Positions 1-64,000 of a stretch of DNA of 64,000 nt are shown in pieces; the stretch's first letter is position 1; the number at the start of each line of letters is the position of its first letter. The stretch is from NCBI GenBank assembly GCA_015501595.1, contig JADNRX010000008.1, forward strand, positions 388,215 through 452,214, in the 5' to 3' direction. The stretch comes from Hymenopellis radicata. Its lineage: Eukaryota > Basidiomycota > Agaricomycetes > Agaricales > Physalacriaceae. The notes under the pieces are model-generated. The model was not told the origin of the DNA. It made no database searches and saw only the letters and a program-made list of their open reading frames with translations. The translations under genes were made by a program, and so were the position numbers.

Positions 1-831
1 TCACCCCAGCCAACGAAGCCTTCAATGGCACGGCGGGCCTCTTCATCGACGCAAAGCTCGTGCCAGTTTCTAGTATTGCGTCTGCAGATTTTGCACACGT
101 TGGCTACTCCGGGGAAGGACTCGTAGTCATTTGTAGGAGAGACTGCAGATTCGCGGAAGCAGATGCTGCAAAAGAGGCTTGACTCATGGGTCGGGCAGAC
201 GGCACCAGGGCCTACGAGCGGGCCAAACCAGTAAGCCTGCCTGGCGACTGTGAGGCCTGTCGCTGAGCTGGGATGGGCGATGCGGCAGGGAATACAGGAA
301 CATCTTAGAATATTGCGAAAATGCCTGTACGGAGGTAGACGTAAAGTTCTGTGAGGAAGGAGGATTTGGCGGAGGAGTTATTGGAAGGTTGCTGAATAAC
401 AGCGTGGTGGGCGAGGGTATCTAATGGGTCGAGGGAACCGACGGCGTGCTGCCAGAATTGATGTGATTCAACTGCAAGATGATCGGGATCAGCGGAAATA
501 TAATGAAAGATAAAGGAGAAAGGAGAAATGACGACAACTTACGCGCAGACTTCCAGCCAATGCAGACACCCATTATTCGTTCCATTTCACAAGAATCTCG
601 CAGTGCAAACAGCACAATCCGCGACTGCCACGGCAGTGTCGCCGTCGACTGATTCAGGTTGCTCGTGTTCGACAGGATCAGGCTCAGTGTTGCAATATAT
701 CTTTGGTCAATGTCAGTGACCAGTTGGACGAGGCAGACAGCGACGACGACGTACTGCAGCAACTCTGCCGGCAACAGCGACCAACCCCGCTCCAGCGTCG
801 ATATTTTGCCCTTATAGGCCGAGATCGACAT
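1..831 (-). CDS. Cys-rich hypothetical protein, 3' end outside window
   Basis: The first exon starts at ATG 831. It gives a hydrophobic N-terminus with WSLLPAELLQ (residues 17-26) and LRDSCEMERIMGVCIGW (77-93), then an intron beginning near 540. A later exon, from about 330 down to base 1, reads FRNILRCSCIPCRIAHP, then WFGPLVGPGAVCP, then CSICF and CKICRR. These repeated CxxC pairs suggest a zinc-binding module. The N-terminal phrase resembles the leucine-rich openings of many basidiomycete F-box-like or Cys-rich orphan proteins, but I see no firm F-box. The protein continues past the left edge, so length and function stay open. The reading is coherent across both exons, so I trust the gene but not a function. 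Confidence 0.6.
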
Positions 832-2104
832 GGCCTCTGATTACTCGTCGTTCCAGGGTGTCGTGGTCGTATTGTGGCACTGTAGTGAACAGTGTGTCAA
901 AGGATGACGCCAATAGACTAGAGTGAACCTGAACAAGGCAATCAGCATGCTGCTTGGGTCAGAGAAGCGAGGAAGTGGAAGACTGTAGTCGGAGCACCGT
1001 CAGCCGCCGTCGCGTACGCAAACGCGTTCGTTGCCGCTCGTCGTTGGGCCCATTGTCGTCGACTGCGTCCAGCTCATTTCCATCGTACGATGGACGATGC
1101 ATTGACCATCCGGCCATCTTTTGTTGATAATGGTGGCGCCTAATGTGTGAAAATCGCCGGCAGCGAGACAAAGGGCTTGGTCAACGCGGCGGACGACGGC
1201 GACGAGGCGGAAGACGAGGGCGACAGTGTATATCTGGGGCAGATTGGAGAGGGCTCACGCACCTGTGGGGTCGGATGAACGACTCGCTGTGAATGTTGTC
1301 AGTGATGGCGAATGCGATGCAAATTTCGATCTCCGACAGCCCCTTGCCAAAAATGGAAAATGGACAAACGAAGCGACCCTGAGTTCTACAGCTGCCCGCT
1401 GCAGTTATTGAAGGACACCGTATTTTAAACCATCTGATGTATTTCTCTTAACTCGCAGGATCCAAGTACTCTTTATTTACTCAAAATCAATCAACCGGAA
1501 CACCTGAGAAGCCGTATTGAGGGGGTAACGAAGTCGACGTCAACTGAGCTGACTCCTCGTTCAAGACGGGTATCCCGCTCAATCACAGGCAACGCCTTCG
1601 AAAGGGGAGTACCGAAATCATATGTATGGCGAACGCAAGTTATTCAATTTTGGAGACTATCCATCTTCGAGCCTAATCTACTGGCTGAACAATTTGCGCT
1701 TTGCGAGTCGAGATGTCCCAATGGCCAAACGCACGTGTGATCGACAGCCAAAATACGGCTTTCTTTCACGCTTCGACGATCTCGAATCAAGGTACTCTCT
1801 GAAATTCCATGCGTCAACGACAGTGCGACTTCTGTGACATTCTGGTCTCTAGATCTTCCTTCTGCGTTCTGATGAGCACACTGAAGAACAGCCCTTGTCT
1901 TCCTCCTCGAATTTCCGTTAATTCGCCTGAGAAGACTTACGTCTCGGATATTATATTTACGACGCTCACATGCCCTCGAAGTGCCATGAGCGCACCGGTC
2001 CGAAGCGTCCAACGCGCTCACGAGCACCTTCAGAGACACATTTAACAAGTCTCATGCAGTTTTCTGGAGCCTTTTCATGCCACGAAATTTTTTACCTGGT
2101 AAAT
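832..2104. other. Intergenic, no recognisable gene
   Basis: About 1.27 kb between two gene starts that face apart. Small open frames exist on both strands (for example an Arg-rich one on the minus strand at 959-1171). None carries a recognisable motif or a convincing exon chain. It probably holds the promoters of the flanking genes. Confidence 0.4.
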
Positions 2105-5100
2105 ATGCTTTTTCTGGCCTTGCAGATTGTCTTCCTGCTCCTCGGCGTGGTGTCCGCCAACTCGACTGGCCTCACAGACGATGTAACGTGGGACTCGCAC
2201 TCACTCTTGATCTTTGGGCAGCGCACCTTCATCTTGTCCGCCGAAATCCACCCATCGAGGATCCCCGGAAGCTCCGACATTTGGACCGACATCTTTCAGA
2301 AGGTGAAAGCAAACGGCTTTAACACGGTGTCGTTCTACACTAGCTGGGCGCTACATTATCCTACACCAGACACCAATGGCGGAGAAGGAGACTTTCAGCA
2401 GGGTACATACCGCGATATTCAGAGTTTCATCGACAAGTGCAAGGAGGCTGGTTTATGGATGATTGCAAGGTATCTACGCGCCAACAGTTCCTTCTTAGGC
2501 AGTGCTCTAACATCTGTGGTAGACCTGGACCTTATATCAGTTCGTGACGCCTCTTTTTGACGTCGCGAACGCTGACTTGATGCAGATGGTGAAACTACGG
2601 GCGGAGGTCATCCCGGTTGGGTGGGAAACATAGCGGGTCCGCTTAGGACGAACAATCCCAACTATACAGAAGGCACGTACATCACGAATAAGACGCATAT
2701 ATGCGCTGAAAACTTCCATTCAGCTTGGACGCCATACATGACTCGCATTACCAAGTTGATTGCGGAGAACCAGATTACAAACGGCGGTCCCAGTAAGTTG
2801 TGCAAAGCGAATCGTGTCGTCCTGCAGTCTAACCCTGGCCCAGTCATCCTCGTTCAGGCCGAGAATGAATACAGTGAAAGCACTAATAACAATATTTATA
2901 TGCAAGCAATCATCGACCTTTATCGTGCCAACGGTGTTGTCGTCCGTAGGTGATCATTCTTACGGAAACGACTCTGGACATTGAAAGTCATCCTGCAGCT
3001 ATCACCCACAATGACCAGCACGCTGGCCAAGCTGGGTTCGTACTTGGACTCAGTCATCTGCCTCGTCTGAATAGATGCCTTCTTCAAGCAACTTCTCGCC
3101 TGATCGCCCTGGCCTAGGACGCGTCAACATTTATTGGCAAGTAGCCGTGGTTGATGAGACACCTTGTTCTTACCGTGTTTAGTGGCGATTCGTATCCCCA
3201 AGGCGCTAACAACTGGGCTCAGGTCCAGTCTATTTATTACTCTGCGCATCAAGCGGTGGCGCCGAGCAATCCGCTCTGTCTAGCTGAGGTTATCCGTCTC
3301 TTCTGTCACTCTTATAGGGGTTTGTTGATTAATGTTATCTGCTACAGTTTGGCGGTGGGTTCCTGCTTCAGTGGGGTTCTGTTTCGCCTCGAGGAGGAAC
3401 GGGGTACGAGAAGTACTGTGCGTGCATGTCTTCGGAGCACTTGTGGTTGCTCATTATTATACTAGCCAATTTTGGAGGTCTTACGGATGCAACGTTTGGT
3501 ACGGAATACTGCCTATCCTCTTCTCGATCCATCTAATACACAAGTCACAGAGGAAGTATTCTACAAGGAAAACTAGTACGTATGGGTGCTTCCACTCGTC
3601 GTGCTTTCGCTCATGGTGTCGCTCTTCGCGTAGTGCTCAAACCACGACCATCTTCAGTCAGCGGGTAGTTTCGTTGCCCTTTGTGAGACTGACGCTCAGA
3701 CAGACGTTTATATGCTCTTCGGCGGAACTAATTGGGGTCAGACCGCGGCACCTGTACGTTGCGGGTCGCATTCACATCGTCCGTAAGCTGAAGTTTTGGC
3801 CTCCAGGTGTCCTACAGCTCATACGACTACGGCGGAGGTGATTCTGGTCCTACATCTTCGAATTGCGACTGAACATCATTCCAGGCATCAATGAGAACCG
3901 CATCGCCAATACCAAAATGAATGAAATGCGATTACAAGGTGGGCATCTGTTACTGGCCTTACTGTTCCCGCATAATTCACTCACATTGCATAAGGTCTTT
4001 TCCTACGCGTTTCCCGTGATCTTCTTGGGTCGAACCTTTTGGCAAATGGTACAAACTATACGACTTCGCCATTAATTCACACTGCGGAGCTACGGAACCC
4101 CGATACTGATGCTGCGTTCTACTTCATCCGCCACGACGCGTCAACGTCCGTCCTACTTCTCTCCGGCTGAAGTAAAATTCATGTTTGGATTATTTTAGGT
4201 CATTGGATTTGACAACGACGCAGTTGAACGTCACAACATCCCAGGGTTTCAAGCTCATTCCGCAGAGCGGCGACCTCACTTTCGATGGGAGACAGAGCAA
4301 AATCATCGTCACGGATTATGTTTTCGGGATCAGCGACACTAGGATTCTGTACTCTACCGCTGAGTGAGTCCCAATCTTGTACAGGCGGCAAATTCAGTAA
4401 CATGTGTATCTGTAGAATCATGACATGGACTACGTATGTTCGTTCATTCTTGTTTTTAGATCCAACGTTTGAGATGTTGCAGCATCGATGATGCCGACTA
4501 CCTTATCCTCTACGCTCCAGAGGGGCAAACTGGGGAAACAGCTTTCGTCTTTGATTCGGAACCTGATGTCGATGCTGGGGATACCGTAACAAGCGACTTC
4601 GCAGATGGGATCCTGACTCTGAATTACACACTCCAAGGATCGCAGTTCGTGCGTATCAACGACATTACCGTCATTCTCTTGGACAAAGCGACTGCTTATC
4701 AATGGCACGCTCCTCTCATTCGCGGTGAAGGGATCTTTGGAGACTTCTTTTCTGTAGGAAGTAACGAAACGTTTGTATCCTATCCACGAAGTTCCCCTCC
4801 CAACTCATCCTGATGCAACCTACATAGGGTCCTCGTCAGTGGTCCATACCTCATACGTACAGCGTTCTTGGATGGACAGACTCTGTCGTTGGTATGCATG
4901 CTTATCTTGGTGCTTTTACTCTTCCAACGCTCAATGACAGACCGGAGATCTGAACGGAACTACCACTGTTGAATTTATAGCACCGTCCGGAGTCTCTAAG
5001 CTGAGGTGGAACGACCAGGAGGTCTCGACCTCGGCATCAGACAGAGGCTCGTATGTGGCGACCATTAATGGCGCAAGTATACGCATTCCTTTGCCATCAC

Positions 5101-6607
5101 TTACCGAACTCAAGTGGAAGGCTTCGAGCAGGTAAGGCGGCGACCGTTTGAACCCGATCATGTTTTGATCAAGTCATATCGTAGTCTGCCAGAGCTGGAC
5201 CTTGATTTCGATGACTCTGATTTTGTTGTGGCTGATCTAACAGAGACCAACGTGAGTCTTCGGGCTTGTCTTATCGTATCTGATGCCTGAGTGATGTTGT
5301 AGTACACCAATCTTCCGCCTCTTTATGGGGACCATGTTTTGAACTCACAACAGTATGGGTAAGGCGCAAATGGCGTGACGAACATCTATCATCGACTCAC
5401 ATGTTTCAGTTTCTACGGAGGAAACCTCATCTATAGAGGGCATTTCAATGCTTCTGGCCAAGAGATCGCCGTAAAACTCGCTGTTCAATACGGCTTTGCC
5501 GGTGGTTATACGGCGTGGTCAAATGGTGTGTTCCTCGGGTCAGGACAGGGAAATTCCACCGTCAGTCTCTCCGACGATTCATGGCCCATTTCGAATGGCA
5601 TGTTGCGTGCTGGTGCAGACAACGTTCTTCTCGTTGTACAAGGTAGGCCTTGTAAGTTCGGAATACAGAAGATTATCACTGACTCGATCTACAGATCATA
5701 CAGGGTACGCATGTAAATCTCAATGGTTCAAATGCCTAACTCTTGTTGGGTTCCACTAGGATCTCTGAAACGAACTGTACGTCCAATCACATCTGTCTTC
5801 ATGTGCTCAACGGCTCACTCCGCTCAAGCCAATGGCGGAAAGGAACCCCGCGGAATACGAGGATACGCTCTTGAAGGTGGCAATGCCACGATAACTTGGC
5901 GCCTGCAAGGAAATCAAGGAGGCGCAGCGAAAGCCCAGATACGTGGCGAGGATACTTGAACGAAGGTGGTTTATATGCCGAGCGAATTGGTGCCCACCTT
6001 CCTGGGTATCCCGACGGCAGCTGGTCGGACGCTTCGCCTCTTGATGGTATTAAGAGTGCTGGTATCAACTTCTATCGGACGACATTCAATTTAGTGCGTC
6101 GCCTAGTCCTTCGAGGAGGCGATGACCGCTCATGAGCCCACTCTAGGCGGTTCCTGATGGCGTTGATTTCCCAGTTCGATTGTCGATCACTCCAAGTGAT
6201 ATCACGTCCAACTTTAGAGTACAAATCTATCTCAATGGATGGCAAGTTGGGAAATACATCAACAACATCGGGTCTGTCCACGTCTATTCATTCAACGGCG
6301 TCCACGCTGATGATGCTTCAGACCTCAAACGGTTTTCGTACTTCCCGCTAGGCATGGGCTTGTTTCTGAAGAGCTACTCGACGTTCACTAACCGTCGGTA
6401 TCTTACAGCATATTGCGAAAATCGTCTTTGAACACCCTCGCGTTGTCGTTGTGGTCCCTGGACGGCTCGGGCGCGACAATCGCAGGGCTCGAACTGGTAT
6501 CGGATGGTTTATTCTCGTCGTCGCTTTCGTTTGAGGATTACAGCGTCCCAGATTATGATCAGCAGAAGGGACTACGGCCAGCAGGCAAGTACGTTGATCT
6601 GCTGTAA
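2105..6607 (+). CDS. GH35 beta-galactosidase, reading frame interrupted
   Basis: Secreted glycoside hydrolase family 35 enzyme that releases terminal galactose from polysaccharides. Start 2105 gives a signal peptide ([18 protein letters not shown]). The exons then follow the family order: [24 protein letters not shown], a GGHPGW block, ILVQAENEY (acid/base Glu of the ENE motif, about 2855), [22 protein letters not shown] (nucleophile Glu, about 3290-3350), [10 protein letters not shown] (about 3715), and C-terminal beta-sandwich domains with [11 protein letters not shown] (about 6220). At least ten introns are needed. The frame does not close cleanly near 3035-3075 and 3570-3690, or at about 5915-5930, where NQGG and [12 protein letters not shown] lie in different frames. 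It is either a young pseudogene or a gene with consensus indels; both catalytic Glu are present. Confidence 0.82.
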
Positions 6608-8244
6608 TCCTTACAATGTACTACGAATGAACGTTCTATTTCGCGACAATCGGAGCAACGCAAGTCCTTGGTGGAAATGGTACGTACTCGCGGTGATCTT
6701 ATGATTTTGAAAACGATCCAGAGCGTTGGATGTGTGCCATCGCGACACTTTACTCGGGAGCTCCACGTTTACACAACCGTTTTTCGCTGCCAGGAGAGGA
6801 CATCTTTCGAACCATTTGAATGGGGAGATCAATGGGCAATGCCATATCAGCCTCCGCATTCAAACCATCCATCGCGATGTATGTGGTGTCATCTTGAGAG
6901 CCCGAGCGAGACTTCAGTCTACTGCCAGCCACTCAAGCCATTCATAACTCACCGCAGTGCGATTCGGCGAGCTGACACCTCACCATTGTTCGTATTGCGA
7001 CGCCAGGTTGAGGAAGGAGGGGCAGTGAAACAATAGGGCATCTTGAGTGTCATATATGCTCGCCATGTATGTGGAACGCTTTGCGAGCCCACTAGCTGTG
7101 ATGGGCATGCCTTGGGCGCGAGGCGGATTAGACAGCATTACTAGGTATATTGCAGTTGACAGTGGTAAAGATGCCGTCTCGCCATCCGTAAGATGTGTAT
7201 TCATGCCATGGATCTTTCCAAGGGACTTACACGAGGCAGCTGCGTGCCAGTCGAAACATGCAGTGGACGGGGACAAGTGTCCAAGGAATGATAGATTCGT
7301 GGCGGGATGCGCCGTGATAATAACAAGCCAAGTTATCTGATGTATCCCAAGGACGCCGAAAGATGGATATGGAGGCTGAGCACTGAGTTTTCACTTGAGC
7401 GGATGAACGGACGAAACACGAGGCATGGTGCTGGTTACTATAATCGCGCATCAACAAAACGAGAGACGGGGACAGGGTCAGCAAGGCGGTGTCTAGCCAT
7501 CAGCAAATGGCCCGAACCAGGGAAGGGCGTACCTGTGATATCATGCGCAAGCGAAGTGTGGCGCTTTATTTTGCACGTTACATGCGGGCCCGGGATTATC
7601 CAGAGAGAAAGCGGCCTGTCGGTCTCTGTCTACTAGAAACGCTGCGATCTGTCCGTCGCGATAACAACGCCAATGTCAAAAGCCATGGTCGTGCGGACGA
7701 AGTGGTCCACGGAAGTCACTGTAAATCTTCCGAGATTCATCTGAGGTTCTGAAGCCGAGATTCGTTCGGTTGGTCGAACACATGTTGTCTGGAAAGGTCG
7801 TGCCGCAGTCTTTGAAGGTGCTGTTTACATCGCCAACGATAAATCACAAGCGCAAAATAGTACAATATTTCTGTCATAACACGATAACGGTAGGTGTGTA
7901 GTAGTAAGTAGGAGGGAATTATAATGCAACGGTATATGGAAGAAAACAATGACTAGCAATCCGACAACAGCATACAATGACAGCAGAGAAGCATACACAA
8001 GAAAGGAAATAAAACGGGAAGTCGTAACCACAATTAGATTCGACCACTAAACCTCGGTGAGAGAGGGCTCGAGGGATGAGGAGAATGGTTCCTGGAGCCG
8101 GGACGCGAGCCTGCGTGAGAGGTGAGCATTATGGGTAGAGGTTTGATTGTGGCGTTACTAACTGAACGCCTCGCGAGGCAAGGAGGTGGGTTTGCGCTTG
8201 GGAGATCGGATGGAGGGACGAGCGCGGACAGGACCTGTATGTTA
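6608..8244. other. Intergenic, no recognisable gene
   Basis: About 1.6 kb after the GH35 gene. Open frames of 80-122 codons occur on both strands (for example 6980-7276 minus and 7307-7636 plus). Their translations show no family motif, and they overlap each other. I see no tRNA or clear repeat. A degraded gene is possible. Confidence 0.35.
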
Positions 8245-8613
8245 TTAGACAGGTGACGGAATCGAGCTTGAAGGCGACACACTAAAGAGCATACAGGAAG
8301 GCCACGTCTTCTCCTTGTCCTCCGAGTCTACGAAGCTGCCGAAGAGAAGATTCTCCTTGTTCGCATTCTCCTTCTCGACATCTGTCCAGGTAGGAGCAGG
8401 GCTCGAGTTGGTACTGCTGGGAGCCTTGTCAAGAGGAGGTGGCGCCGCGTGTAGAAGGTAGAGCTGTAGAGGCAAGGCATCTGGGTTGACGAATTCTGGT
8501 GAGGCCAATACAGACGGTGGCGCTGGTGACGGCGGCGCGGAGATAGTGAATCTGCCTTCGAAGAAGATCAGGTCTAGTTCAAGCTCGGCGAGTGTTGTGA
8601 TGTGGGAATCCAT
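8245..8613 (-). CDS. Small hypothetical Pro/Ser-rich protein (122 aa)
   Basis: A single-exon frame with an acidic, hydrophobic start (ELELDLIFFEGRF, residues 10-22), a Pro/Ala/Ser-rich middle and an ENANKENLLFGSFVD block near residues 82-96. No signal peptide, membrane span or known domain is visible. About 100 bp upstream on the same strand is a TATA-like ATATAAGG (near 8715-8722), which supports a real transcription unit. A further exon downstream (8034-8282, other frame) cannot be excluded. Function unknown. Confidence 0.5.
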   Translation of the reverse strand: MDSHITTLAELELDLIFFEGRFTISAPPSPAPPSVLASPEFVNPDALPLQLYLLHAAPPPLDKAPSSTNSSPAPTWTDVEKENANKENLLFGSFVDSEDKEKTWPSCMLFSVSPSSSIPSPV

Positions 8614-9464
8614 TTCTGAAGGTTGGTGTTGATGTAGATGAAGGTAGGAAACAGCTTCCTTTGTTGTGATTTAAACGAGCGCGTTGCGGAGTTTGAATCG
8701 CGACCCTGCGAACCTTATATGGTTTCCAAAGGAACACCTCCGAGCTAGATGGTGCTAGATCCGGAAGGAACAAGTAAGATCATGATCGTCTCAAAAATGC
8801 AGCAGCATTCCTCATTGAAATGGAATTTAAATGTGCATTCCGCCAAATCAAAACGAATCCCTATGAACCGGAGAACAAAAGAACAAAAGAGAGATCACCG
8901 GAGAGTGATGAGGACAAGGGTTCCCGTAAACAAAAAGACCTGGGGCTCGGTGATACATATATGACAATTGAGCCAAGTGTTGAGGCTCGTAGCCAGGGAA
9001 CGCAAAGACCTATGGCTGGAACGATGGCCCATAGAGCAGCCTTGATTCACAACTAATTGGATCTATATCTAGAGTCGAGACTCATGTGACATGATCAGTA
9101 CAGGGAAAATTACTACGCCTTTCATTGCCCTTGGCCTCCTCAGGCAGCACATAAACAACAGGAACCCAATTCTAACTGGAATACCATGGGCGACCATGTG
9201 GAAGAGGTCAAATCGAGAGCCAGACGGCAACATCGACAGAAACTTGCAGTTATTGCGCCACATCACGTGATCAAAGGCATGTGCCGGTAACGAAACCGTT
9301 TATGGTGGCGCAGTAAACCCTTAGTTTTGATACACTTGAGTTTTGGACCGGTAAGTTACCGTTAGTAATGGTTTGAAAACTACTACGCACCCTACCAGTG
9401 CACCATGCTAAGTTCTAACATTGCCCACTCCCCAGGGTGGAAAAAGTCTGACAACAATCTCCAT
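8614..9464. other. Intergenic with a 15-base repeat motif
   Basis: About 850 bp between the small protein gene and tRNA-Val. No gene is recognisable. It contains one exact copy of the motif GGTGGCGCAGTAAAC at 9304-9318, listed separately. Confidence 0.4.
9304..9318 (+). repeat. GGTGGCGCAGTAAAC motif, copy 1
   Basis: Exact 15-base match to the two motifs that bound the 52640-53083 element. It lies 146 nt from the 3' end of tRNA-Val copy 1 and points opposite to that tRNA. Confidence 0.7.
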
Positions 9465-9538
9465 TGAGTCGACCCAGGCTCGAACTGAGGACCTTCTGTG
9501 TGTTAGACAGATGCGATAACCAACTACGCCATCGACCC
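9465..9538 (-). tRNA. tRNA-Val (AAC), copy 1
   Basis: On the minus strand the sequence folds as a tRNA with no intron. The acceptor stem pairs 5' GGGTCGA with 3' TCGACTC, followed by A. The T-loop contains GTTCGAGCC. The anticodon loop is CTAACAC between CTGT and ACAG, giving anticodon AAC (Val). It is identical to copies at 33258 and 49571. Confidence 0.95.
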
Positions 9539-9799
9539 ATGCCTCAGGATTCGGCCGTTGCCTTGGCACCAATATGAATCTGCACCTTTCGTCTGCGATA
9601 TTGGAGTATTAGTACTGTTGTTGCGACCCAGGCCATTGTCTTTGAATCGTGCTATTGAGGGACTACTACACGGTCTGAGTCGATCACACTGCAAGGAGCA
9701 TCCAAATTTTTGACATCTTAGAACTTCGCTTCACAAAAATTAGGATGGCATTGTTTCCTCGTCCAACCCTTCTGAGTACTACGTTCCGTTCCATCCAAC

Positions 9800-10102
9800 C
9801 TAGTTGGGGACGCAAACGAGGTTTCCGCAGGTGTTGAGCTGGCAAGCTGCGAACGGCTTCAATGTTCTGTAGAGCTCAGAAAATACCAAACACTTACTGC
9901 CTTGGGACTGTTGGAAGGCACAGTCGTGACCGACGTCGTAGTGGTTGGAGCCGTTGCAGGCATCGACTGTGTCATCGGGATGAGCGTCGTCAAACATTCA
10001 GCGCCACACACACCAGACTTACCGGCATTGTCAGCGACAGCGTTGACGCTCGACAAAGAGAGCGGCGGCGATAGCGAAGAAAACAGAGACTCTGAACATC
10101 AT
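9800..10102 (-). CDS. Small secreted Cys-rich peptide, copy A
   Basis: Three exons with the same layout as copy B at 11043. Exon 1 (ATGATG at 10102) encodes a signal peptide, MMFRVSVFFAIAAAL. Exon 2 reads VDACNGSNHYDVGHDCAFQQ, exon 3 CQLNTCGNLVCVPN then TAG. The mature part has five Cys with spacing C-x11-C-x8-C-x4-C-x4-C. Exon 1 is 80 nt, while exon 2 needs an exon length of 1 mod 3, so the frame is off by one. Shortening the TTT run (plus-strand AAA, 10055-10057) by one base would restore it. A TATA-like GTATAAGAGG lies near 10200 on the minus strand. It diverges from copy B. Function unknown; it is not a hydrophobin, which would need eight Cys. Confidence 0.72.
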
Positions 10103-11042
10103 CTTGGAAGGGTAGTAGTAATGTTGGAGAGGGCGGTTTGGTTTGAGTATTTGTTGCTGGTGTCTGGATGGGACTCTGAAGTCGTTTCATTCGAGTCTTT
10201 CCCTCTTATACGAACTCGCCCCGTCGGATATCCCTCTGTTCCAAGCACCCTCGTTTCATGTCTTGGAGCCAGAATAAATGAAAAAGTCATGCGGTTATCA
10301 CAAGCTGTTGCGAATACTGTTTAGTTCGTTAATTGGGCGCTCGCGGTGGAGAAGTGCTTACGGTATTTCGAACCATTTCGGCGAATGAAACGCGCCAATT
10401 GTGTATATATTTGGTTTTTGGAGGCGGCAGCATCTCATACTTGATGTTGCAGTGGAGAAGAAAAGATTTTGATCTGCCGAGTGGCCACTCCGGAAGCAGC
10501 GAAAGTACGAGTGTTCGAAATCGTCCGTGTAAGCGCCTCATTCAAATTGTGTTTATCAACACCACGGCGTCGAATTCTAGGTCAAAAACCAGCTCAGGAC
10601 GAAAATTGACACGCCGTTTTACGAGTTACGCGTCTTACGACGCGTCAAAGGAAGACGCAATTGATCCATATCATCCCAATATAGTTACGCACTGGAGCGC
10701 ATAACTTTCTGTTCCATCAATATTCTGATTAGTACGCACAAGAAGATTAACGTACCAATGTCATTCTGAAACCGGCGAGGACGGTATGAACTCCACTTTT
10801 CTATGAACATTGCAGTCCAGTGACGAGAAATCCATTCAACGCGACGAGTTCTCCGCGCGGGATGCGCTCCACTGTACTTGAAACGGGGCAACGTTGACCG
10901 GTCCTCTCGTGAAAGCGCACATCTTACCGCCATCGGATTCAGACTGGTGCGTGTTTGCTATAAAAGCCTCGAACTTGGCGTTATGAACCTCAGTTCCAAC
11001 ACACACACACCACATCTACCTCATCGACTTACGCTATCCAAG
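10103..11042. promoter_or_regulatory. Shared upstream region of divergent peptide genes A and B
   Basis: About 940 bp separate the two divergent start codons. No gene is recognisable inside. The right part (about 10735-11042) matches the upstream region of copy C near 62000-62306 in several blocks, so regulatory DNA was duplicated with the gene. Confidence 0.55.
10959..10966 (+). promoter_or_regulatory. TATA box of peptide gene B
   Basis: TATAAAAG in the context GCTATAAAAGCCTCGAACTT, 84 bp before the ATG. Copy C has the near-identical GTATAAAAACCTCGAACTTT 87 bp before its ATG. Confidence 0.7.
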
Positions 11043-11349
11043 ATGATGTTCAAGTTGTCCAACATCTTCATCGCTGCTGCGGCCGCCATGCTCATTTTCA
11101 CCGGCCGAGCCAGTGCTGTCGCTGACAACGATGGTCAGTGTATTCGTGGTCGTCGTTCGTAATTTGGCTTACATGTTTTCATAGTCGACGCCTGCAACGG
11201 CTCTAACGACTACGACGTCGGTCACGACTGCGCCTTCCAGCAGTCCCAAGGAAGTAAGTGTTTGCGCTCCGATACTAAGCTCGCGCTAAATGACGTTCAT
11301 AGCCTGCCAGACCAACTCGTGCGGCGTTCTGATCTGTGTTCCCAACTGA
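11043..11349 (+). CDS. Small secreted Cys-rich peptide, copy B (68 aa)
   Basis: Intact three-exon gene: 11043-11133, 11185-11253 and 11303-11349, with two GT-AG introns of 51 and 49 nt. The predicted 68-residue protein has a signal peptide (MMFKLSNIFIAAAAAMLIFT, cleavage probably after GRASA at residue 26). The mature peptide is about 42 residues with Cys at 34, 46, 55, 60 and 65 and the signatures DACNGSNDYDVGHDC and CQTNSCGVLICVPN. Five Cys is odd, so one may pair between molecules or stay free. I recognise no named family. Its size and secretion signal suggest an extracellular signal or effector-like peptide, but that is inference. Confidence 0.85.
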
Positions 11350-11476
11350 AGAGTCGGATGGAAGAGACGCACTTAATTAACCTGAGAGTTTCCAAATAAA
11401 CTTTGTTGTCGTCCAAATTTGAGTACGATACATGAGGAGGAAGTAAAAACAATACAGCGCACATAGGGCGCCGGCC

Positions 11477-13055
11477 TCAATCAGATTCGCTGTCACTGCC
11501 CAAGAAGGCCATTATACTCTGCCTCGCCGTCGGCTGCTTGAAGCATCAGATTTAGAGCACCACGTATAGAAACTGCAAGTCGTTACCTTCCGCGCCACAG
11601 GTTTCTCCGTCTCTTCGTCAGAAGCATCGACCTCTTCCCTTTTCGCAGGCTTTGACTCTGGCTGCCCACGCCGTGAGCGCGAGCCTCGCACCAAAGCCGA
11701 CTTCTCGAAGGACTGAACATCCTCTATTAAAGGGCGTTGAGGATCAGCAGGGTAGAACGAGGTCCAAGCCTCACCTAAATCAGCAGCCAACTCGCGCTGC
11801 TCTCGGATACGTTTTGCCTGATCTAGACTCATCCGTCCATCCATACCAAGGTCTTTCAGTATGTCTTTGATTATGGAAATCTGTCTTGAAGTGCTTTCGA
11901 CATCTTCAAAGATCTTGCCCCATTGTTTTCGAACGCCACAAGCTGCAACGTATGACTGCGTACAGTGGTATTAGCCATGTATAATTTTATGTTGAGAAGA
12001 TGGATAGCACCTTCAATTTCTTGATCGTCGCATCGTCCTTGCTCTCAGTCTTCTTGGCCCGCTTCGGTTTCGCAGCAGACTGCAAGCCTTCGTCAGATTC
12101 TGAGGAGCAAAAGAGACGAGTAGCTCAACCTTTGTAGATGATTTGTCATCAGATTTCGACTTTCTTCGTTTCTTTGGTGGTTGATTCTCAACTTCCGACG
12201 CACTCTCATCCTTCACAAATCCATTAGCTTCTGCAGCTCGAAGTGTACGAGCACTTACATCATCGGGGGGTGACGCAGATTTGTGCTGTGCCTTGAGGGC
12301 CGCTTTACTAGCTCCCGAAGGTGAGGCGGATTCTGAACCATCGTCGTTTTCAACCTGAGAGGATATTCGGGAAGATGATGCTTTGGGTTCTGTCTTCTTT
12401 GGTTCAGCCTTGGGTTTCGGTGGAGGCTTCGGCTTTGGGGTAGGCACCTGACAATAGGATCAGCACAGAGCGATTAAGGACGGTCATAAACACCAGCCTT
12501 GACCGGTTTGGATGCCGGCGGCGGAATCGGCTCGTCTTCCTCGATGTCCGAAGTGGCAATGACCGACTGCGAGCAGAATGTGAGCATATATGCGGCACCA
12601 CCTGGCGTGGAGAGCGTACAGCAGACTTGTACTTCTTAGTCGACTTTGCCTTGCCAGAAGACGAGTCTCGCTTCCTCTTCGCTGAGGGCGTCTCGTCTTC
12701 GTCGTCGCTGTTCCTTTCGGACGTCGCGGGACCAGATGAGATTTCCTTCGCTTTTTCTTCTCTGCGCTCAGCCTAACGCAACGTCGGTGAAGCACTCCTC
12801 ACGAGAAGACGACGACGTACCACGGCAGCATCGATGAAGCTCTTTATGGGCTTCTTGAATTCACTGGCATCCAAAGTCCCCTTATCCAAAGAATACTGCT
12901 TTTCGAGTAGCTCGCGAACGACTCGCGGAGTCAGTTGACTGGGCAAGTAAGCATTAGGTGATAAGGAGACAACAGCATTCTGACCTTATATTTTCGGTAT
13001 TTAACACGATATTTCGCGTAGCAGTCTCCAGCTCGCGTTTATCCGGGCACGGCAT
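11477..13055 (-). CDS. DEK_C domain chromatin-associated protein
   Basis: Start ATG 13055. The first exons give MPCPDKRELETATRNIVLNT, then LTPRVVRELLEKQYSLDKG and KKPIKSFIDAAV, matching the DEK C-terminal (DEK_C) helical domain at residues ~10-65. The rest is a long, highly charged, low-complexity nuclear-type region (Lys/Glu/Ser, with KRKRDSSSGK and a PKPKPPPKPKAEPKK tract). It ends with a helical segment (GMDGRMSLDQAKRIREQREL) and the tail SIMAFLGSDSESD, then TGA at 11477. Seven or so exons are needed. DEK_C domains bind DNA or chromatin; the specific role here is not known. The neighbouring Zn2Cys6 gene has the same orientation but its own 3' and 5' ends. Confidence 0.75.
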
Positions 13056-13322
13056 GATGGTGGAAGAAGTTCAAGGTAGATCGCGTGACTTCACACGCGT
13101 GTGTCACAATCTTGTTGACTTCACGTGACTTTCATGCGCCGTGTCACACACCGCGACTGAATTCTCCGTGCACCGATTTTAAATATGCAAAACAAAAAAG
13201 ATACAGATTACAGAATACAGGTAAGTAAAGCGAGAACAAGAAAACTAGAGCAATACAAATAAACTTCCTTTCAAACAGGCGAGAAAGACAACATTTGACA
13301 AGCTAGGCAATTCCCCTCGACA

Positions 13323-16300
13323 TCATGGCTGGATGCATCGGCTGCTGCTGCTGCTGCTGATAATGCGACTGCGTATACGACGTCCCCCGGAATACGTTGG
13401 TGGCGACGCGCTGTTCGTTGATTCGCTACCCGGAGAGCCTGCCTCCCACTGGAATCCCGGCATCATCATGTTGTTCCACCACGCCGGGTTCTTCAGTGCC
13501 TGCATCGCCGCAACCTCATCCCCAGTGCCCTGCATGGGACTACCACTGTTTACCCCATTGACAGCTACATTGCCGTTGCTGTAATCAAAGTTCCACTCAA
13601 AGTCGAGATCCCCGCCAAAGTGGATCGGCGCCCCAGATCCGCCGGCATACGTAGCCTCGGGGCGATAGATGGGCGTTTGCGACTGCACATTATGGACAGA
13701 CTGGTGAGGGTGCTGTTGCTGGTAGCCGCCGTACTGTTGCACGCCGCGGTCGGAATACGACTGATACGATCCACTTCCACTAGCGCCTTGCGTCTGGCCT
13801 GGCGGAGGAATCGTCTGCAATCGACCAACAGTCACCCAACCGTCCCGTTTGTATTTGCTCAAAAGCCCCGCCAAGAACCGCGCATACAACTTGGGCGTAT
13901 GCCTCTCATCGATGGCAACGTTCGAGGAGCTCAGCTTTTGTATCAAAGTGCCTATGAGATCAAAGATCTCGTCGTCGTCAGCCTTTGTCCTGAACATTTG
14001 GAATTCCGGTCGAAGAAGCTTGAGCAAGAAGGCGGAGGCGAATGAGGCGAAAATGAAGTGTCCGTCTGGCGCGAACCGCATGAAGCCACTGGGGATGAGT
14101 TCCTCCACCATACATCTGATGACTGTCTTGGCGGAATCGAGACACTGCCGAAATGTTCAATTCGACCTTCTCTGAATGAATTCAAATGCATACCTTGTTG
14201 AAAAACATGTCATCAGATTTCTGCATGCCCCTTGAATAGGCCTGCTGAAAGCCGAACGAGAACATCACCAGCCGCGAATACGCCACCAAAAATGGTAGCA
14301 GCTGACATCTCATCTGCCCCCAGCGTCACCTCCCACATCCCTAAATCGCCTCTCCCACTCTTCCTTGAATACTGCCAACTCCTCGTCATATGGAGGTGTC
14401 AACGTCTTGAAGTCGACCTTCTTCATGTTCACCGTGCCACTCCCCTCGCGGCCCGCGCGCGCAAATACCTGGTCGTGGAACCGAGCAACAATCCGTAATA
14501 AGACCGTATATGCACACATGTGTACATCATACTCCAGGTTATACTTGCTCTTGTGGTACCACTCGGCACATCCACGAATAACACCATCCTCCCGGATTGT
14601 CGTCGGCTTGCCAAACTGGGTCGCCGTGCTGCGATCGAGATTGAAGCAGATCTGCCAAACTCGATGGCGGTTCAGCTGCTCCCTCTCCTGCTCGGGTGTC
14701 TTTGGCTTGGTCGTGGGCGCCTGATGCAAGTTGAGGTCTGTAGCAATTCGAATCGCAAGGCCGGTATACAGCCATGAACGATCTTCCTCCCATCTTCGGG
14801 CAGGCACGGCGTAGATAGACATGAGAATGTACGCCTGACAAAGCTCGACGCTCTTCCATCCATCGATGAGGGCATTAGCAGCACTGTGCTTAGCAAAGTG
14901 CATCGCAATAGGATAGATCGAGGATTTGGGCGGATGATACCGAGAGCTAATGGCGCATATAACCGTGAAAAGGAAAGGACAGCGCGTGAACGTGGTTTGG
15001 GGGGTGTGCAAAGCGGGATCAAGGAGTGAAATGAAGGGGTTGACACGCTCATAGAATATTTTGAAGAGCTCGTCAACGTCGGACGGTGCGACCAGGCCAT
15101 GTACGAGGATCTCGGGCGGACTATGTTGTTCTATAAGCATCGCCCGTTTATCGAGGTTTGTCGCGGGGCCTACGGAGATACCAAGTTATTATTAGGATGT
15201 GTGCAATTAATCAATGTTGCGACTGACCAGGCATGAAGTAGGTCTCATTCGCGACTCCGACGTTATCGTCGTCGGCCTCGGCCTCGTCGTCTCCGATCTT
15301 CTTGTTGGTCTTCTTTCCCTTCTTATCGCTCTGGTGGGTCGTGAGACTGAGGTTGGCGATTAATCCCAGCGGCACATGTGAATCGGGCAGAGCGGTCTGA
15401 GGTTCGCCGTCTTCGCCTGATTCATCCGAAGGGTTTTCGCGCGATGTCTCCTCCTCGTCAGAGTCGTCGTGACTGTTGCGGACCTGCGAGAAAGCTGTCT
15501 GCTGCTGCTGCTGGGAAGACTGGACGCTTGCTTGTAGTTTGTCGAGCCATTGAATGACACTGCGATTGTTGGTGTCACCAGCAGACGTTGCCATACGGTA
15601 CGAAGCGATAGAGAGCGGAGTCGCGAGGTAAGGATTGTGCAGCTGCTTGAGTAGACTCTCGATGATGGCGTCCTTTTGGCGAATTTGAGCAAGCAAATAT
15701 TCGCGTTTGCTACGGTGCACTATGAGAATGTGATACGGTGAAGCAGATAATGTGCATACTTGGGCGCAGTACGCGGTTTCCGACCCTCGACAATACAGAC
15801 ATGACCCCCGCCTTTGCAGCGCTTGCAAGTATTGTCGTTCGGCGGGAAATCACATTTCATTTTGAGCTTTTTGCAATGCGTGCATGCTCCCGGGCTGTTA
15901 AGGCCATGAGAAAAGCGTATATACGCATTCAAAATGGAAAGCTTACAGTCTTCCGCCTCGATTGCCGCCGGAGATGCCGCCAATCATGATGCCGCCATCG
16001 TCCTCGCTGTCCGACTCGCTTTCGCGAACTTGCGCGCGTTTGCGCTTGTTCTGCGGCGATTTCGCGGCCGGTTTGGATGGGGGCCTTTGGGATGGGACAT
16101 GGTGATTGTATACAGGCTGGGCAGGCTGAGGATGGGACTGCTGCTGGTAGGGCTGGTGGTCGTCGTAGAAAGAATACTCAAAAGTGCCAGGGTACTCGTG
16201 CTGATAGACATGTTGTTGTTGTTGTTGTTGAGGCTGCTGTTGTTGGTGGTACGCCTCGGTCCATTGTTGGTAGGTCTGGCTGCCACCGCTGTGCTGTACG

Positions 16301-16383
16301 GCGTCCGGGTCGTAGTAGGTGGTGGTAGTGCCAATCATGGAGGCTTGCTGCCCCGGGCTGTCCTGCGCGGTTCTTGACGCCAT
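13323..16383 (-). CDS. Zn2Cys6 fungal transcription factor with poly-Gln regions
   Basis: Start 16383. The N-terminus is Gln-rich (poly-Q near residues 46-60) with a basic stretch (KSPQNKRKRAQ). The zinc cluster at 15900-15765 has the exact spacing C-x2-C-x6-C-x8-C-x2-C-x6-C (CTHCKKLKMKC, then CKRCKGGGHVC), followed by GRKPRTAP. A coiled-coil linker follows (LLAQIRQKDAIIESLLKQL), then an acidic region. The fungal_trans regulatory domain (about 15140-13900) includes FTVICAISSRYHPP, WLYTGLAIRIATDLNLH and RHRVWQICFNLDRS. The C-terminus is Gly/Gln-rich. The last residues are uncertain: one frame stops at 13323, while the +1 frame gives a poly-Q tail and a later stop. It is a nuclear DNA-binding regulator; the target genes cannot be read from sequence. 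Confidence 0.9.
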
Positions 16384-18028
16384 CGAGCAAGACAGACGTC
16401 TAATCCGAACTCATCGCGAAAGGAAAGAATCTTTCCCCCTATATCCACGGATTTCCCACCTGCCGCCATTGCTTCGCCTGACAAGCCGATGGACCTGGTT
16501 GACGATCCAATCTAAATCTGTGCGTCAGCGCGAGCGTCGACAAGAATCGATCTCAAAGGAAGCCGTTGCCTAAAATTTGTATCCCGCACGCTGCGATTTA
16601 AGTGCTTTTCCTCTACCGGAAAGATCGCTTCCGGCGTCTTTTCCTGCAGATCTACTCAAAATGTCCGTGGGAATTTAGCTTTTTACCTTCAATCTATGCG
16701 CGGTCCCGACGCGACCGTTCCTTGAACCAAAATGCTAGAAAGTTAAACTCTCAAACCCAATTTTACTTTCCCTCTACTAACGCCCAACTAATGCCGTTCT
16801 CATGCTAACACGTGTGGAACGTGAACTGCATTAGACCCCACTGCGGTTACTTAGGCTGGGGAAGTCTTCCATCACACAAGGCCGTTACCCTTCGGGATTA
16901 GCTCAACACCGCGTTCCTAGCTAGAACTGAATGCCTTGCTTTGACGCCCATCACAAACTCCACGTCGTGTCGATCAAGTGCTGCTGTCTATCAACCAATG
17001 GAAATCCTGTCACCAAATTTTCTGCGCCACATGCTCTCTACATGGTCTTCTAGGCTCTTTACTACGGTTACGGTGATCCCCGTTATCGACACCAATCGCA
17101 GGCTTGTCTTCCAAGGAACTTCCGCCCTCACAGGCTTGACTTACCTATCTCCGAGCCATAATGAACGGAACAAAACTTCGGAGGTGTACATGTTGTTGAC
17201 TATGGGGAAAAGGTCAGAAAGCAGAGTCATATGACACTGCTGTGTTACCTCTTGTGTTGGGAATATAATTCACGGGAGAAGCAGCCTTCTGTGTCTTCAT
17301 TTGAAAAAAATATAGCGCCTAGCGTGAACGCCCGAAACGCGACGAAATGGCTTCTATTGATTAATTCCGCAACGCGAAACGCCTCGCTCTTCACAAGTTA
17401 CAAGTTCCCTTTTCAAGAACAATGATATTATCTATCATGCTCTTATCCTCTAGGAATCACTGTGGGTGTTCGGAATTGTTCTCCTTTGGAGTAGGGCTCT
17501 ACCGCAACGTTGGTTTGAGAGATGGTAAGGATAATCAGCTGTTAAGTTGCGCCTGCCTGCCTGCCACTTGGGAAATGCAGTTATCTACTGGGTATGCATA
17601 CCCACTAGCGTGCAAGAAACGTGTCATTCTCTTGCAGGTACCAAGCTCACATGTCCTTCACAAGTTTCCAAACATTCTAAAATGCCATGTGCGTGTAAGC
17701 ATCGGCATTCGAGAATACAGTATTGCTAATCGTCTTCTCCCACCCATTTCAACAACGGATCATCAATTCTTCCGGAGAAGCAAGGATTTGAATGCCTCTC
17801 AACAAGTGAACTAAAAACACCTGAGTTCGTAGTTGTATCCACGTGGCACGTACATGGATGCCTCGGCGCTTACCGATGTGCCTCCCTGAACCTTCAACTA
17901 CGCGTATTGAAAACGGGGGGGCTTCTTATCGTTGAGGGCATCACAATAGACTCTCATGGAACAGCACATAAGTAATTATGCCATCTCGACCGAGATAAAC
18001 GGACCCAGCAGTCAATCGAAAGGCCAAC
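16384..18028. other. Long intergenic region, nothing recognised
   Basis: About 1.65 kb. The first few hundred bases are the promoter of the Zn2Cys6 gene. The longest open frame is 130 codons (17422-17814 plus) without motifs or a consistent exon structure. I find no tRNA and no clear repeat. Confidence 0.4.
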
Positions 18029-18899
18029 TTAGGCAAGCATTTCGCAGTCCGCCTGTGTGTCCATGTCCATAAGCGCTTCCCTTTCGTCCTCCTGCCCCCA
18101 GGGTAACACCACAATATCCTCCAATCCCGACATCGGGTTGAAGTCCTTCACAAATCCCACGCCCTTCATGTACCGCCCCAAAACGGGCCCATGCATTATC
18201 AAAACCCATGACGAACATGGGCAGCGGCAACATATGGAGGGCATCGCATAGGCCCGCATAATCCAGTTGGCTATTCGGATCCTCATCGGGTTCGCTATCC
18301 TCGAATCGACGAGAGATTTCCGACGTCATTGCTACTCCGTGCAGCTCGGTGGCCATGTCCTTGACGGCTTGGAGATAGGATCCAGTGTCGGGTAGTGACA
18401 TTTTGGCTGGTAAACGCAGCGTAAAGCGCGCGTAGAATGAGACTAGGGGTTCCGCCATTATGGGATAGGATTCTGAGGGTCTGGAAAGTGAATTCCGGGC
18501 CATGTAGTGTAGATGGAGGAGCCCACTCTCGCTACATATGTGATGTCAGAATTGGACCTTAAGCTGTGGAAGAATGCGCGTACGCTTCGTGATGAGCTTC
18601 ACGTAGAAAACACCACTGAGCCCGCTCAGTGTTTGAATCTGCATCGAAGATGTTGGCATGCACGACTAGACAAGCCTAAGAGCGTCGTTAAAACCACAAC
18701 GTATGAAAGAAGAAGAGGTTGTACTTGCCTGTACTATACGCGCCACCTCATATGGCAAGACAATGGGTTCGTCAAGCGGACTCATCCACAAAACCGGGTC
18801 ATAATGAATCGCTGGGAGTTTGTTGATAATTTCTATGGCCTCCGGCGTGATGGACGAAGGAAGAACGTCAGAGCTCAGGTCGTCAGAATGTTGAGACAT
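18029..18899 (-). CDS. Unrecognised paralogue family, member X1
   Basis: Exon 1 starts at 18899 and ends with LPYEVARIVQA; exon 2 reads VHANIFDADSN then QWCFLREAHHEA; exon 3 reads SGLLHLHYMARN, SESYPIMAEPLVSFYARF and LPDTGSYLQAVKDMATELHG. The tail is KGVGFVKDFNPMSGLEDIVV followed by an acidic end and TAA at 18029. The exon boundaries and phrases match two genes at 23057 and 24377. The tail lies in another frame from exon 3; removing one G from a GGGG run (plus CCCC near 18176-18180) would join them. No signal peptide, membrane span or known domain is visible. Probably cytosolic; function unknown. Confidence 0.68.
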
Positions 18900-19526
18900 A
18901 GTGGAGGCGGTAAAAGCAAGATGGAATGAAGACTGAGCATGCTGAATATGTCGAGCCGCCTATTATACATCTCGCAGACAATTAGCGAAATGATGGACCC
19001 GTAGAATTGAGAGACAAAAAAAGTCAGACATGATCGGCGTCCGAACAATGTTGAACAACAAGATGATGGTCCAACAAGAACGCAGGACCCGAAGCTTGTA
19101 CCATTGTTGCAGGCCATTTTGATTTCGAGCAGGGCAGGAATTGAAATGCAAAGGCCGGTCCGGATATCGATAGAGAAGATCCGGACATGGATCCTCTGAT
19201 CATCTGAAGTTTAGTCGCCGAGAATAGTGGCCAGGCCGTGGCATTGAGACGATGGTCCTCACGCCTCATTCTTGCTCAGCTGAGGGTTGTCCAGTAAGTT
19301 GGTGCATTGCTAAAGGAGAGTTTATTATTCGATACCGAATCAAAAAAGCGAAAGCAAAAAAAAAGGAATTCTCAAGGAGCGAATAATGATAGTAATCCAA
19401 TGAATAAATACGTAGAGTAGGTACGCCATATAGCAGGAAGTAGATGAACGATATGCATATATGATACAAGGGAAAATTTTGGAGGTAAATAAGGGCTCAC
19501 AGAACGAAAGGGCCCTATAAGAACGC
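18900..19526. other. Intergenic, nothing recognised
   Basis: About 630 bp between the start of X1 and the 3' end of the arrestin-like gene. It is A/T-rich around 19320-19420. No gene or RNA is recognisable. Confidence 0.4.
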
Positions 19527-22500
19527 CTAACCACCAAGAGGTTTCGGTGGTAGCGGAGGAGGGGCCGGGACGTTCCATTTTCGAGTGGAATGTCGTCATG
19601 CATGACAAACTTGGACACCCTGGCATCCTCATCCGCGTCTCTTGTATGTACTCGGCAGGAGGTCGAGGCATTAACGGCGGAGGTGTTGAAAACGCGCTAC
19701 TTTGCGATGAACCCTCTCCTGCATACCTCGCGGCCAGCATCTTCTTCTCCTCCGCCGCCGACATTGACGTTCCTGCCCTTGGGGAGTCGGTGTTGGCCGT
19801 GATACTGGTCGTGAATGGCTACCGCTCGCCTCGGCGTCCTGTGCGGCAAAATGCCGAGCGAGGATCTCCTTCTCTGAGAGGCCAGCGCCCGACGACGACG
19901 AAGACCGGCACTAAAAGGCGGCGGAGACGAAGAGGGACGAAGGGAGGTGGGAGGAAGAGCCAAATTGTGGAGGAGACGAGGATCCAGCGAAAGGCGGGGC
20001 GAAGACGAACCACCATGTCCCACAAATGGCGGTGGGAGATCGCTGGCAGCGGAACCCTCCTGTCCCTTTCCTCCATTTCTCGCCTTAGTCTTTGCTTCTC
20101 GGCAGCCGCACTCTCATAAGAGCTACCATTTGAAACCACTGGGGCGGCCCAGATACCGCTCTCTCCCTTTCGGTCATCTCCTCTTCAGCCTAGCCTTTTC
20201 GCAGCCGCGCTCTCGTAAGCCGATGGCCGTTAGCATGCCCGTTCATTCCAGAGGATGAAGAAGGGTTGGCGTCGAAGGGAGGTGGGTCGTTATTAGGCGA
20301 GACGCGTCGCTCACGTTCTGCAAGCTCTTTTTTCAAGCGAGCCTTCTCGGCGGCAGCACTCTCGTATGAAAGACTCCCAGATGAGGACTTGGCCGCCAGT
20401 TCTCTCTTCAACCGAGCTTTCTCGGTAGCAGCACTTTCATAACCCGACGATGATGATCCAGACGGTGCCTCAAAAGGCGGCGGATCGTGAGCTCCGTTGG
20501 TAAATCCAACGCTCTGCGTGACCTCGACAGCGTTCTTTGCCTCTTGGTATCTCCTTAGAGCCGCCTTTTCATCCACAGCCGACATATACCCATTGGCCTT
20601 GGCAGACGGACCTCTGGACGGTGGAGGGGTTTCAGGATTGGAAACCGAATCACTTGCCTGACCCTGTGTTTTGTTGACTCTGGCCGTCGCACTGTTATAC
20701 AGTTTGATCTTCTCTTCTTCCGCGGACATCCATTTCTTGACGGGAGCGCCGCCGGAACCATCTCTTGACGGTGGCTATCAGATAAGTCAGTAACCATCAC
20801 GGATATGCGCATCAAAAGGCGCTTACAGGACTGTTGCTTTGAACCCTCTCAGCAGTGGCTTTCGCACGTTCGTACGCCTTTTTCTCGTCGATGAATCCAT
20901 TGGAAGTTGTGGCATTTGCAGAGGGACGCCGACGTGAACTATGCGCGTCAGGAATCTCCATCGGCTGGGCATTGGTTATTGTGAGACGTCGTCCGGTGCC
21001 GCCCTCGTCAACAGAGGAGCGAGTGGTTGTAGGTGTTGGGCGGCTGCCTAGGACGCCAAAGTCATCAATGGGTCGGGCGGATCCGTTACTTAACGGGCTT
21101 TGGGTAGGCGACACAGGGCTGAATGTATTTGGTGAGGGTCGGACAATTTCATGTGGTGAAGGGCGGCCATTGAAAGTATTGGGTGGAGGGCGCGATGGTT
21201 CAACAGAATGCATGGCATTGCTAGGGGCAAGCAGGGAGAGACCAGGAGCGGGTCCAATGCGTCGAATAGCCTCTTGCGAGACATTTCTGGATATGCTATC
21301 AGTACACTAGGCAGACGCGACATACTCCAGACAACGAACCTGGGCCAGTTTGACATGATCACTGGGAGCTCCATCACTACAGGCTGGCCGGTTCCCATGA
21401 TTGCCCGGACGCATAGAACATAGGTGATATCGATATGCCTTGCTGAGTTGAGTGTTGTCGTGGTGTGGTTTGGAGGTATGCCAAGCTGTAGCTCGGCCTT
21501 GTGAATCATGCCGCCCATAAGTGTGACATTTACAGGGATCTTGTTTTCGGTCAGGTTTCCGACCCTTCGTCTGGGGTATGGTTTTCTTCCCCTGGGCGTA
21601 GGCACCGGCGCGGAAAGTCCTTGATTCACGGAGAGATATTTCAAACCCTCTGAGGATGACTGTCTGGAACTCTGAGCGAACAGCGGCAAATACTGTGACT
21701 CGATCTCCAGGAGCGTAGCATGTATGATGGCGCTCCACAGTGAGGACGACGCCGTCCAGATCCACTTGACGCACATCAGACTGACAGTATACCGGCCATG
21801 TCGAGTGGAGGTCGTGCTTGTCGATGATAATCTCGGTCTGAGCAGATACGACGTTGGACTTGCGTTTGCGAAGGAAACCGCGCTTGCCCTTGGTACAGAT
21901 GCTCGCAATAAGTTCGTAACGAATACCGACTAGTGATGATTAGTATTTCGATAAGCGCCAAGGGTTGTGATTACTCACCGTTGCCCTCGAGCGAGAGCGT
22001 GGGCGGAATAGATTCTGGTATGCGGATTTCAAACGTGATGTCGCCCTTGATTGCTGTCAGGAATGCTGAGGAATGGAGAGGCAGACCGGGCTCACAGTCT
22101 TGACAATTTCCCATTCTTCGTGCGCCCTCCATACGTCGACGGGACTGGGTCCCACGTAGTCGTAGAAGACATTACCGCCTGATCCCGGGATGGTTTCAAC
22201 TTTGCGCAGCTCGACGCGCAGCCATTTTGCCTTGACGCCCTGTGTCTGGCCTACACGCACTTCGACCGCCTGTTCCAGTCAAGTTAACCACCGCCTACGG
22301 CCATAAGCACACCAAACGCACTCCTTTCACTGCAGCCTGGGGCCTGTCCGTTCCACCCGAGGGTATGCCAGGATATCCTATGGCGCGAAATTGAGCATAG
22401 CGCTCTGCAGACAGTGGGAGGACCGACCATGCACAAATTCGACATTCGGCGGCTGTCGTAGAGTGCTGTCGTCGACTAGATGTCAGATATATGCGTCAAA

Positions 22501-22536
22501 CAGCGAATATACGACGTACAGCTTCACCTGCGACAT
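19527..22536 (-). CDS. Arrestin-like protein with C-terminal tandem repeats
   Basis: The N-terminal exons read STLRQPPNVEFVHG, GYPGIPSGGTDRPQAAVKG and VEVRVGQTQGVKAKWLRVEL, then FEIRIPESIPPTLSLEGN, VGIRYELIASICTKGKRGF and LDGVVLTVERHHTCYAPGD. This is the beta-sandwich pattern of fungal arrestin-related adaptors, which recruit ubiquitin ligases to membrane cargo. The middle is Ser/Pro-rich. The C-terminus carries tandem repeats close to YESAAAEKARLKKELAERER (about 20460-20050), predicted to be helical, and ends in PAPPPLPPKPLGG, then TAG at 19527. Frame changes occur at 21563-21565 (GGG run on the coding strand), around 20215, and near 19570. These look like indels; the protein sense continues on both sides. 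The first intron boundary is also unclear. Confidence 0.75.
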
Positions 22537-23056
22537 GTCCAACTGGCGGAAGCTAGTGGATCGCTGGTGGTGAGCAATGAAGGTACGCTGATCACGTGGT
22601 CCCATTAACTTGCCATTTAACCTCCCCTTCAAACATCAAGCATCAAGATTCCAGATGTCCGACCCAGGGGCTGGGGCGTTGGACACCACCATCACCATCC
22701 GATTCCTAGCCTTCGGCCTTCCTCGGACACTTGGAAACTGACCTGGCGCTACCGACGTCCAAGCCGAACTGCAGCTGGGCGCGAACTGAGTAAATCCCGA
22801 CATTTTGAAACCTGCCCTAGCGTCCCGTCTTGGTCAAATTGCGGCGCTTATGGCCGATGTAACTTGTCTACGTTGACAGCTCTTGACTTGTCTGAATGTG
22901 ATTTTGTTGAATTCCTCCTTGTTATTGTGCGCCGACCTTTTTGTCTGAACCTCATCCCACCAACAATTAGCTCAATCATGGTCTTCTTGATTGGTCCTCT
23001 CTACTTTCGATCTAAAAGTACGCGCCTTTTCGTACGGTACCTTGTTCGAAACACCA
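22537..23056. promoter_or_regulatory. Region between arrestin-like gene and X2
   Basis: About 520 bp between divergent starts (22536 minus and 23057 plus). No gene is recognisable. It likely holds both promoters. Confidence 0.4.
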
Positions 23057-23664
23057 ATGTCACAATCTACGTCTAATTTCAGTCAAGACCTCGACCTTCC
23101 GGAACTGACATACAACTCTCCCACTGCCTGCATTGAGCATCAGATCGCTCGTATTGTCCAAGTACGCATATTCTCCTTCAACGTCAGGCCGATGTAACAT
23201 CGCTGTCAGACGCTTTTAGTCGTCCATGCGTTCGTCTACGATCGCAACCTAGGCCAGGAGACCCATCAGTGGTGTTTCCTCGACAAAGCCTATTTCGAAC
23301 CGTATGTTCTTCACACCGCTGTTTCATGGTTTCGGTTCTCACTACACATCTTGCAGTGACACGGGCTTCCTCTACATTTACTACTACACTCGCAACTCCG
23401 AGACGACTCTCTCCGAATCTTACCCCATCGCAGCGGGTCCTATTATGAATCACTATACGAGCTTCAAGCTCCCCTTGCCCGAGACAAAAGCTCGCCTACT
23501 CGTACCAGGACTACGTCGAAAATTTGACAGTATGGGCGAATGCCATGCATAAAATCAGCTCAACTCCAACATCTTTCATCACAAGAAGCTTTCAACCTGT
23601 GCACGAAGACGAACTCGTTAGAATTAGTAGCTTCAACATGATGGAGTACGTTGAATACTGCTAG
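23057..23664 (+). CDS. Unrecognised paralogue family, member X2
   Basis: Exon 1 (ATG 23057) ends in CIEHQIARIVQ. After a 49-nt intron, exon 2 reads LLVVHAFVYDRN and QWCFLDKAYFEP, then a second intron. Exon 3 reads GFLYIYYYTRNSETTLSESY and PIAAGPIMNHYTSFKLPLPE. The continuation SYQDYVENLTVWANAMHKIS is one frame away and joins if the AAAA run at 23486-23489 is one base shorter. An in-frame TAG at 23662 follows MMEYVEYC. Beyond it the same frame continues with HGYGPVVKDWREQAVRYLII to a TGA near 23777, so the gene may be truncated or the stop may be an error. Same exon plan as X1 and X3. Function unknown. Confidence 0.62.
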
Positions 23665-24376
23665 CAACACGGCATGTTCGGTCATCACGGGTACGGACCA
23701 GTAGTGAAGGACTGGCGGGAACAAGCTGTGCGATATCTCATCATAATCTACGACACTTTGCATCGAATGCATTTTTGATTCAACAAAGTCTTCGGACAAC
23801 TTGGTACGCAGCGCGGGGTATCATTATGGATTCAAACGCTCCTTTGATTGCACCAGCGATCATCGATCAGCGCAGGATCAGCGCTCAGCAATCTCTTGGC
23901 GGAGCCTGTGTATTCCATTTGACAAATTCAAATTGTTGTCTCTTTGGCCTTGTTCAGATTCTTGCCTTGTATTCTTGCCTTGTATCCATGCCAAGACCAA
24001 TATGCCTCTTTGCGTGACGTCGACCACTAGGCGTCGTGGTACGAGTAGGCCCCTCCAGGTATTCCGTGCGCCACTTTCTTCATTCTACCAGCCACTGACA
24101 TCGCAACGTAGCTCAAGCAACTGTTGTCAGTCAAAACGTTGTCTCCGTCATTCATGCTTATTAGAACAAGTGTAGGTACTGATCTGCGTTGTATTTGTCC
24201 GCGCTAGAGTCCCGGGGCTTTGTTCACGCTCTTGGAACAACAATGGACGATCCTTCATTCTTGGACAGGTCGTTTGTCGCATCTATATAAAGGGCCTGTA
24301 TTGTATTCGTACAGTACAACTCCCCCCGCCCCAACATTCGAAGGCTCTCTATTGCTACTGCTACTTACTTATCACG
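23665..24376. other. Tail of X2 and promoter of X3
   Basis: About 710 bp. The first 110 bp keep the X2 frame open after its TAG. The rest shows no gene. A TATA box for X3 is listed separately. Confidence 0.4.
24285..24293 (+). promoter_or_regulatory. TATA box of X3
   Basis: TATATAAAG, about 85 bp before the X3 start codon. Confidence 0.6.
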
Positions 24377-25157
24377 ATGAACATCGATATCAACAAGAAA
24401 GAGTTCAGTTGCGAAGAAACATCATTCCCAGATGCTGAAACTCGTGGCACTGTTGAATTCCAGGTCCTTTGTGTCGTACAGGTCCGCCGTTCCCGTGCGC
24501 CACATTCATAGTAGTGTCTTACTAATCCTTGATCTAGGCACTCCGCCTCATTTTCGCACGCTCTTCTTCCGACAACGAGTACGGAGCATGGGGATTCCTG
24601 AAATCAGCATATCACGACGAGTACGTACGACCGTTCTCGCCACAAACAACTCACCCATGTATCTATAGAGACGGCGGTATTCTATACCTACGATACTCAT
24701 TCGGACCTCAAGTGGCCTACTCGACAGAACTCCCCGTGCTGGATGATCCTCGGCCAGGGGAGGAAGTCTGGCTGCAGCTCGTCTCCCGGGGCCTGCGCAC
24801 TCGGCCAGATCCTGGTCTTCCCGAAAGAGCCCGATTCGCCATGGTTCGCGACTTTGCGCATGAGCTTGCAATCACGGCTTGTCTAGACACTCCAGCTCTC
24901 TTTGACACCATGCAAAGTGCAGCAGAGATGTGGAGTACGCTCGCAAGCCAGTTGTACCAGGATCTGATGCCACAATGTCGGATGTATGACATGGGTCCTT
25001 GGCCGTCTGTATACCTGGACACAAGAATTCATAGGAAACCTTCGACAGATATGCTTCTGCAAAGCTCAACGCAGAACTCGAAGTCGCACTAGCCGTAGTC
25101 GGTTCGGACATTGTTTTCCTTCTTCATAGATCTATTTCGCAAATCATCATTCTATAA
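24377..25157 (+). CDS. Unrecognised paralogue family, member X3
   Basis: Exon 1 (ATG 24377) reads MNIDINKKEFSCEETSFPD and ends in FQVLCVVQ. Exon 2 reads RLIFARSSSDNEYGAWGFL then KSAYHDE. Exon 3 starts with GGILYLRYSFGPQVAYSTEL, and its later part includes FAMVRDFAHELAITACLD and MWSTLASQLYQDLMPQC. The frame as given stops at 25092, but a coherent ending (ETFDRYASAKLNAELEVALA, stop TAA 25155-25157) opens if GG at 25034-25035 were GGG. The intron positions match X1 and X2. No known domain is visible. The three genes flank the arrestin-like gene, which suggests local duplication. Confidence 0.65.
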
Positions 25158-25229
25158 TCTCTCCTTGTGGTTTACCCAACGTGCTTCGTAAAAAAATAAG
25201 TAGTGGACGTATAATGCCAGTCATGATGT

Positions 25230-27369
25230 TCAGCGTACAGGAAGAACATCGGTGACAACATGCAGATTCTTCTTATCGGTACCAACGTCGCTTTCAACAT
25301 CTTCGTCAGAGTCGACAGCCTGCAGAGCTAAACCGTTAAGGCCACGAATCGCGGTTCCCTCGCGTATCTGTTGCTTGATGTCTCGGACATCGAGATATCT
25401 AATGCCCGCACATGCTATAGCTATCATCAAACAAGCTGATGAACTTCAATACATATGAGAAATTTGTAACTTACCACAGACGACTGCCAGCGGGATTGTC
25501 GCAATGAAGCCCCGATGGTATTTGGGGGCGCTCGTTACCGGGAAGAACGCAATGCCCCAGAACGATAAGATGATTTGAGACATCGCCGCCTCTCCGTAGA
25601 TGGTGACTAAAAAGGCTATGGTTTATCGTAGACGTGACGTGCAAGGAATCCTTACAAGCCCGTTCATGCCTGGAGCGCGTCGTTTCGATCGACCAGGTAA
25701 TCAAACTTCCTTGCCCCATGAAACCAGCTCCGCCGAGGAAGAATGCGAAAAACTAAAGAAAAGTCAGGAGAAATTCAACATCGAATCGCAGACAACTGAA
25801 CCTTGGCGCCGAGAGAGATATCCCATGCAACGAGCATCGACGCCGAGACTATCATAAGGATGCATTCGACGTAGGTCGCATAGTGTCGGTAACCCCATCG
25901 GTCCGTGCACGCTGAAGATACAATCGTCGTGGATATCGTGACAGCAGTCAAACCGAGCGCGTAGTACGAGTACTGGGATACACTGTACTTGTTGAGCGAT
26001 TTAAGCCAGATGGGAACAATTCCGTAACTTCCGTAGGCCTCCAAGCCTGATAATATCACAAGTCAGACTAAGTATTAGTCGTTCAAGTGACATAGACCGA
26101 CCTGAAGTCAGCGTGAAAAGCAAAGAGCTAAAAACCATCAGTCCAATCAACCATAGGCTTGTACTATTAGAACTTACAACCCCCAGAAGCGCCAGCTGGA
26201 CAACAGTCAGAATTGGAAACAGCATGTTAGGTGAACAACATACCCACGAAGGATACGTTTCGTTCCTTCCCAGTTTACAGGGATGTCTTCGAAGTTACGA
26301 GGAGGAAGACGTTTGATGGCAAGTTGTTTCTCCTCAGCCGTGAATATCCAGCTTTTCGTCGTCTCAGGCGTATCAGGAAAGAATGCTAGGAGTAGGAGGC
26401 CGATAACGATACCGATCAAACCATCCACAACTGCGAGACGGGAAAACTCAGGAAAGTACCTGATAAGAAGGATGCGCAGATAGTGCTTACAGAATGTCCA
26501 CCTCCAGCCGCTATATCCGGCACGGCCATTGAGACTATCATATATGGCTCCTTGTAGAACACCGGAGAACAGAGTACCTAACGGTAAATCGCGGTCAGCT
26601 TAACCACGACATCTTCACGCGGCGGACGTTGCTCGCCAAAGTTGGACCCGGACGCAAAGATGGCTCCTCGGAGCCCAAGCTCTGAATTCTGATTGTGATG
26701 GGATTTACTGTCCTGTTCATGGTTCTGATAGAACGGGAGGCATACCTTATACCAATGCGATAAGATGAACTGAGCGCCACTGAACACGCAAGCTTCAGCA
26801 AGGGAGATAAGAACACGGCAGGCGTATAATTGTCCGACGGTCCTACGAAGTCTGAGTCAGCTTGATCTTCGACTAGAGAAGAAGGCTCACTTGACACCGA
26901 AAGAGGCGATCCCAAAGCAGCCCCACAGAACAGCCATAGATCCCAACCAGTAGCGCTATCGAGATATGAGCGATCGACATGAAGTAACGACTGAAAATCA
27001 CGCGTACAGGACGGAACTTTTGGATCGCAAACGAGTGAGCAAACATAGCAAAGAAATACCCACTAAGGATTCGCGTCAGACAGACGAAAACGAGTATATA
27101 TTACAGAAAGCTTACATGTTGAAAACTGCGCCCATTGTCGTATAGTCATTGCCAACGAAGTGGAGCTCTTCCTTCATCCCACTGACGTCTAAAATGAAGG
27201 ACATCAACATAACGCGAATGTAGAAGCCTCAGAAAAGGCAACGAGACATACATCCAAAGCTGAGGTTGGCCCTGTTGATGTAGTTCGACCATGTCATCAA
27301 AGTACACAACAACAGCACGGAGAAGTCAATCTTAATGAGGAGAAGTCGTTCTTTGCTGAGCCGGAACAT
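25230..27369 (-). CDS. MFS transporter, allantoate permease-like (Dal5 group)
   Basis: Many-exon membrane transporter of the major facilitator superfamily. The start region reads LIKIDFSVLLLCTLMTWSNY then INRANLSFG, typical of the anion:cation symporter/allantoate permease group, followed by HFVGNDYTTMGAVFN. The central loop has FFPDTPETTKSWIFTAEEKQ, also typical of that group. The C-terminal half has GSYGIVPIWLKSLNKYS and a DRWGYRHYATY loop motif. The cytosolic tail is acidic (DSDEDVESDVGTD) and ends at 25230. Likely plasma membrane uptake of a small organic acid or nitrogen compound. It diverges from an amidase gene 464 bp away, which suggests a shared substrate pathway. The substrate is not determinable. 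Confidence 0.85.
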
Positions 27370-27833
27370 GCTTGCAGCTGGTAAGGCGAAGCACGATAAC
27401 ACTTCAGCCTTCGTATTTATCGTGTATCATTGCAGACTAGCAAGGGTCGTAGAGCGATAGTCTTTGATGGATTCATGGGAATGACAATTGTAAAAGTGGA
27501 AGATGGTGAAAAGAAAAGGTTGTCGGCAGTTGCCGATATCAGGTCGGTCCGGGATCCGGCGAGCATCGTCCCTTCTCCTTTCGGTCTCCTTCGAACCTCA
27601 ACCATGTCCAAGCGACATACACAACGGAGCGGAAGTCTCGCGGCTTTGACTGGCTTTAATCTGAGGAAAAGCTTCAAGGAATGACCTGATCTTGCTGTAC
27701 GTCGGACGCCGACTCCGATGCAAATTATTTGACGAATTCTCACCTCTTATCCTTATCGGCTCATGGAGACTATAGATAGCTCTTACTCACTACGTTATAA
27801 GGGCCTGCTACGCGCTCGAGATATCCTTTAGCC
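27370..27833. promoter_or_regulatory. Bidirectional promoter, transporter and amidase
   Basis: 464 bp between the divergent start codons of the MFS transporter and the amidase. The arrangement allows shared control. I see no certain operator. A GATA-factor or other nitrogen-control site search would be the useful test. Confidence 0.5.
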
Positions 27834-29836
27834 ATGTCTATCACCTCTCTTGCCGTCTCTGCTGGAAACCCAGTCACCTCAGCACACGTTACTGGCGCGA
27901 CGCCTGCCATTTCCAAGGCGGAGAACATCTCTGTCAAGGACTCGGAGCTGCCAGAGTTTACCGCGGTATTGGCTGCCGCGCACGAAACCTTTACCCATAT
28001 CCTTTCGCTCCCAGACTATGTCCCCACTCCCGATACGACGCGATTCCCTCGCTTGGACGTGCATCGCCCCACGCCCGAGCAGAACCCTCTCAATGCATGG
28101 GCATGGAAGGCTACAGTGAAAGACACTACTGATAAGTCGAAAGGTGGTCTTTTAGAAGGAAAAACTGTCGCGTTGAAGGACAATTATGCTTTGGCTGGCG
28201 TGCCATGTTTGATGGGCACGGAGGTGATCAAGGATTGGACGCCTATAATCGACGCGACTGCTGCCACGCGTGTTCTTGAAGCCGGTGCAACAATTATAGG
28301 CAAAGGTGTCTGCGAGAATCTGTCGCTCTTTGGATCATCCTTCTCCTCTGGCACCGGTCCTATTCACAATCCGTACGCGAAGGGATATAGTGCAGGCGGC
28401 TGTATGTATATTTTTACCCTCGTTGACGAACCGTAGAGTTAATGTCTTTCTAGCGACGTCTGGATGTGCCGTTCTGATTGCCACTGACAATGTTGATATG
28501 GCTCTTGGCGGTGATCAAGTAGGCGCTTCATTGTTCTTTCATGAATGATCCCTGATGTTGATTAGGGAGGAAGCATTCGATTGGTAAACCATCACTCGAC
28601 GAGTTTTCAGTGCTCTTACGCTTCGTTAGCCCGCGTCTCATAATGGCATCGTTGGGTTAAAGCCCACGTTTGGCCTTGTTCCATACACAGGCATTGGCTC
28701 TATGGAACCCACAATAGACCATACTGGACCGTACGTGCCGTCGTACTTTGTTCCCCTACGCTCACAGTCATAATAGACTGGCCAAGACCGTTCTCGAAGT
28801 CGCGACTCTCTTGCAAGCCGTGGCCGGTCCCGATGGGATTGACGATCGCCAGCAGGCCGGCTGCCCCGCCCTCACTAGCATCCCAGACTATCCATCTTTA
28901 GCTGTTCAACCTATAATGGGAAGGAAGGTTGGAATATTAACAGAAGGCATCAACACCTCCACCGCCGACCCGCGTGTAAGCGAGCTCATTGTCAAGGCTG
29001 CGAAACAATACGAGGCTCTTGGCGCCACTGTCGAGGAAGTCAGCATTCCGGGGCACATCCTTGTTCCTGAGTACGTTGCTGCTTAGATCCTCGAAACATG
29101 AGCTCAGACCTAGATAGTCTTTGGATGGTAGTGTCTCGTTTGTCTGCCACGGAGTATATGCTTGGTCGCGGAAGTGGAAGACGCGGTCTTGTCATGAACG
29201 ATCTTTCGGCCAAGCATCTGCCCTGGACGCAAGAGAAATTCGACAAGCTCTGGGTCAGTGGACAGAACATTCTTATCAATGGTATATACGCCATGGACCA
29301 CCTAGACCCAACTGTGAGTTTCCGACAATATAACGTCGAATGCATTTTCACATATTTCCTTTTCAGCTTCTGGGGAAAGCCACTAATCTCATCAGGAAGG
29401 TCCGCGACGAGTACAACGCAGCGTTAGCGCGGTATGATGTCCTCGTCTTGCCCACAGTTCCTTTCGTTCCCCGTAAACTGGGGTCTGTAGACGATGGTCC
29501 TATAGCAAAGCTTTTGACGTGCACTGGTCTTACGTTGAACTCTTGCGGATTCGATGTGGTAAGCACATTTTCCCGATGTCTTTTCAAATCTCCACTTCAA
29601 CTTTGCAGACCGGGCACCCTGCAATGTCGATCCCCGTTGGATTCCTGCCTCCGAGCAATGATCCCGACGTCAAGCTCCCTATTGGAATGCAGGTGAGGGA
29701 ATCCACAAACTATGTCCTTCGGGCAGGATTGAACTTCGTCTCACAGATCGTCGGCAAGTGGTGGGATGATGCAACTGTGTTACAGTTTGGACATGCTTGG
29801 GAGAAGGCGAATGACTGGAAGACATTTGCTGCATGA
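27834..29836 (+). CDS. Amidase signature family hydrolase
   Basis: Hydrolyses amides to acid and ammonia using a Ser-cisSer-Lys triad. Catalytic Lys lies in [16 protein letters not shown] (about 28165-28210). The Ser-rich loop is [20 protein letters not shown], interrupted by an intron after SAGG. The nucleophile Ser is in GDQGGSIRLPA, where GGSIRL sits on an 18-nt exon (28566-28583). [11 protein letters not shown] and TIDHTGP follow, which closely resemble bacterial amidases of the Rhodococcus nitrile-pathway type. The C-terminus ([38 protein letters not shown]) is complete and ends with TGA at 29836. All exon junctions keep frame. No signal peptide; likely cytosolic. Paired with the divergent transporter. 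Confidence 0.93.
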
Positions 29837-29913
29837 ATGTAGTATCCTATGTAGAGAAGAAATCGAACCTGAGGTGTACAATTTACGTGTAGTTTTGTAG
29901 GAATGCAAAAGGC

Positions 29914-30841
29914 TCATTCCTGTAACCACTCTCCTAGTAGCTTCCAAACCACATCCGCCTCTTCGTTCCACTCCTCGTGTTTATCAGCGACGCAGCTTTG
30001 GCAGACACCCATACTGCCCCAATCAATCTTCTTCATCATGTCCAAGCTCTCCAAAGGCCTGTAGACCCCATGGCTCTCGAGAGATGGACTTATAACGACG
30101 GTCATCCAGGACTCCGCGAATACGTCTGTACAACCCATATGTGATGTAGCAGGAGGCGTAAACAGTAATGCGGTGAAATGGGATATCAGCGAGTCCAAGA
30201 GGTTCGTACAACGCGTCCGGAGCTCTACAGGCAACGTCGACGATTCCTGTACAGTGTCAGCGAGTCAACAAACAATTTAGAACCTGACAGACGTTTTCGT
30301 CATCGTGGAACTCCCTCGTCGTGACAACGTGGTACCAGAGTCGTTTTCTGATTTCCTCCTCCAGGTCTAGTCGAAGGGCCAGTATTAATGCATCTTCTGC
30401 ATAATCACAGGGTGGGAAAACACGAGCAGGAAACAGGTCAGAAAGCGCGCGCATCGCAATGGTGCGCAAAGCCTTATTCGTTCCTGTGGGTGGTAACGCA
30501 GATAAGCGATCTATTAGTTCGCGAAGAGTATCGAAGGGAATGCAGGGTCTTAAGAGATGTCAGAAATTGATAGCTCTGACGCGTACAACGCACCGAGAGA
30601 CGAGAAGTTCGAGTTCATCCGAGGTGATACACTCAACAAGAATTGTTTTAGTGCCCTCCGTTACAGAGCCTGGAACATCGTCGAACAAGCCGTCCTCGTC
30701 GCGTATTCGGAAGAGCTGAGTGTTATCACCCGCTTGAAGAACGACGTTGCCTGCAGGATCGCGACATCGCGAACCTTTCGTCTGCATCGAAGCATCTGGG
30801 CTACGTGCGCGGCCAGGTGTGGCGGTTTCTGCAGCGGCCAT
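29914..30841 (-). CDS. BTB/POZ-like protein
   Basis: Start 30841. Exon 1 reads DPAGNVVLQAGDNTQLFRIR, then GLFDDVPGS and ILVECITSDELELLVSR. This matches the short BTB-like fold common in Agaricomycete expansions (a VFRI strand, then VFxDM, then a strand before the LLR helix). Exon 2 (about 30550-30300) reads FDTLRELIDRLSALPPTGTN, then MRALSDLFPARVFPPCDYAE and EEEIRKRLWYHVVTTREFHD. Exon 3 ends with DWGSMGVCQSCVADKHEEWN and WKLLGEWLQE. These helical, Cys-containing ends are usual for this orphan group. The proteins are thought to act in protein interaction or ubiquitin ligase recruitment; the specific partner is unknown. Introns keep the frame. Confidence 0.7.
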
Positions 30842-31089
30842 CGTGGTTGAATAGCATGATTCGTAAGGCTTAGATGAAGGAAGATTGCATCACGTGCTCA
30901 CGAGGCGCCTAGAACCACTGCCGGAGCTACTCAGCTTAGAACGCAGGATAAAACGATGGCAATGTATCAAAGTGGACGAAGCTGTACAGGAGGCGTACAT
31001 GTACACACATAGATAATTAAATAAATAAACAAGTGACCCAAAGTGAAGAAATGATATGAAAATCAATATTTTTTTGCCGTTCTATGAGA

Positions 31090-31727
31090 TTAAATCCAAT
31101 CCCAAGAAACTCCAGTGATACGACCGATGGCGACGGGGTCATCAACGAGTTGTTGAATCGCGGAGATGGTAAAGTCAAGGTCGTAGAGGCCCGCACACCC
31201 ATAACATTTGTCGGTCACGGCGACCGTAACAGACCTTCCGTTGTCTATTTCGCAAAAATAAGCAGTGAGGAAAGGTGGTAGGCAGACGGATAATTACAGT
31301 TTGCAGTGAGCCGCTTGTTACAGATAGGGTTCCTAGAAGCAAATGTCATATCAATCTCAACCCAAAGGTAGGCAAATCCTAGGCGCACAAGTTGGGGTTT
31401 GTGGTAGCACCACTAGAAAGTTATGTTAATACGACTGGAAGAACTGGTGCGAGGAGGGAGTGCGCTTACGGGTACGAGTTGAACAGAGCAGTAGACACCG
31501 CCACAATGTAATCCGTCGCAACGTTGGTGATACCGCATGCCCCAAGGCCTGGGTCGAAGTAGGTACCTAGAATACTTAGGTAAGAGGAGGTAGCACGGCG
31601 AAGAGTCCTGCTAACCTTCACCGACATTGGAGCGGGCCTCCAGATGAGATGTAAAGTTGGTCGGAAGGGCGAACGCCGAAACGACCCAAAGTGTAAAGAA
31701 CGCGACAAGCGCAGAGAGCTTGAACAT
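31090..31727 (-). CDS. Secreted double-psi beta-barrel (RlpA/expansin-like) protein
   Basis: Start 31727 with signal peptide MFKLSALVAFFTLWVVSAFA. The mature protein reads GTYFDPGLGACGITN, then DYIVAVSTALFNSYP, NPICNKRLTAN, SVTVAVTDKCYGCAGLYDLD and FTISAIQQL, ending in RITGVSWDWI, TAA at 31090. This is the double-psi beta-barrel fold shared with RlpA, barwin and expansins, with the usual Cys pairs and the YDLDF motif. About five exons with GT-AG introns keep frame. The DPBB fold of fungi is secreted and often expressed during growth or fruiting; an enzyme activity is not established for this type. A GATAAAAAC element lies about 110 bp upstream of the start. Confidence 0.85.
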
Positions 31728-33257
31728 TGTAGAAAGAAGGAGTGAAGTTGTGGAGTAGAAAAGATTGTGAGTGGTAATCCCCGAAGTAGAGTGGGTTACA
31801 GAGCTGGTTGCAGATGACTAGACTCCCGTACGGCCTTGCGTTTTTATCGACGAGCCCCCTTTCCTTGTGTTTAATCGACCATGAGGGCATCCTGTTTCGA
31901 GACAGCACCAGACAAAACAACAAAACAACAAAATCGTATTCACTACTGGTCGTGAACAGAGTATAGCGTGTGACCATCTAAGCGTTGAGTTAGGTCCAAG
32001 CACCAATTCGGCCAGTTCCATATGGAACCCCTGTACAGAATCAAACCGTTGCGACTGTGAAGGTGTAGCAGGACCTGTCCGCACATGCTAAGGTCCAGGA
32101 TTCACGAGTGAGTGAGTGAATCTGTCAACGCGTGATTGTAAGGCGAGTGATGGGAGGAAAGAAGCCCACGTGCGACATCCAGTTTACCCTTTACGTTCAA
32201 CAGTCCACTGGTGACTATTAACAGTCAACCTGACGGCGTATTCGATATTTTTCGCTCTACATCAACGCGTAGACATGTCGACCAAAGGTATGAATGCACG
32301 GAACGCGTCGCGCAACCTATTTTTTCAAGTCTTTGAATGCGTAAGTCTTCCATCTAAGATTCGAAACAGATTGACTCTCGCCACCAGCCCTCTTGGCGAT
32401 AGTATTGCATAATTCCCCTGCATCTACAACCAAATGCTCTTGCACACCCGCGGCCAAATTTGTGAGTGGATGAGCCATTGTTGATTGTGCCTGCACGGAC
32501 TAGGTACACGCACAGTAGCGGCCGGCGGGAGTGCAAATGCCCATGGGTCTGGGTGCCAGGACACGTATGGCGACGCTGACTGCCCCTTATGTACATACTG
32601 GAGGAGCGTATGCTGCACGAGCGCTTTGAGCAACGTTTCTGCGACGGAATAGGGTGACTTTGTAGCATCTTCGGAGACCTGCGTTTGAGGCCACTGTGGG
32701 CTCGAGCACGCTCGTGCGATATGCACTCCGTCTGCCCATCATCGAATATCCCTCCAGGCGAGCATCAAAACCATGGGAACATCTGGCGCGCTGAACGAAT
32801 GTCTTACTGGGTCAAATTCTCGGGATTTGCTGGGACGTCCATCTGACTTCATCGTGCAACCTTGCAGGTCTATCGAAGTGGAAGAGCCGTCTACGTCTCT
32901 GCAGCCAACTTACGACCATCTTGTGTAACCTTTGCTCGGGAGGTCCAAAAAAGAGTACCGTTTCATAGCCGGACAAAAATGGCGGCGCATGTTTAATATG
33001 GTCACTGTGATATCTGCCAGTACACCTTGTCCTCTGTAACGCCAATCAACTCCGCCCTGTTGTCCTAGCGTCTGAAGGTCATGCGTGAAGTGGTATGGTT
33101 GCTCAGTTTCGGCGAAGACGGTTTACCTGCGGGAGATACGAAGGATAGGCGTAGTCGCGTAGTAGGGAAGATACAATAGTTTCTGGTCAAGGCAAGAAGG
33201 TTCGACCTCGAGGATATGGCTCGGCGAATATATGCGCCACAGAACAACGTTAGGCAC
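31728..33257. other. Long intergenic region with weak exon-like frames
   Basis: About 1.5 kb. A minus-strand frame at 32424-32726 reads smoothly (TKSPYSVAETLLKALVQHTL) and might be an exon of an unknown gene, but I cannot build a full gene from it. A short plus frame starts at 32275. No RNA gene before the tRNA at 33258. Confidence 0.35.
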
Positions 33258-33331
33258 GGGTCGATGGCGTAGTTGGTTATCGCATCTGTCTAACACACAG
33301 AAGGTCCTCAGTTCGAGCCTGGGTCGACTCA
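33258..33331 (+). tRNA. tRNA-Val (AAC), copy 2
   Basis: Same 73-base tRNA plus discriminator A as copies 1 and 3, on the plus strand. Anticodon AAC in loop CTAACAC, no intron. The partial motif GGTGGCGCAGT lies at 33425-33435, 93 nt after its 3' end. Confidence 0.95.
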
Positions 33332-33424
33332 GTAAGCTTTGTTGCCATTCTGGCAATCATTGAGCTCTTTTTGGCGTAGTTCGTCGTACGTACTACTATC
33401 ATCTATGTTGACCCTACGCAGGAG

Positions 33425-33435
33425 GGTGGCGCAGT
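33425..33435 (+). repeat. Partial GGTGGCGCAGT motif
   Basis: Eleven of the 15 motif bases, same orientation as tRNA-Val copy 2. An exact 11-mer is rare in a 64 kb window. Confidence 0.5.
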
Positions 33436-33534
33436 TATGTTCGCAGGCCGAGTAGATCATCAAAACTTTCATTGGCTGGTGCGAGGTCTTGAATATATTA
33501 AATGTAACGAAGGAAAGTCAAGTGGCATCAACAA

Positions 33535-36500
33535 TTAGGAAGGGAACCACCGCATCTGGATCGTAAAACCTGTCGTGCCTGCACATGCCAGTGCTGCACC
33601 CTGATTCGCGGAGCAGAAGATGTTCGTAAGTGTCCCTCCCGCGTGGCCACTGATAACAGCGGCGCAGCCCAGCGTCTGCCCGTTGAACACCCAGTTGAAG
33701 TCCACCTCATGCGCACCGGTGGCCCCGCCGCACTGCAAATCGAGATTAGCGTCCCCAAGGAGCCCTGTGCGTTCGGCAGATTGTTCAACATGGAAAAGAC
33801 GTTCGTGCACTGTGCACCAATGCCAGAGGCGTCGATGACTTGGTAGTGCGCGCCCGTGAGGCTCGCGCCTGATCCCACCGCATAGAAGTTCTGCGTTCCG
33901 CGTTAGGCGGTTGGAGTAACTAGGATAGGGCCACCCACTAAATTTCCGGCACCCATAATCCGCTGAGGTATGGTGTCGAACGGTATCGATTTAACCGTTG
34001 TACCGCCGCCGACGTAACCGACCGTGCCCTCCGTCCCAGGAACGTTGCAGGAGGCCGTCGTGGGGGCAGGAGGCAACAAGTTCTACGGCGGGTTAGTACC
34101 GTTCCGAAGCAAATTTGGCAGACGGCACACCTGGAAATTGAAGCTAGATGGGTTATACTGCAGCATTGCTTGAGTTCCCCATCACACACGACGAAGAGTT
34201 TTGGTCTACGCACCGTGTTCGCAGTATAAAGCGGGAAACAATTCGGAACGATACCGTTGTTGGTCAACGCGGCAACGCTCTGCATTTCCGCTCGGTAGAA
34301 GTTCCATGCGTTGGTGGCACGACTCCTGCTTAAATTATGAAGGGTATTGAGAGCTGGCCTGTCCACTCACGTGCAGCCGGCCGGATATTGAGACACAATC
34401 GACGTCAACCAGTCCCTGAAGAGTACTGGCAGACTTCGAGAGTTGTCCAGGATTGTTCTTGGCGTGACCTCAGAGAGCAGCTGCTGGAACCTAGCTGCGG
34501 TGCTGGCAAAGATTCCGCTCGTCTGGCCGAAGTCTAGCAGATGCGAAAATCAGACTGCGTGCACCGCTGACTGCATCGAGACTGACATTGTCCAAGCGCG
34601 GCAAAGTTGCGCAAAAACGTCTCAATGTCATAGATTTCACCTTCGCTGACGGAGAAGTTAATGATCGACACCACGTTCCGGACTGAGGAGGGTCTCCGGG
34701 GAATGGCTTGTTGTTATTCACGACATTGGACTTGGCTACGAAAGTGTTGAATAATATATTCCGCAGAGAAGTCGTAGACGTCACCTTGGTTCATGGGTTT
34801 ATCCACCCAGACCATGTTTTGCACCTGAGGCAGAGACAGTACGTCAAGCCCGACGCTATGGTTCACTCGCCACTTACGTTGTCTACAGTCGCGAGCAGGG
34901 CGGCACCGAGCGTTGAGCCATCTCTTCGAACATAATTGATGACGTCTCCTGCAATCCTGGGTGATGATTGAATAACATTCATCACTATCTCAGATTTGTG
35001 AACATACCATGCACAGTTGGTGCCACTTGACCGCGCCACCAGCGTTCGCTAAATCACTGAAGAACTAGGAGGAGCTATCAACCAGTATCAGATAAACCGC
35101 CAGATATAATACCTGATTGATATAACCAATCCTATAAGGTTTTTCAGCACTGCTTTGAACCAAATCGCGCAAAGAGCTGCTTACTCGAAAACGTGTTCCT
35201 CTTTGGACAGTCAGTTAAGCAACTGAAACAATTGCTCATCAACTCACGATTTGTTGACGGTGTTTGGTCGGGGTTGTTCGGTTTACCGCCCACCTGTATC
35301 TGAACCAACGCAGTGTCAGTAAAATCTCCGCTCGCAAGGGTACCAGGAAATAAGCTCCTGCCCCGAGATTCACTGGTGAAGGTGACGTGATTACAATCGA
35401 ACAAGGAGGTATCTTGGCCTCTACAATCGGATTCAAAGCTGAGTAAAGTCCGCGCTGACGACAACAGCAATCACTCACGACGTCCACCAGCCCTGCGGTG
35501 CGGTTCGGAGCTGTTGGTTGGTAATTTGATCAAATCTCGCCTTCGCAAGTCAGGATCTGAACCGAGGTCAGACCAGTCCGCATTCTCAGGGTCATCGGGC
35601 AGATTGTAGCCCGGAGTTCGAATGGGGCATGCCGAAGTGGAAGTGGAGGAAGAAGAGGAAGAGGAAGAGCTAGTTGACGAGGAGTCGGTCTGCGTATTAT
35701 CGGGATCGGAATTGGCTGTGGGCAAGTTGAAGGGATTGGACCAAATGCCTGTCCACCCAGGAGGCGGGAACACCAGCGGTGTTATGCCATTGATGATACC
35801 CACGTCTGCCGGCGGACAACCGCTAATGATTCCGCCGAAGAGGATGCTCCATATGTTCAAGGTGCCGCCACACCGCGAATGGTCGCCAGGTGGGCCGGTG
35901 ACAACTACTGGAGGAGAGGTGCTTTTCGGGGGAATTGTGATCGTCGAAGACCACGTAACGGGCGAGGTCAATGGCGCAGTGTACACGATGACGGTAGCAT
36001 TTCGAGTCGGAGAAATGTTTTGAGCTACGCTATGTATCAGGATAGCTCCGGGGAACGACAAAGGGACTTACTAAACGTCGGCGTGATGGCGCTTGGTTGC
36101 GAGATATCCGTCGGAACTGGCGAGTTCACGGGAGTGCCCCCAGAGTTCAATGTAATGATAACACCTTCAACATTAACGGTCGTGGTTGTTTTAGGCACAG
36201 GCACGACTATTGTGGTTGCGGTCTTCGACACGGTGGTGACGGAGGTGATTGTTGAACCTTCAGTGAATGTTATGGTTAATGTGGAAGTGGTCGCAGGGAT
36301 GGTCACAGTTCTGGTGACTGTTTGGACTGAGCCTGAAACAGCAGTGAAAGTGGTCGTAACAGACGTAGCCGCCGGGATGACGAGGGTCTTGGTCGTTGTA
36401 ACTGTGCTTTGGGACACCACTGAGGTTTGAGTCGATGTCACTACACCGGGGATTTGTACGAAAGTCTCAGAAGCGGCATTGGGAGAGGGGAAGGGGTTAG

Positions 36501-39160
36501 GGTCTGTCAAAGCAAAACAGTTAAAACCCCGCGGTGAAAGGAATCTCAGAACGTACTCCACTCGACAGAAGTAAACAAACCCTGGCCTGAGCCTGAGCCC
36601 GAGCTCCCCCCGCCATCGCCAGGATTGGATGTGACCTGGTCCAATGACCTGACACTTGAGATTAGCGACCAGTCCGGCGCCAAAGAAAGATGACACAGCA
36701 CCATATGAAGGTGCCTCCAAAGCAGGTCGTCTCCGCAAACGATGTTTTCGCTCTAGTAATGAAATCAATTATGCACAGTAGAGTACGAAGGAGCGCCTTA
36801 CGCCCAAGTGTCTTGTTGATCGAATGTTATGAGAGAGCCCTGCCGCACTTTCCGTGAGATGTACATGTCGAATACAACTAGCGAGGTGACATACCGACTT
36901 ATCAAACCAGTAGGTCTCTGTAGGCTTGTCGAGAGTTGGGATGATGCCGCTGTTTAATAGACCTTCGACCTCAAATTGTGCGAGTATTCCAGGTGTGGAA
37001 GTACAGTTCCCTGGAAATCCGCCGCCAGTCATAGTGCAGTTGTATCCGACGCACGACGCGTCAGCGAGTTGGTAGGTACGTCCGTAATAGGCGAGGCCTC
37101 CGGAGAGTCTGAGCATCAAGATCACTTCGACAGATGTGTAGGGTGTGCGCACCCAAGTTCACTAAAATGAGTAACCTCAGTACGTACATGAAAATGCCAC
37201 AATTCAACACTTGCCAATGTTCAAGTTGACCCCTGCACGGATGTAAAGCAAAGCGCTGTCGTGCATATCAAGGATGGATGTATGCGGGTTGGTGACCGGA
37301 GCCTGGTCAGTCACATTCGTGTCCCATGGACCATGATAATCGTACGCTGTCGTTGTATGAGACGCGGAAGGATGCACAAATTTTTCTCCCTCTTACACAT
37401 CATGTTCAAGTATGTGACACTCTAATCTTGTCGATCTCAAATCCTTGGAGAAACCAGTAGCCAGCAGGGGTGGCTTGTTGCAGTGAGTCGGGTGCACGAG
37501 CTTCAAATTGATTGGCCACTTACCGCAGGAGATGACTTGCGTCGGAAGAGCGGCCCTGAGTTCTTGGAAAAAGGCGGTCAAGTTGGGAGTGTCTGCGAGA
37601 TCGTGAGCATCAATACTTTTCTACATGGACTCAACTGGCCTGTGGGAGGGGCGGCGCGCTCGATGGCACCGGGATATTCTTCGGACGGTTAATTGGTTGA
37701 ATCAATGGCAACATCCCAACTCACTCACCAAAGTCGATATCTAAGACAATCGGTCAGTCCGGTGCTACGATGAATAAATAATGGTCCCACCAATTCCATC
37801 CAGTCCAAACTGGGTCAAGAATGATTTCACAGAGGAGATGAAGGTGGCCCTGGTACTGCTTGTCGAAATCATGACCGAGAATAAATCACGAGTCGGATCA
37901 TCTTCGCTGCCACAGAGTCAACGAACAGCTCATCCAAAAATATGGGATATTACTCACGAGAAAGCCCACCCTCCGACCGCGATGATCACCTTTAACCCAG
38001 GAAAGTTTGCCTTTTGTCCAGCAAGTTGCTGCAAGAGCGGCACATCGGCGTCATCCAGCTCTAGGATGCACGTTCACAGGGCATTTCTCCGGACGAAGAT
38101 GACTCACGGATTTCTAATCCCTGCGAAATTGTCGCAAAGGCGAAGTGCGCCCCGGTAAAGCCAGACCAGTCGATCTCGTCAGGCGCCACATTCGTTCCAC
38201 ACGCTCTGCGATCTCCCCAACCTGCATAGTATCCGATCTTCCTCATCGAGCCAGACGATCCGCAGCTCGGAAGGGTGGGTTCTCCACAGTTCGAGATACA
38301 CGGGTTCGCACCCTGATGAAACTGAGCATTGTATGGTGGAATTAAATATACTGCGCGCACCGTAGTCGTGCAGAATTCGTCTGTCAAGCCACAGAAGCCA
38401 AATGCGCTGCAGCAAGCGTTGAGAGGACAGGTGCTGTTGCCTTGACTTTGAGGCCCGCATTGGAGACCGGGTATGATGCTGTGAGTAATTTCGCGTTCAT
38501 TTGAATGTGATGACAGGCGAAATGGGCAACATACGGAGGAGGAGGCGGTGTACCCGATGATACACACATCGTGTAGTTGACCTGAAGATCCACACATCCT
38601 GCGACTATTCAGCTCGATATCAGGCCAAGGCAGTGGGCAGACGTACCTTTCCAATGGAAGGTATTGGCGTTCCAGGTCTCAAGGTCGGCCACCGTGATCG
38701 AAAATTTCACCCCGATGGCGGAGCAGGAGTCGTTGGGCACGGTTGTGTACTGCGTTCTGTTGAGTTTGAGCAAAGGCGGCTAGTTCTACGCACCGTCGCG
38801 CACGACCCATCAGGGTTCTGCTGAGGCTGACCGGGAAGAGTTCCCGCAGTGATGCAGAGCTTCTGACCTGCACTGTTTGTTAGGATGAAGCGCACTTCCG
38901 TCGTCCTGCTCACCGAGCGCTAACGCGCTGCAATCCAGTCCCGGGTTGAAAGACAACAGCTGGTCTGTGGTGATTCCTGCAGCCTGTGCAATTGAGAAGC
39001 AGGTGCTGCCCGACGCTACAGTTGCAAAACTGCAGTCTAACAAACAAAAGCCATGAGTACGTTCCGCCACCACAGTTCAGCGGACCAACTCACCCGCTGC
39101 CAGGGTCGGCCCTGCACACCACGCGACCGCGCACACAAGTGCGCTAAAACGATATTTCAT
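33535..39160 (-). CDS. GH18 chitinase, killer-toxin-type, with LysM and chitin-binding modules
   Basis: Start 39160 with signal peptide MKYRFSALVCAVAWCAG. Modules in order: two LysM-like repeats (STCFSIAQAAGITTDQLLSF; SCSAIGVKFSITVADLETWN), a type 1 chitin-binding domain (QCGPQSQGNSTCPLNACCSA), then the GH18 barrel (GYYAGWGDRRACGTN; GLKVIIAVGGWAFS; catalytic DGIDIDFEYPGA; RLSGGLAYYGRTYQLAD). The catalytic Glu is present. A large Ser/Thr-rich region follows (about 36400-35500), then further exons to a stop near 33535. It hydrolyses chitin in the wall or medium. This architecture matches subgroup C chitinases related to the Kluyveromyces zymocin alpha subunit. A TATATA element lies about 65 bp upstream. 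The whole 3' half needs transcript support; some C-terminal exon joins are uncertain. Confidence 0.85.
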
Positions 39161-39783
39161 GTCAGCAAAGCGTGAGCAAGGTTCGAGCATCTGGAAACAA
39201 ACTGGAATCATGCCAAAGATATATAAGAGCCACGGATTCAGATCCGGATCCTGGTGTTCTGACCTGGAGTGCCATAGAGTGCCATCCCGTTGTCATCGGG
39301 TCTTATTGTTAGAAATGGCTCGTTCTATTCTCCGGGAAGGCACAACGAAGATGGGTACAATACCCGTGCGCCAACTTTGATAGGGATTTGGCGCTTTAGA
39401 ATGTGGCATGCCTAGATGTTGTCGAATCCTGCGGGAAAGCATCAGGAGCTGCCGTCATTCTTTGCAGCAAGAGTTCCGCATATATACATGGTGCCTGCTC
39501 AAAGGTTTCTATGGGCCTTCGGAATTGTCCTTCCGGCTTGAGCCTTTACGCATAGATCATCGCAATCAGCGACTCCTTACTCGTCGAGCACTCAGACTGA
39601 GAAGCTCTCGATGGGACGGTATGATAATGCAAGATATCGTCTATGGGGCAAGTCTTCGTACACCGGAGGGAGTTGAAGAGGCGCAAAGCCATATCGCACA
39701 ACCTATGATTCTGTCAGCTTGAATATCTAGTCGATTAACACGCACTTACAGGCCAGAAGCAATCGGAAGACCTAGACTAAATC
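39161..39783. promoter_or_regulatory. Promoter of the chitinase and RRP46 3' spacer
   Basis: About 620 bp. It contains a TATATATAAG-type element (plus-strand GATATATAAG near 39218-39228) upstream of the chitinase start. No gene is recognisable. Confidence 0.5.
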
Positions 39784-40536
39784 TCATATTTCCATCTCAT
39801 CCTCCGCTTCCAAGGGTAGTTTCTCGCGACGGGCAACGGTCTCCTTCAAAGTTTTCCACACGTTAATCACGGATTCTCTGGCAATGGTTCTCGCTTGAAG
39901 AAGCTCCTGCTCATCGAAACCACTGCCTGTCCAATTCGTCCAGATGCATTCCACCCTCTGTAAACCTTGTATGTGGAAGGCAAAACACCCAGAAGCAGAT
40001 GTGTGTTGCTTCTCTTCTGGAGAAGGGTCGACGATAAAATCATCGTCCGTCATCCCTACATCAACAGCGCAGACAACGCCCCGCATAGGAACGGAGGCAG
40101 AAGCCATGCAGGCCATGGTTGACGCGTTAATCATGCTCGCTAAAGAGCCTTCATCTGTGAGCGACTGAACCACCAGAACAACAGCTGTACGTGGATTCGC
40201 CTCCATGACCAGGCTCTGCTTTAGTACGCTTCCAAGGACAGATCCGGTCTTTTTCTCGCGAGTACCAGGGATACCAGAGAGCGGACGAACGACGACGTCG
40301 AGAGATAGACGTGATGGATTTTCTGCCGCCAAACGGACCTCGATGGGGCCCGTGAACGACGCTAGTGCTGAGGGCGTTGAACCTGTTCGAGTTTTAGTTG
40401 TTCGTTGTATTTTGGCGAAATTTGCAAGTTGCTCACCAAATCCGAAGCGTGCACTGCCGTCTACGCGTGCCAAATCGTCGAATTCAGCGGTAATGGGTCG
40501 AATATCATGCGGTGAGCGACCGTCTGGGCGCGTCAT
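39784..40536 (-). CDS. RRP46: Exosome complex component RRP46 (RNase PH fold)
   Basis: RNase PH-like ring subunit of the RNA exosome, which supports 3'-5' RNA decay and rRNA processing in nucleus and cytoplasm. The start ATG at 40536 gives MTRPDGRSPHDIRPI. Then comes the family signature VDGSARFGFG, joined across a 54-nt intron (40383-40436) to STPSALASFTGPIEVRLAAE. Because the intron length is divisible by three the unspliced frame also stays open. Next are LSLDVVVRPLSGIPGT, NPRTAVVLVVQSLTDEGS and the acidic catalytic-site remnant region GVVCAVDVGMTDDDFIVDP. The C-terminus is helical and acidic. Length is about 230 residues, usual for the family. Confidence 0.88.
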   Translation of the reverse strand: MTRPDGRSPHDIRPITAEFDDLARVDGSARFGFGEQLANFAKIQRTTKTRTGSTPSALASFTGPIEVRLAAENPSRLSLDVVVRPLSGIPGTREKKTGSVLGSVLKQSLVMEANPRTAVVLVVQSLTDEGSLASMINASTMACMASASVPMRGVVCAVDVGMTDDDFIVDPSPEEKQHTSASGCFAFHIQGLQRVECIWTNWTGSGFDEQELLQARTIARESVINVWKTLKETVARREKLPLEAEDEMEI

Positions 40537-41767
40537 GGTTTTTCAAGATGGAGGTGAGAGCTAAATCAGGAACCGATCATTTTACATTCTGCCACCTCCC
40601 ACGTTCACCTCCCAATCTGAATCCTATGTACCAGCCTTTTTCTGCCGCCAACTCATCTTACCTTCTTATTTATCACGTCTCGCTTAGCCTCGAGCTACAA
40701 CCGTTCTCAGAGAGGTAGGCCTCATAACGAGATTTTGAGATCATTCGACATCTGTGCGTCATCTGGAGTTTTGCTCGGTCGGTAAGGAAGGTAAAACCCA
40801 CAAGCCATCGGGACGCACAGCGTGGCACCTCTCACTGAACCCTCTTCCGCCACTTAAAGCGAAGTTAGACAAGGAACAGCCCAGAACTCATTTTGGTAAC
40901 CTGCTCTTCAACAGTGTTGAAGGTGCATCACCTCTTATCTTGGGCACCTTAATCCTGTACTTCTCTTGGTTCTCCGAGCAACTGTCCTTATCTGGTCGAC
41001 CCCATACAATCATCATCGTTGAACACAGTCCTGGCCATTCATGCTATTCGATAGCTGTGGCTGCGACACGCCGGTCTATGTGTGGAGACACATCCTTGGT
41101 TTCAATATCATGGACGGAACATCGCACATAAAACCTGAGTATCGCTGAAATCTAATGCGTTCAATGCTCCTTCTTCAATATGGATCGTCATCTCCTAGGA
41201 ATGCATCCATCACGCTTCGGCGTGTGGGGAAAGCCTTTGTTATCATTTTCTGCTCTCGCGCGCGTATGTAGCGTGCCTTGAATAGCAGTGAATAGCACCT
41301 CTGCCGCTTTGGAAGTTCGCGACAACGGACTGATTGTTTTCGTACGAACCTTCACTGTCGTGCCTAGCGCGACGATTGGCGGAACATGTCTCATCTCCTT
41401 GACCACTTACATACCGCAAGCTTCCCAGTTGAGTCGGTCGTCGGAATCAGCTACGTAGTATTATCTCCGAGTCAGTTACGAGCTCTTTATACGTAAAAAG
41501 TAGCCTTAAAGCATGTTTAATCCAGGCTTAATCTTACCTGAAGCGTCCCTTTTGCGAGGTTCAGTTTCTGGTTCTCAACTGTAGGTTCACTTCAACGCAT
41601 AGGAAAACATCGGCCAAGACATCGGCCGATTCGGGGCAAGTCGGAACGAAGTTGCCGGGTGAAAATCACGGGAAGCTGATTGGTTCAAATTCGGCTCGTC
41701 ACGATCGGAGGAGACATTCTCCAGCTTGTGCATTCACCATTTCCCTCCTCTGTCGACAACGCCCACC
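40537..41767. other. Intergenic, possible small minus-strand frame
   Basis: About 1.2 kb between RRP46 and SDH1, which diverge. A minus-strand frame at 41188-41406 reads PPIVALGTTVKVRTKTISPL with a plausible donor/acceptor pair above it, but I do not recognise a family and cannot define a full gene. The rest is probably promoter. Confidence 0.4.
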
Positions 41768-44278
<2,511 letters not shown>

Positions 44279-44453
44279 GGAAGTACGTATGTTGTTACAT
44301 TAGAAACTTGTATTAAGTACATTTTCCTGGATTTTCTTTCTGAATCTGCGGGTATTGAGTAGTAGCTGAATACGATGCTTCGATATCGCGATAATTTTGA
44401 TGTTCGCGCATCACACAGCATGGTGTGATAGTGGGTGCGGCCGTTTAAACACG

Positions 44454-45527
44454 TTACCGTATGCATGATACGCCACACCTAGAGGGACCGTAGTAAACCT
44501 CATTGCATGGCGGCATGCAACGGGCATCGTGTGAAGTGAAAGATGAAATGCAATGCATTATGCCCCGGAGAAATAGATAGATGCAGTATGTACAATATAA
44601 TGAGTGTAAGTATAAGAAAGGTGTCTCAAGGCATGATTCGCCTGCGGAATCTATCTGAATCGATATCATAATCATCTCATCGGGTTTGAGCACTTCGCGG
44701 GAGGCTTCCCGTGTGAAACGCGCGAGAAAGGAAACCTCTAGCGTGTTTGTTGGGCTGTGGGAAGGACTAGACATGCTTCGCAGGATCAGAGACTGTGCAA
44801 AGGAAAGATAAGCAAATGAACTTACCACGACCCGCATGTTGACTGCGCCTGGAGGTGGCACAACGACATATGGGGTAGGGCCAGGAAGATACGAGTGGCT
44901 GTGCGATTGGCGGTGGTGATGGATATGGGTGTGATGCGGCTGGGCAGAAGGAGGAGGAGGAGGAGGAACCTGGGACCACGCGGGAACAGGCGTGGGGGCG
45001 TAACGTGGCGCTGGCGCGTGGAGGTAGCTCGGTGCTGGGGCGGGAGGCACGTAGACGGGAACAGGTGCCGGTGTGCCGGTTCTGTGTGCTGAGACCGGGA
45101 CGGGCGTCGGTGTGGCGCCGTAGACAGAAGCGGGATACGTTTTTGGGGCGTACAAGCCTGGCGTGGGATGGCGAGTCACGGGATGGGAGCGGTGAATGTG
45201 ATGGTTTTGCTGTGGTGGTGGAGGAGAGAGATAGTGGGCGGGCATCGGGCCGGGGAGCGGTGCATAGATGGCCGGGCGGGCGTCGAGACTGATACCTCGT
45301 CGGCGCGACGAGGAGGACGACTCACGTGTGAGATCCCTGGCGGTCACCCTCCGCCCTCCACTGCTGCCGCTCCCGCTGCTAGAGTCGTCGAGCTCGCGTG
45401 GATCGGTCTCGACGGCACAGCGGAATTCGCCTTTATGGGCTTCCGTGTCGTCGACCCATCGCGAGATGCGCCGCATGGTGGCCTGGTACCGGTCTTGAGC
45501 CTCTGGCGAAAAGTCATATTCCGTCAT
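44454..45527 (-). CDS. Pro/His/Tyr-rich hypothetical protein, 3' end uncertain
   Basis: The start ATG 45527 gives MTEYDFSPEAQDRYQATMRR and ISRWVDDTEAHKGEF, an opening seen in many basidiomycete low-complexity proteins. Then come Ser/Arg-rich and Pro/His/Tyr-rich regions (LSPPPPQQNHHIHRSHPVTR; PPPPPPSAQPHHTHIHHH) and a block GPTPYVVVPPPGAVNMRVV. No membrane span or enzyme motif is visible. After MRVV a 33-nt GT...AG stretch (44797-44829) is too short for a usual intron; the frame stays open across it to 44454. The natural stop may be nearer MRVV. Function unknown. Confidence 0.55.
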   Translation of the reverse strand: MTEYDFSPEAQDRYQATMRRISRWVDDTEAHKGEFRCAVETDPRELDDSSSGSGSSGGRRVTARDLTRESSSSSRRRGISLDARPAIYAPLPGPMPAHYLSPPPPQQNHHIHRSHPVTRHPTPGLYAPKTYPASVYGATPTPVPVSAHRTGTPAPVPVYVPPAPAPSYLHAPAPRYAPTPVPAWSQVPPPPPPSAQPHHTHIHHHRQSHSHSYLPGPTPYVVVPPPGAVNMRVVVSSFAYLSFAQSLILRSMSSPSHSPTNTLEVSFLARFTREASREVLKPDEMIMISIQIDSAGESCLETPFLYLHSLYCTYCIYLFLRGIMHCISSFTSHDARCMPPCNEVYYGPSRCGVSCIR

Positions 45528-47999
45528 GCTTGGGCCAAGAGAATAGGCGGGATTGGGTCAGGAGGAGGGAGGGTAGGAGGGCGAGAGGGCGGCGGGGAGG
45601 ACAATCTTATTGATGTGGGGACAAGTGCCAGAGCATATATACACAGGAACGACCCTAACACGTGCTTATCTCCGCTTTACTTCTGCTTCCGCGGGACAGC
45701 CTTTTTGTTTAGTTGTTCAGATCCACTCAGTTACCTGACAATAGCTAACGTCCGGATCTGACTTGCCCGCGTCATCTCAAACTGTTCCTGTAGCCTAATC
45801 TCTCCTCATTTGACTGCTCCCAGCTGCTTCAGTACGTTAATGCGGCGCCTCAATGACCAACCACTTTGTAAAGCGCCATGCAGGTGACCGTGTTGCCTGC
45901 AGTGGCTATTACACTACCGTCGTCCAGGCGAGGGAGTATCCTCGGCACAGGCGGTAGTATGATTACCAGTCGGCAGATAATGCGGAGACTCCTCTTCATC
46001 TCAGCAGCGCCGATGGACGTTACTGTGCGCTCAATTGATTGTACGACAGCCGCAATCATGGAGCTGTCCTCCTGTATAACCATTAGCTGTGTGCTACATC
46101 TGCCCTTCATACTCGCCGTACCGCTCCTGGAAATTAATCTCGACTCGGACTCGGAACCAGATTCGGAATCACCTCATCCTAGCGTCAGCTACATCACTTT
46201 CCGGGATTCTCAACCCCTCCGCTGAAATTAACCGTTATCTCTATTAACGTACTGCTTTACCCACCACCGCGTTTCGATCCTACGATGCACCGCCTTCCAT
46301 CGCAGCCAGGGCGCCACCCACCACACTCAAACCGGCAATTGTAACCGCCTCCCCGCGTCTCTCACACCCCTTCGCTGCTGCGCCCGGACTGCTCCCTCCC
46401 ACGACTCCGATATCCACCGGGTACGCCACTAGTATACTTCACGTCAGCGCATTTCAAGTGAGAATACAAATCTTTTCTTGGAGGCCCCATCCCATAGCTT
46501 CCTTCGCGCGACGCCCTCGGTCTGGAATGTCAGACCGCCTCTCCATCGGCCCTTACCGTCCTCGCCATCACGTACTACGCTCCGACTCGAGGCGTTGAGA
46601 AGTCCGATATGGATGGACCCGGGGTCTGGGGATCTATGCGTCATACTTCAGCGTGTGCTAAGATGAAGGCGTCAACGTTGATGGTCATTAATCGTCGACC
46701 TGCACCTACCAAATCGTCGTCACAGGCACGATGACTGACGCCTTCAACTCTGTCTGACTTGCGATGAATAGCCTGAGGGGCATAGAGAGATGATTTGGTG
46801 ACTGAAGGCAGGTTCACACGGAGTTCGAGCCATCTCCCCACACTCCGAGTCTATACATTCGGTCGGAGGTTGGCGACAGGGCGACCTGGAGTAAATTTGA
46901 TCTTTCTTACTCTGAAGCCACTCATCAGCTCGTTCTTGAATGGATCAGGAGGTCAGTCTCAGTTCATTGTCAATTTCGCGGTTACTCACTGACGCCGACG
47001 GATGTGCATGCATACTTCCACAATTCGTTGACAGACAGCGATAGAAGAAGGTGCGAAACGGACATCGAGGAAAAGGTCTGGACACGGTGAGACTCTTCGA
47101 CGAGAATAATCCGGAAACCCACATTCCCCCGATATCTATATTCACAGAGTAGCCTTTGAACTCTGGTTTGAAGATTGACCCAAAGTAACGCGCACTTGAC
47201 CAACGCCACAAGCCGAATCTCGTGAGAGCCTTGAATGCTAAAATCATCCTTAACAGAGACCGTCTTTCCATATCCCGAAAAGTATTTCGAAGCTGTCGCC
47301 ACATGTGTACTCGGTGTGGACGGCGTAGCCAGGAAACTTGTACACGCTGAAGAGTTGCCTGGGTCTCAGCGACAAGCGCGCGAGCTAGAAACCCCCGTTC
47401 GCGTCATATTCCATGTCATCCACCTAGTCGCCGCAAAAAAGAGCATTCAACGCTCCGAGAATAGCATGGCGTTGAAAAACGCAGAGCCGGTTGATGAGGA
47501 AGCGAACTTGAGAAACTCGTCGCTGTTCGTTCCATCATCGGTAAGAACTGCGACATGATTCCGCGCATGGCGGGCTTTGTTCTCCAAATAATGTTGTGGC
47601 GAGCGTCCGACGGGTGCGTGCGATTGATGAAGAGAAGAAGGGTTTTGGATGGGTGGAGAACATAGGGCTCGTTGGACACGAAGAATGATAACCAATGTCA
47701 GCAACCAGATGATTCATGAACACAAAAGAAGGTATGTACCTAGCGGTTGATGCTTGTTTAACGTACTATACGCATCTGAGCAGAATTCGACGATGGTGAC
47801 GAATTTGCATCGGGCGACAATCTGCACCGGCGCATCTCTGGCCTCTGCTGCGTCGCTCTGCCTTCGGCGACGCGCTCCTGGCATTGAGTTTAGTGACTCA
47901 ACACACCGTTGCAGCGCCCCGCAACGTAACATGGACGCATAGACTGGTGTGAAACGACGTGGGCTTCGTCAAGAGTATGGTCAACATAGAACTACAACT
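45528..47999. other. Long region with fragmented frames, no identifiable gene
   Basis: About 2.5 kb. Several minus-strand pieces read smoothly (45850-46110 ending ALYKVVGH; 46945-47304 with RYFGSIFKPEFKGYSVNID; 47447-47704 with HVAVLTDDGTNSDEFLKFA), but I cannot chain them or name a family. A decayed gene is possible. The left part is the promoter of the Pro/His-rich gene. Confidence 0.35.
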
Positions 48000-49366
48000 C
48001 TAGTAATTTTTTAGTCGGGGGACGTCCGCGGCCCGTTGGGATTGAGAGTCTACTTTCGGGCGGCCACGCTTCGCCGCGTCAGTTGCTCTCTGGCGACTTT
48101 TGTAACGCCTATATACCGAGCCGTGAGTAAGGAATGTCCTATATGCAGTATCGCACGCACCGCCAGGTGAAGTATCTATAGAGTGTCTCGTAGCTTCTGT
48201 CGAGCTCGATGGATAGCTGCGCGAGAGCAGGGCGACGGGGGTACGGATCCTTTTCGAAATGAGCGTCGAGGACTTTTAGCGCGGCATCAGATAGCCGAGC
48301 TTTGGTCGGCGCAGATTCTGGCATCTCTGCTGGCCCCTCCGCCTCACGAACTTCCGCTCGCTTTCGCCTGTGATTATTCGGAAGGAGTTGTATGGCAAAG
48401 AGAGAACAGTCCGCACCGTCTATTGAACCAATTGTATAATAGGGAATACTCTGTATTCCATGTCTTGGCCAGAGTCTTCAGCACTTCTTTTGTTGGGTAT
48501 TCTTCCTTCAAGTAGAGCGCTTCCATAGCTTCTTTGCATTCTATAGACATTTTGTGATGCTCAAGTTGCAATTTGCGGCTCTTCTTCTGGTGGCGCCTAT
48601 TCCAAGCCATGAGTACTGTTCTCTCGGTAGCATGAAGACGCACCGCCTAACGAAATATCTGTAGACTGTCTCGTAAGTTTCGCCGAGCTCCACAGATAAC
48701 TGCAAAAGAGCCGGACGACGGGGGTGTTGGTCTTTTTTGAAGTAATCATCGAGGACCTCTCGCGAGGCATCAGATAGCCGGTATATGCGAGGCACAAGTC
48801 CTGGGTTGTGTTCTGCCACCTCCCCCTCCGGGCCCTCAAGAGTTCTCTCCTGCTTTCGCCTGTGACGATTAAAGAGAAGCTCCGTCGCGAACACAAAGTA
48901 TTACGCACCGCCGGACAAACCAATTGTACACCGCGGAATACTCTTCATTACAAGCCTCGGCTAAGGTCTCTAGTGCTTCGCGCTTTGGGTACCGTTCCTT
49001 CGAGTACACCGCTTCCAATTCTTCACGCAGTGGGTTTCGGGGCGGCGGGTTCGGGCGCCTACGGCTGCACGAGTATTTATTGTCAATTCTCCGTTCAAGT
49101 AATGGTGCGCACCGATTTCGAAACCAGAACCAAATCGTGTCATAAGACTCATCGAACTCGACTGCGAGCTGATTGACAGTATCAAAGTCCGGTCTCTGGT
49201 TCTGAACAAATAGTTCCTCCAGACGCGCCTTGCAAGCTTCATCAACTCGACTGCCCGGTGACCGATTGCCAATCTCAAGTGGACGATATTTCAAAGACGG
49301 ACCGCATGACGAAGTCGAGTGTAGCCGCTGGCCGCGGGTGGCGACGAGCTTGAACAAATTGAACAT
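48000..49366 (-). CDS. Protein with five tandem homeodomain-like repeats
   Basis: Six exons: 49113-49366, 48909-49064, 48644-48859, 48417-48596, 48161-48367 and 48000-48108. Five GT-AG introns of 47-52 nt; 373 residues, no frame break. Each repeat has homeodomain helix 1, an LAxE-type helix 2 and a WF-x-RRR recognition helix: HD1 ~41-92 (WFRNRRRR), HD2 ~95-143 (AVYNWFVRRRKQ), HD3 ~165-215 (TVYRYFVRRRHQ), HD4 ~226-276 (LLYNWFNRRRKR), HD5 ~294-344 (TLYRYFTWRRYK). HD2 resembles HD4 and HD3 resembles HD5, so a two-domain unit was duplicated. Every intron splits the equivalent Arg codon as CG|G or CG|C in the recognition helix. Only HD1 keeps the usual Asn51; HD2-4 have Arg and HD5 Trp. The C-terminus has an AT-hook-like KRGRPK. 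Probably a nuclear DNA-binding protein; no close family is known to me. Confidence 0.88.
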
Positions 49367-49436
49367 GATCGTTCACTTTGAACACGCCCACGTGGCTTTT
49401 GGAGTCGATTTCAGCTGAGGCATCTACGCGGATTAC

Positions 49437-49447
49437 GGTGGCGTAAC
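49437..49447 (+). repeat. Partial GGTGGCG motif
   Basis: Reads GGTGGCGTAAC, sharing only the first seven bases with the 15-base motif. It lies about 124 nt from the 3' end of tRNA-Val copy 3. Weak match. Confidence 0.3.
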
Positions 49448-49570
49448 GTTAAGCGCATTGTAATAGGTTGTATCGAGCCACTTGGCACTACTTAGTACTA
49501 AGTTCTGACTGGCGCGCTGCGCACCTGAATTTATTGAAAAACAAAACTTTGCGTAGAATCTTCTCATTTA

Positions 49571-49644
49571 TGAGTCGACCCAGGCTCGAACTGAGGACCT
49601 TCTGTGTGTTAGACAGATGCGATAACCAACTACGCCATCGACCC
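49571..49644 (-). tRNA. tRNA-Val (AAC), copy 3
   Basis: Identical in all 73 bases to copies 1 and 2, plus discriminator A, on the minus strand. Anticodon AAC. It lies between the homeodomain gene and acyl-CoA oxidase. Confidence 0.95.
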
Positions 49645-49746
49645 ATGCTGTCTAAGTTTTCTGTTTTTTGACTGCATTATTATTTCTATGATTATTTCGG
49701 CTACCGGTTCAGCTTATACCCGCAGTACCGGTTCCTTTTCCCCATC

Positions 49747-52303
49747 ATGGACAGATGCAAGTCAAGTGAGCATAGCATGAACTGCTTTCCCCCTTCCATC
49801 ATGCAGACGGCTCTGGACATGGCGAATGCCCGTAAATGCACATCCATCGATGTCCAACGACACGCGACTTTCTGTGGGGTGTGTATATCTTTTGTAACCG
49901 CCGCTCTTTACTAACACGCTCAATAGGTGGCACCGAGGCTTGGCAGAAACGCGAAAAAGATACGCAGCATCTTGGAGCAAGATCCGGTCTTTGACAAGTC
50001 CCAGAGGTTTGCGACCAATACGCGTGATACGTTGTTGATTTATATGGCGATCCAGACACTTTCTAGATCGGACAGAGAGCTTCAAACGCGGATTACGTCT
50101 CATAAACCGCATCAATGAACTCGCAGAGTCCCTAGGCTGGACCCGGGATGAAGTGAATCTGGCCTTCACCATTCTTGACGATCCTCTTCCAGTTGGACTC
50201 CACGACACTGCTTTTGAACCTGTCTTCAACTCTCAAGGTTCTCCCTCCCTCCTTGAGAGATATTCGTCTCTCGCAGCTCACTACGGCATATTTGGATGTT
50301 ACCTCCAAACCGAATTGGGGCACGGGTCAAATGTCGCAGGCTTGGAGACGACAGCGACGTTCGTACCAGAAACTCAAGAATTTGAGATTCACTCTCCGAC
50401 GTTGACGAGCAGCAAGTGGTGGATTGGCGCGTTGGGTAGAATTGCCACGCACGGCGTCCTTCAGGCGAAGCTCATCCTGCCTGGTGGGACGGACGCAGGT
50501 CCGCATCTGTTCTTTATCCAACTGAGGGATATGGGTTAGTGTCACATATCCAACCGTGTTCCTCGCTTATGCGTGCTGCAGACAATCATCAGTTGCTTCC
50601 TGGTATCAGCGCAGGAGATATTGGTTCGTCCGCTCTCCGTCTCCAAAGCGTATATTCACCTTGTAGATACTAGGTCCTAAGGCCATGGCTGGGTACGCGT
50701 CTGTCGACAACGGGTACGCTCGATTCAACCATGTACGCATTCCAAAGGACAATATGCTATCAAAGTTTGCCGGTGTCACACCAGACGGCAAATACGTGAG
50801 GCCACCTCACGCCAAAATGAGTTATGGTGGCGTACGTTCCCTGTACTGTAGATTGATGCGCAGACACTCATTTCCCCCAGATGTTGTACATTCGAGCAGG
50901 GTAAGCTGGGTTAATGCTATCGGGTGCTATCGTACTGAAACGTTGCCAGGATGGTTACTACAGCCGGTTCAATAATAGCGAGAGGTATTTTGTTCAGCGT
51001 TATCACTTCTTCGGGCGCTAAACGACGTCAGCTATCACCATTGCTATTCGCTATACTACTGTTCGCCGGCAAGGCGATAAAGGTCCCGATGGACTAGAAC
51101 GACAAGTGCTCACATACCCTTCGACTTATTATCGGCTGCTTCCCATAATATCGCACGCATATGTTTTCATGTTGATAGGCCGTAACCTCGTTCGTCTGAT
51201 TACTTTTTACCCGCTGTGATAGGTCGCTGATGCACGATGTAGCGGAATGCATTTGCCGATTATTCTGAGCGTCTTGCCGAAGGGAATACATCCCTTCTTG
51301 GAGAAATGCATGCCATCCTGAGCGGACTCAAGTCATACGCTACTACAACTTGCGTGGCTGACATCGAGACCGCTCGCCGGTCGATGGGCGGCCACGGGTT
51401 CAGTGCATTCGCTGGCGTTGGCAAGTTGTACGCGGATAACGTCGCAAGTGTAACGTGAGTACTCCTCGTCGCTCTTTCAGTTCCAGTTATAAACGGTTAT
51501 GTAGATATGAAGGCGAGAACTACGTTCTCGACAAGCAAGTAGTGAGGGCTGTATTGAAGGCCCAGCAGCAGCAACCAACGGCTTCGCCGTCGTTCTCTGG
51601 ATTTCTCCGGCTTCAACAACCCCCTCTTCTCACGCATACTAGCTGGGAAAATCCAGAGACATTGATTCTTCTGCTGGAGTGGCGCGCTGCGGTCTTTGCC
51701 CGAAATATAGACGAAGAGGACGCAGGTGTCGCTCGTCGGCTTTCGATCGCAGTTACCGAAGCATTCATTGCTGTGCAAGTACGTGAGCTGCTGACCACCC
51801 GCACCGTGATGAAAAGCCTGTATCTTCTTGTGCGTTGCCGACTGCTTTCTTACGCATATTCTGACCTGCATCGCAGTATCTTCTATCAACGATCGAATCG
51901 TCACTCGGCGACTTCTTGGAGTTGGGCATCCTGCGGCCGCTACACGCGAAGGAGATCCGGAAGGCGCTGCGGAGGGTTACAGAAGTGGAAATACTACCGG
52001 AGGCTATCGGGCTGACGGATGCCTTTGGGTGGTCAGACTGGGAGTTGGACAGGTGCGGTCTACGCTTGTCTCTTGTGCCGTCCCTAACGAAAGGTTGCTA
52101 GTGCACTTGGGGTGCACGATGGACGGGTGTATGAGGCTCTTTGGGAGAGAACAAAGAGTGAGCCTTTAAATAATGGAGAGGACCATCTGTATAAGGTGCG
52201 TCCCAGTGTTATACGCATATGATACCTAGCCGTGCTCAACTTTATCTGGCAGGATTATATCAAACCCATATTAGCAAGAGGAAGAAGGCTGGTCAAATTG
52301 TGA
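49747..52303 (+). CDS. Acyl-CoA oxidase
   Basis: Peroxisomal flavoenzyme of fatty acid beta-oxidation: makes trans-2-enoyl-CoA and hydrogen peroxide. The exons give SILEQDPVFDKSQR, RTESFKRGLRLINRINELAE, DPLPVGLHDTAFEPVF, then the core GCYLQTELGHGSNVAGLETT, THGVLQAKLILPGG, DIGPKAMAGYASVDNGYARF, HVRIPKDNMLSKFAGVTPDG, and C-terminal YEGENYVLDKQVVRAVLKA and AFGWSDWELDR. The stop TGA is at 52301-52303 after RRLVKL. VKL is not the standard SKL-type peroxisomal signal. The start exon (MDRCKSSEHS..., 49747) is less certain. The junction near 49954-49958 needs one more A in an AAAAA run to keep frame. Roughly ten introns. Otherwise coherent. Confidence 0.88.
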
Positions 52304-52503
52304 ATATACCATTTGATCACTTTGTATATGCACAGCAGTGTAATGTTAAGCCAAGGATTGTACTGACAGAGTAACATGGTGCAGGACCATTGCGGTGAAG
52401 ATAAAGTGCACACAAAAACTCAATGGTATGAAATCTCGGTAGAGATTGAACCGAACTGGAGAAATGCTGTAGCGGAAAGGGAGAGCGAGAGGCGCAAATA
52501 CAT

Positions 52504-52592
52504 GGCAACTTGGCCGAGTGGTCTAAGGCGCTGGAATTAGGTTATCATCCATCCAGTCCTTCGGGGCGTGAGTTCGAACCTCACAGTTGTCA
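52504..52592 (+). tRNA. tRNA-Leu (TAG) with short intron
   Basis: Acceptor stem GGCAACT pairs with AGTTGTC and discriminator A. D-arm GAGTGGTCTAAGGC, T-arm GTGAG/CTCAC with TTCGAAC. Anticodon stem GCTGG/CCAGT holds loop A-T-TAG-G and an intron of about 10 nt (TTATCATCCA) just after position 37. Anticodon TAG means Leu. Long variable arm (CCTTCGGGG), as class II tRNA-Leu has. Confidence 0.92.
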
Positions 52593-52639
52593 TATCGTTT
52601 GTAGCAAAATCTTTTTTGGCCTCCTCTAGGGTGGCTAGG

Positions 52640-53083
52640 GTGGCGCAGTAAACCTCCGGGGGGTGTTAGTAACGGTATTGATACCGATAGGGTTGCGCAG
52701 AATATTCCCCCCCGGTTAATAACATGGGCGGGATATACCCCAATTTGTGGGGTGTTATTAACCGTTATTAACAGTTACTAACCTCCACGTGATGCTGTGT
52801 GGCGCATTTTCTCGTTCCTGCTCAGTTTTTTGACTCGGATGGTGCAGAAAGGGTCAATTTAGGGTTTCTAGCTTATAAATAGCATTTATTGTGGGTCTTT
52901 CACCTGTTCCTGCCTGGTCCCGCCGACACCATGCCCGCCGATCACGTGCCTAAGGGTTATTAACACCCCCCTCCAGCGGGGGTGTTATTAACCCAGTTAA
53001 CTGGTTAAATATCCAATGGCGCGATATTGGGGGTATCCTGCACAACCCAACTCCTCAATGGAGATTAGGGTGGCGCAGTAAAC
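52640..53083. repeat. Putative mobile or repeat element bounded by 15-base direct repeats
   Basis: Exact copies of GGTGGCGCAGTAAAC at 52640-52654 and 53069-53083 bound a 444-bp noncoding stretch that starts 47 bp after tRNA-Leu. Inside are many imperfect GTTATTAAC palindromes (for example near 52765-52790 and 52965-53010) and G/C-rich blocks. No coding frame. It could be a small nonautonomous element or a solo repeat. The same motif occurs at 9304 and partly at 33425, always near tRNA genes. Confidence 0.5.
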
Positions 53084-53458
53084 GTTGAACCGTCGGATTC
53101 GGAGTCTGTGTCTGTGTGGCGCAAGCGCCGCGAGCCTCAACTAAGCTGCTCAATTTCAACTGAAATACGCCCTAAGCACAAGCCGTGCCTTCTACAAAGG
53201 TTCCCCGCCCCGTTGAGAGTCGACATTTACACGCAAATCTGGAGTTTTTAGAAGAGCTACAGTATGAATAATTGTCAAAGTTGCAACTTTCAAGAGCCCG
53301 GGCCTTAAACGATTTCCTGATTGTCCTTGGAAACCCCACTGCCTCCGCCTGACTTGTGGCGGATTTGTTCTTCGCGTACTTCGATTTTGAATAGTTTTGC
53401 ATTGATTGAATGAATACAGAATAACCATAGAGGAAACTAATAAAGAGAGTGTACAACT
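53084..53458. other. Intergenic, nothing recognised
   Basis: About 375 bp after the repeat element and before the 3' end of the secreted protein gene. No gene or motif beyond a further GTGGCGCA match at 53117. Confidence 0.4.
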
Positions 53459-55867
53459 TTAGCCAATAGTATTCGTTGTGACACTCGCCCCAAGACTGGA
53501 AGACACAGTCACCGACTGTGGGGCGGGACGCAGAGACACGACGACCTGGAAGCGATTGTTGCCTTGGGGTGTCATGGCGATTGTCGCAATGTTGGGATTG
53601 GTGGCCTTGGGCTAACGTCAGAGTGCGATCGAGGAAAGGAGAGAAGGAGAGTCACTGACCGACATGAACAAAGTAGAAGAGGCCATGTTGGTCGTCGCGA
53701 TTACAGTCAACAGTCCGCTTCCTCTGCCGCTCTTCCAGGATACTTCCTCTAGCGTGATCTACAGGATGATATCATGAGCTGGGAGAAGCAAGCGGCGAAA
53801 GGAGCAATCGTACCGAGTCAACGACGGCCGAAGGGTTGATGGTGAGGACTACAGTGTCAAAACTTGAGCCTGCAGCGCTGCTCGTCTCGAGTTGGAACAC
53901 AATCGTCGATAAAGTAGCAACGATTGGCGCGATGAACGTCGGGTTGGCGGTGTCAGCTCCAAAGAGAGTAACGTTCACGCCAGAAACCTGTGTCCAGGCA
54001 AAGGTGATGTTTTCAACTATCAAAGCATGTTCAGCAGACGTTCACAATGAACATAAAATCACATACGCGATAACTCATTCTTGATCCCACCGAACAGAGT
54101 AACGTTCTGCTGCGACACAACAGTCGTGTCCGGGCCCGCATTAGCGACTGGAACGAGCGGGTCGACAACAGGGCAGTTGATAATAGCAGGACTTCCAACA
54201 CCCGGCCAGGGATCGAGTTGCCCCACAATCGGGCCCGTCACAGTCTGCGGCACACCCGGAATACCACCCAACCACGGCCCATACCCGTTCGCCAGATGGT
54301 TCAACAAATTAAACTCGTGCGGGATCTGCGGGTCGCCGAAGACAATGAGCTCGGGGAAGAGGTACGAGTCGGGCGGGTAGGGTGAGATGAACTGGCCCGC
54401 GAGGATCCCGTTCGGGGTGGCGACGGTCGCTTGGGACATGCGCACGCCGACTTCGCGCGTGTAGGGCGAGAGGCCGTTGGTGTCGCCGTTGACGCGGAAG
54501 CGCCATTGGCCTTTGCGATCGGTGGGGCGCGGAACGGCTGTTCCCCAGCGACGCTCGGATTCTTCGCCTGTGCAGGGATCGACCTCGACGACGAAGATGG
54601 TGATGGTGGAGGATTCGTCGGTGGTGTACCCTTCAACACGGGTCTGTTCTATTTCGCCGGCGGGGTCTGAAAGAAGAGTTAGCCAAAGGAGAAGGGATAA
54701 ATGAAGTACACCTTACTGCCGTCAATGCCTGCCCGGAGGGCAGTAATCTTGAGATAGGCCGGGCTATTCCCAACCTGTCAGCGCTTCATTCTACTAAAAG
54801 CACAGAGATAGCTTACGATGTCCCAGGGGTCGTATAGATACCCAAATTCGCATCGATGGCATACGCCGCCAGAAGTCGTTCGCCGTTCGCATCTGGAACA
54901 ACTGTTCCACTGTAAATCAGAAAGTCGCCTACTTTGAGGGGTACAAAGAGGTTCGGGTCGGGTTGACCGGCAGCGACGGGCGGAGCAGCGAATGTACTGA
55001 AAGAAACATCAATGAGCGTGAGATAATTGTAAGTACAAAGTGGGTATGAAGACTCACAAGCCAGTAAGTGGTTTCCCGGAGCCGTCGACAGGCCGGTTAT
55101 AGTCAGGGCACAACACATCCAATTCAACAGCGGGATCGACACGAGGAATGCAGACGGGGAATCCGGTGCTCGTAGAGATACTCGGATTGTCGTAATCCGC
55201 GGTCCACAAAGGCCAGTCTCCGTGTACCATACCAAATCGGCCCACTACGGAACATGAGAAGCAAATCGAAGAGTGAAAGCAACTTTCACCGACCAGGATC
55301 ATTGATAACAACCCTATGTCCCGTCGTCAAATCGCCAAACGCGCCATTGATGCGCATTTCGCCTTTTTCATAGTCAATGGCGGTTATGAATCCCTGGTTG
55401 GCGTTGAGGATTTCCTGGAAGATGTACACGATACCCGCGATGAATTGTCCGTTGATGTAGTTGGCGTAGACCTGAACGCGTAATCAGTGTGCGCACCAAC
55501 TGGGCCGAGTTGTATTGTTCACCTCTGTCTCCCAGCTGATCTCTGGCCACAGCGGGAGATTCAACACGCCCTCTTCAGTGAACATCTCACTCCACGCGAC
55601 GGCGGTTAGAGAGGGAGTGTTGACGAGAAGGTTGCGTGGGATGATGAACTCGACGTGGTCGATGGAGAGGGTCCCGCCAGAGAGAATATCCGACGCATTG
55701 TTCAACGTCCCGCTACACGATTATATCAGTCTCATCGCATCTCAAAAGAAGGGAACATACCCAGTGATGAACCCAGTCGTCAAAAACGGCGATGGATCAT
55801 ATGGCAAGGAAGTTATCTGCCCAAGGACAGTAGGAAGGAGCGCGAGTAATGCGCCGAACAAGTGCAT
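53459..55867 (-). CDS. Secreted protein with PKD-like C-terminal domain
   Basis: Start 55867: signal peptide MHLFGALLALLPTVLG, then ITSLPYDPSPFLTTGFITGT. The following exons read SIDHVEFIIPRNLLVNTPSL, GQFIAGIVYIFQEILNANQG, FGMVHGDWPLWTADYDNPS and GVRMSQATVATPNGILAGQF. Near the C-terminus is VPVANAGPDTTVVSQQNVTL, the usual opening of a PKD-like beta-sandwich, then VENITFAWTQVSGVNVTLFG and ATLSTIVFQLETSS. The end is SVTVSSSLGASVTTNTIG, TAA at 53459. TATAAAAG lies about 70 bp upstream of the start. About a dozen exons. The family occurs in other mushrooms as an orphan secreted protein; no enzyme motif is visible. Likely extracellular or wall-associated. Confidence 0.75.
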
Positions 55868-56488
55868 CCTGAGAGAGCGACTAGAAGGAAAGTGGAAGAG
55901 AACGATCCTAATGCTTTCAGAGCCAACATCGGACGCCTTTTATACAGAAATCCTAGGACAATGGATTTTCCATTGACGACGACCATAGTCTTGGCTGGAC
56001 GCAAACCTCATGTAACGAAGGAAAGAGGGACCAAGTAGAAGGACGCGTTTTCGCGCGAGCGTCGCGAAATAAAGATTTTACGTCGCATAACGGTCAGAAG
56101 TACGCACTCCTATCAAGCCTCATTCAGGTATTACGCATCACTGCGACCGTCGTCTCTTGGCATGGCGCGTTATGTACCGTAATGGACCGGTCTGTGAAGA
56201 ATCTTGAGCTGAAAGAACACGACTTGTGGAAAGATGATGATGATGGTGCAGTCAAAAGGTGGCCTTAAACTCCGAAGCTCCCGATGTTCGACGCGTGACA
56301 AGTTCGTAAATGTCCAGATCATATCCAAAAAGCAACTAACAAATACATCGATAGCTTGTCGTATAGCAAATGAACGAGTACGTGTAAATCCTCCTCCTCC
56401 TCCTCCACACTCTCCCAACACCTTGTATATCCACCGGCTCCAAGAAATCGAATCAAAGAAATAATAAGTTACTCTTAAAAACATACTG
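55868..56488. promoter_or_regulatory. Promoter of secreted gene and 3' spacer of membrane gene
   Basis: About 620 bp. Contains the TATAAAAG element at 55937-55944 (minus strand). No other gene is recognisable. Confidence 0.5.
55937..55944 (-). promoter_or_regulatory. TATA box of the PKD-like secreted gene
   Basis: Minus-strand TATAAAAG in CTGTATAAAAGGCGTCC, 70-78 bp before the start at 55867. Confidence 0.65.
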
Positions 56489-58816
56489 TCAACTCCTCGT
56501 CTGCGACGATGAGCGCATATACCCCGCCGCCCTCACCGGCCCAGAAAACAGCATTACCGGATCGCCACGCCCAGGCACACTCTCACTCGATATATTCCTC
56601 GAATGCCGCGAAGAAAATTCCTGCTCTGTACGGGGCGTCAGTGGCGGAGGCGGCGTATACGGCGACTCATTCCGCAATGGCACAAGTATACGCTCGTCCC
56701 GCAGCGGCGACGGATGGTAAGGCGGCGATGAAATCGCGGGTATTTCAAGATCGGTGCTATACCCTGAAATGCGCTCACTCGGAATGGGCTGTGGAACGCC
56801 AAAGTTAGATGTAGATTGATATTGATGGCGGAGGGCGTCGTTAGATGGCCGACGTATGTAAAGTGGGGACGGGGGGTCTATCAGGAGATTGGGGTTCGGT
56901 GAAGATGGTGCCGTGGGGAGCGTATTGCTCGATGCTGCAGCACTGTGATGGATTCCGCTCAGGCCTAGCATGTTATCGTTAGATGCCATCCTAGACACCG
57001 GGCGCCGGGGAGAAGCAGGAGCGGTTGGTGTTGAATATGAGGGTGCTAGTCCTCCGAAGCCTTGCATGCTGTCATCAGAAGCCTGCCGTAACCTCGCCGT
57101 CGAGCGTGACGGTGAGGTGGGAGGTACTGGAGCCGGACTCTGAGGGGCAGGAGGCACACGAGGACGCTGTCAAGGGAAGCATTAATGGAATCATCGAGTT
57201 GGACAAATGCACTCAACACTTACAGATGAATGCGACTTGCTAGCACGCTGTGGAGGTTGCAGCGTCTCCTGTGCTTGCTGCCTATGTGAACTGGGCCCAG
57301 TAGTAGTCGGAGTTTCCCCCGATTCAATCGTGAAATTTTGACCGGAACGAGAGATGAGCATCACATCCGCAGGCGAGTCCCGCGATGGGTAGACATCAGT
57401 GATGAGACGTTCTCTTTCATGACCTGGGTCGAAATGAGCGGGTCTGACCTCATACTCGGAATCACTATCGCTATTAAGCTCCTCTTCGATCACAGGCTCC
57501 GAACGCGTGAGATTAGAGGTTGGAACCTTTGAGGCGTAATTGGCACGAGTAGGATTCCTATAGTTTTGGAGAGTGGAATCACTCCGGTAACGACCGCCAT
57601 GATTGGGCCCATCATCAATGTCGAAAATTGCATCCCCCGACACAGGGCTAAGCCCACGCGGTCTGGTTTTCCAGGGTATAGGAATGGTGCGAGCTAGTCG
57701 GTGGAAAGTGGGACGAATTGAATGGAAGAATGATGGCTCAGCGTTCCTTCGGGCAGGAACAGGTGATGAAGGGAGACGGATGTGCCCACTGCGAGAACGC
57801 GCAGTGTTGGCGTCGCCGACTATCTCGTAGTTGGCGTCCAGTTCCTCGATGTCGTGGTCAATCTCAAAGTCGTCGTCGTTGCTGGGCTGCACCTTATGTC
57901 TCGAGCTGCGGGACAAGAACGAGCTCGTTCCACTAGGCATCCGAGGCAGGCGCAAGGTACGAGGGGGAGGTCTAATGCCGTGTTGGCGACTCCAGACCCG
58001 TCTCCACCGGTAGAGAAAGATAAAGATGGCTACGATGACCACGAGAGAGGAGATGACGGCGACTACTGTAATGATTTGGAACTTTGTCCACTTGTCGTTT
58101 TCAGCGGATGCATCTAAAAAGGACGTGAGTGAGACGAGGCTTATCGAAGAGGACACTGACCGCTGAGGGCCTGGTTGACGTTAAAGGTCGCATTGCCGGC
58201 GGGCATGTCTGCGTAGGCCCACGAGGGGATGTCATATCCGTCAAAGCGCGCAGAGGTGATATGAAAGCCATCGTCCTCGCATTGACTTGTCCAACGATCG
58301 GCAGTCGGGGGCCCCTTGTTGTCCATCACGAGACAAGCAGTGTACAAATTAAAGTACACATTTGTACTGCGAACCGTCAACATCGAACAGCACTCCGCCT
58401 AGCTGACCTACCATGTACAGTTTGAAGACTCCGTCGCCCGCTGCCCGTATAGAGACCGCGACACCAGTCCTACAAATCGCATAATTCAGTGCTCTGCTCG
58501 TCGCCGCAAAGCCGACAACATTCACCTCGCGCCCGTCGCGACGCCCCGCATTCCTTGATGCTGTCCGCCATCTCGCATGGCGTCTGTCCTTGTCCATTGT
58601 TCAGATGGTCCAGCTGCACAAAACCGTGAAATTCTGGCCAGTCATCGGTGCTACGAGCATGAACGTACCCCTCCGTCGTCGTCGTCCTGTAGGACGTAGA
58701 ATTAGCCGGTTCCGTTTCACCGAAAGACAGTCAAGACGTACCGAGGCAGCGACAAGCTGGCAAGAGAGCAGCGCAAGGATGCCCAGGGGAAGGATGGCTC
58801 GTCGCACAATCATCAC
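56489..58816 (-). CDS. Single-pass membrane protein with secreted N-domain
   Basis: Start 58816: signal peptide MMIVRRAILPLGILALLSCQ then LVAAS. The extracellular part reads NVVGFAATSRALNYAICRTG, then ACLVMDNKGPPTADRWTSQC and NATFNVNQALSG. A transmembrane helix follows: IITVVAVISSLVVIVAIFIF (about residues 210-230 by position near 58070). The long cytosolic tail is Ser/Pro/Arg-rich (RLPRMPSGTSSFLSRSS; RRPSNDALRHQYQSTSNFG), ends SSQTRS at 56489 and looks disordered. Agaricomycetes carry many such orphan receptor-like or mucin-like proteins. No kinase or GPCR domain. Function and ligand unknown. Confidence 0.75.
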
Positions 58817-59190
58817 ATATGGGAGCTCGTGGTAGACCTGTCGCGGTCAGGATGAGCAGGAATTGAAAGGACTGCTTTTGCCGCCGATGCATATGGAATT
58901 ACTAGGTGCACAGCCACGATCAAAAGTTCATTCAACTTCACACAGCACGCTCCCAATGTCTGGGACCCGCTTAGGCCTCCATTCAGTCTTTCCGTTGCCT
59001 GCACAAATAGCTAGGATATCTCATGCTCTCAATTTTGCTCCCACATCGAGGCCAAAGCGAAAGATTCCAGAAGCCCCAATCTCGGACGGGATTACGGCAC
59101 TGATTCGACAACCTCAGGTCCTGATTGTGGAATCGGGCTCGGGGGTGTTCAAAAACTTCGTAGCACAAACAGCCAAACAGTCTAGTAAAA
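58817..59190. other. Short intergenic spacer
   Basis: About 375 bp between the start of the membrane protein gene and the 3' end of the next minus-strand gene. A long plus-strand open frame crosses it, but it runs opposite to both genes and looks like a shadow. Confidence 0.4.
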
Positions 59191-60091
59191 TTAACGACGG
59201 TGTTCTTCCGGGAGCCGCTGGCTCGCCTCAACACCGATCCACACCTCCAGCCAATTCCGCCGATCCTTCAGCAGTCTCGGAACAGGCACCAAATCGTACC
59301 CTCTACAGTACGCCCTCAACTGCTCCCCGTCAGCCCCTTCACAGTCTCATAGTCGCTCAGCTCCGGCAACCCATGCTGCTCCAATCATCAACTTCTGCGT
59401 ATACAACACGAACAGCATTGGACACCCACAGTTGGATCACTCGGCATAACCCCATCATGGAACGGGATCAACTTGTACGGAGTGTTATTTCCGTCTCCGC
59501 GTCTCCGATTCATGTCCTGCGATCACAGGTTTCAAGTACTATGGGTGAGAGAGGCGGAAGAAGGCACGCACGCGATAGGAACCGCTGAGCATCGCCACGA
59601 CGAAAGATACCTGCTCATCAATGTCTTCATACTCGACCCACACGTCCATGACCGGCGCCATCCTCAGCCACTGGGGCGCGATGGCGGCTACGCGCGGGTG
59701 CACGGGACGCTGTAAGCGCGCTTGGGCTTCTGCCATCACGCGTCGACGCGCAGCGAGATCGGCGTCATCATCATCATCACTAGCGCTTTCCTGTTCTTCA
59801 TCATCGTCAGAAAGCATCAACTCTTTCACCTCGGGGTCCATCTGCGTTTCATATACTCGCCTGTCACTAATTGGTCGAGGGGAGGGTGATGGTGGATCTG
59901 CATGGACTGAGATTAGATGTAACATTGATGATTTGACGGTACCTACCGTCGACATCAGAGTCCATCGAGTCGTCCGAGTCGAGCGACGGAGTGGCAGAGG
60001 ACGACGCATCCCAGCCGTTCTCGCGCATCCTCGCAGCCACTTTGTCGATCAGGATTTGTTGTTCTTCAACTCCAAGTTCAGTTCGCATCAT
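59191..60091 (-). CDS. Hypothetical protein with acidic middle and conserved-looking C-terminus
   Basis: Start probably ATG 60091 (MMRTELGVEEQQILIDKVAA). A Ser/Asp-rich stretch follows, then PPSPSPRPISDRRVYETQMD, acidic DDDEEQESASDDDDDAD, and a folded-looking part VMDVWVEYEDIDEQVSFVVA, then MLSGSYRVRAFFR. The C-terminal piece reads RAYCRGYDLVPVPRLLKDRR and NWLEVWIGVEASQRLPEEH, stop TAA 59191-59193. The pieces are not in one frame as given: near 59334-59337 adding one G to a GGGG run (coding strand) joins HGLPELSDYETVKG to DGEQLRAYC. Domain not recognised. Nuclear or cytosolic; function unknown. Confidence 0.5.
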
Positions 60092-62306
60092 ACACAGTGA
60101 GGTGGGGAATACAGTGTGTCCATCTGTTATTCGCAGCCATTTTATATAAAAGCCAGTCGCGCATTGTCCTGCAAAGAGCCAGTGGCTTTGTTCTCCTCTC
60201 TGGGCCATGTCTTATTGTACGCTAAGCGACCCTCATCCATTCAATCGATGTTACTCGCTGCGCATTGGCCTACTCTTTTAGGTGTGGCCAAAGGGTCATA
60301 GATCGCTTTGGTGGACAATAGCACTGAGCCATCGTGACCCAAGGACACAGGCCAGGGCCAACGATTAGATTAGATACCGAACGATTCGCGCATGCGCATA
60401 AATCGCGTTTTGTTCCTCCACAATCAAGGAGCAATGCGCCCTGTGTGGAAGGTCTTCCGTTCAATTGCCGACGTCCAAGTCGCTCGTAAAGCACAGCCAC
60501 TCCAGCTCAACGCGCGAAGTGGTGGCGGTGCGAGTACTACTCGAGTCTCGAATTCCGAGAGGGCGAAAAGGAGGTGGAAGATGAATTATGGCAAGTAATT
60601 GAACAATGGTCAGTCCACTTAGACGCTGTAACGAACACATCAGCCGAAGTGGACGTGTATAATATATATGATTCTCTGCCCACGACTCTGCACAGCTGAG
60701 ATTTCTGAGGCTCCCACAAATCGTTCGTCGTGGCAAAGCCTGATCTTATGGTTGATCACACAGGGAGCATTTTCATGTGGCTGAAAATCCCTCACTCACT
60801 CCTGTCTCCGTTAAGCTACATAGATAGCACAAAACACATGTGGATTGCAGACATTGTGGTTTAACGTGAACTCGGGTATCCAGTCCTACTTACTAACAAA
60901 CATCTTAGCTGCCTCTCAGCTACCGTTCTTCCTCCTCCTTCTTGAGTTGATCCAGCACGGTTTAATCATGAAGCCAGTCCGGACAGATATTTGTTCAGCA
61001 TACACTACCACGTAATGAACGACTTGAGAAATGTTGGATGCCAACTTCGCGTGTATGCATGGCGGAGCCTTTTGAGCGCATAACATAATATGGGTGGTTC
61101 TACTCTGAAGGTCCCAACTACACTTGGAAGCTCAGTCAATTTTAGGAAATGGAATAAACCTTTGCCTTTGGGGAAGGCGAACCCATCTCATAGCAAACGT
61201 GTATTGTCATCGTAGATTAAAGAGGCTGAGTGCTAGATGGAGGGTCGAGATTGTCCGCAGCTTTGCTACGGCATCCTTGTGTCCTTCGACCCACTCGTGC
61301 TCTATATTTTTGGCTGTTTTTGGGTTAGCTTCAACTTGAAGTTGAACCACCTGAGCACATTGCTGCGCGTTTCCGTTCTGGTTGCCCTTGGAAAATTTTA
61401 CAAGAACACGAAAGCGGATCGTCGGATGCGCTGGAGCCCCACCTCCATCCTGGTTCCCGTAGAACGACCGCGCGAACTCCGCGAGCTACAGTGACGGATC
61501 ATGTCCTACTCGCCAAGTCGTCACTCCATAGCCGCTGCGCTCCACCGCTCATCGTTTTGATGCACAAATAGAGTTGGTTGGCCAGAGTGGTTACAAGTGG
61601 ACATTCACATCACTGGAATAGCGCCACAGTTTTGGGAAGCGGCAATTTCTTTCTACTGCAAACGTTCGTTGATATCTCGGTGGGAAAGAATAGTTTTCAT
61701 CTGTGGTAGTGGCTGGACTCCGAGAGCAACGGAAGCAAGGAGCGCTCGAGATCGTCTGTATGCTTATCGTGGCGTCATATTCTCTATCAAGAACAAATCC
61801 AGCGCGAGCGCGCGGAAGCAAGCACGTCGTTTGCGAGTTACTTATCTCACAGACGTGTTGAAGGCGCACATGCGTATCATCCAGTTCCGCCGCGGAACGC
61901 TTGAATTTCCATTCTATCACATAGTAATGTTGCTCGTAGCACTTGACAGAAGATTCACGTACTTACTGTGTCGGTGCGGGTGTCGCATTACTTTATAGAG
62001 AAGATTGACGTACCGTGTCACTCTGAAACCTGGGGCGACGGTAACAACTCCAACTTTGGATCCATGGACACTGACTTGAAGGCGACGAATTTCCGTGTAA
62101 GACGCGCTGTGGATCCGCTGTATTTGAAACGATAGGTGCATGTTCTCTCCGACTGCGAACGTGTGGCTGCATTCCGAGCATTCGCATCTATTTTCTAGGT
62201 TAGGGGATGTGTGCTTGGGTATAAAAACCTCGAACTTTGCGCTTTGAGGTCCTCACTTTCGATACCCCAGCAAAACCACCTCGCAATCTATACCACAACC
62301 ACAAAC
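60092..62306. other. Long intergenic region
   Basis: About 2.2 kb. The left part is the promoter of the preceding gene. Short open frames exist (for example 60392-60598 and 61597-61998 plus) without motifs. From about 61990 the sequence is the duplicated upstream region shared with peptide copy B. Confidence 0.45.
62220..62227 (+). promoter_or_regulatory. TATA box of peptide copy C
   Basis: TATAAAAA in GGGTATAAAAACCTCGAACT, 87 bp before the ATG at 62307. The bases after it match the copy B promoter. Confidence 0.7.
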
Positions 62307-62698
62307 ATGATGTTCAAGCTCTCCAACATCTTCATCGCCGCGGTCGCCGCCATGGTCATGCTTGCCAGTCCAGCGCTGTCGGCGGTCACGACGGTCAGTG
62401 TCTCCTTAGTCGCCACCTTGTACTTCGACTTACATTTGTTCACAGGTCGTCGGTGCACCAGCGACGACTGTGATTGGGGGGCCGGCCACGACTGCTGTCG
62501 TCGTCGTCAACTAGACTTTCCGGCTAGTAAAAGTAAGTGTCCTGCTTCTGCGTGCGCCTTGCGCCTGAACTGTGTGTGCAGCTTGCCAGACCGAATCATG
62601 CCGTTGTTATCTGTGTCCCAACATGAAGAATATTAGCGTGGAGGAAGTTGATCAGAAAATTCATCCAATGATAATTTGTTCTCGACCAAGAAACTGAA
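62307..62698 (+). CDS. Small secreted peptide, copy C, diverged with two possible frames
   Basis: Exon 1 (62307-62393) gives MMFKLSNIFIAAVAAMVMLA and SPALSAVTT, nearly the copy B signal peptide. Intron 62394-62445 (GT-AG, 52 nt). After splicing the frame continues as VVGAPATTVIGGPATTAVVV then VN and TAG at 62513: a 51-residue Cys-free peptide. The other frame of exon 2 keeps the family Cys (RRCTSDDCDWGAGHDC; then CQTESCRCYLC in exon 3, stop at 62696-62698) but needs a one-base change. So this copy either changed frame and became a Val/Thr-rich peptide, or is a broken copy, or has an indel error. The promoter is shared with copy B. Confidence 0.6.
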
Positions 62699-63299
62699 AC
62701 ATGCGAGTTAAATCGAGACTAATAACCATCGCCGGTAATGCGTACCTTTCACATTGTACGCGACTCGGCAATTTATTCATTACCAACGCCACACCACGAG
62801 CACGTGACTACGTCTGCTGACATGGACCATGCTACTAGTCAAGTTCATCATTTGCAGTGCTGCCACGCATCGAGCCGGTTCCAAAGCGTCCCCCACAGTC
62901 AGAGGGCAGGAATGAAGGCTAGAAACCTCCAAATACAGACGACGCAGATGGCAGCCTCGAGGGCTTTGATCCAGAGATCCCTCATTCATACATCGGCGCC
63001 TTGGAGCGACTGGTGGCGGATGTAAAGGGCAGAGACCACCTACTCGGCTGCGAAGCCACCACGTATCAAAGCGGTGATTCATGTTGAACCGAGAGTTCCT
63101 GGGTGAAAACTGACGACGTAGAAAGTCCATGTTGTACGCGTGGCCACGGCTGGAATTCATTATGGTTTGTGGACGTATAATCCCACCAAATGCTTTTACA
63201 AGCCCACAAACACACGAATATTAGTCAAGCAAATGGCTAGCAAAAACATGACATCCAGATAAACGTGAACAGCGTTCGGCGAGTCGAATACTTGCTTGC
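62699..63299. other. Intergenic, nothing recognised
   Basis: About 600 bp between peptide copy C and the lipase 3' end (they converge). Short frames on both strands lack motifs. Confidence 0.4.
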
Positions 63300-64000
63300 C
63301 TAAGCGCAGAAGCTTGTTCCCAGAGGAATACCAAAGTACTGCCGACCCTTGTCAGCGCTAATTCAAGGAAGGGAAAGTCGAGAAACTGACAATTCTATGT
63401 GCTGCGTTGATTCCACCAGAGGGAATCGAAGCCGAACATGTGGGGTCCTCGCCAGCAGGATCGCAAACCGTTACGGTACTGGGTGAAGCTGGGTCCGGAG
63501 ACTGCCAATACTCAACACCGTGGTGTGCATATCCTAGAGATGTTGGGATGATAGTCGGGACGCCATCAGTCGTATGGACATCTATTGTCGGTGAATAACC
63601 CGGTGAGAAAAAAGACGACGACAGGCGTACTGCGAAACACCCGGGAACCCATTTGCGCATTGACAAATGCAGCATAATTGGCATTGCCCGTTCTTGGCTG
63701 GCCATACGTGTACATGCGCACCGGCCTAATAAACAGACATCATATGAACGTCTGTCACAAGAAGGAAGATCAGAAGGAGCGTACAGGTTAGGGAAGTTCT
63801 CTTGGAGCGAGATGCCTCCGATGCTTGCCAGTGAGGCGCCCAAAGAATGTCCTGTGGTGACGAGATCGTAGCCAGGATTGGCATCGAGTTCGCTTCGCAC
63901 GGCGGAAATGACAGTCTCCGCGACTGAATTCCAGGATTTTAGGAATCCTTCATGGACCTGAGTGCCGGTTGGCGAGCTGACACCAGGAGAGGCGAAATCT
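63300..64000 (-). CDS. Class 3 lipase, secreted type, 5' end outside window
   Basis: C-terminal part of a fungal lipase_3 enzyme, hydrolysing triacylglycerols or similar esters. Reading leftward: ISPGVSSPTGTQVHEGFLKS, ANPGYDLVTTGHSLGASLAS (nucleophile Ser in GHSLG), an intron, VRMYTYGQPRTGNANYAAFV, DVHTTDGVPTIIPTSLGYAH with the C-terminal catalytic His in GYAHHGVEYW, and PAGEDPTCSASIPSGG. The last exon reads RQYFGIPLGTSFC, TAG at 63300. Catalytic Ser, Asp region and His are present, so this part is intact. The start, signal peptide and lid region lie beyond the right edge. Confidence 0.9.

Follow-up and report, generated by a model that had tools for sequence, protein, structure and literature searches.

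Proteins with several homeodomains, like the one analysed here, are known from animals, where C. elegans CEH-100 reaches 12 homeodomains (PMC4901127). In the accessible part of the same survey, the multi-homeodomain proteins named are animal, double-homeobox genes are mentioned for Dictyostelium, and fungi are said to have a small number of homeobox genes, typically fewer than twelve (PMC4901127). A literature search covering titles and the openings of abstracts, with subscription literature mostly outside it, returned none that named a fungal multi-homeodomain protein or a mitochondrial homeodomain protein.

The locus described below lies in the window, the whole stretch of 64,000 nucleotides from the mushroom Hymenopellis radicata that was analysed, and encodes five homeodomains in one short chain. 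The multi-homeodomain kind is known from animals; the fungal array family to which the locus belongs, the loss of Asn51 from most of its units and its presequence-like start set this one apart.

A six-exon gene for five homeodomains

The gene occupies the minus strand at 49366-48000 (contig C1184 of genome G000; Table 1). The first-pass annotation had proposed six intact exons encoding 373 residues, and this model is borne out: the frame runs uninterrupted from the ATG at 49366 to a TAG ending at 48000, the five introns measure 47-52 nt each and are bounded by GT and AG, and an in-frame stop lies three codons 5' of the ATG. The deposited counterpart, P0001 (hypothetical protein BDZ89DRAFT_1126938, Hymenopellis radicata, 371 aa), differs in placing the acceptor of intron 1 6 nt downstream, so that exon 2 spans 49058-48909. 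We did not adopt a five-exon model in which intron 1 is read through, since the corresponding position is a splice site in the other units; this intron may nevertheless be retained, which preserves the frame and gives 389 aa.

An Rfam search of 46500-51000 gave nothing beyond one tRNA. The neighbouring gene encodes an acyl-CoA oxidase, and its DNA is also present next to the array gene on the other haplotype, C162, which carries a partial allele of the array gene.

Table 1. Features of the array gene and its surroundings (window coordinates; HD, homeodomain; bits, score against Pfam PF00046)
Feature	Coordinates	Strand	Remarks
Five-homeodomain protein gene	48000..49366	-	six exons; spliced frame open, 373 aa; deposited P0001, 371 aa
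Exons	49366-49113, 49064-48909, 48859-48644, 48596-48417, 48367-48161, 48108-48000	-	
Introns (n=5)	49112-49065 (or -49059), 48908-48860, 48643-48597, 48416-48368, 48160-48109	-	all phase 2
Presequence-like N-terminus, residues 1-25	49292..49366	-	first acidic residue at 31; RLHST, in the C162 allele RLYST
HD1, to intron	49112..49255	-	Asn51 retained (WFRNRR); 31.0 bits
HD2, to intron	48908..49045	-	Arg at 51; 37.2 bits
HD3, to intron	48643..48792	-	Arg at 51, Tyr at 48; 24.7 bits; best structural matches
HD4, to intron	48416..48562	-	Arg at 51; 26.2 bits
HD5, to intron	48160..48309	-	Trp at 51, Tyr at 48; 27.7 bits
Internal duplication, HD2-HD3 (49058-48644) versus HD4-HD5 (48596-48161), introns included	48161..49058	-	DNA alignment
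KRGRPK, taken to be AT-hook-like	48054..48071	-	in frame; KPGRPR at the aligned place in the Mucidula protein
Other-frame counterpart of the Mucidula tail, GRGRPPTKKLLEL	47992..48033	-	Mucidula has GRGRPPTKQLLEL in frame
tRNA-Val (anticodon AAC)	49570-49645	-	separates the array gene from the next one; Rfam match too
Acyl-CoA oxidase gene, neighbour	50039-50536 and onwards	+	PF14749

Homeodomain units and the loss of Asn51

Against the Pfam homeodomain profile (PF00046) the whole protein matches in five stretches (108.4 bits, E 1.5e-31), and every unit scored singly lies above the curated cut-off of 22.9 bits; scores of this kind far exceed chance. The five consecutive homeodomain-like units of the first-pass annotation are thus confirmed, and they do stand nearly back to back, with successive position-48 residues 52, 72, 60 and 69 residues apart. 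The AlphaFold model (pTM 0.29) contains five three-helix units and leaves residues 1-39 unstructured; in structure comparisons, units 3-5 of this model match homeodomain structures. A sequence search of the PDB gave weak matches, mostly to homeodomains (best E 0.0055). A protein of Mucidula mucida, P0002, has five homeodomains and is 64% identical to the window protein. Together the profiles, this relative and the fold give good support to the assignment as a multi-homeodomain protein.

Asn51 in helix 3, which contacts DNA bases, is a hallmark of the homeodomain, although the Pfam profile does not require it; positions are given here in what we take to be the usual homeodomain numbering. The W48-F49-x-N51-R-R pattern invoked earlier for these units holds in part: Asn51 is found in one unit of the five, the first, and Trp48 is replaced by Tyr in units 3 and 5. 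Leaving aside P0001 and P0003, which duplicate the window and C466 models, nine proteins or models of the family supply 43 units. Position 51 holds Asn in 3 of them, Lys in 12 and Arg in 11; Lys and Arg together account for 23. The other helix-3 positions are Trp at 48 in 38 units, Phe at 49 in 34, Arg at 52 in 40 and Arg at 53 in 39. The units of the family keep the helix-3 core and its basic residues, and the base-reading Asn is mostly lost.

Exon repeat and growth of the array

All 14 introns of the genes for P0003, P0004 and P0008 are in phase 2 and interrupt an arginine codon just past the helix-3 core. The five introns of the window gene are likewise in phase 2, at the arginine codon of homeodomain position 52 (placement partly by eye), and in the model of the gene on contig C674 four of five occupy the position-52 site, where one codon is Gln, and the other falls within a linker (by eye). 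Because nearly every intron falls at this single phase-2 site, one exon corresponds approximately to one homeodomain. Internal exons measure 207-216 nt in the genes for P0003, P0004 and P0008, about one homeodomain each, and 150 or 156, 216, 180 and 207 nt in the window gene.

Within the window array, the DNA of the HD2-HD3 and HD4-HD5 blocks aligns over 373 columns at 67% identity (E 4.7e-49), and at the protein level HD2 and HD4 share 51% identity, HD3 and HD5 65%. The DNA identity of the blocks indicates that the array grew by duplication of two exons. Since the five units recur in unchanged order in P0002 of Mucidula, this duplication probably predates the separation of H. radicata and Mucidula.

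Related arrays

A PF00046 search of the H. radicata genome gave 40 matches, many of them within arrays, and the exon-repeat array of the window protein is one of several subfamilies. The three further subfamilies carry 3-6 homeodomains, and identity between their proteins and that of the window is only 24-29%. Contig C466 holds four array genes, and C972 and C908 carry relatives or alleles of them; there are five homeodomains in P0004 and P0005 and six in a modelled gene at 29 kb. For the latter, the deposited P0003 (384 aa) begins inside the first homeodomain, and an alternative model (467 aa) takes as its start a Met lying 5' of the MLGVY with which its relatives begin; in some C466-type genes the frame is open upstream of the MLG start. 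The second subfamily is a four-homeodomain gene on C674 with an allele on C655. The third is a three-homeodomain gene on C467, whose model is letter-identical to the deposited P0008 and of which degraded copies are found on C550 (two) and C1368. In Mucidula, P0006 and P0007 are relatives of the C466 group, and P0009 is a relative of P0008.

The stretches at 11-30 kb and 78-80 kb of C466, with C972 and C908, show dN/dS up to 0.98 and are a candidate for fast array evolution. A separate protein with three homeodomains, in which WFQNKR and WFRNLR units accompany a degenerate middle one, is encoded at 41.0-42.2 kb of C726 and on C423 (L018, L017); this gene is of the ordinary type and stands outside the array family.

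When the same array was looked for elsewhere, as the first-pass annotation had suggested, relatives were recovered in M. mucida. At E <1e-3 array proteins came from H. radicata and M. mucida only, in three protein searches of limited reach. Two of these were confined to the 8000 candidates with the most shared words, and the third, which used the window protein as query, missed the C466 paralogues, so that distant arrays elsewhere would go unseen. The only matches beyond these two species, both from one search, were two animal Nkx proteins (E 0.15 and 0.52).

N-terminus and C-terminal tail

The window protein begins MFNLFKLVATRGQRLHSTSS and its C162 allele MFNVFKLAATRGQRLYSTSS; the C467 protein begins MFNFCRHVTTRTLKLQRYLSSTSS, an example from the C466 group MLGVYRRVIPVYPGLCCRLST and the C674 protein MQSSRCLPLLSLCLPGSRRYATLIP. 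To judge from these residues, members of all four subfamilies look as though they begin with a mitochondrial presequence, a feature that is new here. Two rules were used to express the resemblance. The composition rule asks for no Asp or Glu within 25 residues and at least three Lys or Arg; the full rule adds the motif R.?[FYLH][SA][ST] within residues 9-30, a motif that was picked after the sequences had been viewed and in which His was included so that the RLHST of the window counts. The 15 H. radicata starts considered, alleles and degraded copies included, come from related subfamilies and hence are not independent; 14 have the composition and 12 the motif as well. If His is taken out of the motif, the latter count falls to 11 of 15 and no longer includes the window haplotype. 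Two C466-type starts are without the motif (RLSM). Both degraded copies on C550 keep the presequence-like start, and the C1368 copy retains only its end. P0006, P0007 and P0009 of Mucidula conform to the rule, P0009 if read from the internal Met at residue 5.

The background for these counts consisted of first-ATG open reading frames of at least 40 aa, collected in the window and at eleven further loci, which are random frames rather than real protein starts; the composition occurred in 87 of 611, and the full pattern in 4 of 610 with the window gene left out (3 to 4 without His). Among overlapping internal 30-mers from five members the corresponding counts were 17 of 1327 and 0 of 1327. As a single positive control, the H. 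radicata citrate synthase has ASARFSTTAS upstream of its domain; when the upstream frames of six citrate synthase and Cpn60/TCP1 loci were viewed, a start-like stretch was recognised for citrate synthase only.

A presequence-like start is absent from P0002 and P0003 as deposited. The P0002 peptide NDHVQFFQA is close to NDHVQFVQA, which is read in another frame around the window ATG, and this correspondence suggests that the deposited start of P0002 skips the MFN frame.

At the other end of the protein, the KRGRPK motif pointed out earlier is present and in frame, and P0002 has two GRP motifs at the same end. The window frame terminates in VPRLKNY, and the tail of the Mucidula protein, GRGRPPTKQLLEL, has its counterpart in another frame of the window (Table 1). 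The discrepancy may be either a true species difference or an assembly indel.

Divergence of alleles and paralogues

Values of dN/dS were obtained by the Nei-Gojobori method from small counts. Between exon 1 of the window gene and C162 the ratio is 1.01 in the presequence (3 non-synonymous changes, 1 synonymous) and 0.13 in the remainder, the homeodomain part (1 non-synonymous, 2 synonymous). The C674 and C655 genes give 0.40, with 9 inserted bases. The P0004 gene of C466 gives 0.62 against C972 (presequence, 2 non-synonymous and 1 synonymous) and 0.98 against its paralogue at 78 kb of C466 (presequence, 5 and 0). Constraint is not uniform across the family; changes in the presequence are mostly non-synonymous and, in these small numbers, give no sign of constraint on the signal. 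Some C466 members may be relaxed.

Positions 1-350 of C162 (L021), near the contig end, differ from the window haplotype by several single-base indels, coding ones included. Assembly errors are common at contig ends, and these indels are therefore not taken as the mark of a broken allele.

Discussion

The homeodomain array and the fold of its units are solidly established, as are the exon repeat and the family. The likeliest reading of the protein, which we hold with about even confidence, is that of a basic, tandem-homeodomain nucleic-acid-binding protein that is imported into mitochondria and binds through many units with low specificity. The gene is intact and nuclear, and on this reading its basic product consists of an import signal at the N-terminus, five homeodomains and a short tail that is again basic. 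The array would have grown as symmetric phase-2 exons, with about one homeodomain apiece, were duplicated, and here also through duplication of a two-domain block. Asn51 has given way in most units to Lys, Arg or a different residue, and the core of Trp or Tyr at 48, Phe or Tyr at 49, Arg52 and Arg53 is retained. Because the Asn is exchanged and the core kept, nucleic-acid binding by the linked units is likely to be dominated by the backbone, several units gripping it with low sequence specificity in place of recognition at a single site. Since the N-terminus is consistent with a mitochondrial presequence of the cleavable type, the mitochondrial matrix is the likeliest workplace, where the protein might pack or organise mtDNA or regulate its expression. 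Import, nucleic-acid binding, and packing or regulation are roles that we infer. Of the novel multi-homeodomain DNA-binding protein put forward in the first-pass annotation, the multi-homeodomain character stands on profiles, relative and fold; DNA binding is a prediction for a protein in which four of five units have lost Asn51.

In the main rival reading the protein is a multi-homeodomain factor of the nucleus, acting in transcription or on chromatin; the presequence would then be a resemblance only, and the tail with its AT-hook-like motif and the arginine-rich helix 3 would do their work in the nucleus. This we regard as a serious possibility, though one that falls well short of an even chance. 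Homeodomain proteins are nuclear as a rule, and a basic KRGRPK tail, with two GRP motifs in the Mucidula protein, would suit such a factor. The deposited P0002 and P0003 start without a presequence, as does the WFQNKR-bearing C726 protein of the same genome, and the mostly non-synonymous presequence differences among relatives point the same way. It is less easily reconciled with a nuclear factor that presequence-like starts recur in four subfamilies so distant in sequence and again in three Mucidula proteins, P0006, P0007 and P0009, or that 40 of 43 units are without Asn51. A lineage-specific, fast-evolving family with no settled DNA function, its homeodomains serving as protein-protein modules or its genes decaying, would account for the restriction to two related species in searches of limited reach, the ratios of 0.62 and 0.98 in the C466 group, the degraded copies on C550 and C1368, the C162 indels and the C-terminal frame unlike that of Mucidula, but it is improbable, given that the frame, splice sites and five units of the window gene are intact, that the Mucidula protein retains five units, that the homeodomain part of exon 1 gives 0.13 (on three changes), and that the indels sit at a contig end.

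If the nucleic-acid-binding, mitochondrial reading is extended to the family, it is conceivable, and we suggest it tentatively with slightly less than even confidence, that homeodomains in Physalacriaceae have been multiplied into arrays of 3-6, mostly without Asn51, to form a new mitochondrial class of mtDNA- or mtRNA-binding proteins functionally like the HMG-box packaging proteins. The mushroom exon-repeat homeodomain family shows a route by which such arrays can expand. A true import signal would mean that a fold typical of nuclear regulators had been relocated to an organelle, and would make the packing or regulation of mtDNA in these mushrooms testable.

Comparison with known systems

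Every unit of the window protein matches the homeodomain profile (PF00046) and shares the three-helix fold and the W48-F49, R52-R53 core, whereas most units lack Asn51 and five are joined in one short protein. The C726/C423 protein resembles it in having several homeodomains and in coming from the same genome, but has Asn51 in units 1 and 3, introns elsewhere (by eye) and no presequence-like start. The mating-type HD1/HD2 proteins have a single homeodomain, against five here.

Among animal proteins, ZHX/HOMEZ, ZFHX and CEH-100 likewise carry several homeodomains per chain, according to the accessible part of the survey (PMC4901127). They belong to a different kingdom, and those of the ZF class carry zinc fingers, whereas no zinc-finger family appeared among the Pfam matches listed for the window protein at E up to 10, a setting at which HMMER drops most matches above about 0.1. 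We know of no presequence in the animal multi-homeodomain proteins. The HOCHOB double homeodomain of Caenorhabditis (PF17943) is matched by P0004 with 35.6 bits, above the cut-off of 26.3, but over only about 40 of 120 profile positions; the window protein reaches 25.2 bits, below that cut-off, and matches positions 3-43 of the 120.

The HMG-box fold of TFAM is unrelated to the homeodomain, and the comparison with it is one of function only. In that sense the proposed protein would resemble the TFAM-type mitochondrial HMG-box proteins, which, in the accessible part of their description, combine small DNA-binding units with non-specific binding of mtDNA (PMC7312866).
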